From Burkholderiaceae bacterium (GTDB taxonomy: Bacteria > Pseudomonadota > Gammaproteobacteria > Burkholderiales > Burkholderiaceae_A), in contig JAGYIP010000003.1 in assembly GCA_018402635.1 (NCBI GenBank), forward strand, positions 76,849 through 140,848: DNA of 64,000 bases, given 5' to 3'. Made by a program: the position numbers and the translations under genes. This document shows positions 1 through 64,000 of this stretch, in pieces. The notes beneath the pieces were generated by a model that did not search any database, was not told the DNA's origin, and saw only the letters and a list, made by a program, of their open reading frames with translations. How positions within the stretch are numbered: the stretch's first letter is position 1; every line of letters begins with the position of its first letter.

Positions 1-827
1 AATTTATTCGGCTCGGCGGTTGCCCAGGCCATTGAGAGCTTTAAGCCCAGCCATATTCTGAATGCCGCAGCCTACACGGCGGTGGACCAGGCCGAGAAGG
101 AGCCCGAGCTTGCCCACCGGGTGAATGGGCAGGCCCTTGCGCAGCTCTCCGAGCTTGCTGCCCAGTATTCTGCGCACGCCTCGCAGGCCATTGCCATCCT
201 TCATTACTCCACCGACTATGTTTTTGATGGGCAAAAACCTGTAGGCCAAGGCTACCAGCCCAAGGACCCCACTGCGCCTGAAGGGGTGTATGGCAAAAGC
301 AAGTACGCCGGAGAACAGGCGCTTGCCCAAGGCCCGTCCCCAAGCCTTGTTCTGCGCACCAGCTGGGTCTTTTCCGACCATGGCAAGAACTTCGTGAAGA
401 CCATGCTAAGGCTTGGCCAGAGCCAGCAAGAGCTGCGCGTGGTGGCTGACCAGTGGGGGCACCGACCTCGGCCGATGCCATTGCACAGGCAAGCCTTGCC
501 ATCGTCCAGCAATGGCCCAGGCCTTCTGAAGCGCCTTCGAATCAGGTGCTGCACTTTTGCTGCGAGGGCACCACAAACTGGCATGGCTTTGCCTGCGACA
601 TTCTTGATCGGGCCAGGCGGCTCGCGCCCGAGCTTGCCTGGACCATTACCTCGGCCCAACAAATTAAGGCCATTTCAACGGCGGAGTTCGCTGCTCCTGC
701 TCCTCGGCCGGCAAACTCACAACTTGACTGCAGCCTCACCGACAAGCAGTTTGGGCTCAAGCGCCCCCACTGGTCGCAGGCCCTCAACGACGTGCTGGTG
801 CAGCTTCTGGCTAAGCCCCTGGGGTAG
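1..827 (+). CDS. rfbD: dTDP-4-dehydrorhamnose reductase, 5' end outside window, one frameshift
   Basis: RmlD reduces dTDP-4-dehydro-L-rhamnose to dTDP-L-rhamnose, the last step in making the activated sugar. The reading frame is open from base 1, so the start lies to the left. The early text NAAAYTAVDQAE is the usual RmlD N-terminal region. YSTDYVFDG and the catalytic YGKSKYAGE segment (Tyr-x3-Lys) follow. After RVVADQWG near base 456 the frame breaks, and the expected continuation APTSADAIAQ is found one frame away, ending in TAG at 825-827. Restoring a sixth G to the G5 run at 455-459 joins the two halves exactly. I read this as an assembly indel in an intact gene. Its product is the sugar donor that EarP, encoded just downstream on the other strand, would use. 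Confidence 0.85.
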
Positions 828-845
828 CCAGAGCCCCTGGGGTAG
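814..845. repeat. Direct repeat of 14 bp at the end of rfbD
   Basis: AGCCCCTGGGGTAG occurs at 814-827, including the rfbD stop codon, and again at 832-845. Each copy contains CCCCTGGGG, itself symmetric. It looks like a small local duplication with no assigned role. Confidence 0.6.
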
Positions 846-871
846 ACGATCAGACCAGCAGACCAGCGCCA

Positions 872-2347
872 CTAGACCAGAACAACCTTTCCCGGGTTCA
901 GAATGTTTAGCGGGTCCAGTGCGGTTTTTATGGACCGCATAAGACCCATTTCAACAGGCCCCTTGTAGCGGGCTGCCTCATCACGACGCATCACACCAAG
1001 GCCATGCTCGGCACTAATGGAGCCGCCCAAGGAGACCACTCGGTTGTGGACCCGATGATGGGCCTCTTCTTCAAGCCTCTGCATGAACTGCATGCAGGCC
1101 TCGTGCCTTTGGTTGCGATCGGACCAGACGTCCGGATTAATAGGGCAGGCCAGGTTGTAATGCAGGTTGCCGTCGCCCAGGTGCCCAAAATTAATAATTC
1201 GAGTCCCTGGCAAAAGGGCCTGAAGTTCCTTCTGCATGCTCACCATGAAGTCGGGGATGCAGGAAATGGGAAGCCCAATGTCATGCTTAATTTGATGGCC
1301 ATCTTCGGAGGATGCAAGCGTGATGTGGTCGCGTATGTCCCAAAAGGTCTGCGCCTGCTGAATGCTCTGGGCCACCAGGGCGTCTTCAACCAGGCCCGTC
1401 TCAAAGGCCTCAGACAAGATGTCCTCGAGAAGCCCTACCGCCTCGGCCTCACCGGTAGGGCTTGAGATCTCAAGAAGAACCAGGTCGGCAGAGCCCATGC
1501 CTTGGATGGGCTGGGCAAGGGCAGGAAAATACTGAGACACAAGCGCCAGGGCCGACTTCGTCATGAACTCAAAGCCCGTAAGCTGAGCTGCAGCCTTTTT
1601 CTGGGCAAGACCCAAAAGACCCACGGCCGACTCCACCGAGGGCACCCTTGCCAAGGCTGTCATAAGGGCTGCAGGCTTGGGCGACAAGGCAAGCACCGCG
1701 GCCGTAATAATGCCAAGCGTGCCCTCGGAGCCAATGAATAAATCGCGCAGGTCGTAGCCCGTGTTGTCCTTTCGAAGCCCTCGAAGGCCTGACCAGATTT
1801 CACCCGTTGCAGTGACCACCTCAAGGCCCAGGCAGAGCGCCCTGGCATTTCCGTAGCGAAGCACCGCCGTTCCCCCGCAGTTGGTCGCCAGGTTACCCCC
1901 AATGGTTGCCGAGCCACGAGAAGGAAGCGTTAGAGGGAAAAGAAGCCCCAGGGCATCGGCCTCTTCTTGGGCCTTAGCAAGGGTGACGCCTGCCTCAAGG
2001 GTCATGGTTTTATTGGCCGCATCAACAGCCCGTATGGCCTGAAGCTTCGTAAGGCTGAGCACCACCTGATCGCCCGAGCCATCGGGCACGCTTGCCCCGG
2101 TAAGGCCCGTATTACCACCTTGAGGAACCAGGCCCACACGGTGTTTGGCTGCTAGCCTTACCACTTGAGCGACCTGGTCGGTGGAGCCCGGAAAAAGAAC
2201 CGCCGGTGCCCTGCCCTGATAACGCCCCCGCCAGTCGATTAAATGGGTGGAGATGAGATCGGGGTCGGTCTTAAGGCATGAGGCGCCAAGTTGTTGCTCA
2301 ATCTCAGTGAGGAAGGCCTGCACGCAAGCCGATGGCATGCCTGGCAT
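872..2347 (-). CDS. FAD-binding 2-hydroxyacid dehydrogenase, GlcD/D2HGDH type
   Basis: This 491-residue protein belongs to the FAD-linked oxidase family of D-lactate, glycolate (GlcD) and D-2-hydroxyglutarate dehydrogenases. These oxidise a D-2-hydroxyacid and pass the electrons to a membrane or soluble acceptor. PQGGNTGLTG at residues 75-84 and the following GATIGG-like stretch (GSATIGGNLATNCGG) form the FAD-binding PCMH domain. The C-terminal FAD-oxidase domain ends with GSISAEHGLGVMRRDE, the family's signature near the C terminus. The start is within a few bases of the efp stop codon, so the two genes are probably cotranscribed; a second possible ATG lies three codons in. Sequence alone does not fix the substrate. 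Confidence 0.85.
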   Translation of the reverse strand: MPGMPSACVQAFLTEIEQQLGASCLKTDPDLISTHLIDWRGRYQGRAPAVLFPGSTDQVAQVVRLAAKHRVGLVPQGGNTGLTGASVPDGSGDQVVLSLTKLQAIRAVDAANKTMTLEAGVTLAKAQEEADALGLLFPLTLPSRGSATIGGNLATNCGGTAVLRYGNARALCLGLEVVTATGEIWSGLRGLRKDNTGYDLRDLFIGSEGTLGIITAAVLALSPKPAALMTALARVPSVESAVGLLGLAQKKAAAQLTGFEFMTKSALALVSQYFPALAQPIQGMGSADLVLLEISSPTGEAEAVGLLEDILSEAFETGLVEDALVAQSIQQAQTFWDIRDHITLASSEDGHQIKHDIGLPISCIPDFMVSMQKELQALLPGTRIINFGHLGDGNLHYNLACPINPDVWSDRNQRHEACMQFMQRLEEEAHHRVHNRVVSLGGSISAEHGLGVMRRDEAARYKGPVEMGLMRSIKTALDPLNILNPGKVVLV

Positions 2348-2349
2348 GC

Positions 2350-2910
2350 CTACTTCACCCGGTTCTTGTATTCACCGGTGCGGGTATCGACCTCGATCTT
2401 GTCGCCGATCTCAACAAAGGCTGGCACCGAGACCTCAAAGTCGGTTGGCGAGATGCGTGCGGGCTTCATGACCTTACCCGAGGTGTCACCCTTTACGGCA
2501 GGCTCGGTATAGGCCACCTCGCGAACGACGCTGGTTGGCATTTCAACCGAAATGGCACGACCGTCGTAGAAAATAACCTCGCAGGCCATTCCATCTTCAA
2601 GGTAGTTCAGTACATCGCCCATGCTTTCGGACTCCACCTCGAACTGGTTGTACTCGGCGTCCATAAAGACATACATGGGGTCGGCGAAGTAGGAGTAGCT
2701 CACCTCTTTGCGATCAAGCACGAGGGACTCGAATTTTTCATCGGCCTTAAACACAGACTCGGAGCCCGAATTTGTAAGCAGGTTCTTGTACTTCATTTTC
2801 ACCACAGCGGCATTGCGGCCCGATTTGTTGTAGTCGGCCTTAAGCACCACCATGGGCTGGCCTTCGAGCATAAAAACATTTCCGGTCCGCAGTTCGTGCG
2901 CGGTTTTCAT
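2350..2910 (-). CDS. efp: Elongation factor P (Arg32 type)
   Basis: EF-P binds between the P and E sites of stalled ribosomes and rescues synthesis of polyproline stretches. The 186-residue length and three-domain sequence fit the family. The loop near the N terminus reads NKSGRN, putting an arginine at position 32. Bacteria with Arg32 modify it with rhamnose through EarP, while those with Lys34 use EpmA. The earP gene lies directly upstream on the same strand, and rfbD, which makes the sugar donor, lies about 1.5 kb downstream, so the modification route is largely encoded here. A Shine-Dalgarno-like AAGGTG precedes the ATG at 2910. Confidence 0.97.
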
Positions 2911-2951
2911 AGCATCACCTTAAAGAGTCGAGTCAATACGCTAGTTTATCG

Positions 2952-4233
2952 TTAACGGCTTTCCAGGCGCTTTGCATGCCAATGCCGTAGAAGCGACTCC
3001 TCAAACGAGGGCCTTTGAAACTGGGCCTGGCCAAGCGATTTGCAGACATCTTGAACAGCCTGCCAGTTGGCAAGCAGAGCGCGAAGTATCTCGGTGAGGT
3101 CGCTCTGGCTTTCTGGATGAGAACCGGCAGGGCTGAAATAGCGATGCAGTTGTGACCAGCCCGGCAGGGGCTGAGTAGCCTGTGCCAGCCATGCATCAAG
3201 CTTTCTAAGGTGGGCGTCATCGGCCTGTCGATACGGCTGCCAGACAAAAGGAAGACCCCACTGACTGGCATAGAAAAGCGCTGTGCCGAAAGAGTCTTCG
3301 CCACGAACAAGCGCAAGGTCAGATACCGCCATGCACTGATCAAATTCATGCTGACTCAAAAGCCCCGCATCGGGGCCCGCCGGAGCCAGATGGTGAGGCT
3401 CAAAAATCAGCACCCTCTGGGCACGAATTAAGGCCTGCGGAAGGCCTGCCTGTGCCTGATTCTCCGCACCCTCTCCGCCCTCTCTTAACTGCCCCAGCGC
3501 ACGAGCGAGACTCTGCGCGAACTCCGGCAAGGGTGTGTTGGGGTAGCAGTAGGCAAAGACCAGAAAAACAGTCTCGTCATCATCCTTCTGCCGATCCCAG
3601 CCAGAGCCTCGATCGGCGCCTAAGGCCTGCTCGCAGCGTTTCATCATGCTGCGACGCAGGGCTTGCCGATTGGCCTGAGAAAGCGCGCCGCCAGTGGCCG
3701 AGCGCTGACCCTGAATAAGGCCTGGGCCATCTCGGCGCAGCGATGGCGCCAGCCAATACCTGGGCTTCTTCGGATAGACGGGGTCGGGCGCAGGCCATCC
3801 ACTGGCAGTCAGCCGTCCACTCTTCAAGGGCCAGGTAGTCCACCAGATAGCGCAGTGTTGCCTCAGGCAGCTGCTCAAAGATGGCCTGGGGGACCTGCAT
3901 CTGAAAGGCTTCAAGAAGCAAATCTGCGCGTTGCAGGGGAAGGCCGTGACCAGGCGTGCAGAGGTCGTCAATGGCCCAGTAGGCCAGTGCACTTGTTGCG
4001 ACAAACCCTTGTGGCGGCTCCCAGGCACAGGCAGGCGCCATGTTCTGCAGATGCGCAAGCGCCCGAGGGTCTGCAAGAATTCGAACCTGCGCGCCCCGGG
4101 CGACAAGCCCCTGGGCAAGCCTTAGACAGACCGCCGCATCACCAAAAAAATCGACCGACCGACAGGCAATGAGAACCAGGGGTGCTTTTACCCCTTGATG
4201 CCTATCTTGATGGGTAGGCGAGGCGAGCGCCAA
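2952..4233 (-). CDS. earP: EF-P arginine rhamnosyltransferase, one frameshift
   Basis: EarP (formerly DUF2331) transfers rhamnose from dTDP-L-rhamnose to Arg32 of EF-P. The N-terminal part carries CRSVDFFGDAAVCLRL, matching the family D-x-FGD-x2-VCWRL motif with both aspartates kept. The C-terminal part carries LVRGEDSFGTALF and PFVWQPYRQ, matching the donor-binding RGEDSF region. The two parts lie in neighbouring frames and join somewhere around 3740-3790, near the text PRLSEE / RYWLAP. The start appears to be TTG at 4233, because no ATG lies upstream of the conserved region. The gene directly precedes efp, as in other betaproteobacteria. I treat the frameshift as probable sequence error. 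Confidence 0.9.
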
Positions 4234-4238
4234 AGAAC

Positions 4239-5315
4239 TTAGGCGGTCTTTACGGACTCGGACTTAGGTGCCGCAAGGTCGGCCGCCGTTGTAAAGGCAT
4301 CCGAGAAGAAGGACTCAGGCAAGAGCCCACACTGGTCAATGAAGTCTTTCTGCGCGGCTCGAACCACCACAGGGGCCCCGCAGGCATAGACCAAATGACC
4401 CGAGAGATCGGGGAAGTCTTGCATAACGGCATGGTGAACAAAACCTGTTCGCCCATGCCATTGGTCCTCGGGCTCGGCATCGCTAATAACAGGAATAAAC
4501 CGCAGGTGTGGCATCTCGGCAGCCCACTGCTCGGCAAGCGACAACATATAAAGGTCGCTTGGACGCCGCCCGCCCCAATAAAAGGTCATGGGGGGGTCAA
4601 AGTTCTTCGCCCGGGCGTACTCGATAATGGCTTTGATGGGCGCAAAGCCCGTTCCACTTGCAAGAAAAACAATGGGCTGGCGGGTCTCTTCCCGAAGAAA
4701 GAAGCTTCCCAAGGGCCCTTCAAAGCGCAGGATATCTTTCTGCTTGACAGGGTTGGTGGAGCTTGTCGGCTGACCAAAAACCGCGTCGGTAAAGGCGCCG
4801 CCAGGCGTCTGACGAATATGCAGTTCAACCTGATCGCCCTCAAGCGGGGAGTTGGCCATGGAGTAGCTTCGACGCTTTCCGTCTTTAAGCAAAATATCAA
4901 TGTACTGACCGGCATGAAACTGAAACCGCTCAGAGGCTGGAAGCTGTAGCCGAATGACGGCCACGTCCTGGGCCGGGTAGTCGATGCTTGCCACCCTGCA
5001 GGGCAGCTTGCGAATAGGGATCATGCCCTCTGCAGCTACAACGCGTGCCTCAAGCACAAGGTCAGAGCGGGGTTTGGCCTGGCAGAGCAGAAGCGAGCCC
5101 TGGGCGCGCTCGTCTTCGGACAAGGCCTTCACCTGGTAGCTGCCATAGTCGACCTCGCCTTCAACAAGGCGTGCCTTGCAGGAGCCGCAGGCCCCGTCTT
5201 TGCAGCCATAGGGAAGCACCAGTTGGGCACGCAGGGCGGCCTCAAGAATGGTCTCGTGATCGTGCGCGTCAAAGCTCTTCTCGGATGGAAGGAGCCGGCA
5301 TTGAAATGTCGTCAT
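4239..5315 (-). CDS. 2Fe-2S ferredoxin/FAD/NAD(P)H oxidoreductase (CDP-6-deoxyglucoseen reductase-like)
   Basis: This protein of about 358 residues has an N-terminal plant-type ferredoxin domain with cysteines at C38, C43, C46 and C78 (YGCKDGACGSCK, then LLLC). An FAD-binding domain with RSYSMAN and an NAD(P)-binding domain with GTGFAPIKAI follow. The order ferredoxin-FAD-NAD is that of AscD/RfbI-type reductases and of phenol hydroxylase or methane monooxygenase reductase components. In Burkholderiales such a gene is common as a stand-alone electron-transfer flavoprotein of unknown partner. I chose ATG at 5315 because the family begins just before the ferredoxin beta strand; an in-frame start at 5345 would add ten residues. 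Confidence 0.8.
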   Translation of the reverse strand: MTTFQCRLLPSEKSFDAHDHETILEAALRAQLVLPYGCKDGACGSCKARLVEGEVDYGSYQVKALSEDERAQGSLLLCQAKPRSDLVLEARVVAAEGMIPIRKLPCRVASIDYPAQDVAVIRLQLPASERFQFHAGQYIDILLKDGKRRSYSMANSPLEGDQVELHIRQTPGGAFTDAVFGQPTSSTNPVKQKDILRFEGPLGSFFLREETRQPIVFLASGTGFAPIKAIIEYARAKNFDPPMTFYWGGRRPSDLYMLSLAEQWAAEMPHLRFIPVISDAEPEDQWHGRTGFVHHAVMQDFPDLSGHLVYACGAPVVVRAAQKDFIDQCGLLPESFFSDAFTTAADLAAPKSESVKTA

Positions 5316-5385
5316 AACCCGTGATTGTAGCCAGAGCCTCAACACGTCACAGGCCGAGCCCTAGCAAAAAGACCTTTTGAAGCCC

Positions 5386-6528
5386 CTAAAAGGCGCGTCT
5401 TTGCAACTGCCAGAGCATAAGAAGGCCGGCGGCAAGCGCAAGCAGGCTTGGAATGGCCGCGACAAGCGGCGCCGGCCAGTCGTTAAGCAACCCTAGGTGC
5501 GAGAAAAGGCTGTTGGCCAGGTGAAAACCAATACCGGCAACAATGGCAAGAAAGACCTTCAGGCCCAAGGCGCCACCACGGGCTTGAATGTAGGCTGCGG
5601 GCAGGGCCAAGACCAGCATCACCCAGACCGCAACGGGGTAGATCATTTTTTTCCAGAACGCAATTTCATAACGGCCCGAGGCCTGCTTACCGGCCTGAAG
5701 GTAGTCCACGTAAAGAAAAAGCTCACGCGCGGACATCTGTTCGGGCTTGACCATCAGGGCCCCAAGCCGGGCCGGTGAAAGGTAAAGGGGCAGCTCAAGG
5801 CTTGAAAGCCGAGTGCGGGTCACCTGGCCGTCAGCCGCAAACTCGGTAAGGCCAACACCCTCAAGGCGCCAGATAGAGGCCTCTTGGGCGTTGGCAGTGG
5901 CTGGGCTTGCTCGCAGAAAAACCGCGGAGTCCGCCTCCACGAGACGGCGCAGGGTAAGCAGTTCACCGAATTCATAGAGCTTCACGCCCTTTAGCCTGCG
6001 GTCGGGGTCCATGCTGGCTAAATTCACCATGCGGACTCGCACACGGTTCTCGCCAGATTCGGTGGGATAGTCACGCATCCAAAAGCCCGAGGACAAGACG
6101 CCTGAGCCAAGTCTGCCATCGGCCGTTGCCTTGATGCGGACGGCAGCCACCTCGGACACCGGAAGAACCAGTTCCGCAAGAAAAAATGTAAAGGCCACCA
6201 AGGGCAAGCCTACAAAGGCTGTTAGGCCAAGCAGCTGGCGCGGACCAAGGCCAGAAGCTCGCGCCACGGTGAACTCGGAGCCCGCCGCAAGCTGGGCGAA
6301 GGCCCAGACCGCGCCAATAAGCGTGGCCACAGGCAAAAGCTCGTAGACCATGCCCGGAACTCTGAAGACGACCACCGTGAAGGCCTGCTCAAGCGTGTAG
6401 CCGCCCCGGCCAAGGTTTCTAATTTCCCCGACCGTGTCCACAAAGGCAAAGAGCAAGACAAACCCAGCCAGCACCAGCCCAATGTGTATGACGAGCTGGC
6501 CCGCAAAGTAGCGGCGAAGGGTCGTCAT
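5386..6528 (-). CDS. lptG: LPS export ABC transporter permease LptG
   Basis: LptG is one of two inner-membrane permeases of the LptB2FG transporter, which extracts lipopolysaccharide and pushes it along the LptC-LptA-LptDE bridge. The 380-residue protein begins MTTLRRYFAGQ, has a membrane cluster near each end (for example HIGLVLAGFVLLFAFVD) and a large periplasmic jellyroll domain between. The start is set by the ATG at 6528, whose ATGA overlaps the stop of lptF, showing translational coupling. An open frame continues upstream but has no family similarity. Confidence 0.93.
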   Translation of the reverse strand: MTTLRRYFAGQLVIHIGLVLAGFVLLFAFVDTVGEIRNLGRGGYTLEQAFTVVVFRVPGMVYELLPVATLIGAVWAFAQLAAGSEFTVARASGLGPRQLLGLTAFVGLPLVAFTFFLAELVLPVSEVAAVRIKATADGRLGSGVLSSGFWMRDYPTESGENRVRVRMVNLASMDPDRRLKGVKLYEFGELLTLRRLVEADSAVFLRASPATANAQEASIWRLEGVGLTEFAADGQVTRTRLSSLELPLYLSPARLGALMVKPEQMSARELFLYVDYLQAGKQASGRYEIAFWKKMIYPVAVWVMLVLALPAAYIQARGGALGLKVFLAIVAGIGFHLANSLFSHLGLLNDWPAPLVAAIPSLLALAAGLLMLWQLQRRAF

Positions 6529-7667
6529 GCTGAAGGTTTGCTTACGGCAGATCGGCCGGGAAAGACTGCTCGAACCACCTGGACCAAGGGATTGGGCCTC
6601 AGCTGCTGGCGCCACCAGAGCAAAAGGGCTGTCAAAAGGCCTATAGCCGCAGGCGTAAGCCACCAGCCAACTGACATGGCCAGTCGACCCTCGACAATCA
6701 GTGCCTGGACAAGCGTGACACTGTTCATTGCCAGCATAAAACTCACAACTCCAAAAATAAGATGCAGGGACCGACCAAGGCGTGGGCTTGTTATGGCAAC
6801 AGGAATGGCAAAAAAAGGCATGGCAAGCGCCATAAGACAAAGCCCCACCCGATAGCTCAGCTCAGCCATGGCCGCAAGGTCGCCCTGGCGGGCGAGCCCC
6901 ACAATTTCAACAAGGCCGGAGGCACGCAAAGAGGGCGTTGCTCTCTCGGGAACCGGGGAGCGGTCGAGAAAGAGCCTGTAGGAATCGAACCGCAGTTGGC
7001 GAGTTTCTAGATCCACAGGATTAAAGTCAGATCGGGTTCCCTGGACAAGAGAAAGCCAGGCGCCTCCGCCTTCCTCTTGTGATTGGATTTCTCCTTTGGA
7101 GGCGAGGATGACCGACTCTTGACCTGCGGACTGCGCACGAATGAAGACAAGACCAAGCCTTTTTTCGGTGTCGGAGGCCATTTCCCCGAAAAATACAATC
7201 TGCCCCGAGCGCGATTCCATAAAACGGCCGGCATCAAGCCGCTGGTCTTCCGGGCGCTGGCTGAATTCAAGGCGGGTCTCATCGAGCTGCTGCTGGGCCC
7301 AGGGGGAGACAAAAAAGGTTAGGGCCACCATGGCAAGGGCAAACGGCCAGACAAAACGGGCCACAGGCCGAAGCCACTGACCCAGGCTGAGCCCAGAGGA
7401 CATCCAGACCACCATTTCGGAGTCCTTCCAGGCCCGGGTTAGCGCCAGAAGCACAGAAAGGTAGGCCGTAAGGGCAAGCACCACCGGCAGAGCCTGCAGG
7501 GCGGCAAAGGCCACGAGCGGCACGACCAGCTCGGAATCGGCCCGGTCGGAGGCTGCCGCGCCCAGCATACGAATTAGCGAACTGGTAACCAAAATAGTCA
7601 ACAGAACAGCGAAGACTGCGCCTGCAATCCCACGGACTTCTTGGAGAAAAGACTTAAATGCGATCAC
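6525..7667 (-). CDS. lptF: LPS export ABC transporter permease LptF
   Basis: This is the partner of LptG in the LptB2FG lipopolysaccharide exporter. It has 380 residues: membrane segments near the N terminus (GAVFAVLLTILVTSSLIRML), a hydrophilic middle domain with FFGEMASDTEKR, and C-terminal membrane segments. It is first in an lptF-lptG operon and diverges from pepA with 47 bases between the start codons, the common arrangement in proteobacteria. Confidence 0.93.
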   Translation of the reverse strand: MIAFKSFLQEVRGIAGAVFAVLLTILVTSSLIRMLGAAASDRADSELVVPLVAFAALQALPVVLALTAYLSVLLALTRAWKDSEMVVWMSSGLSLGQWLRPVARFVWPFALAMVALTFFVSPWAQQQLDETRLEFSQRPEDQRLDAGRFMESRSGQIVFFGEMASDTEKRLGLVFIRAQSAGQESVILASKGEIQSQEEGGGAWLSLVQGTRSDFNPVDLETRQLRFDSYRLFLDRSPVPERATPSLRASGLVEIVGLARQGDLAAMAELSYRVGLCLMALAMPFFAIPVAITSPRLGRSLHLIFGVVSFMLAMNSVTLVQALIVEGRLAMSVGWWLTPAAIGLLTALLLWWRQQLRPNPLVQVVRAVFPGRSAVSKPSA

Positions 7668-7673
7668 AAACTT

Positions 7674-7679
7674 TATAAT
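7674..7679 (+). promoter_or_regulatory. Possible -10 element for pepA
   Basis: A perfect TATAAT lies 36 bases before the pepA ATG in the short gap between divergent lptF and pepA. No convincing -35 is seen at the usual spacing, so this is a tentative call. Confidence 0.35.
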
Positions 7680-7714
7680 GGAGAGTTTCGAGCATTGATT
7701 AAAGGCATTGTGTC

Positions 7715-9358
7715 ATGACCACAGCAACCACCAAAGACACCAAAGACGTCTCCAAAGATTCAAAAATCCCGGCCGAACAAAGGCCCGAACTTGTTGTTAC
7801 AGCAAGCAATAAGCCCGTTGACAGGGCCCAGGCCGACTGCGCCTGGGTTGCGCTTTTCTCAACGGCAGCAGGCGTTGAGCTCACCATGCCGGCCCGGGTG
7901 GTCGACAAGGCCTCGGGTGGCGCCATCGCCAAGCTTTTAAAGGCGGGGGACTTCGACGGCAAGCTTGGCGGCTGCTTTTTGGTGCGCGACTTGAACGGCA
8001 TTCCTGCCTCGCGCATCTTGCTTGTTGGCTGCGGCCCCAAAGAAGGCTTTAACGAAAAGGCCTATGCCGAGGCTGTGCGCTCGGCCACCCGGGCCATGGC
8101 GTCGCTCAAAGGGGTAAAGCGGGTCTCATCCTTCCTAACCGAACTTGCCGTGGGCGACCGCTCGGGCGACTGGCGGCTTCAGGTCCATGTGCTTGCCTGC
8201 CGAGAGGTCTTGTACCGTTTCGACCGGTTCAAGACCCGTAAAGACGGCAAAGAGGCCAAGCCTGAGGACACCAAGGCAGGCGCCAAGCCAGCCAAGCCCT
8301 CACGACCCGAGGCGCCAAGCCTTACCGCCATCGAGGTATTGCTGCCTGGCGATATGCGGCCCACCGATGCGCCGCGCATCATTTCCGAGGCCCAGGCCGT
8401 GGCCAACGGCATTGAACTCAGCAAAGACCTGGGTAACCTGCCGCCCAACATCTGCACACCCAGTTATTTGGCCAACACAGCCAAGGGCCTTGCACGACAG
8501 TTTCGGGTGAAGGTGGAAGTGCTCGACAAACAGGCCATGGAAAAGCTTGGCATGAACGCGCTTTTGGCCGTCTCACAAGGCTCAGCCCAGCCGCCCCAGT
8601 TCATTGTTATTCATCACAACGGCGGCATTGCCAAAGATGCCCCAGTGGTCTTGGTTGGCAAGGGCATTACCTTTGACACCGGAGGCATCTCCTTAAAGCC
8701 CCCTGGCGATATGGACGAGATGAAATACGACATGTCAGGCGCCTCCACCGTGATGGGGGTCATGCATGCCGTGGCCGAGATGGGTCTGAAGCGCAATGTT
8801 ATTGGCGTGATCCCCACCTGCGAAAACATGCCCAGCGGCACTGCCACGCGTCCGGGCGACATCGTTCAGACCATGTCGGGCCAGACGGTTGAAATTCTTA
8901 ATACCGATGCCGAGGGACGGCTTATTCTCTGTGACGCCCTTAGCTATGTGGAAAAGAGCTTCAAGCCTGAGGCGGTTATTGACATTGCCACTCTTACGGG
9001 TGCCTGTGTTGTCGCCCTTGGTCATGTGAATACGGGGCTCTTTACCGAGGACGATGGCCTTGCCCAGTCCCTCATTCAGGCGGGTCGCGACGGGCTCGAC
9101 CCGGTCTGGCGCCTTCCTCTTGAAGAGGAATACCAAGAGCAACTCAAGTCACCCTTTGCCGACATGGCCAATGTGGGGGGTCGGGCTGCTGGAAGCGTGA
9201 CCGCAGCCTGCTTCTTGTGGCGGTTCGCAAAAGCCTACAAGTGGGCTCACCTTGATATTGCAGGCACCGCCTGGAAGAGTGGCGCCCAGAAGGGCGCAAC
9301 GGGCCGGCCTGTTGGCCTTCTCATGGCCTATCTCCGGGCCGAACGTGACAACAGTTGA
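7715..9358 (+). CDS. pepA: Leucyl aminopeptidase (M17)
   Basis: PepA is a cytosolic two-zinc/manganese aminopeptidase that removes N-terminal residues from peptides; in some bacteria it also serves as a DNA-binding accessory protein. The 547-residue protein is slightly longer than the usual 500 or so. The M17 signature NTDAEGRL lies near residue 395, and the metal ligands are in GKGITFDTGGISLKP and DEMKYDMSGA. A charged, proline- and lysine-rich stretch near residues 170-200 (EAKPEDTKAGAKPAKPSRPE) is an insertion between the N-terminal and catalytic domains. It leads a pepA-holC-valS operon. Confidence 0.95.
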   Translation: MTTATTKDTKDVSKDSKIPAEQRPELVVTASNKPVDRAQADCAWVALFSTAAGVELTMPARVVDKASGGAIAKLLKAGDFDGKLGGCFLVRDLNGIPASRILLVGCGPKEGFNEKAYAEAVRSATRAMASLKGVKRVSSFLTELAVGDRSGDWRLQVHVLACREVLYRFDRFKTRKDGKEAKPEDTKAGAKPAKPSRPEAPSLTAIEVLLPGDMRPTDAPRIISEAQAVANGIELSKDLGNLPPNICTPSYLANTAKGLARQFRVKVEVLDKQAMEKLGMNALLAVSQGSAQPPQFIVIHHNGGIAKDAPVVLVGKGITFDTGGISLKPPGDMDEMKYDMSGASTVMGVMHAVAEMGLKRNVIGVIPTCENMPSGTATRPGDIVQTMSGQTVEILNTDAEGRLILCDALSYVEKSFKPEAVIDIATLTGACVVALGHVNTGLFTEDDGLAQSLIQAGRDGLDPVWRLPLEEEYQEQLKSPFADMANVGGRAAGSVTAACFLWRFAKAYKWAHLDIAGTAWKSGAQKGATGRPVGLLMAYLRAERDNS

Positions 9359-9797
9359 TTTTCATTTCAATACCCCCGACCGCCTGCTGCATGCCTGCCG
9401 CCTAATTCGCAAGGCGGTTCGGTCGGGGCAGGTCTCGGAGACGAAGCCCCTTCTCGTCTTCTGCAGCCAGCCCGAGAGGCTTGCTCGGTTTGACGACATG
9501 CTCTATGAATTCTCCGAAGAAGACTTCCTGCCGCATGTTATGGCCGATCACCCCATGGCCGACGAGTCTCCCATTCTGCTCTGTCCCGAGCCCATCGTGC
9601 CTGGAGCGGCACGCCATGCCTTTTTGCTGGTGAATCTCGATGACGAGGTGCCGGAGTGTTTCAGCTCCTTCGACCGCGTCTTTGAAATTGTCGGCCCCGA
9701 GGACGACGACAAGACACAGGCAAGAAAACGTTTCAGCTTTTACCGAGACCGTGGCTACGCCATTCAGCAGTTCGACCTCTCAAAGACCCAGCGCTAA
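9345..9797 (+). CDS. holC: DNA polymerase III subunit chi
   Basis: Chi is the clamp-loader accessory subunit that binds single-strand binding protein and, with psi, links it to the replisome. About 150 residues are encoded from GTG at 9345 ([12 protein letters not shown]), with family-typical [16 protein letters not shown] and [17 protein letters not shown]. The GTG start overlaps the pepA stop by 14 bases, and the stop overlaps the valS ATG by one base. The gene order pepA-holC-valS is conserved across proteobacteria and supports the call. Confidence 0.92.
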
Positions 9798-12700
9798 TGC
9801 CCAACACAACTGCCAGCAGCCCAGGCCTTGACAAGGCCTTTGACCCCCAGACCATCGAGACCTACTGGCGCGAGCAATGGGAGAAGCAAGGCCTTTTCAA
9901 TGCCGGGCAGGCGAAGGACACGGCAAGCTTTTGCATTCAACTGCCGCCGCCGAACGTCACGGGCACCCTTCACATGGGGCATGCCTTTAACCAGACCCTG
10001 ATGGATGCCCTCACCCGTTGGCAGCGCATGAAGGGCAACAACACGCTCTGGCTTCCAGGCACCGACCATGCCGGTATTGCCACCCAGATTGTGGTGGATC
10101 GCCAGCTCGAGGCCAAGGGCGAGAGCCGAGCAGCCCTTGGACGTGAGGCCTTTTTAGAGCGCGTCTGGCAGTGGAAGGAGCAGTCAGGCTCCACCATCAC
10201 CGGGCAGATGCGACGCATGGGGGCAAGCTGCGACTGGTCCATGGAGTACTTCACCATGAGCCCAAGCTGCTCTGAAGTGGTCAAGCAGGTCTTCATTAGC
10301 CTTTATCGACAGGGGCTTATCTATCGGGGCAAGCGGCTGGTGAACTGGGATCCCAAGCTGCTGACAGCGGTGTCTGATCTTGAAGTTGTAAGCGAGGAAG
10401 AAGACGGCCACTTGTGGGAGCTGCGCTACCCCTTAAGCGATGGCACAGGAAGCCTTGTGGTGGCCACCACGCGGCCTGAGACCATGCTTGGGGATACGGC
10501 GGTGGCTGTGCACCCCGACGACGACCGCTACAAGGCCCTCATTGGCAAGACCATCCGGCTTCCCTTAAGCAACCGCGACATTCCCATTGTTGCCGATGAC
10601 TACGTGGACCCGGCCTTTGGAACGGGCTGCGTAAAAATTACGCCCGCACACGACTTCAATGACTACGCCATGGGACAGCGCCATGGCCTGGCCATGATTA
10701 ATATCTTTACGCCAACGGCCTGCATCAACGACGAGGCCCCTGCGGCCTACCAGGGGCTCGAGCGCTACGAGGCAAGGCAACGCATTCTTAAAGACCTTGA
10801 AGCGGCGGGCCTGCTCGTTGCAACCAAGCCGCACAAGCTCATGGTGCCGCGGGGCGATCGCACCGGCGCCGTGATCGAGCCCCTTCTTACTGACCAGTGG
10901 TTTGTTGCCATGTCAAAGCCCGCGCCCGAGGGCACGCACACGCCGGGCCAGTCCATTGCAGGCCGCGCCCTGCAGGTGGTTGAAGACGGTCAGGTGCGCT
11001 TTACGCCCGAGAACTGGACAACCACCTACCGCCAGTGGCTTGAAAACATTCAAGACTGGTGCATTTCAAGGCAGCTCTGGTGGGGGCATCAGATTCCGGC
11101 CTGGTACAAGGCAGACGACCAGGGCGAGCCCATTCACGACGGCACTGTTTTTGTCGCGCAAGACGAAGACGAGGCCCTGCAGCAGGCAAAGGCCGCAGGC
11201 TGGAAGGGTGGCCTGGCCCGTGACCCCGACGTGCTCGATACCTGGTTTTCATCGGCACTGGTGCCCTTTTCTACCCTGGTCAAGCCCGGCGAGGAATGGG
11301 ATGCCAGCCTGGGTAAAGACAGGGGGCTTGCCTTTGGCGGGCCAAGGATCGCGCCCGAGCTTACCCAGTACCTTCCATCGAGCGTGCTGGTTACCGGCTT
11401 TGACATTATTTTCTTCTGGGTCGCCCGCATGATCATGATGACCTGCCACTTCACCGGCCAGGTGCCCTTCCGTGATGTCTATGTCCATGCCCTTGTGCGC
11501 GATGCCGAGGGTCAGAAGATGAGCAAAAGCAAGGGCAACACCCTTGACCCCATCGACCTCATTGACGGCATCGATCTTGACGCCCTGGTGGCCAAACGCA
11601 CCTCGGGGCTGATGAACCCCAAGCAGGCTCAGGCCATCGAGAAAAAAACCCGCAAGGAGTATCCCGCAGGCATCCCCGCCTTTGGCACCGACGCCCTGCG
11701 GTTCACCTTTGCAAGCCTGGCCACCCCAGGGCGCAACATCAACTTCGACCTCTCGCGCTGCGAGGGCTATCGCAACTTCTGCAACAAGCTATGGAATGCC
11801 AGCCGGTTTGTCTTAATGAACTGCGAAGGCAAAGACAACGGCCTGGGTGTCTGCTTTGGTGACTGCGGGCCCAATGGCCCCCTTCACTTTAGCTTTGTCG
11901 ACCAGTGGATTGTCTCGGAGCTGCAGCGCGTTGAAGACGAGGTGGACCGTCAGCTCACCGCCTATCGGTTCGACCTGGCCGCCAAGGCCATCTACGAATT
12001 TGTCTGGAATGAATTCTGCGACTGGTACCTGGAGCTTGCAAAGATTGCCCTTCAGTCGCCGGCAGAAAACATCCAGAGGGCCGCGCGACGCACCCTGCTG
12101 CGCACGCTTGAGGCAAGCCTTAGGCTTGCCCATCCCTTTCTCCCCTTCATGACCGAAGCACTCTGGCAGGCGGTTGCTCCCGTTGCAGGGCGCTCGGAGG
12201 CTTTGGCGCAGGGCCAGTTTGCAAGCATCACCACGGCCCCCTTCCCAAAGGCGGAGCTTAAAAAAATTGAGCCCCAGTGCGATGCCCAGATGAACCAGCT
12301 GAAGGCGCTTGTTGGTGCCATTCGCAGCCTGCGTGCCGAGATGGGTCTAGGTCCTGGCGACAAGGTCCCCCTTCGTATTCAGGTGGACAGCGGCGCCCAA
12401 GAGACAGACCCTGACGACCCGCTGAACTTAAAGGCCGACAGCCATGAGCGGCAGCTGGCGCTTGCCGGGCTCGCCGCACTGGGTCGGCTTAGTGAGGTCA
12501 GTGTTCATTCGAACTCCAACAACGCATCTGCCCGTGGCACTGGTTCTGAGACGCCTGCAGCAACTGGGCTTGCACCCGTTCAAATTCTTGGTCGACTGCG
12601 GCTGCGGCTTGAGGTTGAAATTGACCTTGAGGCGGAAAAGGCTCGTCTGCAAAAAGAAATTGACAGGCTTAGCCAAGAGGTTGCCAAGTGCAAGGCCAAG

Positions 12701-12832
12701 CTCTCGAATTCCCAGTTCGTCGACCGCGCCCCGGCCGCCGTTGTTCAGCAAGAGCAGGCACGACTTGCTGAGTTTGAGGCCGCCCTGGCCAAGGTAGACG
12801 ACCAACGACAGGCTGTTCTTAGCGCGTCCTAG
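9797..12832 (+). CDS. valS: Valyl-tRNA synthetase
   Basis: This class I aminoacyl-tRNA synthetase charges tRNA-Val and edits mischarged threonine. It has 1011 residues. The HIGH-type motif reads HMGHAF near residue 57 and the KMSKS motif is KMSKSKGN near residue 573. A large CP1 editing domain lies between them and an anticodon-binding domain follows. The C terminus ends in the ValRS coiled coil ([18 protein letters not shown]). A short insert just before the coiled coil (near [16 protein letters not shown]) is not usual. The frame is intact over its full length. Confidence 0.97.
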
Positions 12833-12835
12833 GTG

Positions 12836-12873
12836 AAAAAAAGAAAAGGCGAGGCAGATTGCTCTGCTTCGCC
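12836..12873 (-). terminator. Rho-independent terminator, minus strand
   Basis: GGCGAGGCAG (12848-12857) pairs with CTGCTTCGCC (12864-12873) around a six-base loop, with one G-T pair. Read on the minus strand the stem is followed by a T-rich run (the A-rich 12836-12847). It would end transcripts arriving from the minus-strand gene that stops at 13073, and may also block read-through towards valS. Confidence 0.6.
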
Positions 12874-12984
12874 TCCAAACGGCCACTTGGGCTGCGCCCT
12901 TGTGGCCTCTCCTCCTCAACGAAGCCTGACCTTACGCCCGCAGGTTCAATGACACAAGCCGCGCCGCAACGTGTTGACCTAGTC

Positions 12985-13028
12985 TTGTTCATGCAAAGCG
13001 CCTAGTTAGGCGGCTTTAGCATGAACAA
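12985..13028. repeat. Long imperfect hairpin in the valS / membrane protein gap
   Basis: TTGTTCATGC at 12985-12994 is the exact complement of GCATGAACAA at 13019-13028. Inside, AAAGCGCCTA and TAGGCGGCTTT extend the stem with small bulges, giving a structure of about 44 bases. There is no T run on either side, so it is not a standard terminator. It sits between two convergent genes. Confidence 0.6.
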
Positions 13029-13072
13029 ACCAAGGACAAACGAAAAACAGGCTCCCAAAATGGGTGTAATCC

Positions 13073-13969
13073 CTAGTCTTTTTTCTCGGGGTTGCTGGGG
13101 CTTACAGGGTCTTCAGACGACCTAACGGGGTCGGAGTCTTGGGAGGCTTCGTTAGAGGGTACGAGCCGAAGGTTGGGCTCTTTCGGGTCCGTGAATGTTG
13201 CAAAGACATCGCGTGTGCTTGCATAGAAAGACCCGTGGGCCACGGCAATTAAAATGAAGGTGATGGGCATAAGCAAGGTAAAGACCGCCTGCGGACTTAG
13301 CCCTGCAAGGCTTGTGAACGCAGCAACCAAGAGGCTTAGAAAGATGAACAAGGCAAACCAGCAAAACCCGTAAACAAAAAACGCACTTCTATTACGCCAG
13401 ACGGCAAAGAAGGAATAAAAGAGCGCCTTGACCACCGGGTACTGCCCCCAGACCAAAAGCTGTGGTGCAAACCAGAAGGCCATAAGCACAGGCAGGTAGC
13501 CCAAGACCGCCACGATTAGGCCCCACTGAAGGCTTGGGTCCACGGAGATGGTTGGGTCGGTGAGTTCTTCAGGCGACTGACTCATTGCCCGAAAAAGGCT
13601 GCCGCCATCGACCATCCATGCAAGCACAAGAACAACCACGAGCCCCACGAAGTAAAGCAACCCCATCTGCAACAGTGGCCTGGCCTTGTCACTGCGAAAG
13701 CCTGAGACAAGCAACAAAGGCATGGGCATTTCCTTGCGATCGATCGCGTAGGCCAATGCAACAAAACCAAAGCCAAGGCCTGGCGTAAGAATAAGCGGCG
13801 CAATAAGGCCAAGCAGCGGAATCATGGCCAGAATAACCAGGCCTGCCCAGTAGGCAAACAGGGTGAGAAACCAAATAAGTGGCTGGCGATGAAAGAGTCG
13901 AAACCCCTCCATAAGCCAGACCATGCCTAGGCGTGCGGCAACCACACGAGGGGCGGGCTGAATTTTCAT
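13073..13969 (-). CDS. Multispanning membrane protein, BPSS1780-like
   Basis: This protein of about 298 residues has roughly six membrane segments (for example LIWFLTLFAYWAGLVILAM and FLSLLVAAFTSLAGL) and a charged C-terminal tail rich in Asp, Ser and Pro. It resembles the betaproteobacterial family annotated as BPSS1780-type membrane protein, whose function is unknown. The ATG at 13969 overlaps the thrB stop as ATGA, which decides the start over two upstream in-frame starts. It is cotranscribed with thrB, but that pairing does not reveal a role. Confidence 0.7.
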   Translation of the reverse strand: MKIQPAPRVVAARLGMVWLMEGFRLFHRQPLIWFLTLFAYWAGLVILAMIPLLGLIAPLILTPGLGFGFVALAYAIDRKEMPMPLLLVSGFRSDKARPLLQMGLLYFVGLVVVLVLAWMVDGGSLFRAMSQSPEELTDPTISVDPSLQWGLIVAVLGYLPVLMAFWFAPQLLVWGQYPVVKALFYSFFAVWRNRSAFFVYGFCWFALFIFLSLLVAAFTSLAGLSPQAVFTLLMPITFILIAVAHGSFYASTRDVFATFTDPKEPNLRLVPSNEASQDSDPVRSSEDPVSPSNPEKKD

Positions 13970-14940
13970 GGCAAGCATTCGCTCATGGCCTCCGATGAAC
14001 GGCAATGGTTAAGGATGGCCTCAAAGTATGCGGGATCCTTGGCGGTGAGCATCTCTGCAGGCCGAGGTCGATACCAGTCGTCAAGGCGTGAGACAAGAAA
14101 TCGAAAGGCAGCCGTTCGCCGCATCATAGGCCAGGCCTCGCGTTCGTTGGGCGTGAACGGTTTCAAGCCGGCATAGGCCGAGAGCATCGACTGACCATTG
14201 GCGGGCTTTTCATGCGCCCAGTCGTTGTAAGCCACAGCGAGATCGAACAAAAACGCGTCATCGCCTGCAAAGTAATAATCGATAAAGCCACCAAGCACGG
14301 GGGACTGATTCGATGCTGCGGGGCTTGGCGGTTGCTCAAAAAGAACATTGTCACGAAAAAGATCGGCATGCACAGCACCCTTCGGAAGATGAAGGTAGCT
14401 GGCCGATTGATGAAAACGCTGCTGCGCCTCAAGCTCATTTTGGGTCAGGCGAACCACGGCTGCCGGCATGCGTGACCAGAGATTGGGCAAGACCTGCTGC
14501 CACCAGGCAAGCCCACGCAGGTTGGGCTGACGCAGACCAAAGTCGGCCACAGCAAGGTGACTCTTGGCAAGTTCAGCACCCACAAGCGCGCAGTGCTCGG
14601 GCGCTGCATTGCTTACGTCGCGCCCTTTAAGCCGGCGGACCAAGGCGGCAGGCCTACCTTCGCACTGGCCAAGAAGCCTGCCCTCGGCATTGGGAAGCGG
14701 CGCGGCACAGGCCACCGACTTCGACTCAAGGTGGCGCATAAGCTCAAGGTAATAAGGCAGCTGTGCAGCCGAGAGCCTTTCAAAAAGCGTAAGAACAAAC
14801 TCGCCCTTGGTGCTGGTTAAGAAGAAATTGCTGTTTTCGATGCCCGAGGCGATGCCCTGCAGGGAGACGAGCTCCCCAAGGTCATAGCCACTAAGAAACG
14901 ACTGGGCAGCCGAGGACGAGACCGGCGTAAAAACCGCCAT
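13966..14940 (-). CDS. thrB: Homoserine kinase (ThrB, choline kinase fold)
   Basis: It phosphorylates homoserine to O-phosphohomoserine in threonine synthesis. The 324-residue protein is of the aminoglycoside/choline-kinase-fold type found in beta- and alphaproteobacteria, not the GHMP type of enterics. The N-terminal text GIASGIENSNFFLTSTKGEFVLTLFE is diagnostic. The catalytic loop is GAVHADLFRDNVLF and the metal-binding segment is GFIDYYFAGDDAFLFDLA. Confidence 0.93.
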   Translation of the reverse strand: MAVFTPVSSSAAQSFLSGYDLGELVSLQGIASGIENSNFFLTSTKGEFVLTLFERLSAAQLPYYLELMRHLESKSVACAAPLPNAEGRLLGQCEGRPAALVRRLKGRDVSNAAPEHCALVGAELAKSHLAVADFGLRQPNLRGLAWWQQVLPNLWSRMPAAVVRLTQNELEAQQRFHQSASYLHLPKGAVHADLFRDNVLFEQPPSPAASNQSPVLGGFIDYYFAGDDAFLFDLAVAYNDWAHEKPANGQSMLSAYAGLKPFTPNEREAWPMMRRTAAFRFLVSRLDDWYRPRPAEMLTAKDPAYFEAILNHCRSSEAMSECLP

Positions 14941-14946
14941 ACCCAG

Positions 14947-15862
14947 TCAGTCGACGAGCCGTGTAATAAGGCTTGATGTGTCCCAACGACGGCCTCCCTT
15001 GGCCTGCACATCGGCATAGAACTGGTCCACCAGCTCGGCGACGGGCAGCTGAGCGCCATTGCGTTGCGCCTCCTGCATGCATAGCCCCAGGTCTTTGCGC
15101 ATCCAGTCAACCGCAAAACCAAAATCGAACTTTCCATCCACCATGGTGCCGCCGCGATTGTCCATCTGCCACGACTGGGCAGCCCCCTTACCAATGACAT
15201 CGAGCACCAGCTTCATATCAAGACCGGCCTTCATTCCAAAAGCCACCCCCTCCGACAAGCCTTGAACCAGGCCCGCAATGCAGATCTGATTGACCATCTT
15301 GGCAAGCTGACCCGCGCCCGACTCGCCAATTCGCGTAAAGGCACGCGAGAAGGCCATAGCCACTGGGCGAGCGCGGTCGAAGTCGGCCTGGCTGCCGCCC
15401 ACCATAACGGTGAGGAGTCCGTTCACAGCACCGGCCTGACCACCCGAGACGGGCGCATCAATAAAACCCAGGCCCATGGTCTTGGCCTGCGCTGCAAGCT
15501 CGCGGGCAATTTCGGCAGAGGCCGTGGTGTGATCTACGAAAAGGCTGCCCTTGGCCATGCCTGCAAAGGCGCCCTGGGGGCCCAGAACCACGCTACGAAG
15601 GTCTTCATCGTTACCTACGCAACAAAAGACGATATCCGCATGTTTTAGCGGCCTCTGCAGGTGTAGCCGCCGACGTGCCGCCAAACTCAGCGACCCAGGC
15701 CTGGGCCTTCTCAGCAGAACGGTTGTAGACCGTTACACCATGGCCGGCCTTGGCAAGGTGGCCCGCCATGGGAAAGCCCATGACCCCAAGGCCTAGAAAG
15801 GCCACACGTGTGGCGGAAGTGGCGGGGCTGGCGTCGTACTGCTTGGTTTGAATGCTCGGCAT
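14947..15862 (-). CDS. NAD(P)-dependent beta-hydroxyacid dehydrogenase, one frameshift
   Basis: This is a member of the 3-hydroxyisobutyrate / tartronate semialdehyde / 6-phosphogluconate dehydrogenase family. The N-terminal Rossmann motif is [21 protein letters not shown]. After EAAK near base 15650 the frame shifts to [15 protein letters not shown], then the substrate motif [13 protein letters not shown] and the catalytic-lysine region [12 protein letters not shown]. Removing one A from the AAAA at the junction restores a continuous protein. The C-terminal helical domain is complete. The frameshift is probably sequence error, but here decay cannot be excluded because the gene is not essential. 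Confidence 0.8.
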
Positions 15863-15929
15863 GGCAAAAGGCTCCGTAGAAAAAGTCGCTAACTACGCGA
15901 TTATCCCGTGTTCCCTTAAACTGTGCGCC

Positions 15930-18563
15930 ATGGCCACACTGACTGTTTCAGAAATTCGTCAAAAGTTCTTGGACTTCTTTGCCCAGCAAGGGCACACGGT
16001 TGTTGCATCAAGCTCCTTGGTGCCAGCAAACGACCCTACCCTGCTCTTTACCAACAGCGGCATGGTGCAGTTCAAAGACGTCTTTCTTGGTAAGGACATT
16101 CGTTCCTACAAAAGGGCCACGTCGTCACAGCGCAGCGTTCGCGCAGGCGGCAAGCACAACGACTTAGAGAACGTGGGCTACACGGCAAGGCACCACACGT
16201 TTTTCGAGATGCTGGGTAACTTCTCGTTTGGCGACTATTTCAAAGAAGACGCTATTTTCTTTGCCTGGACCCTGCTTACCCAGGTCTATGGCCTTCCCAA
16301 AGAAAAACTCTGGGTGACGGTCTACCAGGACGACGACCAGGCTCACGCCATCTGGAAAGAAAAAATTGGCGTGCCTGTGGAGCGCATTGTCCGCATTGGC
16401 GACAACAAGGGTGCGCGCTACGCAAGTGACAATTTTTGGCAGATGGCCGACACCGGCCCCTGTGGGCCCTGCAGTGAAATCTTCTTTGATCACGGGCCCG
16501 AGGTCTGGGGAGGCCCTCCGGGGTCTGACGAGGCCGATGGCGACCGTTACATCGAGATATGGAATTTGGTCTTTATGCAGTTCGACCGCAGCGAGGCAGG
16601 GGTCTTAAACCCCCTTCCCAAGCCCTGTGTGGACACCGGTATGGGTCTCGAACGCATCGCAGCTGTTCTGCAAGGTGTGCACAGCAACTACGAGATTGAC
16701 CTGTTCCAAAAACTTATTAAGGCAGCCGCCCAGGAAACCGGCTGCAAAGACCTCGAGAACCCCTCGCTGCGAGTCATTGCCGATCACATCAGGGCCTGCA
16801 GCTTTTTAATTGTTGATGGCGTTATTCCAGGCAACGAAGGCCGCGGCTACGTGCTGCGACGAATTGTTCGCCGGGCATTGCGCCATGGCCACAAGCTTGG
16901 TCAGACTCAACCGTTTTTCTACCGGCTCGTGAAGGCCCTTGATGAGGAAATGGGCGAGGCCTACCCCGAGCTTCGTGCTGTCGCCCAACGCGTGGCCGAG
17001 GTGCTTAAGACCGAAGAAGAACGCTTTGGCGAGACGCTTGAAAAGGGCATGGGTATTCTGTCTCAGGCCCTCGAGCCCCTAAAACCAGGCCAGGCCCTTG
17101 ATGGCCAGACGGCCTTCATGCTCTATGACACCTTTGGCTTTCCGCTTGATCTCACCGCCGATGTCTGCCGTGAGAGGGGGCTGTCTGTAGATGAAGCTGA
17201 CTTTGAGACAGCCATGGACCGTCAGCGCGACCAGGCCCGCTCCTCAAGCAAGTTCAAGCAGGGCGCGGGCCTCTCCTATGAAGGCCGTGATACCCAGTTT
17301 CTTGGCTACACCAACCTTGCCAGCCAGGCCGAGGTCACAGGCCTCTTTGTCGAGGGCAGCCCTGTACAGAAGGCCGTTGAAGGCCAGTCGGTCACCGTGG
17401 TTCTCTCGCAGACGCCCTTTTACGCGGAGTCGGGCGGTCAGGTGGGCGATGCCGGAGAACTTGTTGGGCCCGACCTTGTGGTGCGCATTGATGACACCCA
17501 GAAAATATCGCCCAATGTCTTTGGCCATATGGGGCAGCTGGTGAAAGGAAGCCTAAGCCTGGGCGCTCAGCTTGAGGCTTGTGTGAATCTGGGGCGACGC
17601 AATCAGACTGCTCGCAACCATTCCGTCACTCATCTTATGCACAAGGCCCTGCGCGAGGTTCTTGGCGATCATGTTCAGCAAAAAGGCTCGCTGGTGGATG
17701 CCGAGAAGACCCGGTTTGACTTCTCACACAACCAGCCTGTCTCGGTGGCCGAGCTTCATGAAATTGAACGACGCGTGAATGCCGAGATTTTAGAAAACAC
17801 CGCAACCCGGGCGCAGGTCATGGGCTTTGATGAGGCTGTTGCAGGGGGTGCCATGGCGCTCTTTGGTGAGAAGTACGGTGACGAGGTGCGAGTGCTTGAC
17901 ATTGGAAGCTCGCGAGAACTCTGTGGTGGGACCCATGTCAGCCGCACGGGCGACATTGGACTTTTCAAGATTGTTGCAGAGTCGGGCGTTGCAGCAGGCA
18001 TTCGGCGGCTCGAGGCCATTACGGGCGAGCGGCTGCTCGATCAGATTCGCCAGGCCGACGAGACGCTTGCCTTGGCAGCGGCACTGCTTAAGGCACCAAG
18101 CCACGAGCTCACCACCAAGCTTGCCCAGGTTATCGAGCAGAGCCGTCAGCTTGAAAAGGAGCTGGCACGCCTGAAGACCAAGCTGGCATCGGCATCCGGA
18201 GACGACCTGGCAAGCAGGGCCACTGAGGTCAATGGCATGAAACTTCTGGTGGCCCAACTTCAGGACATGGATGCTGGCGGCCTGCGAGGCCTTGTCGACC
18301 AGCTTAAAGACAAGATGGGCAGCGTGGCCATTGTTCTGGCCGGCGTGCAGGCGGGCAAGATTAGTCTTGTGGCAGGTGTCACCAAAGACCTCACCGCGAA
18401 GGTGAAGGCGGGTGACCTGGTGAACCATGTGGCCCAGCAGATCGGTGGCAAGGGCGGCGGGCGGCCCGATATGGCCCAAGGCGGGGGTGTGGACACGGCG
18501 GCCCTCCCCCAAGCCCTGCAGAGCCTTACGGCCTTTGTAACAGCTGGGGCTGAAAAGTCTTGA
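15930..18563 (+). CDS. alaS: Alanyl-tRNA synthetase
   Basis: This class II synthetase charges tRNA-Ala and edits Ser/Gly mischarging. ATG at 15930 ([17 protein letters not shown]) gives 877 residues, the usual length; an open frame extends upstream but the family starts here. Seen in order: the catalytic core with [14 protein letters not shown], the tRNA-recognition helices, the editing domain with [11 protein letters not shown] and [13 protein letters not shown], and the C-Ala domain with [15 protein letters not shown]. The frame is intact. Confidence 0.97.
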
Positions 18564-18573
18564 TAATGCCCTT

Positions 18574-18846
18574 ATGAATTTAAACGCTACGCCCATCTCG
18601 GGGTCCGATGCAGGCCTTGGTTCTGCAACACGAACGCTTGAGCTTCAAGGCCTAAGCTGCCCCTTGCCCATTCTCAAGGCAAAAAAGGCGCTTGGGGAAA
18701 TGAATTCGGGCGAGCAGCTGCTGGTCATTTCCACCGACCGCGGCACCTGGGACGACTTCGATTATTTCTGCTCAAACACCGGTCACGCGCTTGTCGACCG
18801 CCAAGAAACGCAGGGCTTGTTTAAGTTTTTAATTCGGCGCAAGTAG
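18574..18846 (+). CDS. TusA/SirA-family sulfurtransferase
   Basis: A 90-residue protein with the family signature LQGLSCPLPILKAKKAL, where the cysteine carries persulfide sulfur for tRNA thiolation or other sulfur transfer. It starts 10 bases after alaS and is probably cotranscribed. The C terminus (TDRGTWDDFDYFCSNTGH...) matches the usual fold. Paralogues differ in partner, so tusA itself is not asserted. Confidence 0.85.
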   Translation: MNLNATPISGSDAGLGSATRTLELQGLSCPLPILKAKKALGEMNSGEQLLVISTDRGTWDDFDYFCSNTGHALVDRQETQGLFKFLIRRK

Positions 18847-18858
18847 CTGTCTGCTGGG

Positions 18859-21150
18859 CTAGTCAGCCGCCTCAAGCTTAGCCACGCCTAAGGCCAGCCA
18901 TTTCGGGCCGTCCCTTTTAAAGTTCACCTGGGCCCGCCCCTCGGAGCCCGATCCTTCCAGCGCAAGAATGACGCCATCGCCAAAGCGAGAATGGCGCACC
19001 GCCTGGCCCACATAAAACCCACTGTCATGGGTATGCCCGGCAATGGCAGGCTTTTGAAAACTGGGGCTTGCCGACCCACGATCGCCCATGCCCTGGCGCA
19101 CCCACCGACCGGCGGGTGAGGCCTCGGCTAAAGCTCCCGAGGATCCCGCCCCTGACCAACGGTTGTCCACGCGGGGTGTAAGCCAGCGCAGGGTCTCTTG
19201 CGGCAATTCTTCAAGAAACCGGCTGCGCAGGTTGTAACGGGTCTGGCCATGAAGCATGCGGGTCTGGGCCATGGAGATGTAGAGCCTTTGACGGGCGCGC
19301 GTGATGGCCACGTACATCAGTCTGCGTTCTTCGCTCAGACCATCGGGCTCGGAAATACTGTTCTCGTGAGGAAAGAGGCCCTCTTCAAGACCCGTTAAAA
19401 AAACCGCGTAAAACTCAAGGCCCTTGGCGGAGTGAATGGTCATCAGCTGAACCGCATCCTGGCCCTCAGAGGCCTGGTTATCGCCTGCCTCAAGCGAGGC
19501 ATGGCTTAAAAACATCGACAAAGGGCTGCCTATCAGGCCCGTGTCATCGTCATTTGCGCCAGAGACACCAAGGTTGGCGGGCGCCTCTGGACTAAACCGC
19601 TCTTCGGCCAGAAACGCCGCGGCCGCATTCACAAGCTCCTGAAGGTTCTCAATGCGCTCGCGGCCCTCTTTCTCTGTTTCGTAATGACGAATAAGCCCCG
19701 AGCGATCGAGCATGGCCGCCACCATCTCTTTGAGTGCAAGACCCTGGGTCTCAAAACGCAGCGACTCAATCACTGAGACAAAGGCGCGCACCGCGCCACC
19801 GGCCTTGCCCTCAAGGTACTCCGCGGCCGCATAAAGGCTTATGCCACGTTGACGCGCCTGGTCTTGAAGCTGCTCGATGGACCTTGCCCCAATGCCCCGG
19901 GTTGGAAAGTTCACCACCCGCAGAAATGCCGTGTCCTCGTGCGGGTTCTCCATAAGACGAAGGTAGGCCAGGGCATGCTTGACCTCGGCCCGTTCAAAGA
20001 ACCTTAAACCACCAAAAACCCGGTAGGCAATGCCCGCATTGAAAAGCGCCTGTTCAATGACGCGCGACTGGGCATTGCTTCGGTAAAGAATCGCCATCTC
20101 GCTGCGGGCCCGGCCCTCGGCAACCAGGTTGCGAATCTCATCAACCAGCCAGTAGGCCTCAAGCATGTCGCTTGCCGACTCCATCACCCGAATGGGCTCG
20201 CCCGAGCCCGCATCGGTCCAAAGGTTCTTGCCGAGCCTGCCCGTGTTGTTCGCAATAAGCGCATTGGCCGCATCAAGAATATGGCCGCAGGAGCGGTAGT
20301 TCTGCTCAAGCTTAATCTCGTGGGCCACCGCAAATTCACGCTTAAACCGATGCATGTTCTGTACGTCCGCACCCCGAAAGGCGTAGATGCTTTGATCGTC
20401 GTCGCCCACGGCAAAGACGCCTGTGGCGGGCGAACTTAGCAGCTTAAGCCACTCGTACTGCAAGGGGTTGGTGTCTTGAAACTCGTCCACCAGCAGATGG
20501 CCAAACCGCTGCTGGTAATGGCCTCGCAAGGCGTCCGACCGTTTAAGAAGCTCCACCGATCGCAGCAAAAGCTCACCGAAGTCCACCACGCCTTCGCGCT
20601 GGCATTGGTCGTCGTAGGCCTGGTAGATCTCAACGAATTTGCGGTTGTAGCCATCGGCATCGTCCACCTGCTGCGGCCGCAGGCCCTGCTCTTTCGCATT
20701 GTTAATAAAGGACTGAACCTGCCGGGGAGGAAACTTCTGGTCATCCACATTCATGGCCTTAAGCAGTCGCTTCATGGCCGAGAGCTGGTCTTGGCTGTCG
20801 AGAATCTGAAAGGTTGAGGGAAGTGCCGCATCGCGGTGATGCGCCCGCAGCAGCCGGTTGCAGAGCCCGTGAAAGGTGCCCACCCACATGCCTTTTAGGT
20901 TCACAGTTAGCATGCCGCCAAGTCGGGCCAGCATCTCGCGGGCTGCTTTATTCGTAAAAGTGACGGCAAGCACACCGTACGGACTCACCTGGCCTGTGGA
21001 AATAAGCCAGGCAATTCGGGTGGTCAGGACCCGTGTCTTACCGCTTCCAGCGCCTGCCAGAATGAGGGCGGGCTCTGCGGGAAGGGTGACGGCCTGGTGC
21101 TGCGGAGAATTAAGCCCTCGAAGCAAGGGCGAGTCGGTAAGCTGTTGCAT
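18859..21150 (-). CDS. uvrD: DNA helicase II, UvrD
   Basis: This superfamily 1A 3'-5' helicase acts in nucleotide excision and mismatch repair. The Walker A motif AGAGSGKT is at residues 32-39 of the 763-residue product. DEFQDTN (motif II), GDDDQSIYAFRGA (motif III), the late motifs SAKGLEFYAVFLTGLEEGLFPH and EERRLMYVAITRARQRLY, and a C-terminal Tudor-like tail (VGQAVRHSRFGDGVIL) are all present. ATG at 21150 (MQQLTDSPLLRGLN) is the family start. The gene converges with the tusA-like gene, leaving 12 bases between the stop codons. Confidence 0.95.
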   Translation of the reverse strand: MQQLTDSPLLRGLNSPQHQAVTLPAEPALILAGAGSGKTRVLTTRIAWLISTGQVSPYGVLAVTFTNKAAREMLARLGGMLTVNLKGMWVGTFHGLCNRLLRAHHRDAALPSTFQILDSQDQLSAMKRLLKAMNVDDQKFPPRQVQSFINNAKEQGLRPQQVDDADGYNRKFVEIYQAYDDQCQREGVVDFGELLLRSVELLKRSDALRGHYQQRFGHLLVDEFQDTNPLQYEWLKLLSSPATGVFAVGDDDQSIYAFRGADVQNMHRFKREFAVAHEIKLEQNYRSCGHILDAANALIANNTGRLGKNLWTDAGSGEPIRVMESASDMLEAYWLVDEIRNLVAEGRARSEMAILYRSNAQSRVIEQALFNAGIAYRVFGGLRFFERAEVKHALAYLRLMENPHEDTAFLRVVNFPTRGIGARSIEQLQDQARQRGISLYAAAEYLEGKAGGAVRAFVSVIESLRFETQGLALKEMVAAMLDRSGLIRHYETEKEGRERIENLQELVNAAAAFLAEERFSPEAPANLGVSGANDDDTGLIGSPLSMFLSHASLEAGDNQASEGQDAVQLMTIHSAKGLEFYAVFLTGLEEGLFPHENSISEPDGLSEERRLMYVAITRARQRLYISMAQTRMLHGQTRYNLRSRFLEELPQETLRWLTPRVDNRWSGAGSSGALAEASPAGRWVRQGMGDRGSASPSFQKPAIAGHTHDSGFYVGQAVRHSRFGDGVILALEGSGSEGRAQVNFKRDGPKWLALGVAKLEAAD

Positions 21151-21176
21151 TAAGCCGATTGTAGGCGAGCCGCTAA

Positions 21177-23902
<2,726 letters not shown>

Positions 23903-23914
23903 GCCCAACACCCC

Positions 23915-24527
23915 ATGCCTATTCATACAGACCCTCGCCCATCAAAGCCTGACTCATCAAGGCCAGCGCCCTGCTCGACGTCGCCTTTTAAAAAAGGCAG
24001 CAGGCCTTGCAAGCCTTGCTCTGCTTGGGTCTGCAGGCCTTGCAGGCTGCGGCTTTAAGTTTCAGGCGCGTCAACAGAGGCTCTCGTTTCAGCGGGTTCT
24101 TATTCTGAATGAGTCGGTCAACCCTGTCACCCAGGGTTTAAGCCAGCAGCTGCAAGAGCAGCTAACAAGCCTACACGGCGTGCAGATGGTGGCCCAACGG
24201 GCCGATGCCCAGCTGGTCATTCGACTGCAGAAAAGCAGGCTTGAGACGGTGGCCGTTGGCTTTTCAAGCGCAGGCCGGCCTCGCGAACTCGAGGTGCGAG
24301 CAAGTCTTTACGCGCGACTTGAGAACGCTGTGGGCGACCTTGTTCAGCCTGCAGTCCTGCTTGATCTTCGCCGCACCTATTCCGTCAACGACTCCGAGGT
24401 GCTTGCGGCCGCCGAGTCCGAGCGGTTTCAGATCGAGAACATCACCCGCGACCTTCAGCAGCAGCTCCTAAGGCGGCTCATGCGAATTCAGTCCCTTGCA
24501 AATCCGGTTCGATCCCCTTCGTCCTGA
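23915..24527 (+). CDS. lptE: LPS assembly lipoprotein LptE, start uncertain
   Basis: LptE plugs the LptD outer-membrane translocon. The reading frame contains a lipoprotein signal (KKAAGLASLALLGSAG) ending in the lipobox LAGC near 24050, then GFKFQARQQRLSFQRVLI and a C-terminal half with RRTYSVNDSEVLAAAESE. No ATG opens this frame. The ATG at 23915 lies in the neighbouring frame and joins if one A is removed from the A6 run near 23988. The position between leuS and holA is the conserved location of lptE (rlpB). LptF and LptG are encoded elsewhere in the window. Confidence 0.8.
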
Positions 24528-25434
24528 GGCCTACCCCGGCCTCATCTCGGCAGCAGCAGGCAAGCTTGCGAGCGCAAAGGCAGCCTTGCTCTGGGCGGTC
24601 TCGGGCGACGACCCTTACCTACAAATTGAGGCGGCCAATCAGGTCCGGCACTGGCTGCAGGGTCAGGGCTACAACGAGCGCATCTCCGAGACGCCCGATC
24701 GGTTTTTCCGTTGGCGTGACTGGTTCGGTCAGACCCAGTCGGGCTCGCTCTTCTCAAGCCAAAGGCTTTTTGAGCTGCGCCTGCCCACAGGTCGGCCCGG
24801 ACTTGAAGGCGCCAAGGTTCTGGCCCAGTGGATTGCAAGCCCGCCCGAGGCCACGGCGCTGCTCGTGCACTTGCCCAGGCTCGATAAAAAACTTGCTGCA
24901 ACCCAATGGCTTGCCAAATGGATCGACGAAGGCGTTGTTGTTACGGTTGAAACACCACGGCCTGAACTAATGAGCAGCTGGATTGAAAAGCGACTTCAGG
25001 CCAAGGGCCTTAAAGCAAACCGCGAGGCCCTGGCGCTTATGGCAAGCCAGTTCGAGGGCAATTATTCCGCCGCCCACCAGGAGCTTGAGAAGCTGGCTGC
25101 AAGCCCACGGGCCAATCCCGATGCGGCCCTGACCCCCGAGGAGCTCGCTCAGGCCATTTCCAACCATGCCCGCTACAACGCCTTTCAGTTTGCCCAGCAG
25201 ATCAGCACGGTTGGAGCAGCGCGGTCACTGCGTGTGCTTCGCGGGCTCCAAGAAGAAGGCGAGCCCTTGCCGCTGATTGTCTGGGCCTGCGCCCAGGCCT
25301 GCCGACGACTGCCCGAGAACAAGTCGGGCCCCGCCCTGCAGCGCTTAAGCCGCATCGATACAATGACCAAAGGAATTGCTCCGGGCGACCCCTGGTCGGA
25401 GCTTGAACGTCTTGTTCTAACACTTGCCCCATGA
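24496..25434 (+). CDS. holA: DNA polymerase III subunit delta
   Basis: Delta is the clamp-opening subunit of the replicative clamp loader. It has 312 residues from a TTG start overlapping the end of lptE by 32 bases. Typical segments are [21 protein letters not shown] (the AAA+-like N-terminal domain without a functional P-loop) and [18 protein letters not shown]. The gene order leuS-lptE-holA-proA is usual in betaproteobacteria. With holC it gives two replisome accessory genes in this window. Confidence 0.92.
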
Positions 25435-26747
25435 ATGCACCCTCCTCCACGCCAAGTTCTGCCGACACGCTCAGTCTTCTTCATGAGATGGGCATGCGTG
25501 CGCGTCGCGCCGCACAGGTCATGGCACGGGCAAGCGCTGCCCAGAAGAACGCTGTCCTTACCCGGCTTGCAGAGGCCGTTGCATCACAGAGCCCAGCCAT
25601 TGCCCTTGAGAATAAGAAAGACCTTGAGGCGGCTGAGAAGGCCGGGCATGATGCCGCCTTTGTTGACCGGCTTCGCCTCACCGATAAGGTGATGGCCGGC
25701 ATGGCCGATGGCCTGCGCCAGGTTGCTCAGCTAAACGACCCTGTTGGGGAAATCAGCATGCTGCGCCGCCAGCCCTCCGGCATTCAGGTGGGCCACATGC
25801 GTGTGCCCCTGGGTGTCATTGGCATCATCTACGAGTCGCGCCCCAACGTCACCATTGACGCAGCCGCCCTGTGCCTGAAGTCGGGCAATGCCTGCCTGCT
25901 GCGAGGGGGCTCAGAGGCCATTTACTCCAACCAGTTTCTTGCGCTTCTTATTGGAGACGCCCTTGAAGACTGCGGCCTAAGTCGTGATGCCGTGCAGGTT
26001 GTGCCCACCACCGACCGCGCTGCGGTAGGCGCCATGATTCAAATGCCCCAGTACATCGATGTCATTGTTCCGCGAGGCGGCAAGTCGCTAACCTCGCGCA
26101 TTGCCAATGAGGCGACGGTACCTGTTATTAAGCACCTGGACGGCATCTGCCACAGCTATGTGGATGACGAGGCCGACCTTGAGATGGCCGTTCGTGTCTG
26201 TGACAACGCCAAGACCCAGCGCTATTCCCCCTGCAACACCATGGAGACACTGCTGGTGCATCAGGCCATTGCACCCGCCTTTCTGCCGCGCATCTGCAGC
26301 ATCTATGCCCAGAAGGGTGTCGAGCTTCGCGTCTGCCCCGCGACACGCAAGCTGCTTGAAGGCAGCGGCTTTCAAGCGCCAGGCCACCAGCCCCTGGTGG
26401 ATGCAACCGACGAAGACTGGTCCACCGAATACCTTGCGCCCATTTTAAGTATTCGCATCGTGAAAGACATGGACATGGCCATGGCCCATATTGCCCAGTA
26501 CGGCTCTGCCCACACCGAGGCTATTCTCACCATGAACCATGGCAAGGCCATGCGGTTTCTGCGCGAGGTGGATTCCTCCTCGGTCATGGTGAATGCCTCA
26601 ACCCGTTTTGCAGACGGCTTTGAGTACGGCCTGGGCGCTGAAATTGGAATTAGCACGAACAAGCTTCATGCCCGCGGGCCGGTAGGCCTCGAAGGCCTCA
26701 CCAGCCAGAAGTGGGTCGTGCTGGGTGAGGGCCAGATTCGTGGCTAG
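25431..26747 (+). CDS. proA: Gamma-glutamyl phosphate reductase
   Basis: ProA reduces gamma-glutamyl phosphate to glutamate semialdehyde in proline synthesis; proC, the last step, lies 4.7 kb away. The 438-residue protein is of the aldehyde dehydrogenase superfamily, with [27 protein letters not shown], the lysine-rich IPRGGKSL-like segment [10 protein letters not shown], and the catalytic cysteine near residue 270 in [19 protein letters not shown] overlaps the holA stop as ATGA. Confidence 0.95.
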
Positions 26748-27249
26748 TCTTATTCTTGGCGTGCTTGGAACCCTTACAGGCTACCTTCTTTATGCCTTTG
26801 CAGACACCGGAGTGCTCTGGATGAAGGCCCTGCATATTATTTTTGTCACCAGCTGGTTTGCGGGCCTTTTCTACCTGCCTCGCATCTATGTGAACCTTGC
26901 CATGGTGACCGAAGGCAAGCAGGGCGAGCCCGAACGCAGCAGGCTTTTACTGATGAGCCATAAGCTTTACCGGTTCATGACCCCGCTGATGGTGCTTGCC
27001 ATGGTCTTCGGGCTTTGGCTGTGGCTAGGCTTTGGTATTGGCATGCCCGCCCAGGGCAATGGCTGGATGCATGCCAAGCTTCTTATCGTTCTTCTTCTGC
27101 TTGGCTATCACCATGTGCTTGGCCGTCAGCTTAAGCGCTTTCAGGCCGAGGTCAACACCCATGGCCATGTCTGGTATCGATGGTTCAACGAGCTTCCTGT
27201 CCTTTTACTTTTTGCCGCCGTCATTCTGGTGGTGGTTAAGCCCTTTTAG
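26740..27249 (+). CDS. hemJ: HemJ-type protoporphyrinogen IX oxidase (CopD family)
   Basis: A membrane protein of about 169 residues with four predicted helices. The segment [25 protein letters not shown] contains the conserved histidine and arginine of HemJ, and a second conserved histidine lies in [15 protein letters not shown]. HemJ oxidises protoporphyrinogen IX in haem synthesis in bacteria lacking HemG/HemY. The start is GTG at 26740 or at 26725; both overlap the 3' end of proA. The frame stops in TAGTG, sharing a base with the next gene. Confidence 0.85.
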
Positions 27250-28547
27250 TGGCCGCGCCCGTCCACGCGGTCTTTGCCGTCTGTCCGGCAGGCCTTGAGC
27301 CGGCGCTCGAAGACGAACTTCGCGCCCAGCCAGGCATCACCGAGGTCTCAAGCGGCCGTGGTGGCGTCTGGTGTCGGGCCGATGCCATGGCCATTGCACG
27401 GGCCAACCTCTGGTGCCGTATTCCCACGCGCCTTCTTCTTAGCCTTGATCAGTTTCGACTGAACTCGCCCGACGACATTCTTGAGGCGGCAAGCCGCATT
27501 GCCTGGGACTCTTTTTTTGATGTCAGCCAGACGATTCGCGTGGATGCGAACCAGGGTCGTAAGCCCCTGTTTAGGCTGCCACTCTCGCTTGCAGCCTTAA
27601 AGACCAAGGATGGAATCTGCGACCGGTTTCGCCAAGAAACCGGCGAGCGTCCTTCGGTCAACACCCAGACACCCGATCAACGCATCTGGCTTTTTGTGGA
27701 CGGTGACAAGGCCACCCTGTCGCTTGACACCAGCGGCGAGCCTCTTTTCAAGCGCGGTTGGCGGCTCTCAAAGGGCGAGGCACCCTTGCGTGAAAACCTG
27801 GCTGCCGCGCTTATTCAGTTTGCCTTCAAGGCCCAAGACCTCGGGGCCTCCCAAGAGGCTTCAAAGGCCTTGCGTCTCCTGGATCCCTTTTGCGGAAGCG
27901 GCACCATCGTCATCGAAGCGCTTCAGGCTCAGCTTGGGCTTGCCCCAGGCTGGCATCCCTCGGCAGCCCGTGGCTTTGCCTGCGAGAAGTTCAACCGCTC
28001 CAGCGCCTTTCAGAAGGTGCCCTGGGCGGCCCTGCGCAAAGAAATTCAATCGCGCTGGCAGACGCTTGAGGGCGCCCGCGGCCGAACCCTTGTGGCCGAC
28101 CTTGTGGAGTCGGTTCAGGGCTCCGACATTGATGCCGGCATGATCAAAACCAGCATCGCCAACGCCCACCGGGCACTGCCAAGCACGGTCTCCACGCGTA
28201 TTCAGTGGTCTTGTCGCGACGTTCTTGACTGCACACCCGCCACAGACGGTGGCCTCTTGCTTACCAACCCGCCTTACGGCGAGCGGCTCTCGGTGCAGTC
28301 GGACTGGCGTGAACTGAGCGCCTGGATGAAGTCGGCCTGCACGGGCTGGACAGCCTGGCTTCTTACCGACAACCCCAAGCTCGATAGCCTGCTTCGCCTA
28401 AAGGCCTCACGGCGTATTCCTGTCTATAACGGCGACCTTGAATGCCGGTGGATGCGGTTCGACATGGTGGCGGGCTCGGTGCGCACCAAGCCTGCGGTAG
28501 AACCGTCAACGCCCAGCGCCGAGTCACCAGTAACCAATAACCAGTAA
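27249..28547 (+). CDS. THUMP-domain rRNA large-subunit methyltransferase (RlmL N-terminal type)
   Basis: A class I SAM-dependent methyltransferase that probably makes N2-methylguanosine in 23S rRNA, like the N-terminal half of E. coli RlmL. It has 432 residues from GTG at 27249. The N terminus is a THUMP-like RNA-binding domain (AVCPAGLEPALEDELR). LLDPFCGSGTIVIEAL is the SAM-binding motif and LLTNPPYGERL is the catalytic NPPY motif. Length and domains match the single-domain version without the RlmK half. The stop codon lies inside the 7-bp tandem repeat that follows. Confidence 0.85.
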   Translation: MAAPVHAVFAVCPAGLEPALEDELRAQPGITEVSSGRGGVWCRADAMAIARANLWCRIPTRLLLSLDQFRLNSPDDILEAASRIAWDSFFDVSQTIRVDANQGRKPLFRLPLSLAALKTKDGICDRFRQETGERPSVNTQTPDQRIWLFVDGDKATLSLDTSGEPLFKRGWRLSKGEAPLRENLAAALIQFAFKAQDLGASQEASKALRLLDPFCGSGTIVIEALQAQLGLAPGWHPSAARGFACEKFNRSSAFQKVPWAALRKEIQSRWQTLEGARGRTLVADLVESVQGSDIDAGMIKTSIANAHRALPSTVSTRIQWSCRDVLDCTPATDGGLLLTNPPYGERLSVQSDWRELSAWMKSACTGWTAWLLTDNPKLDSLLRLKASRRIPVYNGDLECRWMRFDMVAGSVRTKPAVEPSTPSAESPVTNNQ

Positions 28548-28590
28548 CCAGTAATTCCTGCCCAATAACCAATAACCAGTAACCAGTGAC
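28528..28590. repeat. Heptamer tandem repeat (CAGTAAC/CAATAAC), nine units
   Basis: From 28528 the sequence runs in steps of seven: CAGTAAC, CAATAAC, CAGTAAC, CAGTAAT, TCCTGCC, CAATAAC, CAATAAC, CAGTAAC, CAGTGAC. Eight of nine units match the heptamer, and the odd one keeps the phase. The array contains the stop of the methyltransferase gene and ends one base before the ATG of the next gene, so it also supplies that gene's leader. Confidence 0.8.
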
Positions 28591-28591
28591 C

Positions 28592-29378
28592 ATGGCCAAC
28601 TCGAACCCGGGTCTTGCAACGCCCTTTGAAGAGGTCCGGGCACGTATTCAAAAGGCCTGCCAGAGCGCAGGCCTGGAAGACGAGCACGCGCGTCTGCTTG
28701 CCGTAAGCAAGACCTTTGGCCCACAGGCTGTGCTTCAGGCCATTGCCGAAGGTCAGTGGGACTTCGGAGAAAACTACGTGCAGGAGGCCGTTGAAAAGCG
28801 CGAGGCCGTCGCGGCCTTGTTGGCTCAGCAGGGCGGTACACCTAAGAAGGCTGTGCGCTGGCATTTCATTGGTCCGCTTCAAAGCAACAAGACCCGCGAG
28901 ATTGCCCAGACCATGGACTGGATTCACAGCATCGACCGGTTAAAAATTGCCCAGCGGCTGATCGACCAGCGGCCTGCGCAGCTTGCACCGCTTCAGGCCT
29001 GCCTGCAGGTCAATATCAGTGAAGAGGCGAGCAAGTCGGGCGTTCTACCAGGGGACGAGGCTGTTGCGCTTGCCCTTGCCATTGCCAGGCTTGACCCCAA
29101 GGCTGAACGCCTTGCGCTGCGTGGCCTTATGGCCATTCCAAAGGCAAGTGACAGATCTCGCCGAGCAACGCCACTGGTTTGCCAAGCTTCGTGAGTTAAA
29201 GCAGACCATGAATCGGGCGCTTGCGGCCGATGGCCAGCGCGAGCTTGATGTCTTGTCGATGGGAATGTCGGCCGACCTTGAGGCAGCCGTTGCAGAGTCA
29301 GAGCCAAGCCAGGGCTTTACCTGGCTAAGGGTTGGGTCTGCGCTGTTTGGAACCCGCGGCCCAAAAGAGTCGGGCTGA
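28592..29378 (+). CDS. PLP homeostasis protein (YggS/PLPBP), one frameshift
   Basis: YggS-type proteins bind pyridoxal 5'-phosphate and buffer its cellular level. The PLP-binding lysine is K40 in LLAVSKTFG. GENYVQEAVEK, WHFIGPLQSNKTREIA and LQVNISEEASKSG are family text. After LMAIPKASD near 29145 the frame shifts by one and continues TDLAEQRHWFAKL, LDVLSMGMSADLEAAV and LRVGSALFG, which completes the barrel. No good Shine-Dalgarno sequence is visible because the upstream DNA is the heptamer array. The frameshift is probably a sequence error. Confidence 0.88.
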
Positions 29379-29484
29379 GGCTTGCCGTACTACCCGAACC
29401 CTTACACCTTTCACCCTACACGCTCTAGGCACCCACACCAGTAACCTAAAGAGGCGCCAGGGGCCCGGCGTGGTGAGCCGCTAT

Positions 29485-29754
29485 TTATGCGGCAGCGATT
29501 GTTTTTACTGCGGCAGACAGACGGCTTTTATGACGTGCGGCCTTGTTCTTGTGAACAATTTTTTTATCGGCAATGCGGTCAATTACGCTGCTGGCCGTAT
29601 TAAAGGCTGCCTTTGCGGTTTCAACGTTGCCCTCGGCCACGGCCTTGCGCACCGACTTAACCGCCGTGCGGTAGGCCGAACGAAGTCCGGTGTTAACAAG
29701 CCGCCGTTGTGCGGCCTGACGTGCGCTTTTACGCGCTGAGGCTGAGTTCGCCAT
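29485..29754 (-). CDS. rpsT: 30S ribosomal protein S20
   Basis: An 89-residue basic protein beginning [13 protein letters not shown] and containing [18 protein letters not shown]. These are the S20 hallmarks of a three-helix bundle that binds 16S rRNA. It is divergent from murJ, as is common in betaproteobacteria. Confidence 0.97.
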
Positions 29755-29810
29755 AAAAATCCTATGCAGGTATTGAAGTGTGAGAAAAGCCCTAAACTAT
29801 AGCCGTTCTT

Positions 29811-31387
29811 ATGAATCTTCTCAAGACGGCCGCCACAGTAAGCGGGCTTACCTTCCTTTCCCGAATCACAGGCCTGGTTCGGGAGGTTCTGACCGCCAGC
29901 CTTTTCGGGGCAGGCGCTCAGACCGATGCCTTTTTGTGGCCTTTCGCCTGCCCAACCTGCTGCGCCGGCTTTTTGCCGAAGGCGCCTTTAGCCAGGCTTT
30001 TGTGCCTGTGCTCGGGCAGGTGAAGACCCAGGACGGAGACGACCCAGCAAAGCTGCTGGCCACACGCGTGGGCCTTGGCCTTTTTGTCATTCTTGCGGCC
30101 ATTAGCCTTCTGGCCATTCTTGCGGCACCCGCGCTGGTCTGGCTGATGACAGGGGGTTTCTCGGGCGACAAGGCGCGGTTCGAACTCACCGTTGCACTGA
30201 CCCAGTTTATGTTTCCTTATATCGTGCTCATTTCCATGGTGGCCCTGGCCTCGGGCGTTCTAAACACCTGGTCTGAGTTCAAAATTCCAGCCTTCACACC
30301 GGTGCTGCTTAACCTCTCGTTCATTGGCTGCGCCCTTCTTCTCACCCCCTACCTGCGGGAACCCATCTGGGCGCTGGCCATTGCCGTGATTCTGGGAGGG
30401 CTTGCCCAGCTTGCGCTGCAAGCCTGGGCCTTGGCCAGGCGAGGCCTGCTTGCCGAGCTGCCCGGCATGCTCAGGCGGCCTTTCAAAAGCCTTGCAGACA
30501 CCTGGCGCGATGAGCGGGTGCGACGCATTCTTACCCTGATGCTGCCTGCAAGCCTTGCCGTCTCGGTGGCCCAGGTCAGCCTGGTCATCAACACCCACAT
30601 TGCCTCTCGGCTTGCCGAAGGCAGTGTCTCGTGGCTTAGTTTTGCCGATCGGCTTATGGAGTTTCCTACCGCCTTGCTTGGGGTCGCACTGGGTACCGTG
30701 CTGCTTCCCAGCCTCACCAAGGCCCACAACCTCAACGACCCCACAAGGGTTTCAAAGCTTATTGACTGGGGCCTGCGACTGGTTGTTCTTCTGGCCCTGC
30801 CCGCCTCAGTTGGCCTCGCGCTTTTGGCTACTGGACTTACAGCAGGGCTTTTCCACTACGGGGCTTTCGATTTGGAAGATCTCACGATGACCGCCTATGC
30901 CATGCAGGGCTATGCCATTGGCCTTCTGGGCCTGATTGCCGTGAAGGTGCTGGCGCCAGGGTTTTACGCCCAGCAAGACATCAAGACCCCTGTGAAGATT
31001 GCGCTTGCAACCCTTGTGCTCACCCAGCTGCTCAACCTTGGGCTTGTTCCCCTCATGGGTCATGCTGGGCTTGCCGTTGCCACAAGCCTTGCGGCCTGTT
31101 TTAATGCAGGCCTTTTACTTGTGCGACTTCGGCAACGCGGAACCTACCAGCCCGAGCCCGGCTGGGGCAAACTTCTATTGAAGTGCGTCCTTGCCGCCAT
31201 ACTTATGGCAGCCTTGTTGGTCTGGCTTACCCAGCCCATTAACTGGGGGGCCGAGCAGGCCCGGCCTTTTTTACGCTTGGGGATGCTCTTTGGCCTGATT
31301 GCCCTTGCAACGCTAAGCTATTTTGCAGTGCTTCGGCTGCTGGGCATGCCCCTTCGCAGCATGATACGGCCACCGTCTGTTAACTAA
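29811..31387 (+). CDS. murJ: Lipid II flippase MurJ, one frameshift
   Basis: MurJ (MviN) flips lipid II across the inner membrane for peptidoglycan synthesis and has 14 membrane segments (MOP superfamily). The start MNLLKTAATVSGLTFLSRITGLVRE is typical. At 29931-29935 a T5 run should be T6: adding a T gives [27 protein letters not shown] with the conserved arginines. The rest continues unbroken to 31387. As murJ is essential, I treat this as an assembly indel. Confidence 0.95.
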
Positions 31388-31445
31388 CACGGGTTAACGA
31401 AGAACGCAGTTCGCAGAACACGACGACACGAGGGAGTTCTCCACC

Positions 31446-32318
31446 ATGACCCAAGCCTTAAACATTCTGATGCTCGGTGGCGGCAACATGGCCCAGGCCA
31501 TTCTTGCAGGCCTCAAGCGCTCGGGCCTTGCCGCAACCATTCAGCTGGTCGAGCCTGCGGAGGCCCTGCACAAAACACTGACCCAGACAGGCGGGCTCGC
31601 GTCGGACGCCTTGTTTACAAGCCTTGAGGACTTACTGCGCAGAACACCCCTTACAGAGTTCAACTGGCTGGTGCTGGCTGTCAAGCCCCAACAGGCGCAG
31701 GAGGCCCTGCTGCCCATCCTAGGCCGGACGACCCAGAGCGGGAGCATGGGCATGGGCGTGGGCATGGGTAACGCCGCTTCAAGCCCTGCCCTTTTAAGCA
31801 TCGCCGCAGGCCTTTCGGTTCAAAAGCTGCACGACTGGTCTGGGCTTCAGGCCATTGTTCGCTGCATGCCCAACACTCCTGCCATGGTGGGCCAGGGCAT
31901 CACCGGGCTTTATGCGCCGACTGGGCTTCAGACCCTCCATCGCCAGCAGTCCAACGACCTGATGCGCGGCCTTGGCCCCACGGTCTGGCTCGACACAGAG
32001 GACGAGATCAATACCGTGACGGCCATCTCAGGCTCGGGTCCTGCCTATGTCTTTTACTTTGTTGAATGCTTCATCAAGGCGGCCCAGGCCACAGGGCTCT
32101 CGCCTGATACGGCCAGAATGCTTGCCTGGCAGACGGTTAAAGGGTCCGTGGCCCTGCTTGATAGCTCTGAAGAAACCGCCGAAAGCCTGCGTGCAAAGGT
32201 GACATCGAAGGGCGGTACAACAGCTGCCGCCATGGAAAAGTTGGGCGCAGCCGGGCTTGAACAGACCCTTGCCTGCGCCATCGACGCGGCTCAGAAAAGG
32301 GCCCGTGAACTCTCGTAG
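31446..32318 (+). CDS. proC: Pyrroline-5-carboxylate reductase
   Basis: ProC performs the NAD(P)H-dependent last step of proline synthesis. The 290-residue protein has the N-terminal Rossmann motif LMLGGGNMAQAILAGL and the C-terminal dimerisation/substrate segment AISGSGPAYVFYFVE with TSKGGTTAAA. A short glycine/methionine-rich insertion near residues 97-108 (SGSMGMGVGMGN) interrupts the usual linker. A GAGGGA ribosome-binding sequence precedes the ATG. The 3' end overlaps the convergent ubiA by 28 bases. Confidence 0.95.
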   Translation: MTQALNILMLGGGNMAQAILAGLKRSGLAATIQLVEPAEALHKTLTQTGGLASDALFTSLEDLLRRTPLTEFNWLVLAVKPQQAQEALLPILGRTTQSGSMGMGVGMGNAASSPALLSIAAGLSVQKLHDWSGLQAIVRCMPNTPAMVGQGITGLYAPTGLQTLHRQQSNDLMRGLGPTVWLDTEDEINTVTAISGSGPAYVFYFVECFIKAAQATGLSPDTARMLAWQTVKGSVALLDSSEETAESLRAKVTSKGGTTAAAMEKLGAAGLEQTLACAIDAAQKRARELS

Positions 32319-33165
32319 TGCAATAGCAAACCAAGCCAGAGAATAAGGCCCACCCGATGGCTCTTTGCAAAGACGGCAAAGCAGCTGTCGCGGTCGCGTT
32401 GGCCTAAAGGCCGAACCAAGACCAGCGAATAGGCGCAGGCTACAAACCAGCCAAGCCAGGCCATGACTCCAAGACCGTTGGCATAGAAAACAAGCCCAAG
32501 ACAGCCAAGGAAAAGCGCCTGAGAGCTGGCCACCGCCAAGGTATCGAAACGACCAAAGGCAATGGCGCTGCTGTGCAGACCGAGTCGAAGGTCGTCGTCC
32601 CGATCCACCATGGCATAGGCCGTATCGTAGGCCAGCACCCAGAGCAAATTGCCCGCAAACAAGAAGCCAGGCTGTCCAGGGAATGTGGCCAAGGGTATCG
32701 GCATAGGCCATGGGAATACCAAAGCTAAAGGCCAGGCCAAGCACAAGCTGAGGGAAGGGAAAAAACCGCTTGAACAAGGGGTAGCAGGCAGCAAGCAGGG
32801 CAGCCACGACGGCAAGGGCGATGGCAAGGGCGTTTAGAAAAAATAAAAGGCCCGCTGAGAGGCCAAAAAGAATTGACAGCAAAACCCGCGGCCTGACGAA
32901 CGGAGAGTTCCCCCGTGGTCAACACCCTTTGGGCGGTGCGCTTCACCCGGCCATCGAATCGACGATCGGCCATGTCATTGACCACGCAGCCTGCCGCGCG
33001 CATAAGAACAACACCGACCACAAAAACCAGAAGCCTTAGTGGCTCGGGGCTGCCTTGGGCCGATAGCCAAAGGGCCCAGAGGGTGGGCCAGAGCAAAAGA
33101 AGCGTGCCGACCGGACGATCGAACCGGGCAAGCCGCAGATAAAGAGAAAGGCGGGACATCTGCAA
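32291..33165 (-). CDS. ubiA: 4-hydroxybenzoate polyprenyltransferase, two frameshifts
   Basis: UbiA attaches the polyprenyl tail to 4-hydroxybenzoate in ubiquinone synthesis; it is a multi-helix membrane enzyme. The N-terminal piece has [23 protein letters not shown] and the first Asp-rich motif NDMADRRFD. Near 32881 (an AAAA run that should be AAA) the frame moves to [19 protein letters not shown] and on to GIPMAYADT. Near 32660 it moves again to [23 protein letters not shown], the second Asp-rich motif, and runs to 32291. All functional motifs are present across the three pieces, which favours indel errors. Confidence 0.85.
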
Positions 33166-33185
33166 ATTGTTGCAGGAAATGCCCC

Positions 33186-33266
33186 GCGGAACCGGGTGAC
33201 CCGATGGAACCGATGGACCCCGCGGAACCGGTTGACCCGATGGAACCGGCGGAACCGGTGGAACCG
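33186..33266. repeat. Nine-bp tandem repeat (GCGGAACCG-like), nine units
   Basis: Nine units of nine bases fill 33186-33266. They alternate between GCGGAACCG, G(G/T)TGACCCG, ATGGAACCG and related forms, and units 1-4 and 5-8 form a 36-bp higher-order repeat. In one plus-strand frame this reads as a repeating Glu/Asp-Pro-x tripeptide that ends shortly after the array. The array lies between the starts of ubiA and the stop of the ComEA-like gene, both on the minus strand. Confidence 0.8.
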
Positions 33267-33366
33267 ATGAACTTTAATTATTGAATACCGGCTTTTGCCT
33301 CAGCAGGCCGTCTGGGCTCGGGCAAGGGCTTTGCAGCAATGACCAGCCCGCCGTCTTGAAAGGCCT

Positions 33367-33630
33367 TTAGTTTTTAGGTCCCACACCGGAGACTCGGCGC
33401 GCAAAGTCTTGTGGGCTTACAAACGGACCATTGCGTTTTCGTTCTTCGACAATGCGCTTGGACATGCTTGGCCCAATGCCGCGAATGGATTCCAGTTGCG
33501 ACTGGCTGGCCGTGTTTAGATCGACACGGGCCATAAGCGGGCCAGAGGCCAACAAAGACAGTCCAAGCCCAACAAGGGCCGCACGGGCAAGGCGAACAAG
33601 GTCGGTTGAGGCAACAGCAGAAGTGGACAT
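33367..33630 (-). CDS. ComEA-like helix-hairpin-helix protein
   Basis: An 87-residue protein with an N-terminal hydrophobic signal or anchor (AALVGLGLSLLASGPLMA), then VDLNTASQSQLESIRGIGPSMSKRIVEERKRNGPF. That is a helix-hairpin-helix DNA-binding module of the ComEA type. Similar short secreted HhH proteins are common in betaproteobacteria, where they may bind DNA in the periplasm during uptake. The conserved neighbourhood does not prove a role in competence. Confidence 0.85.
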   Translation of the reverse strand: MSTSAVASTDLVRLARAALVGLGLSLLASGPLMARVDLNTASQSQLESIRGIGPSMSKRIVEERKRNGPFVSPQDFARRVSGVGPKN

Positions 33631-33678
33631 CAGGGTTCTCCTTTGAGGTTGAAGAACCCCAAAGGCTAGTGACTTGCC

Positions 33679-34483
33679 CTAGGCCTTGGCCTCCACCATT
33701 TGGTCTTGGCCCAGGCTTTTTAAACTATCCCAATTCATGCAGCCGGGACACTGCCAGTAGTGCCGCTGGGTCTGAAAACCACAGGCCTGGCAGAGGTGCA
33801 GGCCCTGCACCTCCATGGTGTTCTGCCGAAGGCGCCGATGCTCGGGCCAGAGGGCACTGGGCCTCGTCGATACGGCCCGCTTCAATAAGGCTATGAAACC
33901 GCAGTCGGCGCAGGGCCTCGTCGCTTGTCTGACCCGTGTCCTGGCTGGCGCTGCTTAGTTGGTCGATTAACCGAACGGCCTCGGTCCAGTCCTTTCGGAT
34001 CTGAGCAATCTCAAGCATGAGCCGCAGGCATGGCTCGGCCTGCTCGCCTTTTGCAAGCGCAAGGCTTGCCTGGGCAGAGGCCTGGGCACGGTCAAAAATG
34101 CCGGCTGCCATGTAGTCATGGGCAAGCTCCAAAAGCAAAGCCTGCTCAAGCTCGGTGCTGATGGATTTGCGCGCAAGGATTGAAAGTCGAACCTCAATGG
34201 CACGATCTGACTGACCCTTCTGGCGATAGAGATCGGCAATAGCCCTTTGCAGTCCGAGCATGTCAGGGCCCTCGCGAACGGCAACCAGCAACTGCTTGAG
34301 GGCCTCATCAGGGTTGGCTGCTGAAAGGGCCTGTATAGCCTTTTCAAGAGGCTGAAGATTAAGCTGACGTTGGGTCTGCTGCTGACGACGGTCAAGCCGC
34401 GCCGAAAACCAGCCCAGAATAAAAAGAAGAGGGAGTGCTAGAAACCAGCTTGGGTCAATCGGCACCATCGGCCGGGTCCCCAA
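33679..34483 (-). CDS. lapB: LapB (YciM) lipopolysaccharide assembly protein, short form, one frameshift
   Basis: LapB links FtsH to LpxC turnover and thereby controls LPS synthesis. The N-terminal membrane anchor (SWFLALPLLFILGWFSARLDRR) is followed by TPR-like helices to about residue 210. The frame then shifts near 33865, and the C-terminal rubredoxin-like metal site LCQACGF...YWQCPGCMNW is found in the next frame with its four cysteines. The whole is only about 267 residues, against roughly 390 in E. coli: the second half of the TPR array is absent and the rubredoxin domain follows directly. The start overlaps ihfB by 29 bases, and lapA, usually between them, is missing. Confidence 0.8.
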
Positions 34484-34784
34484 GCTGATTCACTTTAAGC
34501 CGTAGTTCTTTGCCAGGCTTAAAGTGTGGAACACGCTTGGCCGGAACCGAGACCATCTCGCCGGACTTTGGATTCCGACCGACTCGCGGCGGTCGGCTGT
34601 TCACCGAAAAGGTTCCAAAGCCTCGAATCTCAATGCGCTGACCATTGGCCAGGCACTGCGTCATGGCATCAAGCAGCACCCGCACCGAGACCTCGCAGTC
34701 GCGAGGACCGAGCTCGGAGCCCTGACCACGGTCAAGGCCCGCGAGCCGGTCGGCAAGGCGCTGTATCAGTTCCGAGCGCGTCAT
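34455..34784 (-). CDS. ihfB: Integration host factor beta subunit
   Basis: IHF is the DNA-bending heterodimer used in replication, recombination and transcription. The 109-residue protein has the core RIEIRGFGTFSVNSRPPRVGRNPKSGE, whose arm with the GRNP tip inserts its proline into the minor groove. It follows rpsA with 15 bases between, the conserved order in proteobacteria. The C-terminal tail (LGDPADGAD) is slightly extended. Confidence 0.95.
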   Translation of the reverse strand: MTRSELIQRLADRLAGLDRGQGSELGPRDCEVSVRVLLDAMTQCLANGQRIEIRGFGTFSVNSRPPRVGRNPKSGEMVSVPAKRVPHFKPGKELRLKVNQLGDPADGAD

Positions 34785-34799
34785 GACGATGGCGGGCGC

Positions 34800-36527
34800 T
34801 TAGGCGTCCTTACCGTCGGACTGACTGTCAAGCTTGGCCTTTAGCAGCGCACCAAGGTTGGTGGTGCCCGAGTTGGCGCTTGTTGTCTCAGACGCCATCT
34901 TCTGAAGCACATCGGCGGCATCGGCAGAGTCTTTGGCCTTGATGGAAAGGTTGATGGACCGAGTCTTACGATCGACGTTGACAATCATGGCCTCCACCTC
35001 ATCGCCTTCCTTCAGGTGCGAGCGCGCATCTTCCACACGCTCGCGTGAGATGTCGGAGGCACGCAGATAGCCCTCAACATCATCGGCAAGAGCAATGACG
35101 GCACCCTTGGCGTCCACAGACTTCACGGTACCTGTCACCACAGCACCCTTTTCAAGCTGGTTGGAGTAGCCTGAGACAGGGTCGCCCTGGAGCTGCTTAA
35201 TACCAAGAGAAATACGCTCGCGCTCAACGTCGATGGCAAGCACAACGGCCTCCACCTCATCGCCCTTTTTAAACCGGCGAACAGCCTCTTCACCTGTTTC
35301 AGTCCAAGAGAGGTCAGAGAGGTGAACCAGGCCGTCGATGTTGCCGGGCAGCCCGACAAAGACACCGAAATCGGTGATGGACTTAATTTGACCGGTGACC
35401 TTGTCGCCCTTGTTCGCGGTGCCCGAAAACTCTTGCCAGGGGTTGGCCACACACTGCTTCATACCCAGCGAAATACGACGACGCTCGCCATCGATTTCAA
35501 GCACCAACACCTCGGTCTCATCGCCCACCTGAACCACTTTGCCGGGGTTCACGTTCTTATTGGTCCAGTCCATTTCAGAGACGTGAACCAGACCCTCAAT
35601 ACCAGGCTCTATCTCAACGAAGGCACCGTAGTCGGTGATGTTGGTGACCTTACCAAAGAGGCGTGAGCCCTGGGGATAACGACGGGCAATGCCCTCCCAT
35701 GGATCGTCGCCGAGCTGCTTAATACCCAGCGAGACACGGTTCTTGTCTTGATCAAAGCGCAAGACCTTGGCGGTTACTTCTTGGCCAATGGTGAGCACCT
35801 CGGAGGGATGACGGACACGACGCCAGGCCATGTCGGTAATGTGAAGAAGACCATCAATACCGCCGAGATCCACAAAGGCGCCGTAGTCGGTGATGTTCTT
35901 AACGACACCCGTAACGGTGGAGCCCTCGGTGAGGTTCTCAAGCAGCTTGCTGCGCTCTTCACCCATGCTTGTTTCAATAACAGCGCGGCGCGAAAGCACC
36001 ACGTTGTTGCGCTTACGATCAAGCTTAATAACCTTGAACTCAAGGGTCTTGCCCTCGATGTGGCTTGTGTCTTTTACAGGACGCGTGTCCACCAGGGAAC
36101 CAGGCAGAAAGGCCCGGATACCGTTGGTCATCACGGTAAGGCCACCTTTTACTTTGCCCGTTACGGTTCCGGTAATAAGCTCGGACGACTCAAGAGCCTT
36201 CTCAAGGCTTAGCCAGGCTGCAAGACGCTTGGCGCGATCACGCGAGAGCCGCGTTTCGCCTCGGCCGTCTTCCAAGGCCTCAATGGCCACAGAAATAAAA
36301 TCGCCCTCTTTGACATCAAGCTCACCCTGGTCGTTCATAAACTCTTCGACTGGAATAAAGCTTTCAGACTTCAGGCCCGCGTTGACCACCACATGGTTTT
36401 GGTCAATACGAATAACTTCGGCGGTAATAACTTCGCCCGCACGCATTTCTTGTCGGGAAACCGACTCGGCGAACATCGCCGCAAACGACTCCGGCGCCTC
36501 TGCGCCAATAGATGTTTCAAGTGACAT
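34800..36527 (-). CDS. rpsA: 30S ribosomal protein S1
   Basis: S1 helps mRNA bind to the 30S subunit. The 575-residue protein has six S1 (OB-fold) repeats, with clear copies in [44 protein letters not shown] and [15 protein letters not shown]. The frame is intact. It lies between cmk/aroA and ihfB in the usual order, transcribed as part of the aro-rpsA-ihfB block. Confidence 0.97.
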
Positions 36528-36619
36528 TAACGAACCATTTCAAGAACACATCGCCAGACTGCGCCGACGATGGAATTACGCCCAAATGGGCACCCATGTT
36601 GAAAAGAATTGAAAAGCAG

Positions 36620-38815
36620 TTAGGCCTGCTTAGCTGCCCTCATAGCGAAGGCTTTTTCAATCTCTTCAACGGCCTGTGATACGGACTTCTCAGACGTATC
36701 TAAGAAAACCATATCGGTTCCTTCTAAAAACCTTAAAGGCGCAACTGCCCGATTACTGTCTCGTTCGTCGCGTGCAAGAAGATCTGCTAAAAGGCCCTCG
36801 ATTGTAGTGGGAATTCCTTTTTCTTTCAATTGGTTGTAACGACGTTGTGCGCGAACCTGCGCCGAGGCCGTGAGGAAGATTTTAAGCTGGGCATGCGGAA
36901 AGACCACCGAGGCCATGTCGCGGCCGTCGGCCACCAGGCCCGGGGGCCTTGCAAAATCACGCTGACGACGCAGCAAGGCCTGCCGTACAAGGGGCAGCGC
37001 GGCAAGCCGGGAGGCACGGTTGCCAATGGCTTCGGCCCGAATGGCCAGGCTCACGTCCCTTGCGCCCAGAAAAACGCGGTCGCCCTGAAACTGAAGCTGC
37101 ATCTGGCCCGCACAGGCCGCTAGGCCAGGCTCATCGTCCTCCGAGAGGCCCTGGTCTTGGCTGGCTAAGGCAAGCAGGCGATAAATGGCGCCACTGTCGA
37201 GGTAGTGAAACCCAAGCCTCTGAGCAAGCAAGGCCGCCACGGTGCCCTTGCCCGAGGCCGTGGGCCCGTCAATGGCAATCACCGTAACCGCCTGGGCGCA
37301 GACATCGGCAAAGGCCTCAAAGAACTCGGGATAGGTCTTCGCAACACAGCCTGGGTCTTCAATGGCGAGCCAGCGAGCCTCTGACGGACGGGCCTGCAGC
37401 GGGGTTTTCACCCGGTTATCCCCTGGCTTCTCGGTCTTTTCCACAGGGCTATCCACAGCCTTATCCCCAGGGTGTTCAAAACTCGCAAGTGCAAAACTCA
37501 TGGCCACGCGGTGATCGTCGTAGGTGGCAATGCCTGCCGACCGCAGGTGGGCAGGCGCCGTAACCTCGATGAAGTCGGGCCCCGCCACCACGGTGGCCCC
37601 CAAGGCCCGTGCCTCATTGGCCATGGCGGCAATGCGGTCGGTCTCCTTCACCCGCCAGGAGCCAATGCCCTCAAGCCGGGTGGTGGCCCCGGCAGGCGCG
37701 TAGAGCGCTACAGCCACCAAGGTCATGGCCGCATCGGGAATGGCATTGGCATCAAGACTTACCGCCCGCACAAGGGGCCGGCCTTCGTTATCAAAGGCTG
37801 CGGCCCGCGCCTCAATGAAATCGTCGCCCCATGCAATGGATGCCCCCATGCTGGCCAGTGCATGGGCAAACTGCACATCGCCCTGGGGGCTGTTCTTGCC
37901 AACGCCTTCCACCCGCACAGGTCCACCGCCAAGCAGACCTGCGGCTAAAAAATACGAGGCAGAAGACGCGTCGGCCTCGACCTTAAGCCGGCCTGGGCTT
38001 TGAAGCCCCATGGAACTCAAGCCAGCCGGTTCCTCGGCGCTCGTCTTCGCGCGAGCATCCCCCCACCCTTGGGCAGCAGGCTTTGACTGCGCAGGGGCAA
38101 TGCGAAACTGGCCGGGCTGCGGCTCTTCAATGCTTACAGCAAACTGACGCAGCATGTGAATGGAAAGGTCCACGTAGGGCCGACTAATAAGAGGGCCGTC
38201 CACCTCGATCTCAACGGGCCGACCCCATTGCACGGCAAGCAGGGGTGCTACCTGCAGAAGGCCTGTAAGAAACTGGCTTGAGACATTGCCTCGGACCCGC
38301 AGCCGTTTCGTAGGCTTAAGAGCCACGGGCCTGACGCGCAGAGGAGGATAGCCTTCGCGACCCAGGTAGTCGATGCAGGCGCCAAGCTCACGCAGGCCAT
38401 CCACAAGGTCGGCAATCGGCCGCTCGTGCATACGATCAACGCCTCGAAGGACGACATCGCCCGCAGGCTGCGCCACGACCACCGCAGGCAAAAGAGTCCG
38501 AATGGTCAGCCCCGAATTGCCAACAAAAAGTTCAAGGTTCTGGGGCTCCGAAAACTGGCCCGCCGCACCTTCAACGGTGAGGCCCTGACCCCCGGCATCC
38601 GACAAATCGCCTGATAGCCGCACGCCCAGGCGCCGCAGGCTTTCGACCATCACCCGGGTGTCGTCGGAGTCAAGCAGGCCCATGATCTGGGTCGTGCCGT
38701 GGGCAAGGGCTGCAAGTAACAAGGCCCTGTTGGAAAGGCTCTTGCTGCCAGGAAGTTCAACCCTACCCCGAGCCAGTGGGCGCAGGTCGAGCCCTAACTG
38801 AACTGGCGTCGCCAC
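36620..38815 (-). CDS. aroA-cmk: Fused EPSP synthase / cytidylate kinase
   Basis: One unbroken frame of 731 residues joins two enzymes that are usually separate adjacent genes. The N-terminal part is 3-phosphoshikimate 1-carboxyvinyltransferase (shikimate pathway) with LPGSKSLSNRALLLAALA and LFVGNSGLTIRTLLPA. From about residue 508 follows cytidylate kinase with the P-loop IDGPTASGKGT and GLVADGRDMASVVFP. AroA plus Cmk of E. coli total about 650 residues. Extra length lies in an insert around residues 240-270 (before GRLKVEADASSASYF) and another around 445-475. The second insert is encoded by a run of 12-bp repeats resembling DnaA boxes. The EPSP active-site text DDHRVAMSFAL is intact. Confidence 0.93.
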   Translation of the reverse strand: MATPVQLGLDLRPLARGRVELPGSKSLSNRALLLAALAHGTTQIMGLLDSDDTRVMVESLRRLGVRLSGDLSDAGGQGLTVEGAAGQFSEPQNLELFVGNSGLTIRTLLPAVVVAQPAGDVVLRGVDRMHERPIADLVDGLRELGACIDYLGREGYPPLRVRPVALKPTKRLRVRGNVSSQFLTGLLQVAPLLAVQWGRPVEIEVDGPLISRPYVDLSIHMLRQFAVSIEEPQPGQFRIAPAQSKPAAQGWGDARAKTSAEEPAGLSSMGLQSPGRLKVEADASSASYFLAAGLLGGGPVRVEGVGKNSPQGDVQFAHALASMGASIAWGDDFIEARAAAFDNEGRPLVRAVSLDANAIPDAAMTLVAVALYAPAGATTRLEGIGSWRVKETDRIAAMANEARALGATVVAGPDFIEVTAPAHLRSAGIATYDDHRVAMSFALASFEHPGDKAVDSPVEKTEKPGDNRVKTPLQARPSEARWLAIEDPGCVAKTYPEFFEAFADVCAQAVTVIAIDGPTASGKGTVAALLAQRLGFHYLDSGAIYRLLALASQDQGLSEDDEPGLAACAGQMQLQFQGDRVFLGARDVSLAIRAEAIGNRASRLAALPLVRQALLRRQRDFARPPGLVADGRDMASVVFPHAQLKIFLTASAQVRAQRRYNQLKEKGIPTTIEGLLADLLARDERDSNRAVAPLRFLEGTDMVFLDTSEKSVSQAVEEIEKAFAMRAAKQA
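37416..37469 (+). repeat. Cluster of four DnaA-box-like 9-mers inside the aroA coding insert
   Basis: TTATCCCCT (37416-37424), TTTTCCACA (37437-37445), CTATCCACA (37449-37457) and TTATCCCCA (37461-37469) each differ from the DnaA box TTATCCACA by one base, or two for the first. The last three are spaced exactly 12 bases apart, and on the coding strand they spell four-residue units PGDK, AVDS and PVEK. Whether DnaA binds them is unknown. Confidence 0.5.
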
Positions 38816-39697
38816 TGGCTTGCTCTGTCAAGGCTTTGATGAAGGGCCTGCCCGTCGTTGGCCTCAAGCGCATGCACGAGCTCAGAAAGACTCAATTTGT
38901 ACTGGGTCATCAGCGCCAGGACAGCCTCGCGATTCTGAAGAAGAATGCCAGACCAGAGCTCCGCAGACGAGCCCGCGATGCGGGTGGTGTCGCGCAGTCC
39001 TCCCCCGTGCAGACTCTGGGCTGCAGCCGCGTAGGGGCCTGAGGCAAGCATGCCAGCAAGACCAAAGGCAAGCAGGTGCGGTAGGTGGCTTAATGCGGCA
39101 AGCAGTTCATCGTGCTCTTCAAGTGGAAGTGCAATGGGGAGCCCGCCAAGGCTGCTGAAAAAAAGCTCAAGGCTGTCAACGGCCTCAGGCTGATTCTCGG
39201 GTAGTCGTGAGATAAGCACGCGTGCACCTTGCAGCAGGGTGGCCTCAGCGGCCTGAAGTCCCGACTGCTCGCTTCCGGCCATGGGATGGCTTGGCACAAA
39301 AAGCATCTGCAAGGCCTGTCGGCCAGGCCCCTCGGCAACGACCCTGCATGGCCTTTAAAACCGGCGCCTTGACACTTCCAAGCTCGCTTATCCAGAGAAG
39401 GTTTTCTGAAAAGGGCTGATGCAGGGCCTGGGCAAGGCCAGGCAGAAGGCCTGCCGTAACCTGGGCGGGGGTTGCAAACAACAGGCCTTGTGAGACGGAC
39501 GGAACCGACGGCTTGGCCTGATCCAGCATGGCCTGCATGGACGTAAACGCACGGTGGGCTAGGCCTTCTTCGACGGCCTGCTCGCCAAAGACCGGGTCCA
39601 CCACCCAGACCTGCACCGAGGGCCATTGGGCGCGCAGCGCAGCGGCCACCGAGCCGCCCATCAGGCCGCAGCCCACAAGCAAAAGCCGATCAATCAT
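38794..39697 (-). CDS. tyrA: Prephenate dehydrogenase, one frameshift
   Basis: TyrA oxidatively decarboxylates prephenate towards tyrosine. The N-terminal Rossmann motif is LLLVGCGLMGGSVAAAL. After KAMQGR near 39345 the frame shifts, and AEGPGRQALQMLFVPSHPMAGSEQSG, the catalytic HPMAG segment, follows in the next frame and continues to 38794. Its stop lies inside the start of aroA (22-base overlap), and its start overlaps hisC as ATGA. The tight packing on both sides and the conserved motifs favour an indel error. Confidence 0.9.
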
Positions 39698-40854
39698 GAG
39701 GCATGGGCCTGCAAGGTCTTCAGCGTCTCAAGCGCAAAAGGCATGGCCTTTAAAAAAGCCTCGTTCTCGTCCTTTGTACCAATGGAGACCCGCAGGTAGC
39801 CGGGCAGCCCATAGTTGGCCACAGGCCGGGTAATGACGCCTTTCGACAACAAGGCCTCGTAGACCCGCGCACCCGCCCCTGGCACTGTTGGATGAGCCGC
39901 TTGAAGATCGATAAGCAGAAAGTTGCCCCAGGATTTCAGCCAGCCTATTCCAAGGGCCTGAAGACCCTGCTGAATCTGCTGCATGCCTTGGCGATTTAAC
40001 TCTGCCGAACGCGCAAGGAAGTCATCATCGAAGATTGAGGCTTCAGCCGCGGCAAGCGCAAGCGAGTTCACATTAAAGGGCTGGCGCACCCGGTTTAAAA
40101 GATCGGTGACCTCCGCGCTTGCAACCCCATACCCCACCCGCAGCCCCGCAAGGCCGTAGGCCTTCGAGAACGACCGTGAGACCAATAAATTGGGATAGCG
40201 TTGCACCCATTCAAAGGCAGGGTAGGTCTCGTCCTCACTTAGGTATTCGGTGTAGGCCTCATCGAGAACAACAAGAACCGAGGCGGGCAGGCCTGCAATA
40301 AACGACTCCAGACGAGCGCCCTGAATAAAACTTCCCGTGGGGTTGTTGGGATTCGCAACCCAGACCACGGCCGTGTTGTCGGTGATGCGCCGGGCAAAGC
40401 CGTCAAGGTCGTGGCCAAGGTCGTGCGACTGGGCAGGCACCGAGACCAGGGTGGCGCCTACCGCCTGACTGGCAAGGGCATAGACAGCAAACGAATGGTC
40501 GCTCATCAGCGACTCTTTACCAGGGGCCAGAAAGGCATGCGCAACCAGTTCAAGAATGTCGTTGCTGCCATTGCCCAGGGTGATGGTCTGGGTTGAAAGC
40601 CCAAACCGCCTGGCCAAGGCCTGCTTTAAGCCAAAGCCGTTGCCATCTGGGTAACGGCCAAGGTCGCCTGCCGCCTTCAGCATGGCCTCACGGCCCTTCG
40701 GGCTCATGCCCAAGGGGTTTTCGTTAGAGGCAAGCTTCACAACCTGATCTTCCTGAAAGCCATAGGCGCGGGCAATGTCCGCAATGGGCTTGCCGGGCTG
40801 GTAAGGCGCAATGGCCTTTAGGTACGAGGGTACGCGCTGGTTAAGTGAGAGCAT
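39694..40854 (-). CDS. hisC: Histidinol-phosphate aminotransferase
   Basis: A PLP-dependent class I/II aminotransferase of 386 residues. VKLASNENPLGMSPKG is the family N-terminal text, and the PLP lysine is in SRSFSKAYGLAGLRVGYG near residue 225. Within a pheA-hisC-tyrA-aroA block such an enzyme often also handles phenylpyruvate or arogenate substrates, so it may serve aromatic amino-acid as well as histidine synthesis. That second role is inferred from context. Confidence 0.92.
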   Translation of the reverse strand: MLSLNQRVPSYLKAIAPYQPGKPIADIARAYGFQEDQVVKLASNENPLGMSPKGREAMLKAAGDLGRYPDGNGFGLKQALARRFGLSTQTITLGNGSNDILELVAHAFLAPGKESLMSDHSFAVYALASQAVGATLVSVPAQSHDLGHDLDGFARRITDNTAVVWVANPNNPTGSFIQGARLESFIAGLPASVLVVLDEAYTEYLSEDETYPAFEWVQRYPNLLVSRSFSKAYGLAGLRVGYGVASAEVTDLLNRVRQPFNVNSLALAAAEASIFDDDFLARSAELNRQGMQQIQQGLQALGIGWLKSWGNFLLIDLQAAHPTVPGAGARVYEALLSKGVITRPVANYGLPGYLRVSIGTKDENEAFLKAMPFALETLKTLQAHAS

Positions 40855-40880
40855 GGCAGATGGAACCTTTGCTTAGAAAA

Positions 40881-41984
40881 CTAGGCAGTGAGTTTTTCAA
40901 ATAAAGGGTAGGACCCCAAGAGCTTAAACATGCCCGCTGTCTGCTGAATTTCAGCCAAGGCCAAGGCCACGTTGCTGTCTTTGCGATGACCGACAAGATC
41001 AATAAAAAAGAAATACTGCCAGGCCGCACCGCCGAGCTGCCGCGCGGGCCGCGACTCAAACCGTTTCATGGAGACTCCATGCCGCGCAAGGGGCTCAATA
41101 AGGGAGAGCATGGCACCGGCCTTATCGGGCACCGACAAAATAAGCGAGGTCTGGTCAACGCCGCAGCCTTCGGGTTCAAAGGCACCCAAGGCAGCAAATC
41201 GCGTTCGGTTCGAGGGGTCGTCTTCAATGCGATCTGCGATGCTTTTTAAGGCATAGTGCTCAGCGGCGGTCTGACCCGCGATGCTTGCGAGTGTTGGGTC
41301 GTTTGCTGCCATTTCGGCTGCATGACCATTGCTTGCAACGGCCAGCGTCTCAACACCCGGCATATTGGTATCAAGCCAGCGCTGGCATTGCGCCAAGGCC
41401 TGGGCATGGGCCACGACACGTTTGACCTTCTGCTTTTCACCTGTGGCATGCAAGAGGCTGTGGTGTATGGGAATGGCCACCTCCGCACTAATACTGAGAG
41501 AGGTTGCTATAAGTAGATCAAGCGTGCGGCCTACCGTGCCCTCAATGGAGTTCTCAACGGGAAGCAGCGCAATGTCGGTAAGGCCTGTCTCGGCTTTACG
41601 CAAGGCCTCATCAAGGCTTTGGCAGGGCAGCATCTCGACCCGATGGCCAAACAAGGTGCGCACTGCCTGCTCGCTGTAGGTTCCGGTTGGCCCAAGGTAG
41701 GAGACCTTTATCACCCGCTCAAGGGCGCGGCAGCCGGAGATAATCTCAAGCCAGATGGTGGCAATGGACTGATCGGCCAGAGGGCCATCTAGGGCCTTGT
41801 TGCTTGCACACATGCGCTCAATAATTTCGACCTCGCGCTCGGGACGAAAAACGGCCGCCCCCACCTTGTGTTTCTCGCGGCCTACCGCCTGAACGACCCC
41901 GGCACGCTTAACCATAAGCTTAATAATTTCGTCGTCATAGGCGTCGATCTGATCGCGAAAGGACTTCAGCTGCTGCGGTGTCAT
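40881..41984 (-). CDS. pheA: Chorismate mutase / prephenate dehydratase (P-protein)
   Basis: The bifunctional 367-residue enzyme makes phenylpyruvate from chorismate. It has an N-terminal AroQ chorismate mutase domain (about residues 5-85, FRDQIDAYDDEIIKLMVKRA), then the prephenate dehydratase domain with the NRTRF catalytic motif (DPSNRTRFAALG). A C-terminal ACT regulatory domain carries the ESRP segment that binds phenylalanine. The ATG overlaps serC as ATGA. Feedback inhibition by phenylalanine is expected from the ACT domain. Confidence 0.95.
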   Translation of the reverse strand: MTPQQLKSFRDQIDAYDDEIIKLMVKRAGVVQAVGREKHKVGAAVFRPEREVEIIERMCASNKALDGPLADQSIATIWLEIISGCRALERVIKVSYLGPTGTYSEQAVRTLFGHRVEMLPCQSLDEALRKAETGLTDIALLPVENSIEGTVGRTLDLLIATSLSISAEVAIPIHHSLLHATGEKQKVKRVVAHAQALAQCQRWLDTNMPGVETLAVASNGHAAEMAANDPTLASIAGQTAAEHYALKSIADRIEDDPSNRTRFAALGAFEPEGCGVDQTSLILSVPDKAGAMLSLIEPLARHGVSMKRFESRPARQLGGAAWQYFFFIDLVGHRKDSNVALALAEIQQTAGMFKLLGSYPLFEKLTA

Positions 41985-43111
41985 CCCTGCTCCTTCTCAA
42001 AACGGCGCATATAGCCCACCAGGGCCTCCACGCCCTCAAGCGGCATGGCGTTGTAAAGACTGGCGCGCAAGCCTCCTACCGCCTTGTGGCCTTTTAAGTT
42101 TAATAGGCCACTGGCCTGGGCACCTTTAAGAAACGGCTCGTAGAGCCTGTCATCAGGCAAAAAGAAGGGGATGTTCATAAACGACCGGTTGGCCTTATGC
42201 ACCCTGGACGAGTAGAAGTCGGAGCCATCAATAAGCTGGTAGACAAGGTCTGCCTTCTTTGCATTTACCTCACCCATGGCCGCAACACCACCCTGAGTCT
42301 TCAACCAGTCAAAGACCAGGCCAGCAATGTAAATGGCAAAGGTGGAAGGCGTGTTGAGCAAGGAATTGTTCTCAAGAACTTTTCGGTAATCGAAGACCGA
42401 GGGGCAGATGGCCATGGCCTGTGGTGCATGCTCTTCGATAAGACTGCGCTTTAAGATAACGAAGGTGAGGCCCGAGGGGCCAATATTTTTCTGGGCCCCG
42501 CCATAGGCAAGCGCAATGCCGCTGAAATCCATGGGCCTTGAAAGAATATGCGAGGACATGTCCACCACCAAGGGAACCTTGTTTAGCCCGAGGCCTGCCA
42601 TGTCAGGCCACTGGTGGTACTCGACCCCGCCAATGGTCTCGTTTCCACAAATATGAAGGTAGGCCGCCTGCTCGCGAGGCGACCACTGCGAGACGGGCGG
42701 CACATAGCCAAAGCTTGCAACCTCCCCCCACTCGGGCTCTGCCGTTGCCACAACGTGACTATCGCCGTATTTTTTTGCCTCGGCAATGGACTTCGCCGAC
42801 CAGTGTCCAGTGTGAACAAAATCGGCCTTCGAATTCTTTGCAAGAAGGTTCATCGGCACGATGGCATTTTGTGCTGTGGCCCCACCCTGCATAAAAAGCA
42901 CCTCGAAATCATCATCAAGGCCAAGCAGCTCTTTCAGGTCGGCAATGGCCCGCTCGTGAATGCCAGTAAACAAAGGGCCTCGATGGCTCATTTCCATAAC
43001 CGACATGCCGCTGCCCCCCCAGCTGAGCATCTGCTCAGCAGCCTTTTCAAGCACAGGCTCTGGCAGGACGGCAGGCCCGGGGGCAAAGTTATAGGGTCGT
43101 TTCGAAGTCAT
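41981..43111 (-). CDS. serC: Phosphoserine aminotransferase
   Basis: SerC makes 3-phosphoserine in serine synthesis and can also act in the DXP-dependent vitamin B6 pathway. The 376-residue protein starts MTSKRPYNFAPGPAVLPEPVL, the family N-terminal text, and the PLP lysine is in YGGAQKNIGPSGLTFVILK near residue 200. The order gyrA-(AEC)-serC-pheA matches betaproteobacteria, where serC usually follows gyrA directly. Confidence 0.96.
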   Translation of the reverse strand: MTSKRPYNFAPGPAVLPEPVLEKAAEQMLSWGGSGMSVMEMSHRGPLFTGIHERAIADLKELLGLDDDFEVLFMQGGATAQNAIVPMNLLAKNSKADFVHTGHWSAKSIAEAKKYGDSHVVATAEPEWGEVASFGYVPPVSQWSPREQAAYLHICGNETIGGVEYHQWPDMAGLGLNKVPLVVDMSSHILSRPMDFSGIALAYGGAQKNIGPSGLTFVILKRSLIEEHAPQAMAICPSVFDYRKVLENNSLLNTPSTFAIYIAGLVFDWLKTQGGVAAMGEVNAKKADLVYQLIDGSDFYSSRVHKANRSFMNIPFFLPDDRLYEPFLKGAQASGLLNLKGHKAVGGLRASLYNAMPLEGVEALVGYMRRFEKEQG

Positions 43112-43168
43112 GGTGGGAGGGTCACTCTATCGACATAAGGCCTTAGGTTACAGGGTCGTTCAAACGCG

Positions 43169-44122
43169 TTAAGAAAACGGCCCAGGGAAAAGGGAAAGCA
43201 CATAGGGTAGCGAAAATGCTGCTACTGCGGTGGTTGCCACCACGGCTGTTGCACTAATGCTCACACCCTGGTTGTACCGCTGGGCAAGCAGGTAGGGGTT
43301 TGCTCCCGAGGGCATCGCCGCAAGACTGGTAAGAACAGCGATGGTTAAAGGCTCTGCCTGAAAAATAAAACGACTGCCCAGGTAGACAATAAGAGGGTGA
43401 ATAACCAGTTTCAAAAGCACAGCCGGCCCCACGGCGCGGGGCTCGATCTGTCCGCGTGAGTGATAGACCGTGGCACCAAGCAGAACCAGGCAGCAAGGAA
43501 TGGCCACCTGCCCCATCGACAAAAGCGTGGAGTCAAGCAACACAGGCAGCTCAATTTGTAAAAAGCTAACGAAGACACCCAGAAAAATAGGCACCACCAC
43601 CGGATGCAAGAGGGCCGACTGGGCAAGCTGTCGCAGGGTCATAAGCCTGCTGCGTCGCGAACGGTTCTTAGCAAGCATCTCGTAGCCGAGCACCGAGGTG
43701 GTTAGAAGCACCAAGGAATGCATGGTGACCACAGTGAGCAGAATGACAAGGCCTTCGGGCCCATAGAAAAGCTTAACCACTGGAATGCCAATGATGATGG
43801 AATTGGCAAAGGTGGAGGCAAGCGCTAAAGAGACGGCCGGGCCTCGTTGGCTGGGGTCGGACACAATGCGCGGCGAGCGTTGCGCCCAGAAAAAGGCCAG
43901 CGCATAGGTGAGCATGGTGAGCGAGAGGTAATTGAAAATGGGCAGCAGGCTTAGGGCATTGAAGTCGACCGTGGCCATGGTTCGAAAAAGCAAGGCCGGC
44001 AGAAAGACCTTAAGCACAAGGTTGGAAAAGGACTGGGTTGAGACCTCGTCAATCCAGCCCAGACGCGCCACAAGCAGGCCCACCCCCACGAGGAGGAAGA
44101 CCTGCAAAAGGGCGTCGGTCAT
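43169..44122 (-). CDS. AEC-family (auxin efflux carrier-like) transporter
   Basis: A 317-residue membrane protein with about ten helices in two halves. It has the N-terminal [39 protein letters not shown] and a C-terminal half with [20 protein letters not shown], as in AEC transporters of malate, malonate or related acids. It overlaps the gyrA stop by four bases and sits between gyrA and serC, which are adjacent in many relatives. Its substrate is unknown. Confidence 0.85.
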
Positions 44123-46731
44123 TCCTGGGGCGTGTCGTCGCTTGAAACCTGGTTCGAATTGTCGCCCGAGCCTTCGTTCAAGTCATCGTCTTGCTCGGCA
44201 ATGCGCTGCACGCCAACAAGCCGACTGCCCTCGTCCACCGAAATAAGCGTGACCCCCTGGGTTGCCCTACCAAGAGCGCGAACCTCGGCCACCCGCGTGC
44301 GCACCACAACGGCCCGGTCGGTAATTAACATGATTTCATCGGTCTCACTCACCCGACAGGCACCCACCACCCGGCCGTTTCGGGCCGATGTCTGAATGGC
44401 AATCATGCCCTTGGTGCCACGGCCATGGCGGGTGTGTTCCGAGATAAGCGTGCGCTTGCCAAAGCCATTCTCGGTTGCGGTAAGCACAAAGTCGCTCTCA
44501 TTCTCGGCCACGATCATGCTAATGAGCCTCTGGTCTTTCTCAAGCATCATGCCGCGCACACCGCGCGCCTCACGGCCCATGGGTCGAACATCGCCCTCGG
44601 CAAACCGCACGGCCTTCCCAGCATTTGAGAACAACATGACGTCATGCTCACCGTTGGTAATGGCCGCGCCAATAAGGCAGTCAGTCTCATCGAGCGAGCA
44701 GGCAATAATGCCGCGCTTTAAGGGACGGGAAAACGCCGACAAGGGTGTCTTTTTAACCGTGCCAAGCTCGGTTGCCATAAAGACAAACTTGTTTTCTTCG
44801 TAGGCCTGAATGGGAAGCACAACCGTGACCTTCTCGCCGTCTTCAAGCGGCCAGACATTCACAAGGGGCTTGCCCTTTGAGGCTCGTGAGCCCTGCGGCA
44901 CCTCAAAGACACGAAGCCAATAGACACGGCCCTTGTTCGAGAAGGCAAGAATGGTGTCGTGGGTATTGGCAATGAAGAGCTGGTCGATCCAGTCGTCTTC
45001 CTTGGTGGCTGTGGCCGTTTTACCGCGACCCCCTCGACGCTGCGCCTGGTACTCGCTAAGCGGCTGGCTTTTTATGTAGCCGCCATGGGTCAGCGTAACC
45101 ACCATCTCTTGCGGCGTAATTAAATCTTCCGTTTGAAGCTCTTCGGCATTCAACTCAATGAATGAGCGGCGGGCATCCCCAAAGGCTGTACCCACATCGC
45201 TAAGCTCGGTAGACATAATTTGGGTGATGCGCTCGGGCTTAGCCAGAATATCAAGCAGGTCGGCAATTTGTGAAATAACCTCTTTGTACTCCGCCACAAT
45301 TTTGTCTTGCTCAAGGCCTGTTAAACGCTGCAGACGCATCTGAAGAATCTCGGAGGCCTGGGTGTCGCTTAGCCAGTAGCCATCGTCCTTCAGACCACAC
45401 TGGCTTGAAAGACCGAGGGGGCGGAAGTCTTCCACCTTGCTGGTCTCGCTGGCCTTGGCTAAAAGCTCGCTTACCAGGGAAGCCGACCAGGCTCGACCAA
45501 GCAGGCCCTCTTTGGCCTCAGCGGGGTTGGCCGAGGTTTTAATAAGCTCGATCATGACGTCCAGGTTTGACACCGCAACGGCAAGACCTTCCAAGACATG
45601 GCCGCGATCGCGGGCCTTGCGCAGCTCGAAAACGGTGCGACGTGTCACCACTTCGCGTCGATGCGACAAAAAGCTTTGCAGCATCTGCTTTAAGTTCAGG
45701 GTTCGCGGCTGGCCATCGACCAGCGCCACCATGTTCATCCCGAAGCTGTCTTGCAGCTGGGTGTTCTTGTATAAATTATTAAGCACAACCTCGGGCAGCT
45801 CACCGCGCTTTAACTCAATCACAACCCGCATACCCGACTTGTCGGACTCATCACGAATGTCCGAAATACCCTCAAGACGCTTCTCGTTCACGAGCTCGGC
45901 AATGCGCTCAAGCAGGCTTCGCTTGTTCACCTGGTAGGGAAGCTCGTCAACAATAATGGACTGACGCGAGCCCTTGTCGATCTCTTCAAAATGCGTCTTC
46001 GCACGCATGATGCAGCGGCCACGGCCAGTGCGGTAACCCTCGCGTACGCCCTCAATGCCATAAATAATGCCGGCCGTGGGGAAGTCGGGCGCCGGAATGC
46101 ATTCCATGAGTTCGTCCACCGTGACATCGGCGTTGGCAAGCAACATCTGGCAGGCCGCCACCACTTCCGAGAGATTATGCGGAGGAATGTTGGTGGCCAT
46201 ACCCACGGCAATACCCGAGGAGCCATTGATTAAAAGGTTAGGAATACGCGCGGGCAGAACCAACGGCTCTTTTTCGGAGCCGTCGTAGTTCGGCCCGAAG
46301 TTCACGGTGTCTTTGTCGAGGTCTTCAAGAAGCTCATGGGCAATTTTTGAAAGACGCACCTCGGTGTATCGCATGGCCGCGGCGTTATCGCCGTCAACCG
46401 AACCAAAGTTGCCCTGACCATCGACCAACATGTAACGAAGCGAGAAGTGCTGCGCCATACGAACGATGGTGTCGTAGACCGCAGAGTCGCCATGCGGGTG
46501 GTACTTACCAATGACGTCACCCACAATACGGGCAGACTTTTTATAGGCTCGATTCCAGTCGTTATTGAGCTCGTGCATGGCAAAAAGCACACGACGATGC
46601 ACAGGCTTCAGACCATCGCGCACATCGGGCAAGGCCCGCCCCACAATAACGCTCATGGCGTAATCGAGGTACGACCGGCGCATCTCCTGCTCGAGACTGA
46701 CCGGGAGGGTTTCTTTAGCGAAGGACTCCAT
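44119..46731 (-). CDS. gyrA: DNA gyrase subunit A
   Basis: GyrA is the DNA-cleaving subunit of the type II topoisomerase that introduces negative supercoils. It has 870 residues. The catalytic tyrosine is Y122 in [10 protein letters not shown]. In the quinolone-resistance region S83 and D87 ([11 protein letters not shown]) are the wild-type residues. The GyrA box QRRGGRG opens the C-terminal beta-pinwheel and an acidic tail ([16 protein letters not shown]) closes it. Confidence 0.97.
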
Positions 46732-46852
46732 GGTTAAAAAGCGCTCTTTTCTTTAAATTTTCATGAAACGGCTTGAATCCACCATTTTACCGGTTTTAAG
46801 CCGACAACATGCCACAGGGGTACCCCCCTGTTTTCATTGAAGAAAACGCCTT

Positions 46853-47656
46853 CTAAAGGGAAATGGAGCGCAAATCGGCCACCGGCTCCGATCCGAAGGA
46901 CTCCGAGACCATATAAGTAAGTAAACGCTTCGCAACATCCGCTGGGGGCAGCAAGGCCCCTTGCGCCTTCAGATCGTCAAACCTTGGCTGCATCGGGAAA
47001 TCCTCCGGCCGGGCGGCTCGCACCTGATCCTGCATCTCGGTATCGATGACCCCGGGGGCAAGACTGCAGATACGCAGGCCATTGGCAGGACCCGGCTCCA
47101 TGGCCTCAAGCTGCACGGCACGGGCGTGATGATCCAAGGCCGCCTTGGTGGCGCAGTAAACATTCCAACCCGCATAGGCCGAGCGCGCGGCACCGCTCGA
47201 TACATGCATAACGCGGCGGTCGCTGGCCGAGGCCGGAACAGCCTTCAAAAAAGCATCGGTTAGGGCAATGGCTGCACTGACGTTGGCCGCAACGCTGGTG
47301 TAAATGGCCTGGCTTGAAAGCCGCCCCACCGGCCCGATGGGGCTGAGAAGGCCCGCGTTATTAATAAGCAGAACACGATCGGCCTGGGCAAAAAAACCAG
47401 GTAACGCAGGGCCCGAGATAAAACCTGCCACTGCGCGGGCATCGGAAAGATCGAGGGACTGCTCGAAAAGCAGAGGCCTGCTCGAGCCTGCCGTTGAGCC
47501 TTGAGGAGCATCGGGCCTGTTAAGTTCTGAGAGACCAGCAAGACCTGTGACCCGTCTGGAGAGCCCAAGCACGGAAAACCCATGGGCAGAGGCCTCGTTA
47601 ACAAGGGCTGCTCCCAGACCCCGACTGTGCCCTGTAATAAGAATGGCGGTATGCAT
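46853..47656 (-). CDS. Short-chain dehydrogenase/reductase
   Basis: A Rossmann-fold SDR of 267 residues. The nucleotide motif is ITGHSRGLGAAL (TGxxxGxG) at the N terminus, the NNAG motif reads LLINNAGLLSP, and the catalytic residues are in SSGAARSAYAGWNVYCATKAAL (Ser, Tyr-x3-Lys). ATG at 47656 is preferred over a TTG two codons earlier. It resembles the YueD/sepiapterin-reductase-like group. The substrate is not predictable. Confidence 0.85.
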   Translation of the reverse strand: MHTAILITGHSRGLGAALVNEASAHGFSVLGLSRRVTGLAGLSELNRPDAPQGSTAGSSRPLLFEQSLDLSDARAVAGFISGPALPGFFAQADRVLLINNAGLLSPIGPVGRLSSQAIYTSVAANVSAAIALTDAFLKAVPASASDRRVMHVSSGAARSAYAGWNVYCATKAALDHHARAVQLEAMEPGPANGLRICSLAPGVIDTEMQDQVRAARPEDFPMQPRFDDLKAQGALLPPADVAKRLLTYMVSESFGSEPVADLRSISL

Positions 47657-47739
47657 GCCCAAATGGTACGTGACTTGAAGACTCCTTCAGTCTGTTGAAA
47701 TGCAGGGGCGGTCTCGCCCTGCATACCTTTAAGTAAAAC

Positions 47740-48435
47740 CTAGGTCAGCCCCTGGCTTTTTAGATCGTTGGTCATGGCCAGTTCAAGCAGAAGCGCATAA
47801 ACCAGAGGCCTGGTGATACCCCTCCCCTGAGCCAGCATCTCGCTTAGGGCCTCGGCCGAAATGGCCTTGCAAACTGTAGGCTCGGCGGCACGGGCTGTAA
47901 GACTTCGAACCCCACCCGCCAAGATGGCCTGCTCTCCAAAGGACGAGCCCGGCTCCAGATGGGCGATGAAGGACTGATTGCTTGGCTCAAAGAGTGCCAC
48001 CTTGCCCGAGACCAAGACGTAAAAGAAATCAGCCTGCTCCCCCTTTTCAAAGAGCACCTGACCTTCGGGGTAGAAGACCTCGTTGAGGCCAAGGGTGAAA
48101 TTAGACGACGACACCGCGCTTACGGACTCCGCAGGCAACGGCTGAACCTCAACTAGGGTCGGCGCAGGTTTTGCCCCCGCGGGTGTCTTAAGAGCAGAGG
48201 CAGGCTGAGACATTGCCACCGGCTCGAGCTTAAGTTCTGCCTCCGGCGCGGGCTCTGGGTTGACCACCTTGGGCAGATGCTCCTCTGGAACCTTCTTTGG
48301 CCCATAGCCAACCGTGAGAGCTGAACTTAAATTCCGCACGGCCGCATGGGTATCGCGCTGAATAACCCGCGACCGACGAGCGCCCTGCTGCAGCACACTG
48401 TCAATGGGGTTCGAAGAGTCCTTCACTGCAGCCAT
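47740..48435 (-). CDS. Cyclic-nucleotide-binding-domain protein 2
   Basis: A 231-residue protein whose last 120 residues form a cNMP-binding beta-barrel (YPEGQVLFEKGEQADFFYVLVSGKVALFEP, then LEPGSSFGEQAILAGGVRSLTARA). The phosphate-binding cassette is degenerate, since SFGEQAILAGG lacks the usual Arg-Ala-Ala ending. No helix-turn-helix or enzymatic domain follows. The N-terminal 110 residues are low-complexity Pro/Ala/Glu-rich. The start overlaps the upstream CNB gene by 13 bases. It could sense a nucleotide or act as a structural adaptor; the function is unknown. Confidence 0.8.
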   Translation of the reverse strand: MAAVKDSSNPIDSVLQQGARRSRVIQRDTHAAVRNLSSALTVGYGPKKVPEEHLPKVVNPEPAPEAELKLEPVAMSQPASALKTPAGAKPAPTLVEVQPLPAESVSAVSSSNFTLGLNEVFYPEGQVLFEKGEQADFFYVLVSGKVALFEPSNQSFIAHLEPGSSFGEQAILAGGVRSLTARAAEPTVCKAISAEALSEMLAQGRGITRPLVYALLLELAMTNDLKSQGLT

Positions 48436-48917
48436 GCGGGAATGTTCTCCATACGACCATTCAAAATGCGTCCCAGCGTGAAGCGGCAGATACCCTTCAT
48501 GCTGGAGTTAAGCCGCTGAATGTCTGCCACCGCTTCGTTAATAGGGATGACCTTGCAGTGCACGGTCGAGATGGCCTCGACGGTGTAAAGGGAAGGAATT
48601 CCGGCAAGGCCTTCTGCCAAACCAAGCACGCTGCCGGGGCCAAGAAGAAGTTCCTGGGAATTCTCAGAGACAGGCAGGCGACGGGCCTCCCCCGAGGTCA
48701 TGACATAGCCGTAAAGTGGGATTTCGCCCGCTTGGGTGAGCGTATGGCCCGCACCCAAAACGCCCAACTGAAGCACCTGGCTTGCCCAGACCTGAAAGAA
48801 AAGGCGTTGCTGGCCACTTAAACGCTCGTCGTTAAAAAACTCAAGCCTGTCGGTCGATCCCGAGACAAGGCTAAGCTCCTCAAAGCGCGATGGGTCAAGG
48901 CTGAACTGATGGGTCAT
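48423..48917 (-). CDS. Cyclic-nucleotide-binding-domain protein 1
   Basis: A 164-residue protein that is essentially a single cNMP-binding fold (LGAGHTLTQAGEIPLYGYVMTSGEARRLP, LLGPGSVLGLAEGLAGIPSLYTVEAIS). The consensus FGE of the phosphate cassette is LGLAEG, and no DNA-binding domain follows. It is cotranscribed with the neighbouring CNB gene. Small multi-copy CNB proteins occur in some betaproteobacteria, but I know of no defined role for this pair. Confidence 0.75.
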   Translation of the reverse strand: MTHQFSLDPSRFEELSLVSGSTDRLEFFNDERLSGQQRLFFQVWASQVLQLGVLGAGHTLTQAGEIPLYGYVMTSGEARRLPVSENSQELLLGPGSVLGLAEGLAGIPSLYTVEAISTVHCKVIPINEAVADIQRLNSSMKGICRFTLGRILNGRMENIPAWLQ

Positions 48918-49002
48918 ACAAAATCCTTCTTAGGCCGCATTCATGCATTCTTAACTGCTTCGACGTTTCCGGGAAGACCTTAAGGGCCGTAAGCCGGGTT
49001 AA

Positions 49003-49059
49003 ATTAGGTGAAGCAGGCTTATTTAGGGGAAGCAGGCTTAATTGGATGAAGCAGGCTTC
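49003..49059. repeat. Three 19-bp iterons with the palindromic core AAGCAGGCTT
   Basis: Three adjacent 19-base units at 49003-49021, 49022-49040 and 49041-49059 share GAAGCAGGCTT(A/C). The core AAGC-AG-GCTT is symmetric, so each unit is a short palindrome, phased by nearly two helical turns. They lie about 90 bases upstream of the minus-strand CNB operon and 78 bases upstream of ssrA, so they could regulate either. Confidence 0.65.
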
Positions 49060-49098
49060 GGGCGCAGAAGGCGAAGGCTCATCTTTTTTAGGAAAGGC

Positions 49099-49127
49099 TT
49101 GCCTTCCCCCCGGCAGAAGACCACAAT
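49099..49127 (+). promoter_or_regulatory. Probable ssrA promoter
   Basis: TTGCCT (49099-49104) and CACAAT (49122-49127) are separated by 17 bases, and the mature tmRNA begins 10 bases downstream. The match to the sigma-70 consensus is moderate (3 and 4 of 6 bases). Position makes the call plausible. Confidence 0.45.
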
Positions 49128-49136
49128 ACGACTCTT

Positions 49137-49499
49137 GGGGCCGACCTGGTTTCGACGTGGGTAATGAAGGAGCGCAGGGCATACCGAGGACCGATCACCT
49201 CGTAAATCCATTCGGAAATTAATAAACGCCAACGACGAGCGTTTCGCTCTCGCAGCTTAAACCTGCGGGCGCTGCACTGGTTCTCTGATGGGCCAGGCGG
49301 GGTAAAACCCGCAGCAGTGTCATTCACATCAGATCGTCATTGGGCAAGCCGTGGGCCCAATGCCTAAAACAAGCGGATCGTTGGTAACCGGCCTGTCGGT
49401 TGGCTAAGTTACCGGTTAAATCCAAATTAATCGACTAAGTATGTAGAACTGTCTTTGGACGATTTGCGGACGCGGGTTCGATTCCCGCCGGCTCCACTA
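49137..49499 (+). ncRNA. ssrA: Transfer-messenger RNA
   Basis: tmRNA rescues ribosomes stalled on broken mRNA and tags the product for proteolysis. The 5' end GGGGCCGACC and the 3' end CGGCTCC pair as a seven-base acceptor stem with a G-U. GGTTCGATTCCC is the T-arm. The resume codon GCC at 49228 begins ten codons reading ANDERFALAA, followed by TAA. The encoded 3' terminus reads ACTA, where betaproteobacterial genes normally encode ACCA. The body is a one-piece tmRNA of about 363 bases. The 3' end is also a well-known integration site for genomic islands. Confidence 0.97.
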
Positions 49500-49505
49500 G
49501 TACAC

Positions 49506-49538
49506 AATCCCCAACTCGTCCGAGTTGGGGATTTTTTC
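49506..49538 (+). terminator. Rho-independent terminator after ssrA
   Basis: ATCCCCAACTCG pairs perfectly with CGAGTTGGGGAT around a two-base loop and is followed by a run of six Ts. It lies 7 bases after the tmRNA end. Confidence 0.9.
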
Positions 49539-49639
49539 GTCGGTTGGCGCGCACCGCCCCGTGTTCTTGCGGGTTCATGCGGAAACTTGCGGACCTTGCC
49601 CACTGCACCATCTAGCGGGTTCTGCGCCCGATTCTCTCT

Positions 49640-50060
49640 CTGAGATGACTGAAGGTCGCTCCACGAGTATACCGAAAATTTTGAAGGAAATGGCGGCAAA
49701 TGGCTCGCCTGCCCCGCTTTCGAGACAGATGATGACCGCCTGTCGCTTTGTGATCCGCTTGCCCTGGCACCCCTGGCGCTTGTCCCGACCGTTGGCGGGA
49801 GTGAAGCCGCAGGGGAAGTCGAGCGCCTGTTGCGCGCTGTAGTTAGTGAGATGTCCCGACAGCAAATCCAGTCTGCAGTGGGCCTGAAAAGCGAGGAGCA
49901 CTTCCGGACTGCATACCTAAAACCCGCATTGGTTGCGAACATGATTGAGATGACCCTGCCTGATGTCCCGCGAAGCAGTAAGCAGCGCTACCGACCTGAC
50001 GGCCCTCGGGAAGCAATGGCTAGAGTTTCAAAAAGGCAGTGGCAAGAATTAAAGGGTTAG
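49640..50060 (+). pseudogene. Remnant of an AlbA/RecG-type ATP-binding regulator, 5'-truncated and frameshifted
   Basis: Only the C-terminal quarter of the protein is present. The text RSTSIPKILKEMAANGSPAP, then FETDDDR one frame away, then FVIRLP, and finally LSRQ-like MSRQQIQSAVGLKSEEHFRTAYLKPAL in a further frame match the end of the Schlafen-AlbA_2 transcriptional regulators. Those end in a winged-helix domain and a YRL-like tail (here SSKQRYRPDG). The N-terminal AlbA_2 domain is missing, and the fragment begins about 100 bases after the ssrA terminator. This truncation cannot be a sequencing artefact. Confidence 0.75.
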
Positions 50061-50347
50061 TGATTTAGAGGTTGTCCAAGTCATCCGACGATTGCCCGGA
50101 TTTAGTGGGTCTTAATGGGTGTAGTTTTGATCAGTCAGCGGGTGGGACACTGTGTTCGGGATACCTCATGTCGATCGCATCAACACATCCGCCAGACATG
50201 TCGATGTTTTTTAGTTTTGTCGACATGTTTTGGGAACGTGTCGATACCCGACATTGAGGCAGACTCAGGCTTCAGGCCGAGATAAGCCCCAAATCAGCCC
50301 AGTCCGCTCCATCTCAGACCCCTAACAGGCGGGGCTATACAGCATTT
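50061..50347. other. Gene-free stretch with repeated TGTCGA(T/C) motifs
   Basis: No credible gene is seen. TGTCGAT at 50169, 50199 and 50239 and TGTCGAC at 50218 recur, and ACATGTCGA and TCGACATGT around 50197-50226 form an exact 9-base inverted repeat. It could be an operator array for a lost regulator. Confidence 0.4.
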
Positions 50348-50398
50348 ATTAAAGAATCCTTTGATAATCTTGCCATATATTAAAGAGTTCTTTAATAT
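50348..50398. promoter_or_regulatory. Two operator-like palindromes upstream of the Fic gene
   Basis: At 50377-50398 ATATTAAAGA is followed by GT and its exact complement TCTTTAATAT. At 50348-50365 ATTAAAGA-AT-CCTTTGAT is a less perfect copy. The centres are 31 bases apart, about three helical turns. The nearer one ends 31 bases before the fic start. Fic proteins with a C-terminal winged helix are likely to bind such sites for self-control; this is inferred. Confidence 0.65.
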
Positions 50399-50428
50399 TC
50401 ATGAAATCTAATTAAAGCGACCTTGATC

Positions 50429-51577
50429 ATGAAACGGGCAACTGGGACTTATGTGAAATCCACCACCCTTGGGGAGGTGGTGCAGGCGTTCGTGCCTGAT
50501 TCGTTGCCCCCAAAAAATCCAACCCTGGCATTGGAGGTCTATCAGGACCTGAACCGCAAGGCGGAGATGGCGCTCGCGCGACTATCCGGCGTGTCGGGCT
50601 TGGTCCCTTCGGTGGACTGGCTGCTTTACAGCGCGATCCGCAAGGAGGCATTGCTCACATCGCAGATCGAGGGCACGCAGGCCACTCTGACCGACCTGTT
50701 TGATGAAGAAGCTGGCTTTAAGGTGAGCAACACTGACGATGTCGAGGAGGTCACGAATTACCTTCGAGCCTTCCGACTGGTTCAGAGCAGTTACGTGACC
50801 CCAAGGGACTGCCCATCAGCGTGCGGCTGCTGTGCGATGCCCATCGTCTGTTACTTAATGGCGTGAGAGGTGCGGGCAAGCAGCCCGGGAGTTGCGTCGC
50901 TCACAAAACTGGATCGGCGGCACAAGGCCCGGAAACGCGGTGTTCGTGCCGCCACCGCCAGAGAACGTGCCTCAGTTGCTGACCGACATGGAGCGATTCA
51001 TTCATGACGGTGCGACCGATTTACCACCCATGGTGAAGGTGGCGCTGATCCATGCGCAGTTCGAAACCATCCATCCTTTTCTGGATGGCAATGGCCGTAT
51101 TGGGCCGTCTCTTAATTGCAACGCTTTTTGAGCACTGGGGATTGCTTGCTGAGCCGCTGATGTATCTCAGCGGCTACCTTAAGCAACACCAGGCCGAGTA
51201 CTACCGCCGCCTGTCAAACATCCGCACCGAAGGTGATTGGGAGAGCCTGGGTGACTTTCTTTTGGAAGGCGTGTGCGTGGCTGCCGCAGATGCAGAGCAC
51301 AGCATTATCGAAGTGGCCAGTCTAGTAGCAGCGGACCGTAAACGCCTGCTGCGAGTCACCAAAGGCGGGGCCAGCCAGTTACCGACTGGTTGAGATGCTG
51401 CCGATGATGCCGCGATTCACGATTGAGCGCGTTCGCCAGCAACTCGACACAAGCTTTCCTACCGCCACAGCGGCCGTCAAGGTGTTAGAAGATCTCGGTA
51501 TCGTTACTGAGATGACGGGCCAGAAGAAGAACAGAAGCTACAGTTATCAAGCTTATGTTGAGCTGCTCTCTAAATGA
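50429..51577 (+). pseudogene. Fic-family protein with C-terminal winged helix, four frameshifts
   Basis: Fic proteins transfer AMP to target proteins. The pieces read in order: an N-terminal domain with LLYSAIRKEALLTSQIEGTQATL (the inhibitory helix SxxxE region as SQIEG), a middle LLCDAHRLLL, the core motif HPFLDGNGRIG, then LLIATLFEHWGLL, LYLS-like YLSGYLKQHQAEYY, and a C-terminal helix-turn-helix MMPRFTIERVRQQLDTSFPTATAAVKVLEDLGIV. Frame changes are needed near 50790, 50890, 51110 and 51385. All motifs survive, so either the copy decayed recently or local sequence errors accumulated. The start is taken as ATG 50429. Confidence 0.8.
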
Positions 51578-51581
51578 CTCA

Positions 51582-51746
51582 TTTGCGCGAAGCCGAGAGC
51601 ACACCAGCAAGACCAATGTGCGGATCATCGATTTCGTTGACACTGGTCACCCCGCGCTTTTGCGGATGTGGGACAAGCGGCAGCGTGGCTATCGTGCGAT
51701 GGGATACAGGGTGAGTTGTGATGAGACCGAAAAAAGACTATATTAA
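51582..51746 (+). pseudogene. C-terminal remnant of a DEAD/DEAH-box helicase
   Basis: The frame reads HTSKTNVRIIDFVDTGHPALLRMWDKRQRGYRAMGYRV. That matches the last 40 residues of a family of SNF2/DEAD-type helicases, which end with K-T-x-V-R-I-x-D-x-V-D and K-R-x-R-G-Y-R-A-x-G-Y. No upstream helicase domain is present here. The fragment ends within the promoter of the next gene. Confidence 0.65.
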
Positions 51747-51751
51747 GTCTT
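51716..51751 (+). promoter_or_regulatory. Promoter and operator of the Phd/ParE module
   Basis: TTGTGA (51716-51721), 17 bases, TATATT (51739-51744) form a good sigma-70 promoter. AAGACT and AGTCTT (51734-51739, 51746-51751) form an inverted repeat overlapping the -10. The antitoxin probably represses here, as is usual for Phd/YefM modules. Confidence 0.65.
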
Positions 51752-51772
51752 ACCCAAGCTCGGAGCACAGCC

Positions 51773-52042
51773 ATGCGCTACTCATCACAAGTCAAGCCCA
51801 TCAGCTACCTCAAAGCGAATGCCGCGGAGGTTCTGTCGCACCTCACAGAGCAACGCGAACCGCTGGTGATTACCCAAAACGGCGAGGCCAAGGCAGTCCT
51901 GCAGGATGTGGCCTCGTTCGAAGAGACACAAGAAACACTGGCCATGTTGAAAATTCTTGCGCTTGGCAACCAGGATGTGGCGGCCGGAAAGGTTAGGCCC
52001 GCGGCCGACGTTGTTGCACGTCTTCGCGCAAAGCGGGCCTGA
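51773..52042 (+). CDS. Phd/YefM-family antitoxin
   Basis: An 89-residue protein with the Phd/YefM N-terminal DNA-binding fold: SQVKPISYLKANAAEVLSHLTEQREPLVITQNGEAKAVLQ. The toxin-binding C terminus is basic. It is followed five bases later by a ParE/RelE-type toxin frame, making a type II toxin-antitoxin pair. Confidence 0.88.
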   Translation: MRYSSQVKPISYLKANAAEVLSHLTEQREPLVITQNGEAKAVLQDVASFEETQETLAMLKILALGNQDVAAGKVRPAADVVARLRAKRA

Positions 52043-52047
52043 GACTG

Positions 52048-52390
52048 ATGGCAGGCAAGTCGGCCAAGTTTGAAGTCCTACTCACCCAGGGTGCCGAGCA
52101 AGACCTAGAGGCCATCTACGATTACATCTGCGAGTTCGACGGTGCTCGCCAGCGCCAACTATGTTCTCGATGCGTTGATGGGTGTTGTGGAGAACCTGTC
52201 TAGACTCCCAGAGCGCGGCAGCTACCCCAAGGAACTGGTCGGCCTGGGCATCAAAGAATACCGGCAGACCTTCTTCAAGCCTTACCGAGTGATCTACCGT
52301 GTTGCTGACAACAAAGTCATTATTTATTTGATTGCGGACGGCAGACGCGATATACAGACCGTGCTCGCTCGCCGCCTACTTGGCAATTGA
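52048..52390 (+). pseudogene. ParE/RelE-family toxin with one frameshift
   Basis: The first piece MAGKSAKFEVLLTQGAEQDLEAIYDYICEFD is the ParE/RelE N-terminal text. After a shift near 52140 the second piece reads LASANYVLDALMGVVENLSRLPERGSYPKEL, then EYRQTFFKPYRVIYRVADNKVIIYLIADGRRD, which completes the toxin fold. The paired antitoxin is intact, so an orphan antitoxin, or an intact toxin with a sequence error, are both possible. Confidence 0.75.
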
Positions 52391-52463
52391 ATCCGCAAGT
52401 CCAGGCTCGTCCAGTTCAAGTTTATAACCGCGTGTAGGCTTATGTGCCATACGCTACCCTTAC

Positions 52464-52494
52464 AAAGGGCTCAGACCTGGTTCTGGGCCCTTTT
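52464..52494 (+). terminator. Terminator after the Phd/ParE module
   Basis: AAAGGGCTCAGA pairs with TCTGGGCCCTTT (one G-T) and the stem runs into TTTT. Confidence 0.6.
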
Positions 52495-52642
52495 CGTCCA
52501 CCTGTAACCCCAATGCTGGCGCGAGTCGGACCCGTCAGGGTTGCAGATTTAGCGCCCCCGGAAACGCCAGAAAACAGTCATGGGGTAGTTCTGAAAACCG
52601 CGCCACATTGGATGTGAATGGGTGTTAATGTGGAATTGAGAG

Positions 52643-52768
52643 CGGCCCATTGCTTCCCGATCGGTAAACAATGGGCCGAATCATGCCACAACCCCACTGA
52701 ACATTCCCGTTCGGGAAATATCGCTTGCACAGCGTCCAGTAGTGGCTGATAATTTCCCGTACGGGAAA
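52643..52768. promoter_or_regulatory. Three HipB-like operators and the hipBA promoter
   Basis: TTCCCG-AT-CGGTAA (52654-52667), TTCCCG-TT-CGGGAA (52704-52717) and TTCCCG-TA-CGGGAA (52754-52767) share one palindromic plan. Their centres are 52660.5, 52710.5 and 52760.5, exactly 50 bases apart. The first is embedded in a wider palindrome, CGGCCCATTG at 52643 and CAATGGGCCG ending at 52678. A promoter TTGCAC (52725), 17 bases, GATAAT (52748) lies between the second and third. Repression by HipB is inferred from the family. Confidence 0.75.
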
Positions 52769-52779
52769 CTGAGCAAACC

Positions 52780-53040
52780 ATGACATCCATTCGATCACCT
52801 CAACAACTCGGCGATGCACTGCGTGCCGCTCGCAAGCAGCTGGGGCTGACCCAGCCCCAGCTGGCGCTGGCGGCTGGGGTGGGTGTGCGCTTCATTGTCG
52901 ACCTTGAAGCAGGCAAGTCCACCTTGCGACTGGAAAACGTGCTGCGGGTCATTGATGCCCTAGGCGGTGAAATCCATTTGAGCGGATTGTCATCGGTTGC
53001 CTCCGGTGATCAACGAGAGGATGACGGCCATGGCACATGA
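52780..53040 (+). CDS. hipB: HipB-like antitoxin (XRE family)
   Basis: An 86-residue protein with a helix-turn-helix of the XRE family (LGDALRAARKQLGLTQPQLALAAGVGVRFIVDLEAGKSTLRLENVLRVIDALG). It directly precedes hipA, with a small overlap at the stop codon, and is preceded by three operator-like palindromes. HipB neutralises HipA and represses the operon. Confidence 0.92.
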   Translation: MTSIRSPQQLGDALRAARKQLGLTQPQLALAAGVGVRFIVDLEAGKSTLRLENVLRVIDALGGEIHLSGLSSVASGDQREDDGHGT

Positions 53041-54325
53041 GCTCGATGTCTGGCTTTTCGCAGCTCGTGCCGGCACGTTGGCGCTGGTCGATGGGCGGCT
53101 AAACTTTAGCTACGCACCCGGTTGGCTGTCACACAAAGACGCCGTTACCTTGTCCACCTCGCTCCCTCTGCAAGCAGAGCCATTTGACGATCGCAAAACG
53201 CGCCCGTTCTTTGCGGGTCTACTGCCCGAAGGGCAGATGCGCCGCCTAATTGCACAGCACTTCCAGGTCTCGGGCCAGAACGACTTTGCGTTGCTGGACC
53301 ACATCGGCGGCGAATGCGCCGGGGCGGTGACGTTACTTAAACCAGGGCAGGTTTTGCCTGTGCCGAGCCACCGCGATGACGTTCAATGGCTGAGCAACGA
53401 GGAAGTGATTGCCGTCCTGGATGAATTGCCGCGTCGCCCCATGTTGGCAGGCAAAGACGGCTTGCGGCTCTCTTTAGCGGGCACCCAAGACAAGTTACCA
53501 GTGGTTTTCGACGGTGCGCGCCTCGGGCTGCCCCGAGGCGGCACGCCTAGCTCCCACATTCTGAAACCGGCCATTTACGCCGTTGAAGATAGCGTGATCA
53601 ACGAGGGATTTTGTATGGCACTGGCTGAGGCCATGCAACTCAAACCGGCAAAGTCAAAGGTTCACAAGGTATTGGATCGCTCTTTTCTACTGGTCGAGCG
53701 CTACGACCGACCGGTCGATGCCCAGGGGCACCGGCAACGGCTTCATCAAGAGGACTTTTGCCAGGCACTGGGCGTGGTGCCGGAGATGAAATACCAGAAT
53801 GAGGGTGGTCCAGATCTGGCGCAGTGTTTTGAGCTGGTGCGCAGTGCGACGCGCCCTAGTGCGCCGCAGGTCCTGCGACTGCTCGACTACGTCATCTTCA
53901 ATGCGCTGATCGGGAATCATGATGCGCACGCTAAGAATTTCTCTCTGCTGTACTCGGGTAAGGCCCCCGTTCTGGCACCGTTTTACGACACACTCTCGAC
54001 GGCGGTGTATCCAACACTGACGCAGAAGATGGCGATGAAAATCGGCAGCAAGTACAAGTTCAGCGAAGTTCAGGCGCGTCACTGGGAGCAGTTTGCTGAA
54101 GGCGCAGGCTTTACCAAGGCGCAGGCTAAACGGCGCATTATGGAGTTGGCAAAGTTACTGCCAGCAACGGCGCGTAAGCTTCAGTCTGACCCCGGACACA
54201 GTTTTGGCGACAATCCAGTGGTTGATCAAATCAATACCTTGATTGAGCAACGCTGTGCCCTGACGATTCGGCGGCTTACCGATCCTGCATCCGACTTGGT
54301 CGCCAGCATCACCGCGCCCAACTGA
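53030..54325 (+). CDS. hipA: HipA-like serine/threonine kinase toxin
   Basis: HipA kinases phosphorylate glutamyl-tRNA synthetase or other tRNA synthetases and cause growth arrest and persistence. The 431-residue protein is intact. The glycine-rich loop is SLAGTQDKLPVVF, the lysine HILKP binds ATP, and LIGNHDAHAKNFSLL is the catalytic motif (Asp and Asn), with YDTLSTAVYP as the DFG-like metal site. ATG at 53030 has AGAGG 9 bases before it; an ATG at 53021 is an alternative. Its GC and codon style differ from core genes, which suggests transfer. Confidence 0.93.
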   Translation: MAHELDVWLFAARAGTLALVDGRLNFSYAPGWLSHKDAVTLSTSLPLQAEPFDDRKTRPFFAGLLPEGQMRRLIAQHFQVSGQNDFALLDHIGGECAGAVTLLKPGQVLPVPSHRDDVQWLSNEEVIAVLDELPRRPMLAGKDGLRLSLAGTQDKLPVVFDGARLGLPRGGTPSSHILKPAIYAVEDSVINEGFCMALAEAMQLKPAKSKVHKVLDRSFLLVERYDRPVDAQGHRQRLHQEDFCQALGVVPEMKYQNEGGPDLAQCFELVRSATRPSAPQVLRLLDYVIFNALIGNHDAHAKNFSLLYSGKAPVLAPFYDTLSTAVYPTLTQKMAMKIGSKYKFSEVQARHWEQFAEGAGFTKAQAKRRIMELAKLLPATARKLQSDPGHSFGDNPVVDQINTLIEQRCALTIRRLTDPASDLVASITAPN

Positions 54326-54887
54326 CCACGGCACCGGTTATCCAGTTCATCAAGTACGACGAGCATGGAAGCAAGGTCCTGGTGCTGACCGAACGCACCG
54401 AACACCTCGATGCGATCAAAGCCGCCCTCTGCGCCTCGGCCAGCAGCTGATCCCAGTCATCAGGAGGATGCCCGGCCTCCAGCATCTTTCGGAAAACTCG
54501 GTAGGCGTCATCGCTGCTTTCGTATGTGCGTTTCGTGTCTTCGTCATTCACCCACGCATAGACGATCACCTTGCTTGAGGCGTGATAGCGAAAAAATAGT
54601 CGGTACTGCTGGAGGAACTTGGCTCGTAACCAATGTTTGTGATTTTCACCGAGCGTGCCGCCCTGGCGATATTCCGGTCGCATTGGATCTTGCGGAACAA
54701 CATCAAACGCTAGCTTTGTAATGGCGGCCAGTCGTTTGCTGGCATTCTTTTTTTTATACCCTGTTGGGTCCTTCCGCTTAAAGGTATCGACCTGCTGCGC
54801 TAACGCTTCAATCTGCGCAAGAAACAGTGGATGGGCGAATACCGTCCAGCCATGAATGACCAAGGGCACAGGCTTTCCTGCGCTCAT
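54309..54887 (-). CDS. yhaV: YhaV-family toxin with C-terminal extension
   Basis: YhaV is an RNase toxin of the RelE fold. The match runs from GWTVFAHPLFLAQIEALAQQV through LRAKFLQQYRLFFRYHASSKVIVYAWVNDEDTKRTY to MLEAGHPPDDWDQLLAEA, near residue 155. Normal YhaV ends about there. Here the frame continues another 35 residues across the helicase fragment and overlaps the end of hipA by 17 bases. The antitoxin stop overlaps the start as ATGA. Confidence 0.85.
   Translation of the reverse strand: MSAGKPVPLVIHGWTVFAHPLFLAQIEALAQQVDTFKRKDPTGYKKKNASKRLAAITKLAFDVVPQDPMRPEYRQGGTLGENHKHWLRAKFLQQYRLFFRYHASSKVIVYAWVNDEDTKRTYESSDDAYRVFRKMLEAGHPPDDWDQLLAEAQRAALIASRCSVRSVSTRTLLPCSSYLMNWITGAVVSWAR
54337..54450 (+). 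pseudogene. Internal fragment of a DEAD/DEAH-box helicase
   Basis: The plus-strand frame reads VIQFIKYDEHGSKVLVLTERTEHLDAIKAAL. The LVLTERTEHLD text belongs to the helicase motif region of the same SNF2/DEAD family whose C-terminal remnant is found 2.7 kb upstream. The piece starts at the end of hipA and lies antisense to the end of yhaV. Confidence 0.55.
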
Positions 54888-55213
54888 TCATCGTCTTCCG
54901 ATAGCGCCGCATCAAGATCGACATCAACATCGCCAACCAGGGACTGCAGGTGCTGGACAAGGCCAGCATCTAAAGCTTGCAGTCGCCCGGGATGACGAGT
55001 GATGTCGTCGGCCAGAAAGCCGAGAAACTGACTAAGAACTGGGTCATCACCATCGGATGCTTCGACGCGCGTCATTACTACCTCTCCGCTGGAGCGAATG
55101 GTGTAGTGAATTTTGTCGCGCTTGCCCAATTTAAGGGCTCGACGCACGGTTTGCGGCACCGTAGTCTGATAACGGTCGGTGAGTGTGGATTCGACTTCAA
55201 GGGTCTCAGCCAT
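54884..55213 (-). CDS. prlF: PrlF-family antitoxin
   Basis: A 109-residue AbrB/SpoVT-type swapped-hairpin antitoxin: LTDRYQTTVPQTVRRALKLGKRDKIHYTI. ATG at 55213 lies just before a palindromic operator. The C-terminal half is acidic, as expected for the toxin-binding part. It pairs with yhaV. Confidence 0.88.
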   Translation of the reverse strand: MAETLEVESTLTDRYQTTVPQTVRRALKLGKRDKIHYTIRSSGEVVMTRVEASDGDDPVLSQFLGFLADDITRHPGRLQALDAGLVQHLQSLVGDVDVDLDAALSEDDE

Positions 55214-55254
55214 GGCAGTCTCCTGCGGATTTGAGTTGAAGTCTCGAAAGTAAT

Positions 55255-55282
55255 GCAATCGCATTGTCATGTCAATGCATTG
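55255..55282. promoter_or_regulatory. Operator-like palindromes of the prlF-yhaV module
   Basis: CAATGCATTG at 55273-55282 is a perfect palindrome, and CAATCGCATTG at 55256-55266 is nearly so. They lie 43-69 bases upstream of the prlF ATG and are candidate sites for the AbrB-type antitoxin. Confidence 0.55.
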
Positions 55283-55298
55283 GCATTGATGTTGATGA

Positions 55299-55511
55299 AC
55301 GTCAGAGCAGAGCCCACTGAGCATTGACCTGTATGTTGAGGTGCTGGCTGGCTTTGAGGACGAACTCAAGGCATCGATGGACAAGGATGCCGATGATGCA
55401 CTGCTGTGCATACTGGCCGATGAAGGTAATGTCGCAATGATGGTCATCGACTGGGACGGCAGCATCTGCCCATATTCACCACCCACATCAGCCAGAAAAA
55501 CCTGGGGGTAG
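55299..55511 (+). pseudogene. Possible small gene without a normal start
   Basis: An open frame reads LSIDLYVEVLAGFEDELKASMDKDADDALLCILADEGNVAMMVIDWDGSI to TAG at 55509. The amino-acid mix looks coding, but there is no ATG before residue 26, and the frame's 5' end lies next to the prlF operator. It may be a degraded gene whose start became CTG. No family is recognised. Confidence 0.35.
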
Positions 55512-55575
55512 CGGGTATCAAATGGTTGCCGGCATCATCCGACTAAAACAGCGTACTTTTTCGAGGAGTAGACCT

Positions 55576-55803
55576 ATGGGTGTCGAATCACTGCCAAACT
55601 TCACTCCACCGGCCCGCAAGCGCTGGGAGACCATCCCTGCCGATTTGCGCCAGCGCTTGCTGTCGAATGTCTGGTGCGGGCATTGCCGTCACGGAACAAC
55701 GATCACCAATTTCAAGGGGACCATCAAGGGAGGCGAACTGGTGTTGGATGGCAAGTGTGCCGAATGCCAGGGTGGCGTGGCACGGGTGCTCGAGGGTTCG
55801 TAA
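55576..55803 (+). CDS. Small protein with two CxxC motifs
   Basis: A 75-residue protein with VWCGHCRHG and KCAECQGG around a short beta strand (ITNFKGTIKGGELVLDG). The four cysteines could bind zinc. GAGGAG lies 7 bases before the ATG at 55576, which decides the start. It is an uncharacterised small-protein type that I have seen near accessory genes; function unknown. Confidence 0.7.
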   Translation: MGVESLPNFTPPARKRWETIPADLRQRLLSNVWCGHCRHGTTITNFKGTIKGGELVLDGKCAECQGGVARVLEGS

Positions 55804-56084
55804 CCCGGTCACAGCCTTGCCGTTAAAAAAATCCCGTAATTATCGGGCGGGCCCCACCGTCGCTGAATTCCCGCCACCCTAATACGCGGCATCCGTCACG
55901 CTCAAAGTCTCCTTCCCCGCCGTAAAGAATTAGCGGGGGAAGAGCTTCCTTCCTAGCAAGTCGCTTTCCGAATTTTACGTACGTGAATTTCAAAACTCGC
56001 GGCTTCTTAGAAACCGGCGCCCTGTAACCATCGCAATTACAGCAAACGTGACATTACCGGCCAAATGCGCGAGCATTAGAGGTC
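55804..56084. other. Right flank of the island, no gene seen
   Basis: No coding frame is supported. ATTCCCGCC with CTAATAC (55867-55885) weakly resembles the 3' end of ssrA (ATTCCCGCC...CTAGTAC) and could be a decayed attachment site. Beyond this the core-style gene content resumes. Confidence 0.3.
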
Positions 56085-57746
56085 TTGACTATCTCCGTTC
56101 TCATTAACAGCCTTGGGGGCCTTGCCCTTATTCTGCTTGGCATGGCCATGATGACCGATGGCCTGAAGACAGGCACGGGTCAGACCATCAAGCGTCTGCT
56201 GGAAAAATCCACAGCCACCCCGCTTCGTGGGATCGCAACAGGCTTTCTTACAACCGCCATCGCCCAATCCTCGAGTGCCATTACGGTTGCGCTCATAGGC
56301 TTTGTCAACGCAGGCCTCATGACGGTGCGCCAGGCCCTTGGGGTTGTTTATGGAAGCAACCTAGGCACAACCATAACCGCCTGGCTTGTTGCCATTCTTG
56401 GCTTCGGCCTGAAGATCGACCTACTAGCCCTTAGCCTTCTTGTGGTGGGCGTAGCCTTAAGGCTTGGCAGCCAACGACACAGCCAGCAAGCCATTGGCGA
56501 AGCCCTTGCGGGCTTTGGCCTCTTTTTCTTGGGCCTTGGCATTCTTCAAGAGTCGCTTACAGGCCTTGCCTCACTTACCGTTGAGTCAATCGAGCCCGTA
56601 AATCAGGTTCTGCATTCAAGCGCATGGGAGGTGGTGCTGCTGTACCTAAGCCTTGGGCTTACCCTGACCGTGCTCACGCAGTCATCCAGCGCTTCCATTG
56701 CGCTGGTTCTCTCGGCAGCCGCTGGGGGGCTTCTTAACTTCGAGGCCGCTGCTGCCGCTGTGATAGGCGCTAATTTGGGAAGCACCTCCACCGCATTACT
56801 TGCTGCCATTAAGGCAACAAGTAATGCCCGTCGCCTTGCTCTGGGGCATATCGTCTTCAACATCATCACGGCCTGCGTTGCGCTTGCCGTTCTTCCCTGG
56901 CTGGTTCAACTGGTTTTACTTATTGCCGGTCGGCTTGAACTACAGGCCGGTATGGCAAGCTCGCTTGCGCTCTTTCACACCTTTTTTAACCTAATGGGTG
57001 TTTTAATCATGCTTCCCATCACAGGGCTTCTCGCGCGTTGGCTTGAAACACGTTTTCGCAAGGCCGACGAAGACCTTGCACGACCGCTCTTCATTGACAA
57101 CACCCTTTTAAGTATTCCAACCCTTGCAGAAGAGGCTATTCAGAAAGAGCTCCACCGGTTTCGATCTTTAGTGGCAAACAATGCACAGCAGCTCATGCAA
57201 GGTAAACGTCTGGCTGCTGATCACCCCGAGGCCATCTCAGGCCTAAGCCAGGCCATTGAAGCGTTTTTTCAGTCCTTAACCATGCAGCGTATGCCGATGG
57301 AAGATGCCAATAAGGTTGCGAAGCTGCTGCGCGCCTTTCGATACCTCCACGAATCCTTGCTTTGCCAGAACCAGCTCATGCGCGAGGGCGGCTTCCGATG
57401 GCCCGAGCTCAACGGCAAGCCTGCCTCAAGCATGGGTCATCTTCGTGAGGCAAGCCTTGCTGTGGCAAGCTTTTGTTCCGAGTCCGACGCTCTTAGTAAC
57501 CGCCTAAGGGTTGACCAACGTCTTTTAACGCAGTTTCAAGACAGCTACGCCGAGGCGAAGAACCGTATTCTGCAACAGGCCGCCGCTGGCGAACTTAGCG
57601 TTGGCCAGACAGGCGATACCCTTGATACGCTGTCCACCATTCGCAGGCTTATTGAGCAGCTTCTAAAAGGCGACGAAGTGCTTAGCAGCTTCTCACCCAA
57701 GGCCCATCTGCCCGCACCCTCTGAAGAAACCAAGGAGAACCCATGA
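56085..57746 (+). CDS. Na+/Pi cotransporter family protein with PhoU-like C terminus
   Basis: A 553-residue inner-membrane protein. The N-terminal half has two repeats with the QSS motif (TAIAQSSSAITVALIGF and LTQSSSASIALVLSAA) of the NptA/YjbB family, which moves phosphate out of or into the cell with sodium. The C-terminal 200 residues are helical and PhoU-like. A TTG start at 56085 follows AGAGGTC, a short-spaced ribosome-binding site. It overlaps the next gene as ATGA. Confidence 0.85.
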   Translation: MTISVLINSLGGLALILLGMAMMTDGLKTGTGQTIKRLLEKSTATPLRGIATGFLTTAIAQSSSAITVALIGFVNAGLMTVRQALGVVYGSNLGTTITAWLVAILGFGLKIDLLALSLLVVGVALRLGSQRHSQQAIGEALAGFGLFFLGLGILQESLTGLASLTVESIEPVNQVLHSSAWEVVLLYLSLGLTLTVLTQSSSASIALVLSAAAGGLLNFEAAAAAVIGANLGSTSTALLAAIKATSNARRLALGHIVFNIITACVALAVLPWLVQLVLLIAGRLELQAGMASSLALFHTFFNLMGVLIMLPITGLLARWLETRFRKADEDLARPLFIDNTLLSIPTLAEEAIQKELHRFRSLVANNAQQLMQGKRLAADHPEAISGLSQAIEAFFQSLTMQRMPMEDANKVAKLLRAFRYLHESLLCQNQLMREGGFRWPELNGKPASSMGHLREASLAVASFCSESDALSNRLRVDQRLLTQFQDSYAEAKNRILQQAAAGELSVGQTGDTLDTLSTIRRLIEQLLKGDEVLSSFSPKAHLPAPSEETKENP

Positions 57747-58627
57747 CATCCAGTTCCAACCTAACCCCCTATGACCCGCCCCGTGTCTGGGTCTGGGACC
57801 AGGCGAGCGGCGGTCGCTTCGCCAACATCAATCGACCCATCGCAGGGCCCACTCACGACAAAGAGCTTCCACGCGGCCAGCATCCTTTGCAGCTCTACTC
57901 CTTGGCAACGCCCAATGGCGTCAAGGTCACGATCATGCTCGAGGAACTTTTAGCCCTTGGCCACAAGGGCGCCGAGTACGACGCCTGGCTTATTCGCATC
58001 ACCGAGGGCGACCAGTTCAGCTCGGGCTTTGTCTCGGTCAACCCCAACTCAAAAATTCCTGCCCTGCTCGACTGCTCGGGCCCCACCCCTGTGCGCGTTT
58101 TTGAATCGGGCTCCATTCTTCTCTACCTTGCCGAGAAGTTTGATGCCTTCCTTCCCGAAGACCCCGTGCAGCGCACCGAGTGCCTGTCTTGGCTTTTCTG
58201 GCAGATGGGAAGCGCGCCCTACTTGGGCGGTGGCTTTGGCCACTTCTATGCCTACGCCCCCTCCAAAATGGAATACCCCATCAACCGCTTTACGATGGAA
58301 ACAAAGCGCCTGCTTGATGTCCTTGACCAACAGCTCGCTGAGACCGCCTTCCTTGCCGGAGATGACTACACCATTGCAGACATCGCCTGCTGGCCCTGGT
58401 TTGCCAATATCTGCCTTTACAACCAATACGACGCCTCGGACTTTTTAGACGTGAAAAGCTACAGTCATGTGCAACGTTGGGCGCAAGCCATCGCCGAGCG
58501 TCCTGCTGTTGTTCGTGGACGCAAAGTCAACCGAACCTCTGGCCCTCTTGAGGATCAGCTGCACGAGCGCCACGACACAAGCGACTTCGACACCAAAACA
58601 CAAGACAAACTCACCCCCAAGGAGTAA
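57743..58627 (+). CDS. yghU: Glutathione transferase-like disulfide reductase, YghU type
   Basis: A 294-residue GST-fold protein of the Nu class (YghU/YfcG), which reduces disulfide bonds with two glutathiones. Family text: PRGQHPLQLYSLATPNGVKVTIMLEELL, VNPNSKIPAL, FESGSILLYLAEKF and DDYTIADIACWPW. It is coupled to the phosphate-transporter gene and followed by a second GST gene. Confidence 0.88.
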   Translation: MTSSSNLTPYDPPRVWVWDQASGGRFANINRPIAGPTHDKELPRGQHPLQLYSLATPNGVKVTIMLEELLALGHKGAEYDAWLIRITEGDQFSSGFVSVNPNSKIPALLDCSGPTPVRVFESGSILLYLAEKFDAFLPEDPVQRTECLSWLFWQMGSAPYLGGGFGHFYAYAPSKMEYPINRFTMETKRLLDVLDQQLAETAFLAGDDYTIADIACWPWFANICLYNQYDASDFLDVKSYSHVQRWAQAIAERPAVVRGRKVNRTSGPLEDQLHERHDTSDFDTKTQDKLTPKE

Positions 58628-58634
58628 TAAAAAA

Positions 58635-59270
58635 ATGCTAACCCTTTACGATTTTGAACTGGCACCAAACCCCCGCCGCGCACGCATCTTCCTTGCTGAA
58701 AAAAACATCGACTACAAAAAGGTCGCCATCAACCTTCGCGAGCTCGAGCAGTTCAGCGATACGTTTAAGGCAGTCAACCCTCGATGCACTGTGCCTGCTT
58801 TGGTGAGCGAAGAGGGTTCTTGCTTTGCCGACAACGCCTCCATTGCCGCCTACCTTGAGGCCAGGTTTCCCGAGCCCCCCTTGTTGGGCCGCACGCCCGA
58901 AGACAAGGGCGATGTGGCTTATTGGCAGGCGCGTATCGAGTCTGATGGGCTTGGCGCTGTGGCCGAGGCCTTTCGTAACAGCAACCCGGCCATGGCCAAG
59001 CGCGGGCTTCCGGGCACCCGGCCTGTCGAACAAATTCCTGCGCTTGCCGAGCGAGGCCTGCAGCGCACGGCAGCCTTTTTCGACGATCTGAATGAGCATC
59101 TTGCAAACCGCGAGTTTATTGCTGCCAACCAGTTCAGCATTGCCGACATTACTGCGTTGGTCACCGTCGACTTTGCAAGGGTACTCAAGCTGCAGCCTAC
59201 CGAGGAAAATCACCCGCACCTCTGTGCCTGGCGCGAGCGCATGAAGCAACGCCCTTCGGCAAAGGCTTAG
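58635..59270 (+). CDS. Glutathione S-transferase family protein
   Basis: A 211-residue GST starting MLTLYDFELAPNPRRARIFLAEKNI. The glutathione-binding segment is NPRCTVPALVSEEGSCFADNASIAAYLE, and the C-terminal helical domain has NQFSIADITALV. ATG at 58635 is the family start, 7 bases after the yghU stop. Its substrate is unknown. Confidence 0.85.
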   Translation: MLTLYDFELAPNPRRARIFLAEKNIDYKKVAINLRELEQFSDTFKAVNPRCTVPALVSEEGSCFADNASIAAYLEARFPEPPLLGRTPEDKGDVAYWQARIESDGLGAVAEAFRNSNPAMAKRGLPGTRPVEQIPALAERGLQRTAAFFDDLNEHLANREFIAANQFSIADITALVTVDFARVLKLQPTEENHPHLCAWRERMKQRPSAKA

Positions 59271-59293
59271 GCCTCTGCCCCGCCTCTTTTTTT
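59258..59293 (+). terminator. Possible terminator after the GST genes
   Basis: GGCA-A-AGGC and GCCT-C-TGCC form a stem with one mismatch, overlapping the stop codon. A run of seven Ts follows seven bases after the stem. Confidence 0.45.
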
Positions 59294-59329
59294 ATTAGCT
59301 ATTTCTTTATCGCCAGTCTTTACAGTCTC

Positions 59330-60244
59330 TTAATTCCCTGCGCCTTCCATAAGGCGCACCATCGACCAGAGGGCTTGCGTAACGGGCACCGACAGGCCAT
59401 GAGCCTCTGCACGTCGGGCAACCGTGCCATTTAGAAAATCAATTTCAGTGCGCTTGCCTGCCGCAAGGTCTTGGGCGGTGGACGAGCGTTGGCCGGCCAT
59501 GGTCTGGGCAATGGCCTGAACAGCGGCCCAGCCCTGCTCCATTGAAATGTCGTAGCCCTCGGCCTGCGCAACCGCCACCACCTCGCGTGTAAGTTGCTGC
59601 ACCGTTGCCTGCACCATGGGCTCGGCAAACATCTCGCCATAGGTTTTTTGAGTCACGGCCGACACCGCGTTAAAGGCTGTGTTCACCACAAGTTTCAGCC
59701 AGAGGTCGCGCATCACCTGATTCGACACTGTGACCCCAATGCCCGCCTTCCGAAGCCGCTCGGCGGTGGTCTCAAGCCAGGGCGAGGACGGACCCACCAC
59801 CAGCTCGCCACGACCAAAATGTCGCACAAGACCCGGGGCCGCCAGAGACAAGGCCACGTAAACGGCCACAGGCACGACCCGGGCCTGTGGCAACAGCCGC
59901 TGCAAGGTCTCGGGGTTCTCAACCCCGTTCTGCATACTCAACACAACAGCATTCGCAGGAAGCAGGTCTTGCATAGCCTTCGCCATTGTTGCCGTCTGCG
60001 TTGACTTCACACAGAACAAAACAAGCTCCGCCTGGGCAACAGCCTGAATGGTTTCTGAGAGCTCAAAGCCGTGAATGCGCTCTTCGCGACCCCATGGCTT
60101 GGAGTCAATGCGCAGCCCGTTCTCGCCAATGGCCTTTAGGTGTTCAGCCCGGCCAATAAGGGTAACGGACTCGCCAGCCTTGGCAAGCAGCCCACCAAAA
60201 AAGCTGCCAACAGCCCCTGCCCCAACGACTACAATCTTAGCCAT
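59330..60244 (-). CDS. panE: 2-dehydropantoate 2-reductase
   Basis: PanE reduces ketopantoate to pantoate for coenzyme A synthesis. The 304-residue protein begins with the Rossmann motif VVGAGAVGSFFGGLLAKAG. Its catalytic lysine region is LWLKLVVNTAFNAVSAVT, and ERLRKAGIGV and EIDFLNGTVARRA are also typical. Related reductases with other substrates exist, so the exact reaction is a family inference. Confidence 0.85.
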   Translation of the reverse strand: MAKIVVVGAGAVGSFFGGLLAKAGESVTLIGRAEHLKAIGENGLRIDSKPWGREERIHGFELSETIQAVAQAELVLFCVKSTQTATMAKAMQDLLPANAVVLSMQNGVENPETLQRLLPQARVVPVAVYVALSLAAPGLVRHFGRGELVVGPSSPWLETTAERLRKAGIGVTVSNQVMRDLWLKLVVNTAFNAVSAVTQKTYGEMFAEPMVQATVQQLTREVVAVAQAEGYDISMEQGWAAVQAIAQTMAGQRSSTAQDLAAGKRTEIDFLNGTVARRAEAHGLSVPVTQALWSMVRLMEGAGN

Positions 60245-60266
60245 TCGTTTTCATCTTCCTAAAGAA

Positions 60267-60344
60267 CTCGCCATTTCCACTCGCCATTTCCACTCGCCAT
60301 TTCCACCCGTCATTTCCACCCGTCATCTCTACTTGCCACCGCAG
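60267..60344. repeat. Thirteen-bp tandem repeat (CTCGCCATTTCCA), six units
   Basis: Units at 60267, 60280 and 60293 are identical (CTCGCCATTTCCA); those at 60306 and 60319 are slightly changed (CCCGTCAT...), and a sixth, more divergent unit ends at 60344. The array lies between the divergent starts of panE and trhO. Confidence 0.85.
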
Positions 60345-60420
60345 CTCGTCACCTTTTGTCCACGAACGAACTTTCAGCCTTCGATCTCTTTTAATTAAGT
60401 AGCCTTTCTTGCATAAACCC

Positions 60421-61183
60421 ATGACCACCATTCTAAACATCGCCGCCTATCATTTCGTTGAGGTCTCATCACCACAGCAGGTTGCTGAAGCCCTTCATGC
60501 AAGAGGAACAGCGCTTGAATTGAAAGGGACGATTCTGGTTAGCCATGAAGGCCTGAACTGTTTTCTTGCTGGTAAAGAGGAACAGGTTCGCGCCATGCTT
60601 GAGGCCCTGCGGGCGCTTGAAGGGTTTAAGAACCTTGGTGTCAAAGAGTCGTGGTCCGATACCGTTCCCTTTAAGCGCTTTAAGGTGAAGGTGAAAAAGG
60701 AAATTATTCGCATGGACCATCCCACCATTCAACCCGCAAACACGCGGGCACCGGCCGTAAGCCCCGACACCCTCAAGCGCTGGCTCGACCAGGGCCATGA
60801 CGATGCAGGCAGGCCAGTGGTCATGCTCGATGCCCGCAACGACTTCGAAGTTGACCAAGGAAGGTTCGCCAACGCCATTGACTGGCGTATTGCCAAGTTC
60901 ACCGAGTTTCCCAACGCCGTGAAGGCGCATAGGGCGGAGCTTGAGGGCAAAACCGTGGTGAGCTACTGCACGGGAGGTATTCGCTGCGAGAAGGCCGCTA
61001 TCTTTATGAACGAGCTTGGTCTTGCCAACGTTCTTCCAGCTTGATGGCGGCATTCTGAATTACTTTGAAAAAACCGATGGCTCGCACTGGCAGGGCAGCT
61101 GCTTTGTCTTTGATGAGCGGGTGGGTCTGCTGCCAAGCCTGGCGCCTGACACCGCGGTTGAGTGCCAGCCAACAGCCTCTTAA
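60421..61183 (+). CDS. trhO: tRNA uridine hydroxylase TrhO (rhodanese family), one frameshift
   Basis: TrhO (YceA, UPF0176) hydroxylates U34 of tRNA on the way to 5-oxyacetyl uridine. The N-terminal ferredoxin-like domain starts MTTILNIAAYHFVE, and the rhodanese domain has VVSYCTGGIRCEKAAIF with the active cysteine near residue 183. After ELGLANV near 61031 the frame shifts, and FQLDGGILNYFEKTDG and CFVFDERVGLL follow to TAA at 61183. The continuation is exactly the family text, so an indel error is likely. Confidence 0.9.
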
Positions 61184-61224
61184 GGACGGCTTGAAGCCTA
61201 GCAAGGGCCGAGCAAGTTATCCAT

Positions 61225-62469
61225 CTAAAAGTTTCGGGGATCAAGCACGGACTGCGCCTGGGCCTTCACCTCAAAACGAACCGGAAGCCGCGGGCCACCC
61301 GTTGCATTGAAGCCACCTTGTTTAAGTAACAGGCAGTCATGCGCGAGCTCTTGTAACGAGCCCTGGGCCGAGTAAATGGCAAGCGACTGCGAGGCCAATT
61401 GAACCGCGCCAAGCTGCGTTGCCGAAAGGCTGGAACACCCCCTGCTCCAGGCAACAGCCTTTGCAAGCAGAGGGCCAGCAAGGGGCATGTTCAGCGGCAA
61501 CCCCACCACAAAGCGCACCCGAAGCCTTGAGGCATCGAGCCGAGTAACGCCCGAGCGCTGCCCACTCACCAGGCCCGTACCTGCATCAGATGTCGGGCCC
61601 GACCCCGACCGCGGACGTGCATTGGAGAGGTCGTGCTTCACCCATGCGGGCGGAACAATAAGCTGATCGGCGCCAAGACCCCAGTCGTAAAAAGTCTCGG
61701 GCTTGGGCTCAAGAACCTGCCAGTCCACCCAGCCCTGAAGCCGTGCTGAGGCCAAGGCGGCCTGGCTTGTTGCCAACACCTGGCCTGCGGCCGCCAGTGA
61801 GCCAACTGAGGAGGTTTTCTTCAATAACAAGGGGCTTAAGCCCAGCGCCAAACCCTTGCTTAACGAGCCGCCTGCCGCGCCAAGTTCACGCACCGACTGC
61901 CCCACTGCATAGTTCACCGTCAGGGCCTGCTGGGCCAAAAGCCCAAGCTGAACCACCAGAAGCCCCATAAGCAAGACAACCGGCATGGCCAACAGGGCTT
62001 CAATTAAAGAGTAGCCCTTCGGTGCCTGGCGCGAGGATGCCGAAGGACCTTCTGCGAAAAGCCAGCCCTTCACGTTGGCCTGCTCCTGCGACGACAGCGC
62101 CTGCCAGTCAATCTCAATGGCATGGCGGGCATGCGCGCAAAAGTAAACACCCCATGGGCGTGACCAATGCCATTGCACGGGCCGACCGGTAGCAGAGACG
62201 AAAATAACCAAAAGCCTGCGACGTATAAAAAAGGTATGAAGGCAGCGGCAGTGCGGAAAGCCTAAGGCCAACGGCTCTGTTGAATCAGAAGGCATCGGCT
62301 CTTGCGCATTCGCAAAAAGAAACCCATTTGCCTCTTGACCTGACCCGGCCTTGAAGACTCGTCTAAACCACTGCCGAATAAGCCTTGCATAAATACCAAC
62401 TAACCGTTCACCAAAACCCGAGAGCAGCCTGCATGCAATCGGAAGGTTAAATGCTGACGCCGCGCTCAT
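61225..62469 (-). CDS. TadE-like pilus assembly protein with a long leader
   Basis: A 414-residue protein encoded directly after tadC with an ATGA overlap. A prepilin-like site KGYSLIEALLAM (Gly152/Tyr153, Glu157 at +5) is followed by a hydrophobic helix LLMGLLVVQLGLLAQQAL and a secreted region, as in TadE/TadF minor pilins. The 152-residue part before the cleavage site is much longer than usual leaders. It contains an arginine-rich, aromatic segment (RRRLLVIFVSATGRPVQWHW) that I do not recognise. Confidence 0.65.
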   Translation of the reverse strand: MSAASAFNLPIACRLLSGFGERLVGIYARLIRQWFRRVFKAGSGQEANGFLFANAQEPMPSDSTEPLALGFPHCRCLHTFFIRRRLLVIFVSATGRPVQWHWSRPWGVYFCAHARHAIEIDWQALSSQEQANVKGWLFAEGPSASSRQAPKGYSLIEALLAMPVVLLMGLLVVQLGLLAQQALTVNYAVGQSVRELGAAGGSLSKGLALGLSPLLLKKTSSVGSLAAAGQVLATSQAALASARLQGWVDWQVLEPKPETFYDWGLGADQLIVPPAWVKHDLSNARPRSGSGPTSDAGTGLVSGQRSGVTRLDASRLRVRFVVGLPLNMPLAGPLLAKAVAWSRGCSSLSATQLGAVQLASQSLAIYSAQGSLQELAHDCLLLKQGGFNATGGPRLPVRFEVKAQAQSVLDPRNF

Positions 62470-63407
62470 GCCCCCACCCCTAAAGACTCGGACAGACGCA
62501 CGGCAAGAGGAGCGAGCAAAATAACAAAGGTGCAGGGAAAAATGCACATGACAAGCGGGCCCATCAGCTTAACGGGTGCCTTCATGGCGCGCTCTTCAAT
62601 TTCCAGTTGAAACTGGCGACGCGCCTGACTTGACTGCGCCCGCAGCACCCTGGCCATGCTTAAGCCCGACGACTCCGCGGCAGTCACAAGCGCTGTGAAC
62701 TGATCCACCACATTCACCGGAATACGCTGCTGCAGACGCCGAGCCGCCTCCGACCTTGCAACGCCCGAGCGAATCTCTGCTGCAAACTCCACCAGCCTCT
62801 GCCTCCAGGGCGCAGGGTCCGACCGAAAGCCACGCTGGGAGGCCTCAGCAAACGCCTGTGCAAACGACTGGCCCGCTTCAAGGGAAAGGGCAAGCCCATC
62901 GAGAAAGGCTGGGAAGCCCGATCGTGCCTTCTGAATTTCAATCTGCGCCCTTTGCTTTAACCACAGCGACGGGTAGAGGTAGCCAAGACCTGCTCCAACC
63001 AGGCCCCAAAGAATAGGGCTGCTTTCATCTGAAGCAAGAAGCGCATGAAAGACCAGTCCCAAAATGCCTGCAGCCATCGAGCTGAGAAGTCGAAGCCCGA
63101 ACCAGTCCGCCTCTGACTCAAAGGAACGAAGTCCTGCCAATTGCATACGCTCAAGCAGCAAGGGGTTCGGCTGAAGCCGTGAGGCAAAGAGCCTTCCCAG
63201 TCGTTGAGGCCATTGCCGAGGATTAAGCAAACTTTTCACTCGAAGAAGAAGCGGACGGGCAGGCTTACCTTCCTTGTGACCTGCAATCGCGCAGCGTGAG
63301 CGAGAGGCCTTTGCCCGCATAAAGACGTCGATGGCCACGTACACCAAGAGCCCCACGCCAATCGCCAAGCCTGATGCAAGAAGCCCGAAGAGATTGAGTT
63401 CCGTCAT
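62466..63407 (-). CDS. tadC: Tad pilus membrane protein TadC (GspF family)
   Basis: An inner-membrane platform protein of the Tad (Flp) pilus system. It has about 313 residues with the GspF-type helical domain: LDGLALSLEAGQSFAQAFAEAS and VDQFTALVTAAESSGLSMARVLRAQSSQARR. C-terminal membrane helices (MGPLVMCIFPCTFVILLAPL) follow. ATG at 63407 overlaps the tadB stop as ATGA, which sets the start. Confidence 0.88.
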   Translation of the reverse strand: MTELNLFGLLASGLAIGVGLLVYVAIDVFMRAKASRSRCAIAGHKEGKPARPLLLRVKSLLNPRQWPQRLGRLFASRLQPNPLLLERMQLAGLRSFESEADWFGLRLLSSMAAGILGLVFHALLASDESSPILWGLVGAGLGYLYPSLWLKQRAQIEIQKARSGFPAFLDGLALSLEAGQSFAQAFAEASQRGFRSDPAPWRQRLVEFAAEIRSGVARSEAARRLQQRIPVNVVDQFTALVTAAESSGLSMARVLRAQSSQARRQFQLEIEERAMKAPVKLMGPLVMCIFPCTFVILLAPLAVRLSESLGVGA

Positions 63408-64000
63408 AGCACCCTCACCAGTCGTCGAATCCAAAGCCAGCCCGTCACTTCCAGGGCAAGCACCATTAGAAGGAGTGTCTGCCCCAGACCCGTCTTAAAA
63501 AAGAAATCCGTAACGAAAGGGTCCATGGCAGCAGTCACCAGAAGCAACAACGGCGGCATGGCCAGCATAACCAGGGCCTGCAGCCTGCCCTGGGCAGTAA
63601 GCGCCTTTGCCTTTGCCGCAATCGCCAGCTGCTGGCGTACCGCCTCCCCATGACGCTCAAGCGCATCGGCCAAGTTGCCACCGGACTGCGCCGAGAGCTG
63701 CACACAGAGCCCCATGTCGCGCACCGCCGAGATCGGCCGACGTTCGCCCCAGTTCTGAAAAGCCTCTTCAATGGAATGGCCAAGACGTATGTCGCGCAAG
63801 AGCCTGGAAACCTCACGCCGGACGGCACCCTTCATGGACTGCTCAGCAGCAAGCAACGCCGATCGGGTTGAAAGCCCCGAACGCAAGGCAGATCCAAGAA
63901 GATCGCTGAGGTCGGGTATTGCTTGCTCCAAGGCCTGTGTCTGACGCTGTCTGTAAAACGCGAACCCAAGACGGCCTGCTACAAGCAGTAGGCCAAGTAA
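63404..64000 (-). CDS. tadB: Tad pilus membrane protein TadB (GspF family), 5' end outside window
   Basis: The frame runs off the right edge of the window, and the N-terminal part is missing. The visible 198 residues include a membrane segment (LLGLLLVAGRLGFAF), then LEQAIPDLSDLLGSALRSGLSTRSALLAAEQ and MGLCVQLSAQSGGNLADALERH, the GspF-domain motifs, and C-terminal membrane helices. With tadC it forms the inner-membrane platform of the Flp pilus. Confidence 0.88.
   Translation of the reverse strand, partial: LLGLLLVAGRLGFAFYRQRQTQALEQAIPDLSDLLGSALRSGLSTRSALLAAEQSMKGAVRREVSRLLRDIRLGHSIEEAFQNWGERRPISAVRDMGLCVQLSAQSGGNLADALERHGEAVRQQLAIAAKAKALTAQGRLQALVMLAMPPLLLLVTAAMDPFVTDFFFKTGLGQTLLLMVLALEVTGWLWIRRLVRVL

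Follow-up and report, generated by a model that had tools for sequence, protein, structure and literature searches.

The hipBA operon of the window, by which we mean the entire 64,000-nucleotide stretch of Burkholderiaceae DNA analysed here, is preceded by three palindromic sites at steps of exactly 50 bp. At a rough probability of 0.75, these sites are autorepression operators for a co-operative, spacing-dependent assembly of HipB or HipBA, with binding predicted from sequence. O1 (TTCCCGATCGGTAA, one mismatch; 52654-52667), O2 (TTCCCGTTCGGGAA; 52704-52717), and O3 (TTCCCGTACGGGAA; 52754-52767) follow the pattern TTCCCG-NN-CGGGAA, have no assigned strand, and are centred at 52660.5, 52710.5, and 52760.5, so that reading the sequence confirms the number of sites and the exact spacing given in the original prediction. 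O2 and O3 are the only perfect copies of TTCCCGNNCGGGAA in the window's 1.96-Mb genome, and allowing one mismatch adds O1, two scattered sites, and nothing more. The array is not a product of chance, because these genome-wide copies amount to the array plus two scattered one-mismatch sites; a control palindrome of the same design, moreover, retrieved one viral contig against 61 for the operator. A search with three mismatches across the window is uninformative taken alone, and a literature search for the exact motif gave no relevant paper.

The sites also look like the HipB operators for which they had been taken, as they lie before hipB, and, in the genomes scanned, cellular pairs recur only at HipB-type loci. 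We infer that O1, O2, and O3 are bound by HipB, whose family is evident from its sequence. A conserved stretch (GCCACATTGG...GGGTGTCAATTTGGAATC; 52580-52640 in the window) precedes the array; many relatives have it too, before O1 or, where O1 has been lost, directly before O2. It is possibly the edge of a transferred module.

Downstream of the array, hipB (52780-53040, plus strand) encodes an 86-residue HTH antitoxin/repressor of the Y4mF/couple_hipB family, with matches to HTH_3 and to TIGR03070 (84.3 bits, above the curated cut-off of 71.65). It stays below the cut-off of the E. coli-type HipB equivalog NF007271 (25.9 versus 79 bits). The hipA gene (53030-54325, plus strand), whose first 11 bp are shared with the end of hipB, encodes a HipA kinase toxin with the Pfam domains Couple_hipA at the N-terminus and HipA_C, and matches E. 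coli HipA structures at E 2e-43. In the alignment to E. coli HipA, the autophosphorylation-loop and catalytic motifs SLAGTQDK, NHDAHAKNFS, and PFYDTLS occupy corresponding places. The locus thus has the type II hipBA arrangement in which the gene of an HTH antitoxin precedes and is coupled to that of a HipA kinase with both domains and motifs. The operon is intact and, judged by its sequence, a type II toxin-antitoxin module with predicted toxicity and neutralisation. It lies in a cluster of toxin-antitoxin genes (50423-55486) together with a Fic-family gene, which is split across several frames and apparently broken, a Phd/YefM gene with a ParE-like partner, and PrlF-YhaV, encoded on the minus strand in a frame that overlaps hipA at its 3′ end.

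The promoter proposed between the second and third sites is borne out by sequence, conserved columns, and a promoter scan. It is a predicted sigma-70 element, TTGCAC-17-GATAAT (52725-52753, plus strand), with the hexamers at 52725-52730 and 52748-52753 separated by 17 bp; the scan calls the same element as TGCACA-16-GATAAT (9/12), and the TTGC and ATAAT columns are conserved in the alignment of related loci. O3 starts on the base immediately 3′ of the -10 hexamer and spans about -6 to +8, while O2 ends 7 bp before the -35 hexamer. Several operators of the same sequence hence bracket the hipBA promoter, the arrangement of E. coli-like co-operative autorepression. In the mechanism that we propose, the three palindromes would serve as autorepression operators of the hipBA operon, with HipB dimers occupying TTCCCGNNCGGGAA. 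With O3 at about -6 to +8 and O2 upstream of -35, an assembly of HipB or HipB-HipA on O2 and O3 would enclose the promoter, and O1 would add one further unit to the array. Each step of about 50 bp would then correspond to one unit of a HipBA complex assembling on bent DNA in a co-operative and spacing-dependent way. As 50 bp correspond to about 4.8 helical turns, the looping raised in the original prediction does not follow in its simple form, with the sites on one face of straight DNA.

The same geometry allows a reading, which we consider unlikely, in which the spacing reflects promoter geometry and common descent and no protein-protein contact bridges the sites. The promoter sits exactly between O2 and O3 with conserved hexamers, and an invariant O2-O3 distance alone could come from promoter geometry. 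In close relatives, the spacing was compared for 80 loci with HipB 79-97% identical to that of the window, 79 of which have sufficient upstream sequence. O2 and O3 are exactly 50 bp apart in all 79, even though O3 lies at distances between 14.5 and 33.5 from the ATG. O1 is present in 70 of the 80 loci counted, window included, and lies 50 bp (45 loci), 49 bp (24), or 48 bp (1) from O2. The spacing is thus conserved among homologous loci, as the original prediction required. Common descent has the 70% mean identity of the O2-O3 spacer among close relatives in its favour. Promoter geometry, however, does not reach the O1-O2 interval, which has no such promoter to accommodate; there the sequence drifts (mean spacer identity 0.57 in the 50-bp class and 0.39 in the 49-bp class), yet the length stays at 48-50 bp. 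Parsimony puts the changes in O1-O2 length at about 18, all of them within 48-50; the tree was a quick one built from hipB and the start of hipA, and the count is approximate because it comes from a single locus and horizontal transfer is likely.

The ten loci that lack O1 indicate that three sites are not essential. One of them (L053) looks like its relative L052 minus exactly one O1-O2 unit, and other loci without O1 join the same upstream flank to O2, so that a unit can evidently be lost by recombination. These junctions are what one would see if the array were the relic of a tandem 50-bp duplication, kept by recombination between identical operators and not by function. We regard this as very improbable, given that the O1-O2 and O2-O3 spacers are unlike each other and that lineages whose HipBs have diverged by about 50%, and whose spacer sequences are unrelated, still have the length of 49 or 50 bp.

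O1 of the window further lies in a wider inverted repeat (52643-52678, no strand), whose 10-bp arms CGGCCCATTG (52643-52652) and CAATGGGCCG (52669-52678) pair perfectly, leaving one unpaired base at each inner side (52653/52668). This part of the original prediction holds for the window and fails as a general feature. At least 9 of 11 flanking positions are complementary in only 3 of the 70 loci with O1, namely the window (10) and two relatives with near-perfect arms of different sequence (L026, 10; L001, 9); with arms taken from different loci, 9 or more are complementary in 0.26% of draws. The wider palindrome is limited to single lineages, is no conserved part of the array, and is therefore not counted in the mechanism. 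That it is itself the functional element (a hairpin, a terminator, or the site of a second regulator), with the operator secondary, is barely credible: the perfect arms of the window and those of the two relatives stand against 67 of 70 loci without it. A terminator or hairpin at O1 was also discarded as it is not conserved, and a scan of the region found no terminator-like signal.

In about 1,090 cellular genomes scanned with the pattern, spacings of roughly 34-66 bp being allowed, exact pairs occur at 49, 50, or 51 bp only. All of these lie at a HipB-type gene with the sole exception of a decayed hipBA remnant (L163), in which hipB and most of hipA are gone and the operators still stand 50 bp apart before what is left of hipA. 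Divergent HipBs (L167, L084, L266-L269) share operator and spacing, and alphaproteobacterial HipBs of about 40-57% identity keep arrays of 49-50 bp. When HipB-like loci of one alphaproteobacterial family were chosen by protein and not by operator, 13 of 20 had arrays with 49-50-bp steps, two of them with an additional internal site and one whose middle site fails the mismatch limit. Of this set, L302-L304 show a pair of sites at 49-50 bp, and those loci in which no such sites occur include the proteins of lowest similarity. Two loci (L289, L291) have four-site arrays, in which an otherwise 50/49 array contains one more operator, 16 bp away from its outermost site. On plasmids, HipBs of about 44-57% identity are accompanied by spacings of 50/50 (Rhizobium), 49/50 (Sphingobium and Acidiphilium), and 49/49 (NGR234 y4mF). 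A plasmid-borne locus of Tistrella has a spacing of 49, one of Methylobacterium has a different operator at 38/38, and no operators were found at the HipB locus on a Delftia plasmid.

Viral contigs contain the same pairs. A scan for pairs of perfect sites, at a centre-to-centre distance of 35-65 bp, yielded 61 contigs in 33 similarity groups (L088-L148), at spacings of 49 (31), 50 (20, leaving out the cellular locus L084), 51 (7), 52 (1), 39 (2), and 60 bp (1), with two spacings in L106. Wider spacings of 66-96 bp added 10 contigs, mostly at 71-72 and one at 82, spacings of 97-127 bp none, and spacings of 14-34 bp five (21, 21, 23, 33, and 33). Full viral records (n = 31, 5 to 456 kb) hold exactly two perfect sites in 29 cases and three in the other 2. 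We rejected the idea that the pairs are remnants of hipBA, as no HipB-like frame adjoins them except in L122 and in 27 of the 31 full records no protein reaches the HTH_3 cut-off. No common phage gene was found to adjoin the pair, the neighbours being different. Some pairs lie within open frames at an in-frame spacing of 51 bp (L102, L125, L126, L132, and others), and others within a few bases of tRNA genes (L099, L115, L144, L147, L151, L158). Promoter geometry is a poor explanation here, too, because these pairs keep 49-51 bp without hipB or an evident promoter and partly inside coding frames. Similar sequenced phages suggest, by indirect assignment, Burkholderiales and alphaproteobacteria as hosts (three groups). 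In the phage group of L091, any pair occurs in only 5 of 53 terminase relatives with at least 1.5 kb upstream, and the element is therefore sporadic in that group. By eye, T-runs recur in the spacers of this group at intervals of about one helical turn, and could bend the DNA in advance.

The exceptional viral spacings of 39, 60, 71-72, and 82 bp are separated by about one helical turn and are in step with 50. For the 10 exceptional spacings, resampling gives P of about 0.004, with the period chosen afterwards and the homology among the 71-72 contigs not fully removed; the off-phase short spacings of 21, 23, and 33 bp in five contigs count against phasing. Together, 39, 50, 60, 71-72, 82, and the 28/39 of E. 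coli look helically phased, on thin statistics. Co-operative assembly as originally suggested thus gains indirect support, from the constraint on spacers without a promoter and from the helical-phase regularity of the exceptional spacings.

Among eight phage records selected for their similarity, Caulobacter phage CcrSC (MH588547, 81356-81419) carries TTCCCGCTCGGGAA and TTCCCGATCGGGAT at a spacing of exactly 50 bp in the gap from tRNA-Lys to tRNA-Leu, and Brevundimonas phage Marchewka has a variant pair, ATCCCGAACGGGAA and ATCCCGTGCGGGAT, also 50 bp apart. Caulobacter phages CcrBL9, C1, and RB23 (L282-L284) likewise have a 50-bp pair inside the tRNA array, whereas CcrColossus, CcrPW, and Kikimora lack the pair in the corresponding region. 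A site in Erythrobacter phage L02 was discounted, as it falls within the FPLGKHDD coding motif of a terminase-like gene. Among CcrSC, CcrBL9, C1, and RB23, none of 24 half-site positions vary, compared with all 4 central dinucleotide positions and 9 of 36 spacer positions (centre versus half-sites, Fisher P 5e-5, for four related phages, two of them alike in this region). A protein-binding pair under selection would be expected to vary in this way.

Phage pairs may bind host HipB-type proteins. Tentatively, and at somewhat less than even odds, we propose that phages of proteobacteria carry host-spaced (49-51 bp) HipB operator pairs without hipB or hipA as platforms or decoys for HipBA. Such pairs would have originated more than once, in coding stretches as well as in non-coding gaps (often tRNA arrays), and selection would keep them in CcrSC, CcrBL9, C1, and RB23. 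A decoy or counter-defence function is speculative. The pairs may instead be bound by another host protein that prefers two sites in the same way; no cellular pair that was found points to one. Should they bind the same complex, phages and a persistence toxin-antitoxin system would interact at the level of DNA.

Co-operative assembly on repeated operators is known from hipBA of E. coli K-12, where HipB binds co-operatively and HipA acts as co-repressor (PMC3920265). As in the window, operators for HipB dimers are repeated upstream of the genes and cover the promoter, and HipA is a homologue of the window HipA. The operators themselves differ, being four copies of TATCCN8GGATA at spacings of 28/39/28 in E. 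coli and three of TTCCCGN2CGGGAA at 50/50 in the window. The arrays would be comparable in kind, the E. coli 28 and 39 and the window 50 falling into one helical-phase series. With a spacing rule valid from alpha- to gammaproteobacteria, such a repressor array offers a direct handle on the assembly of the HipBA complex on DNA, the step thought to be disturbed by the E. coli hipA7 mutations according to PMC7029023. Also similar are hipBA1 and hipBA2 of Caulobacter crescentus, for which PMC8545095 gives three operator sites in the promoters and PMC7029023 identical inverted repeats at regular intervals upstream. A further parallel is the y4mF antitoxin module of Sinorhizobium fredii NGR234 (pNGR234a): as in the window, the antitoxin belongs by annotation to the Y4mF family and is followed by a HipA toxin. 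Its HipB is about 44% identical to that of the window, and its three operators, the first one degenerate, are of the window type at a spacing of 49/49.
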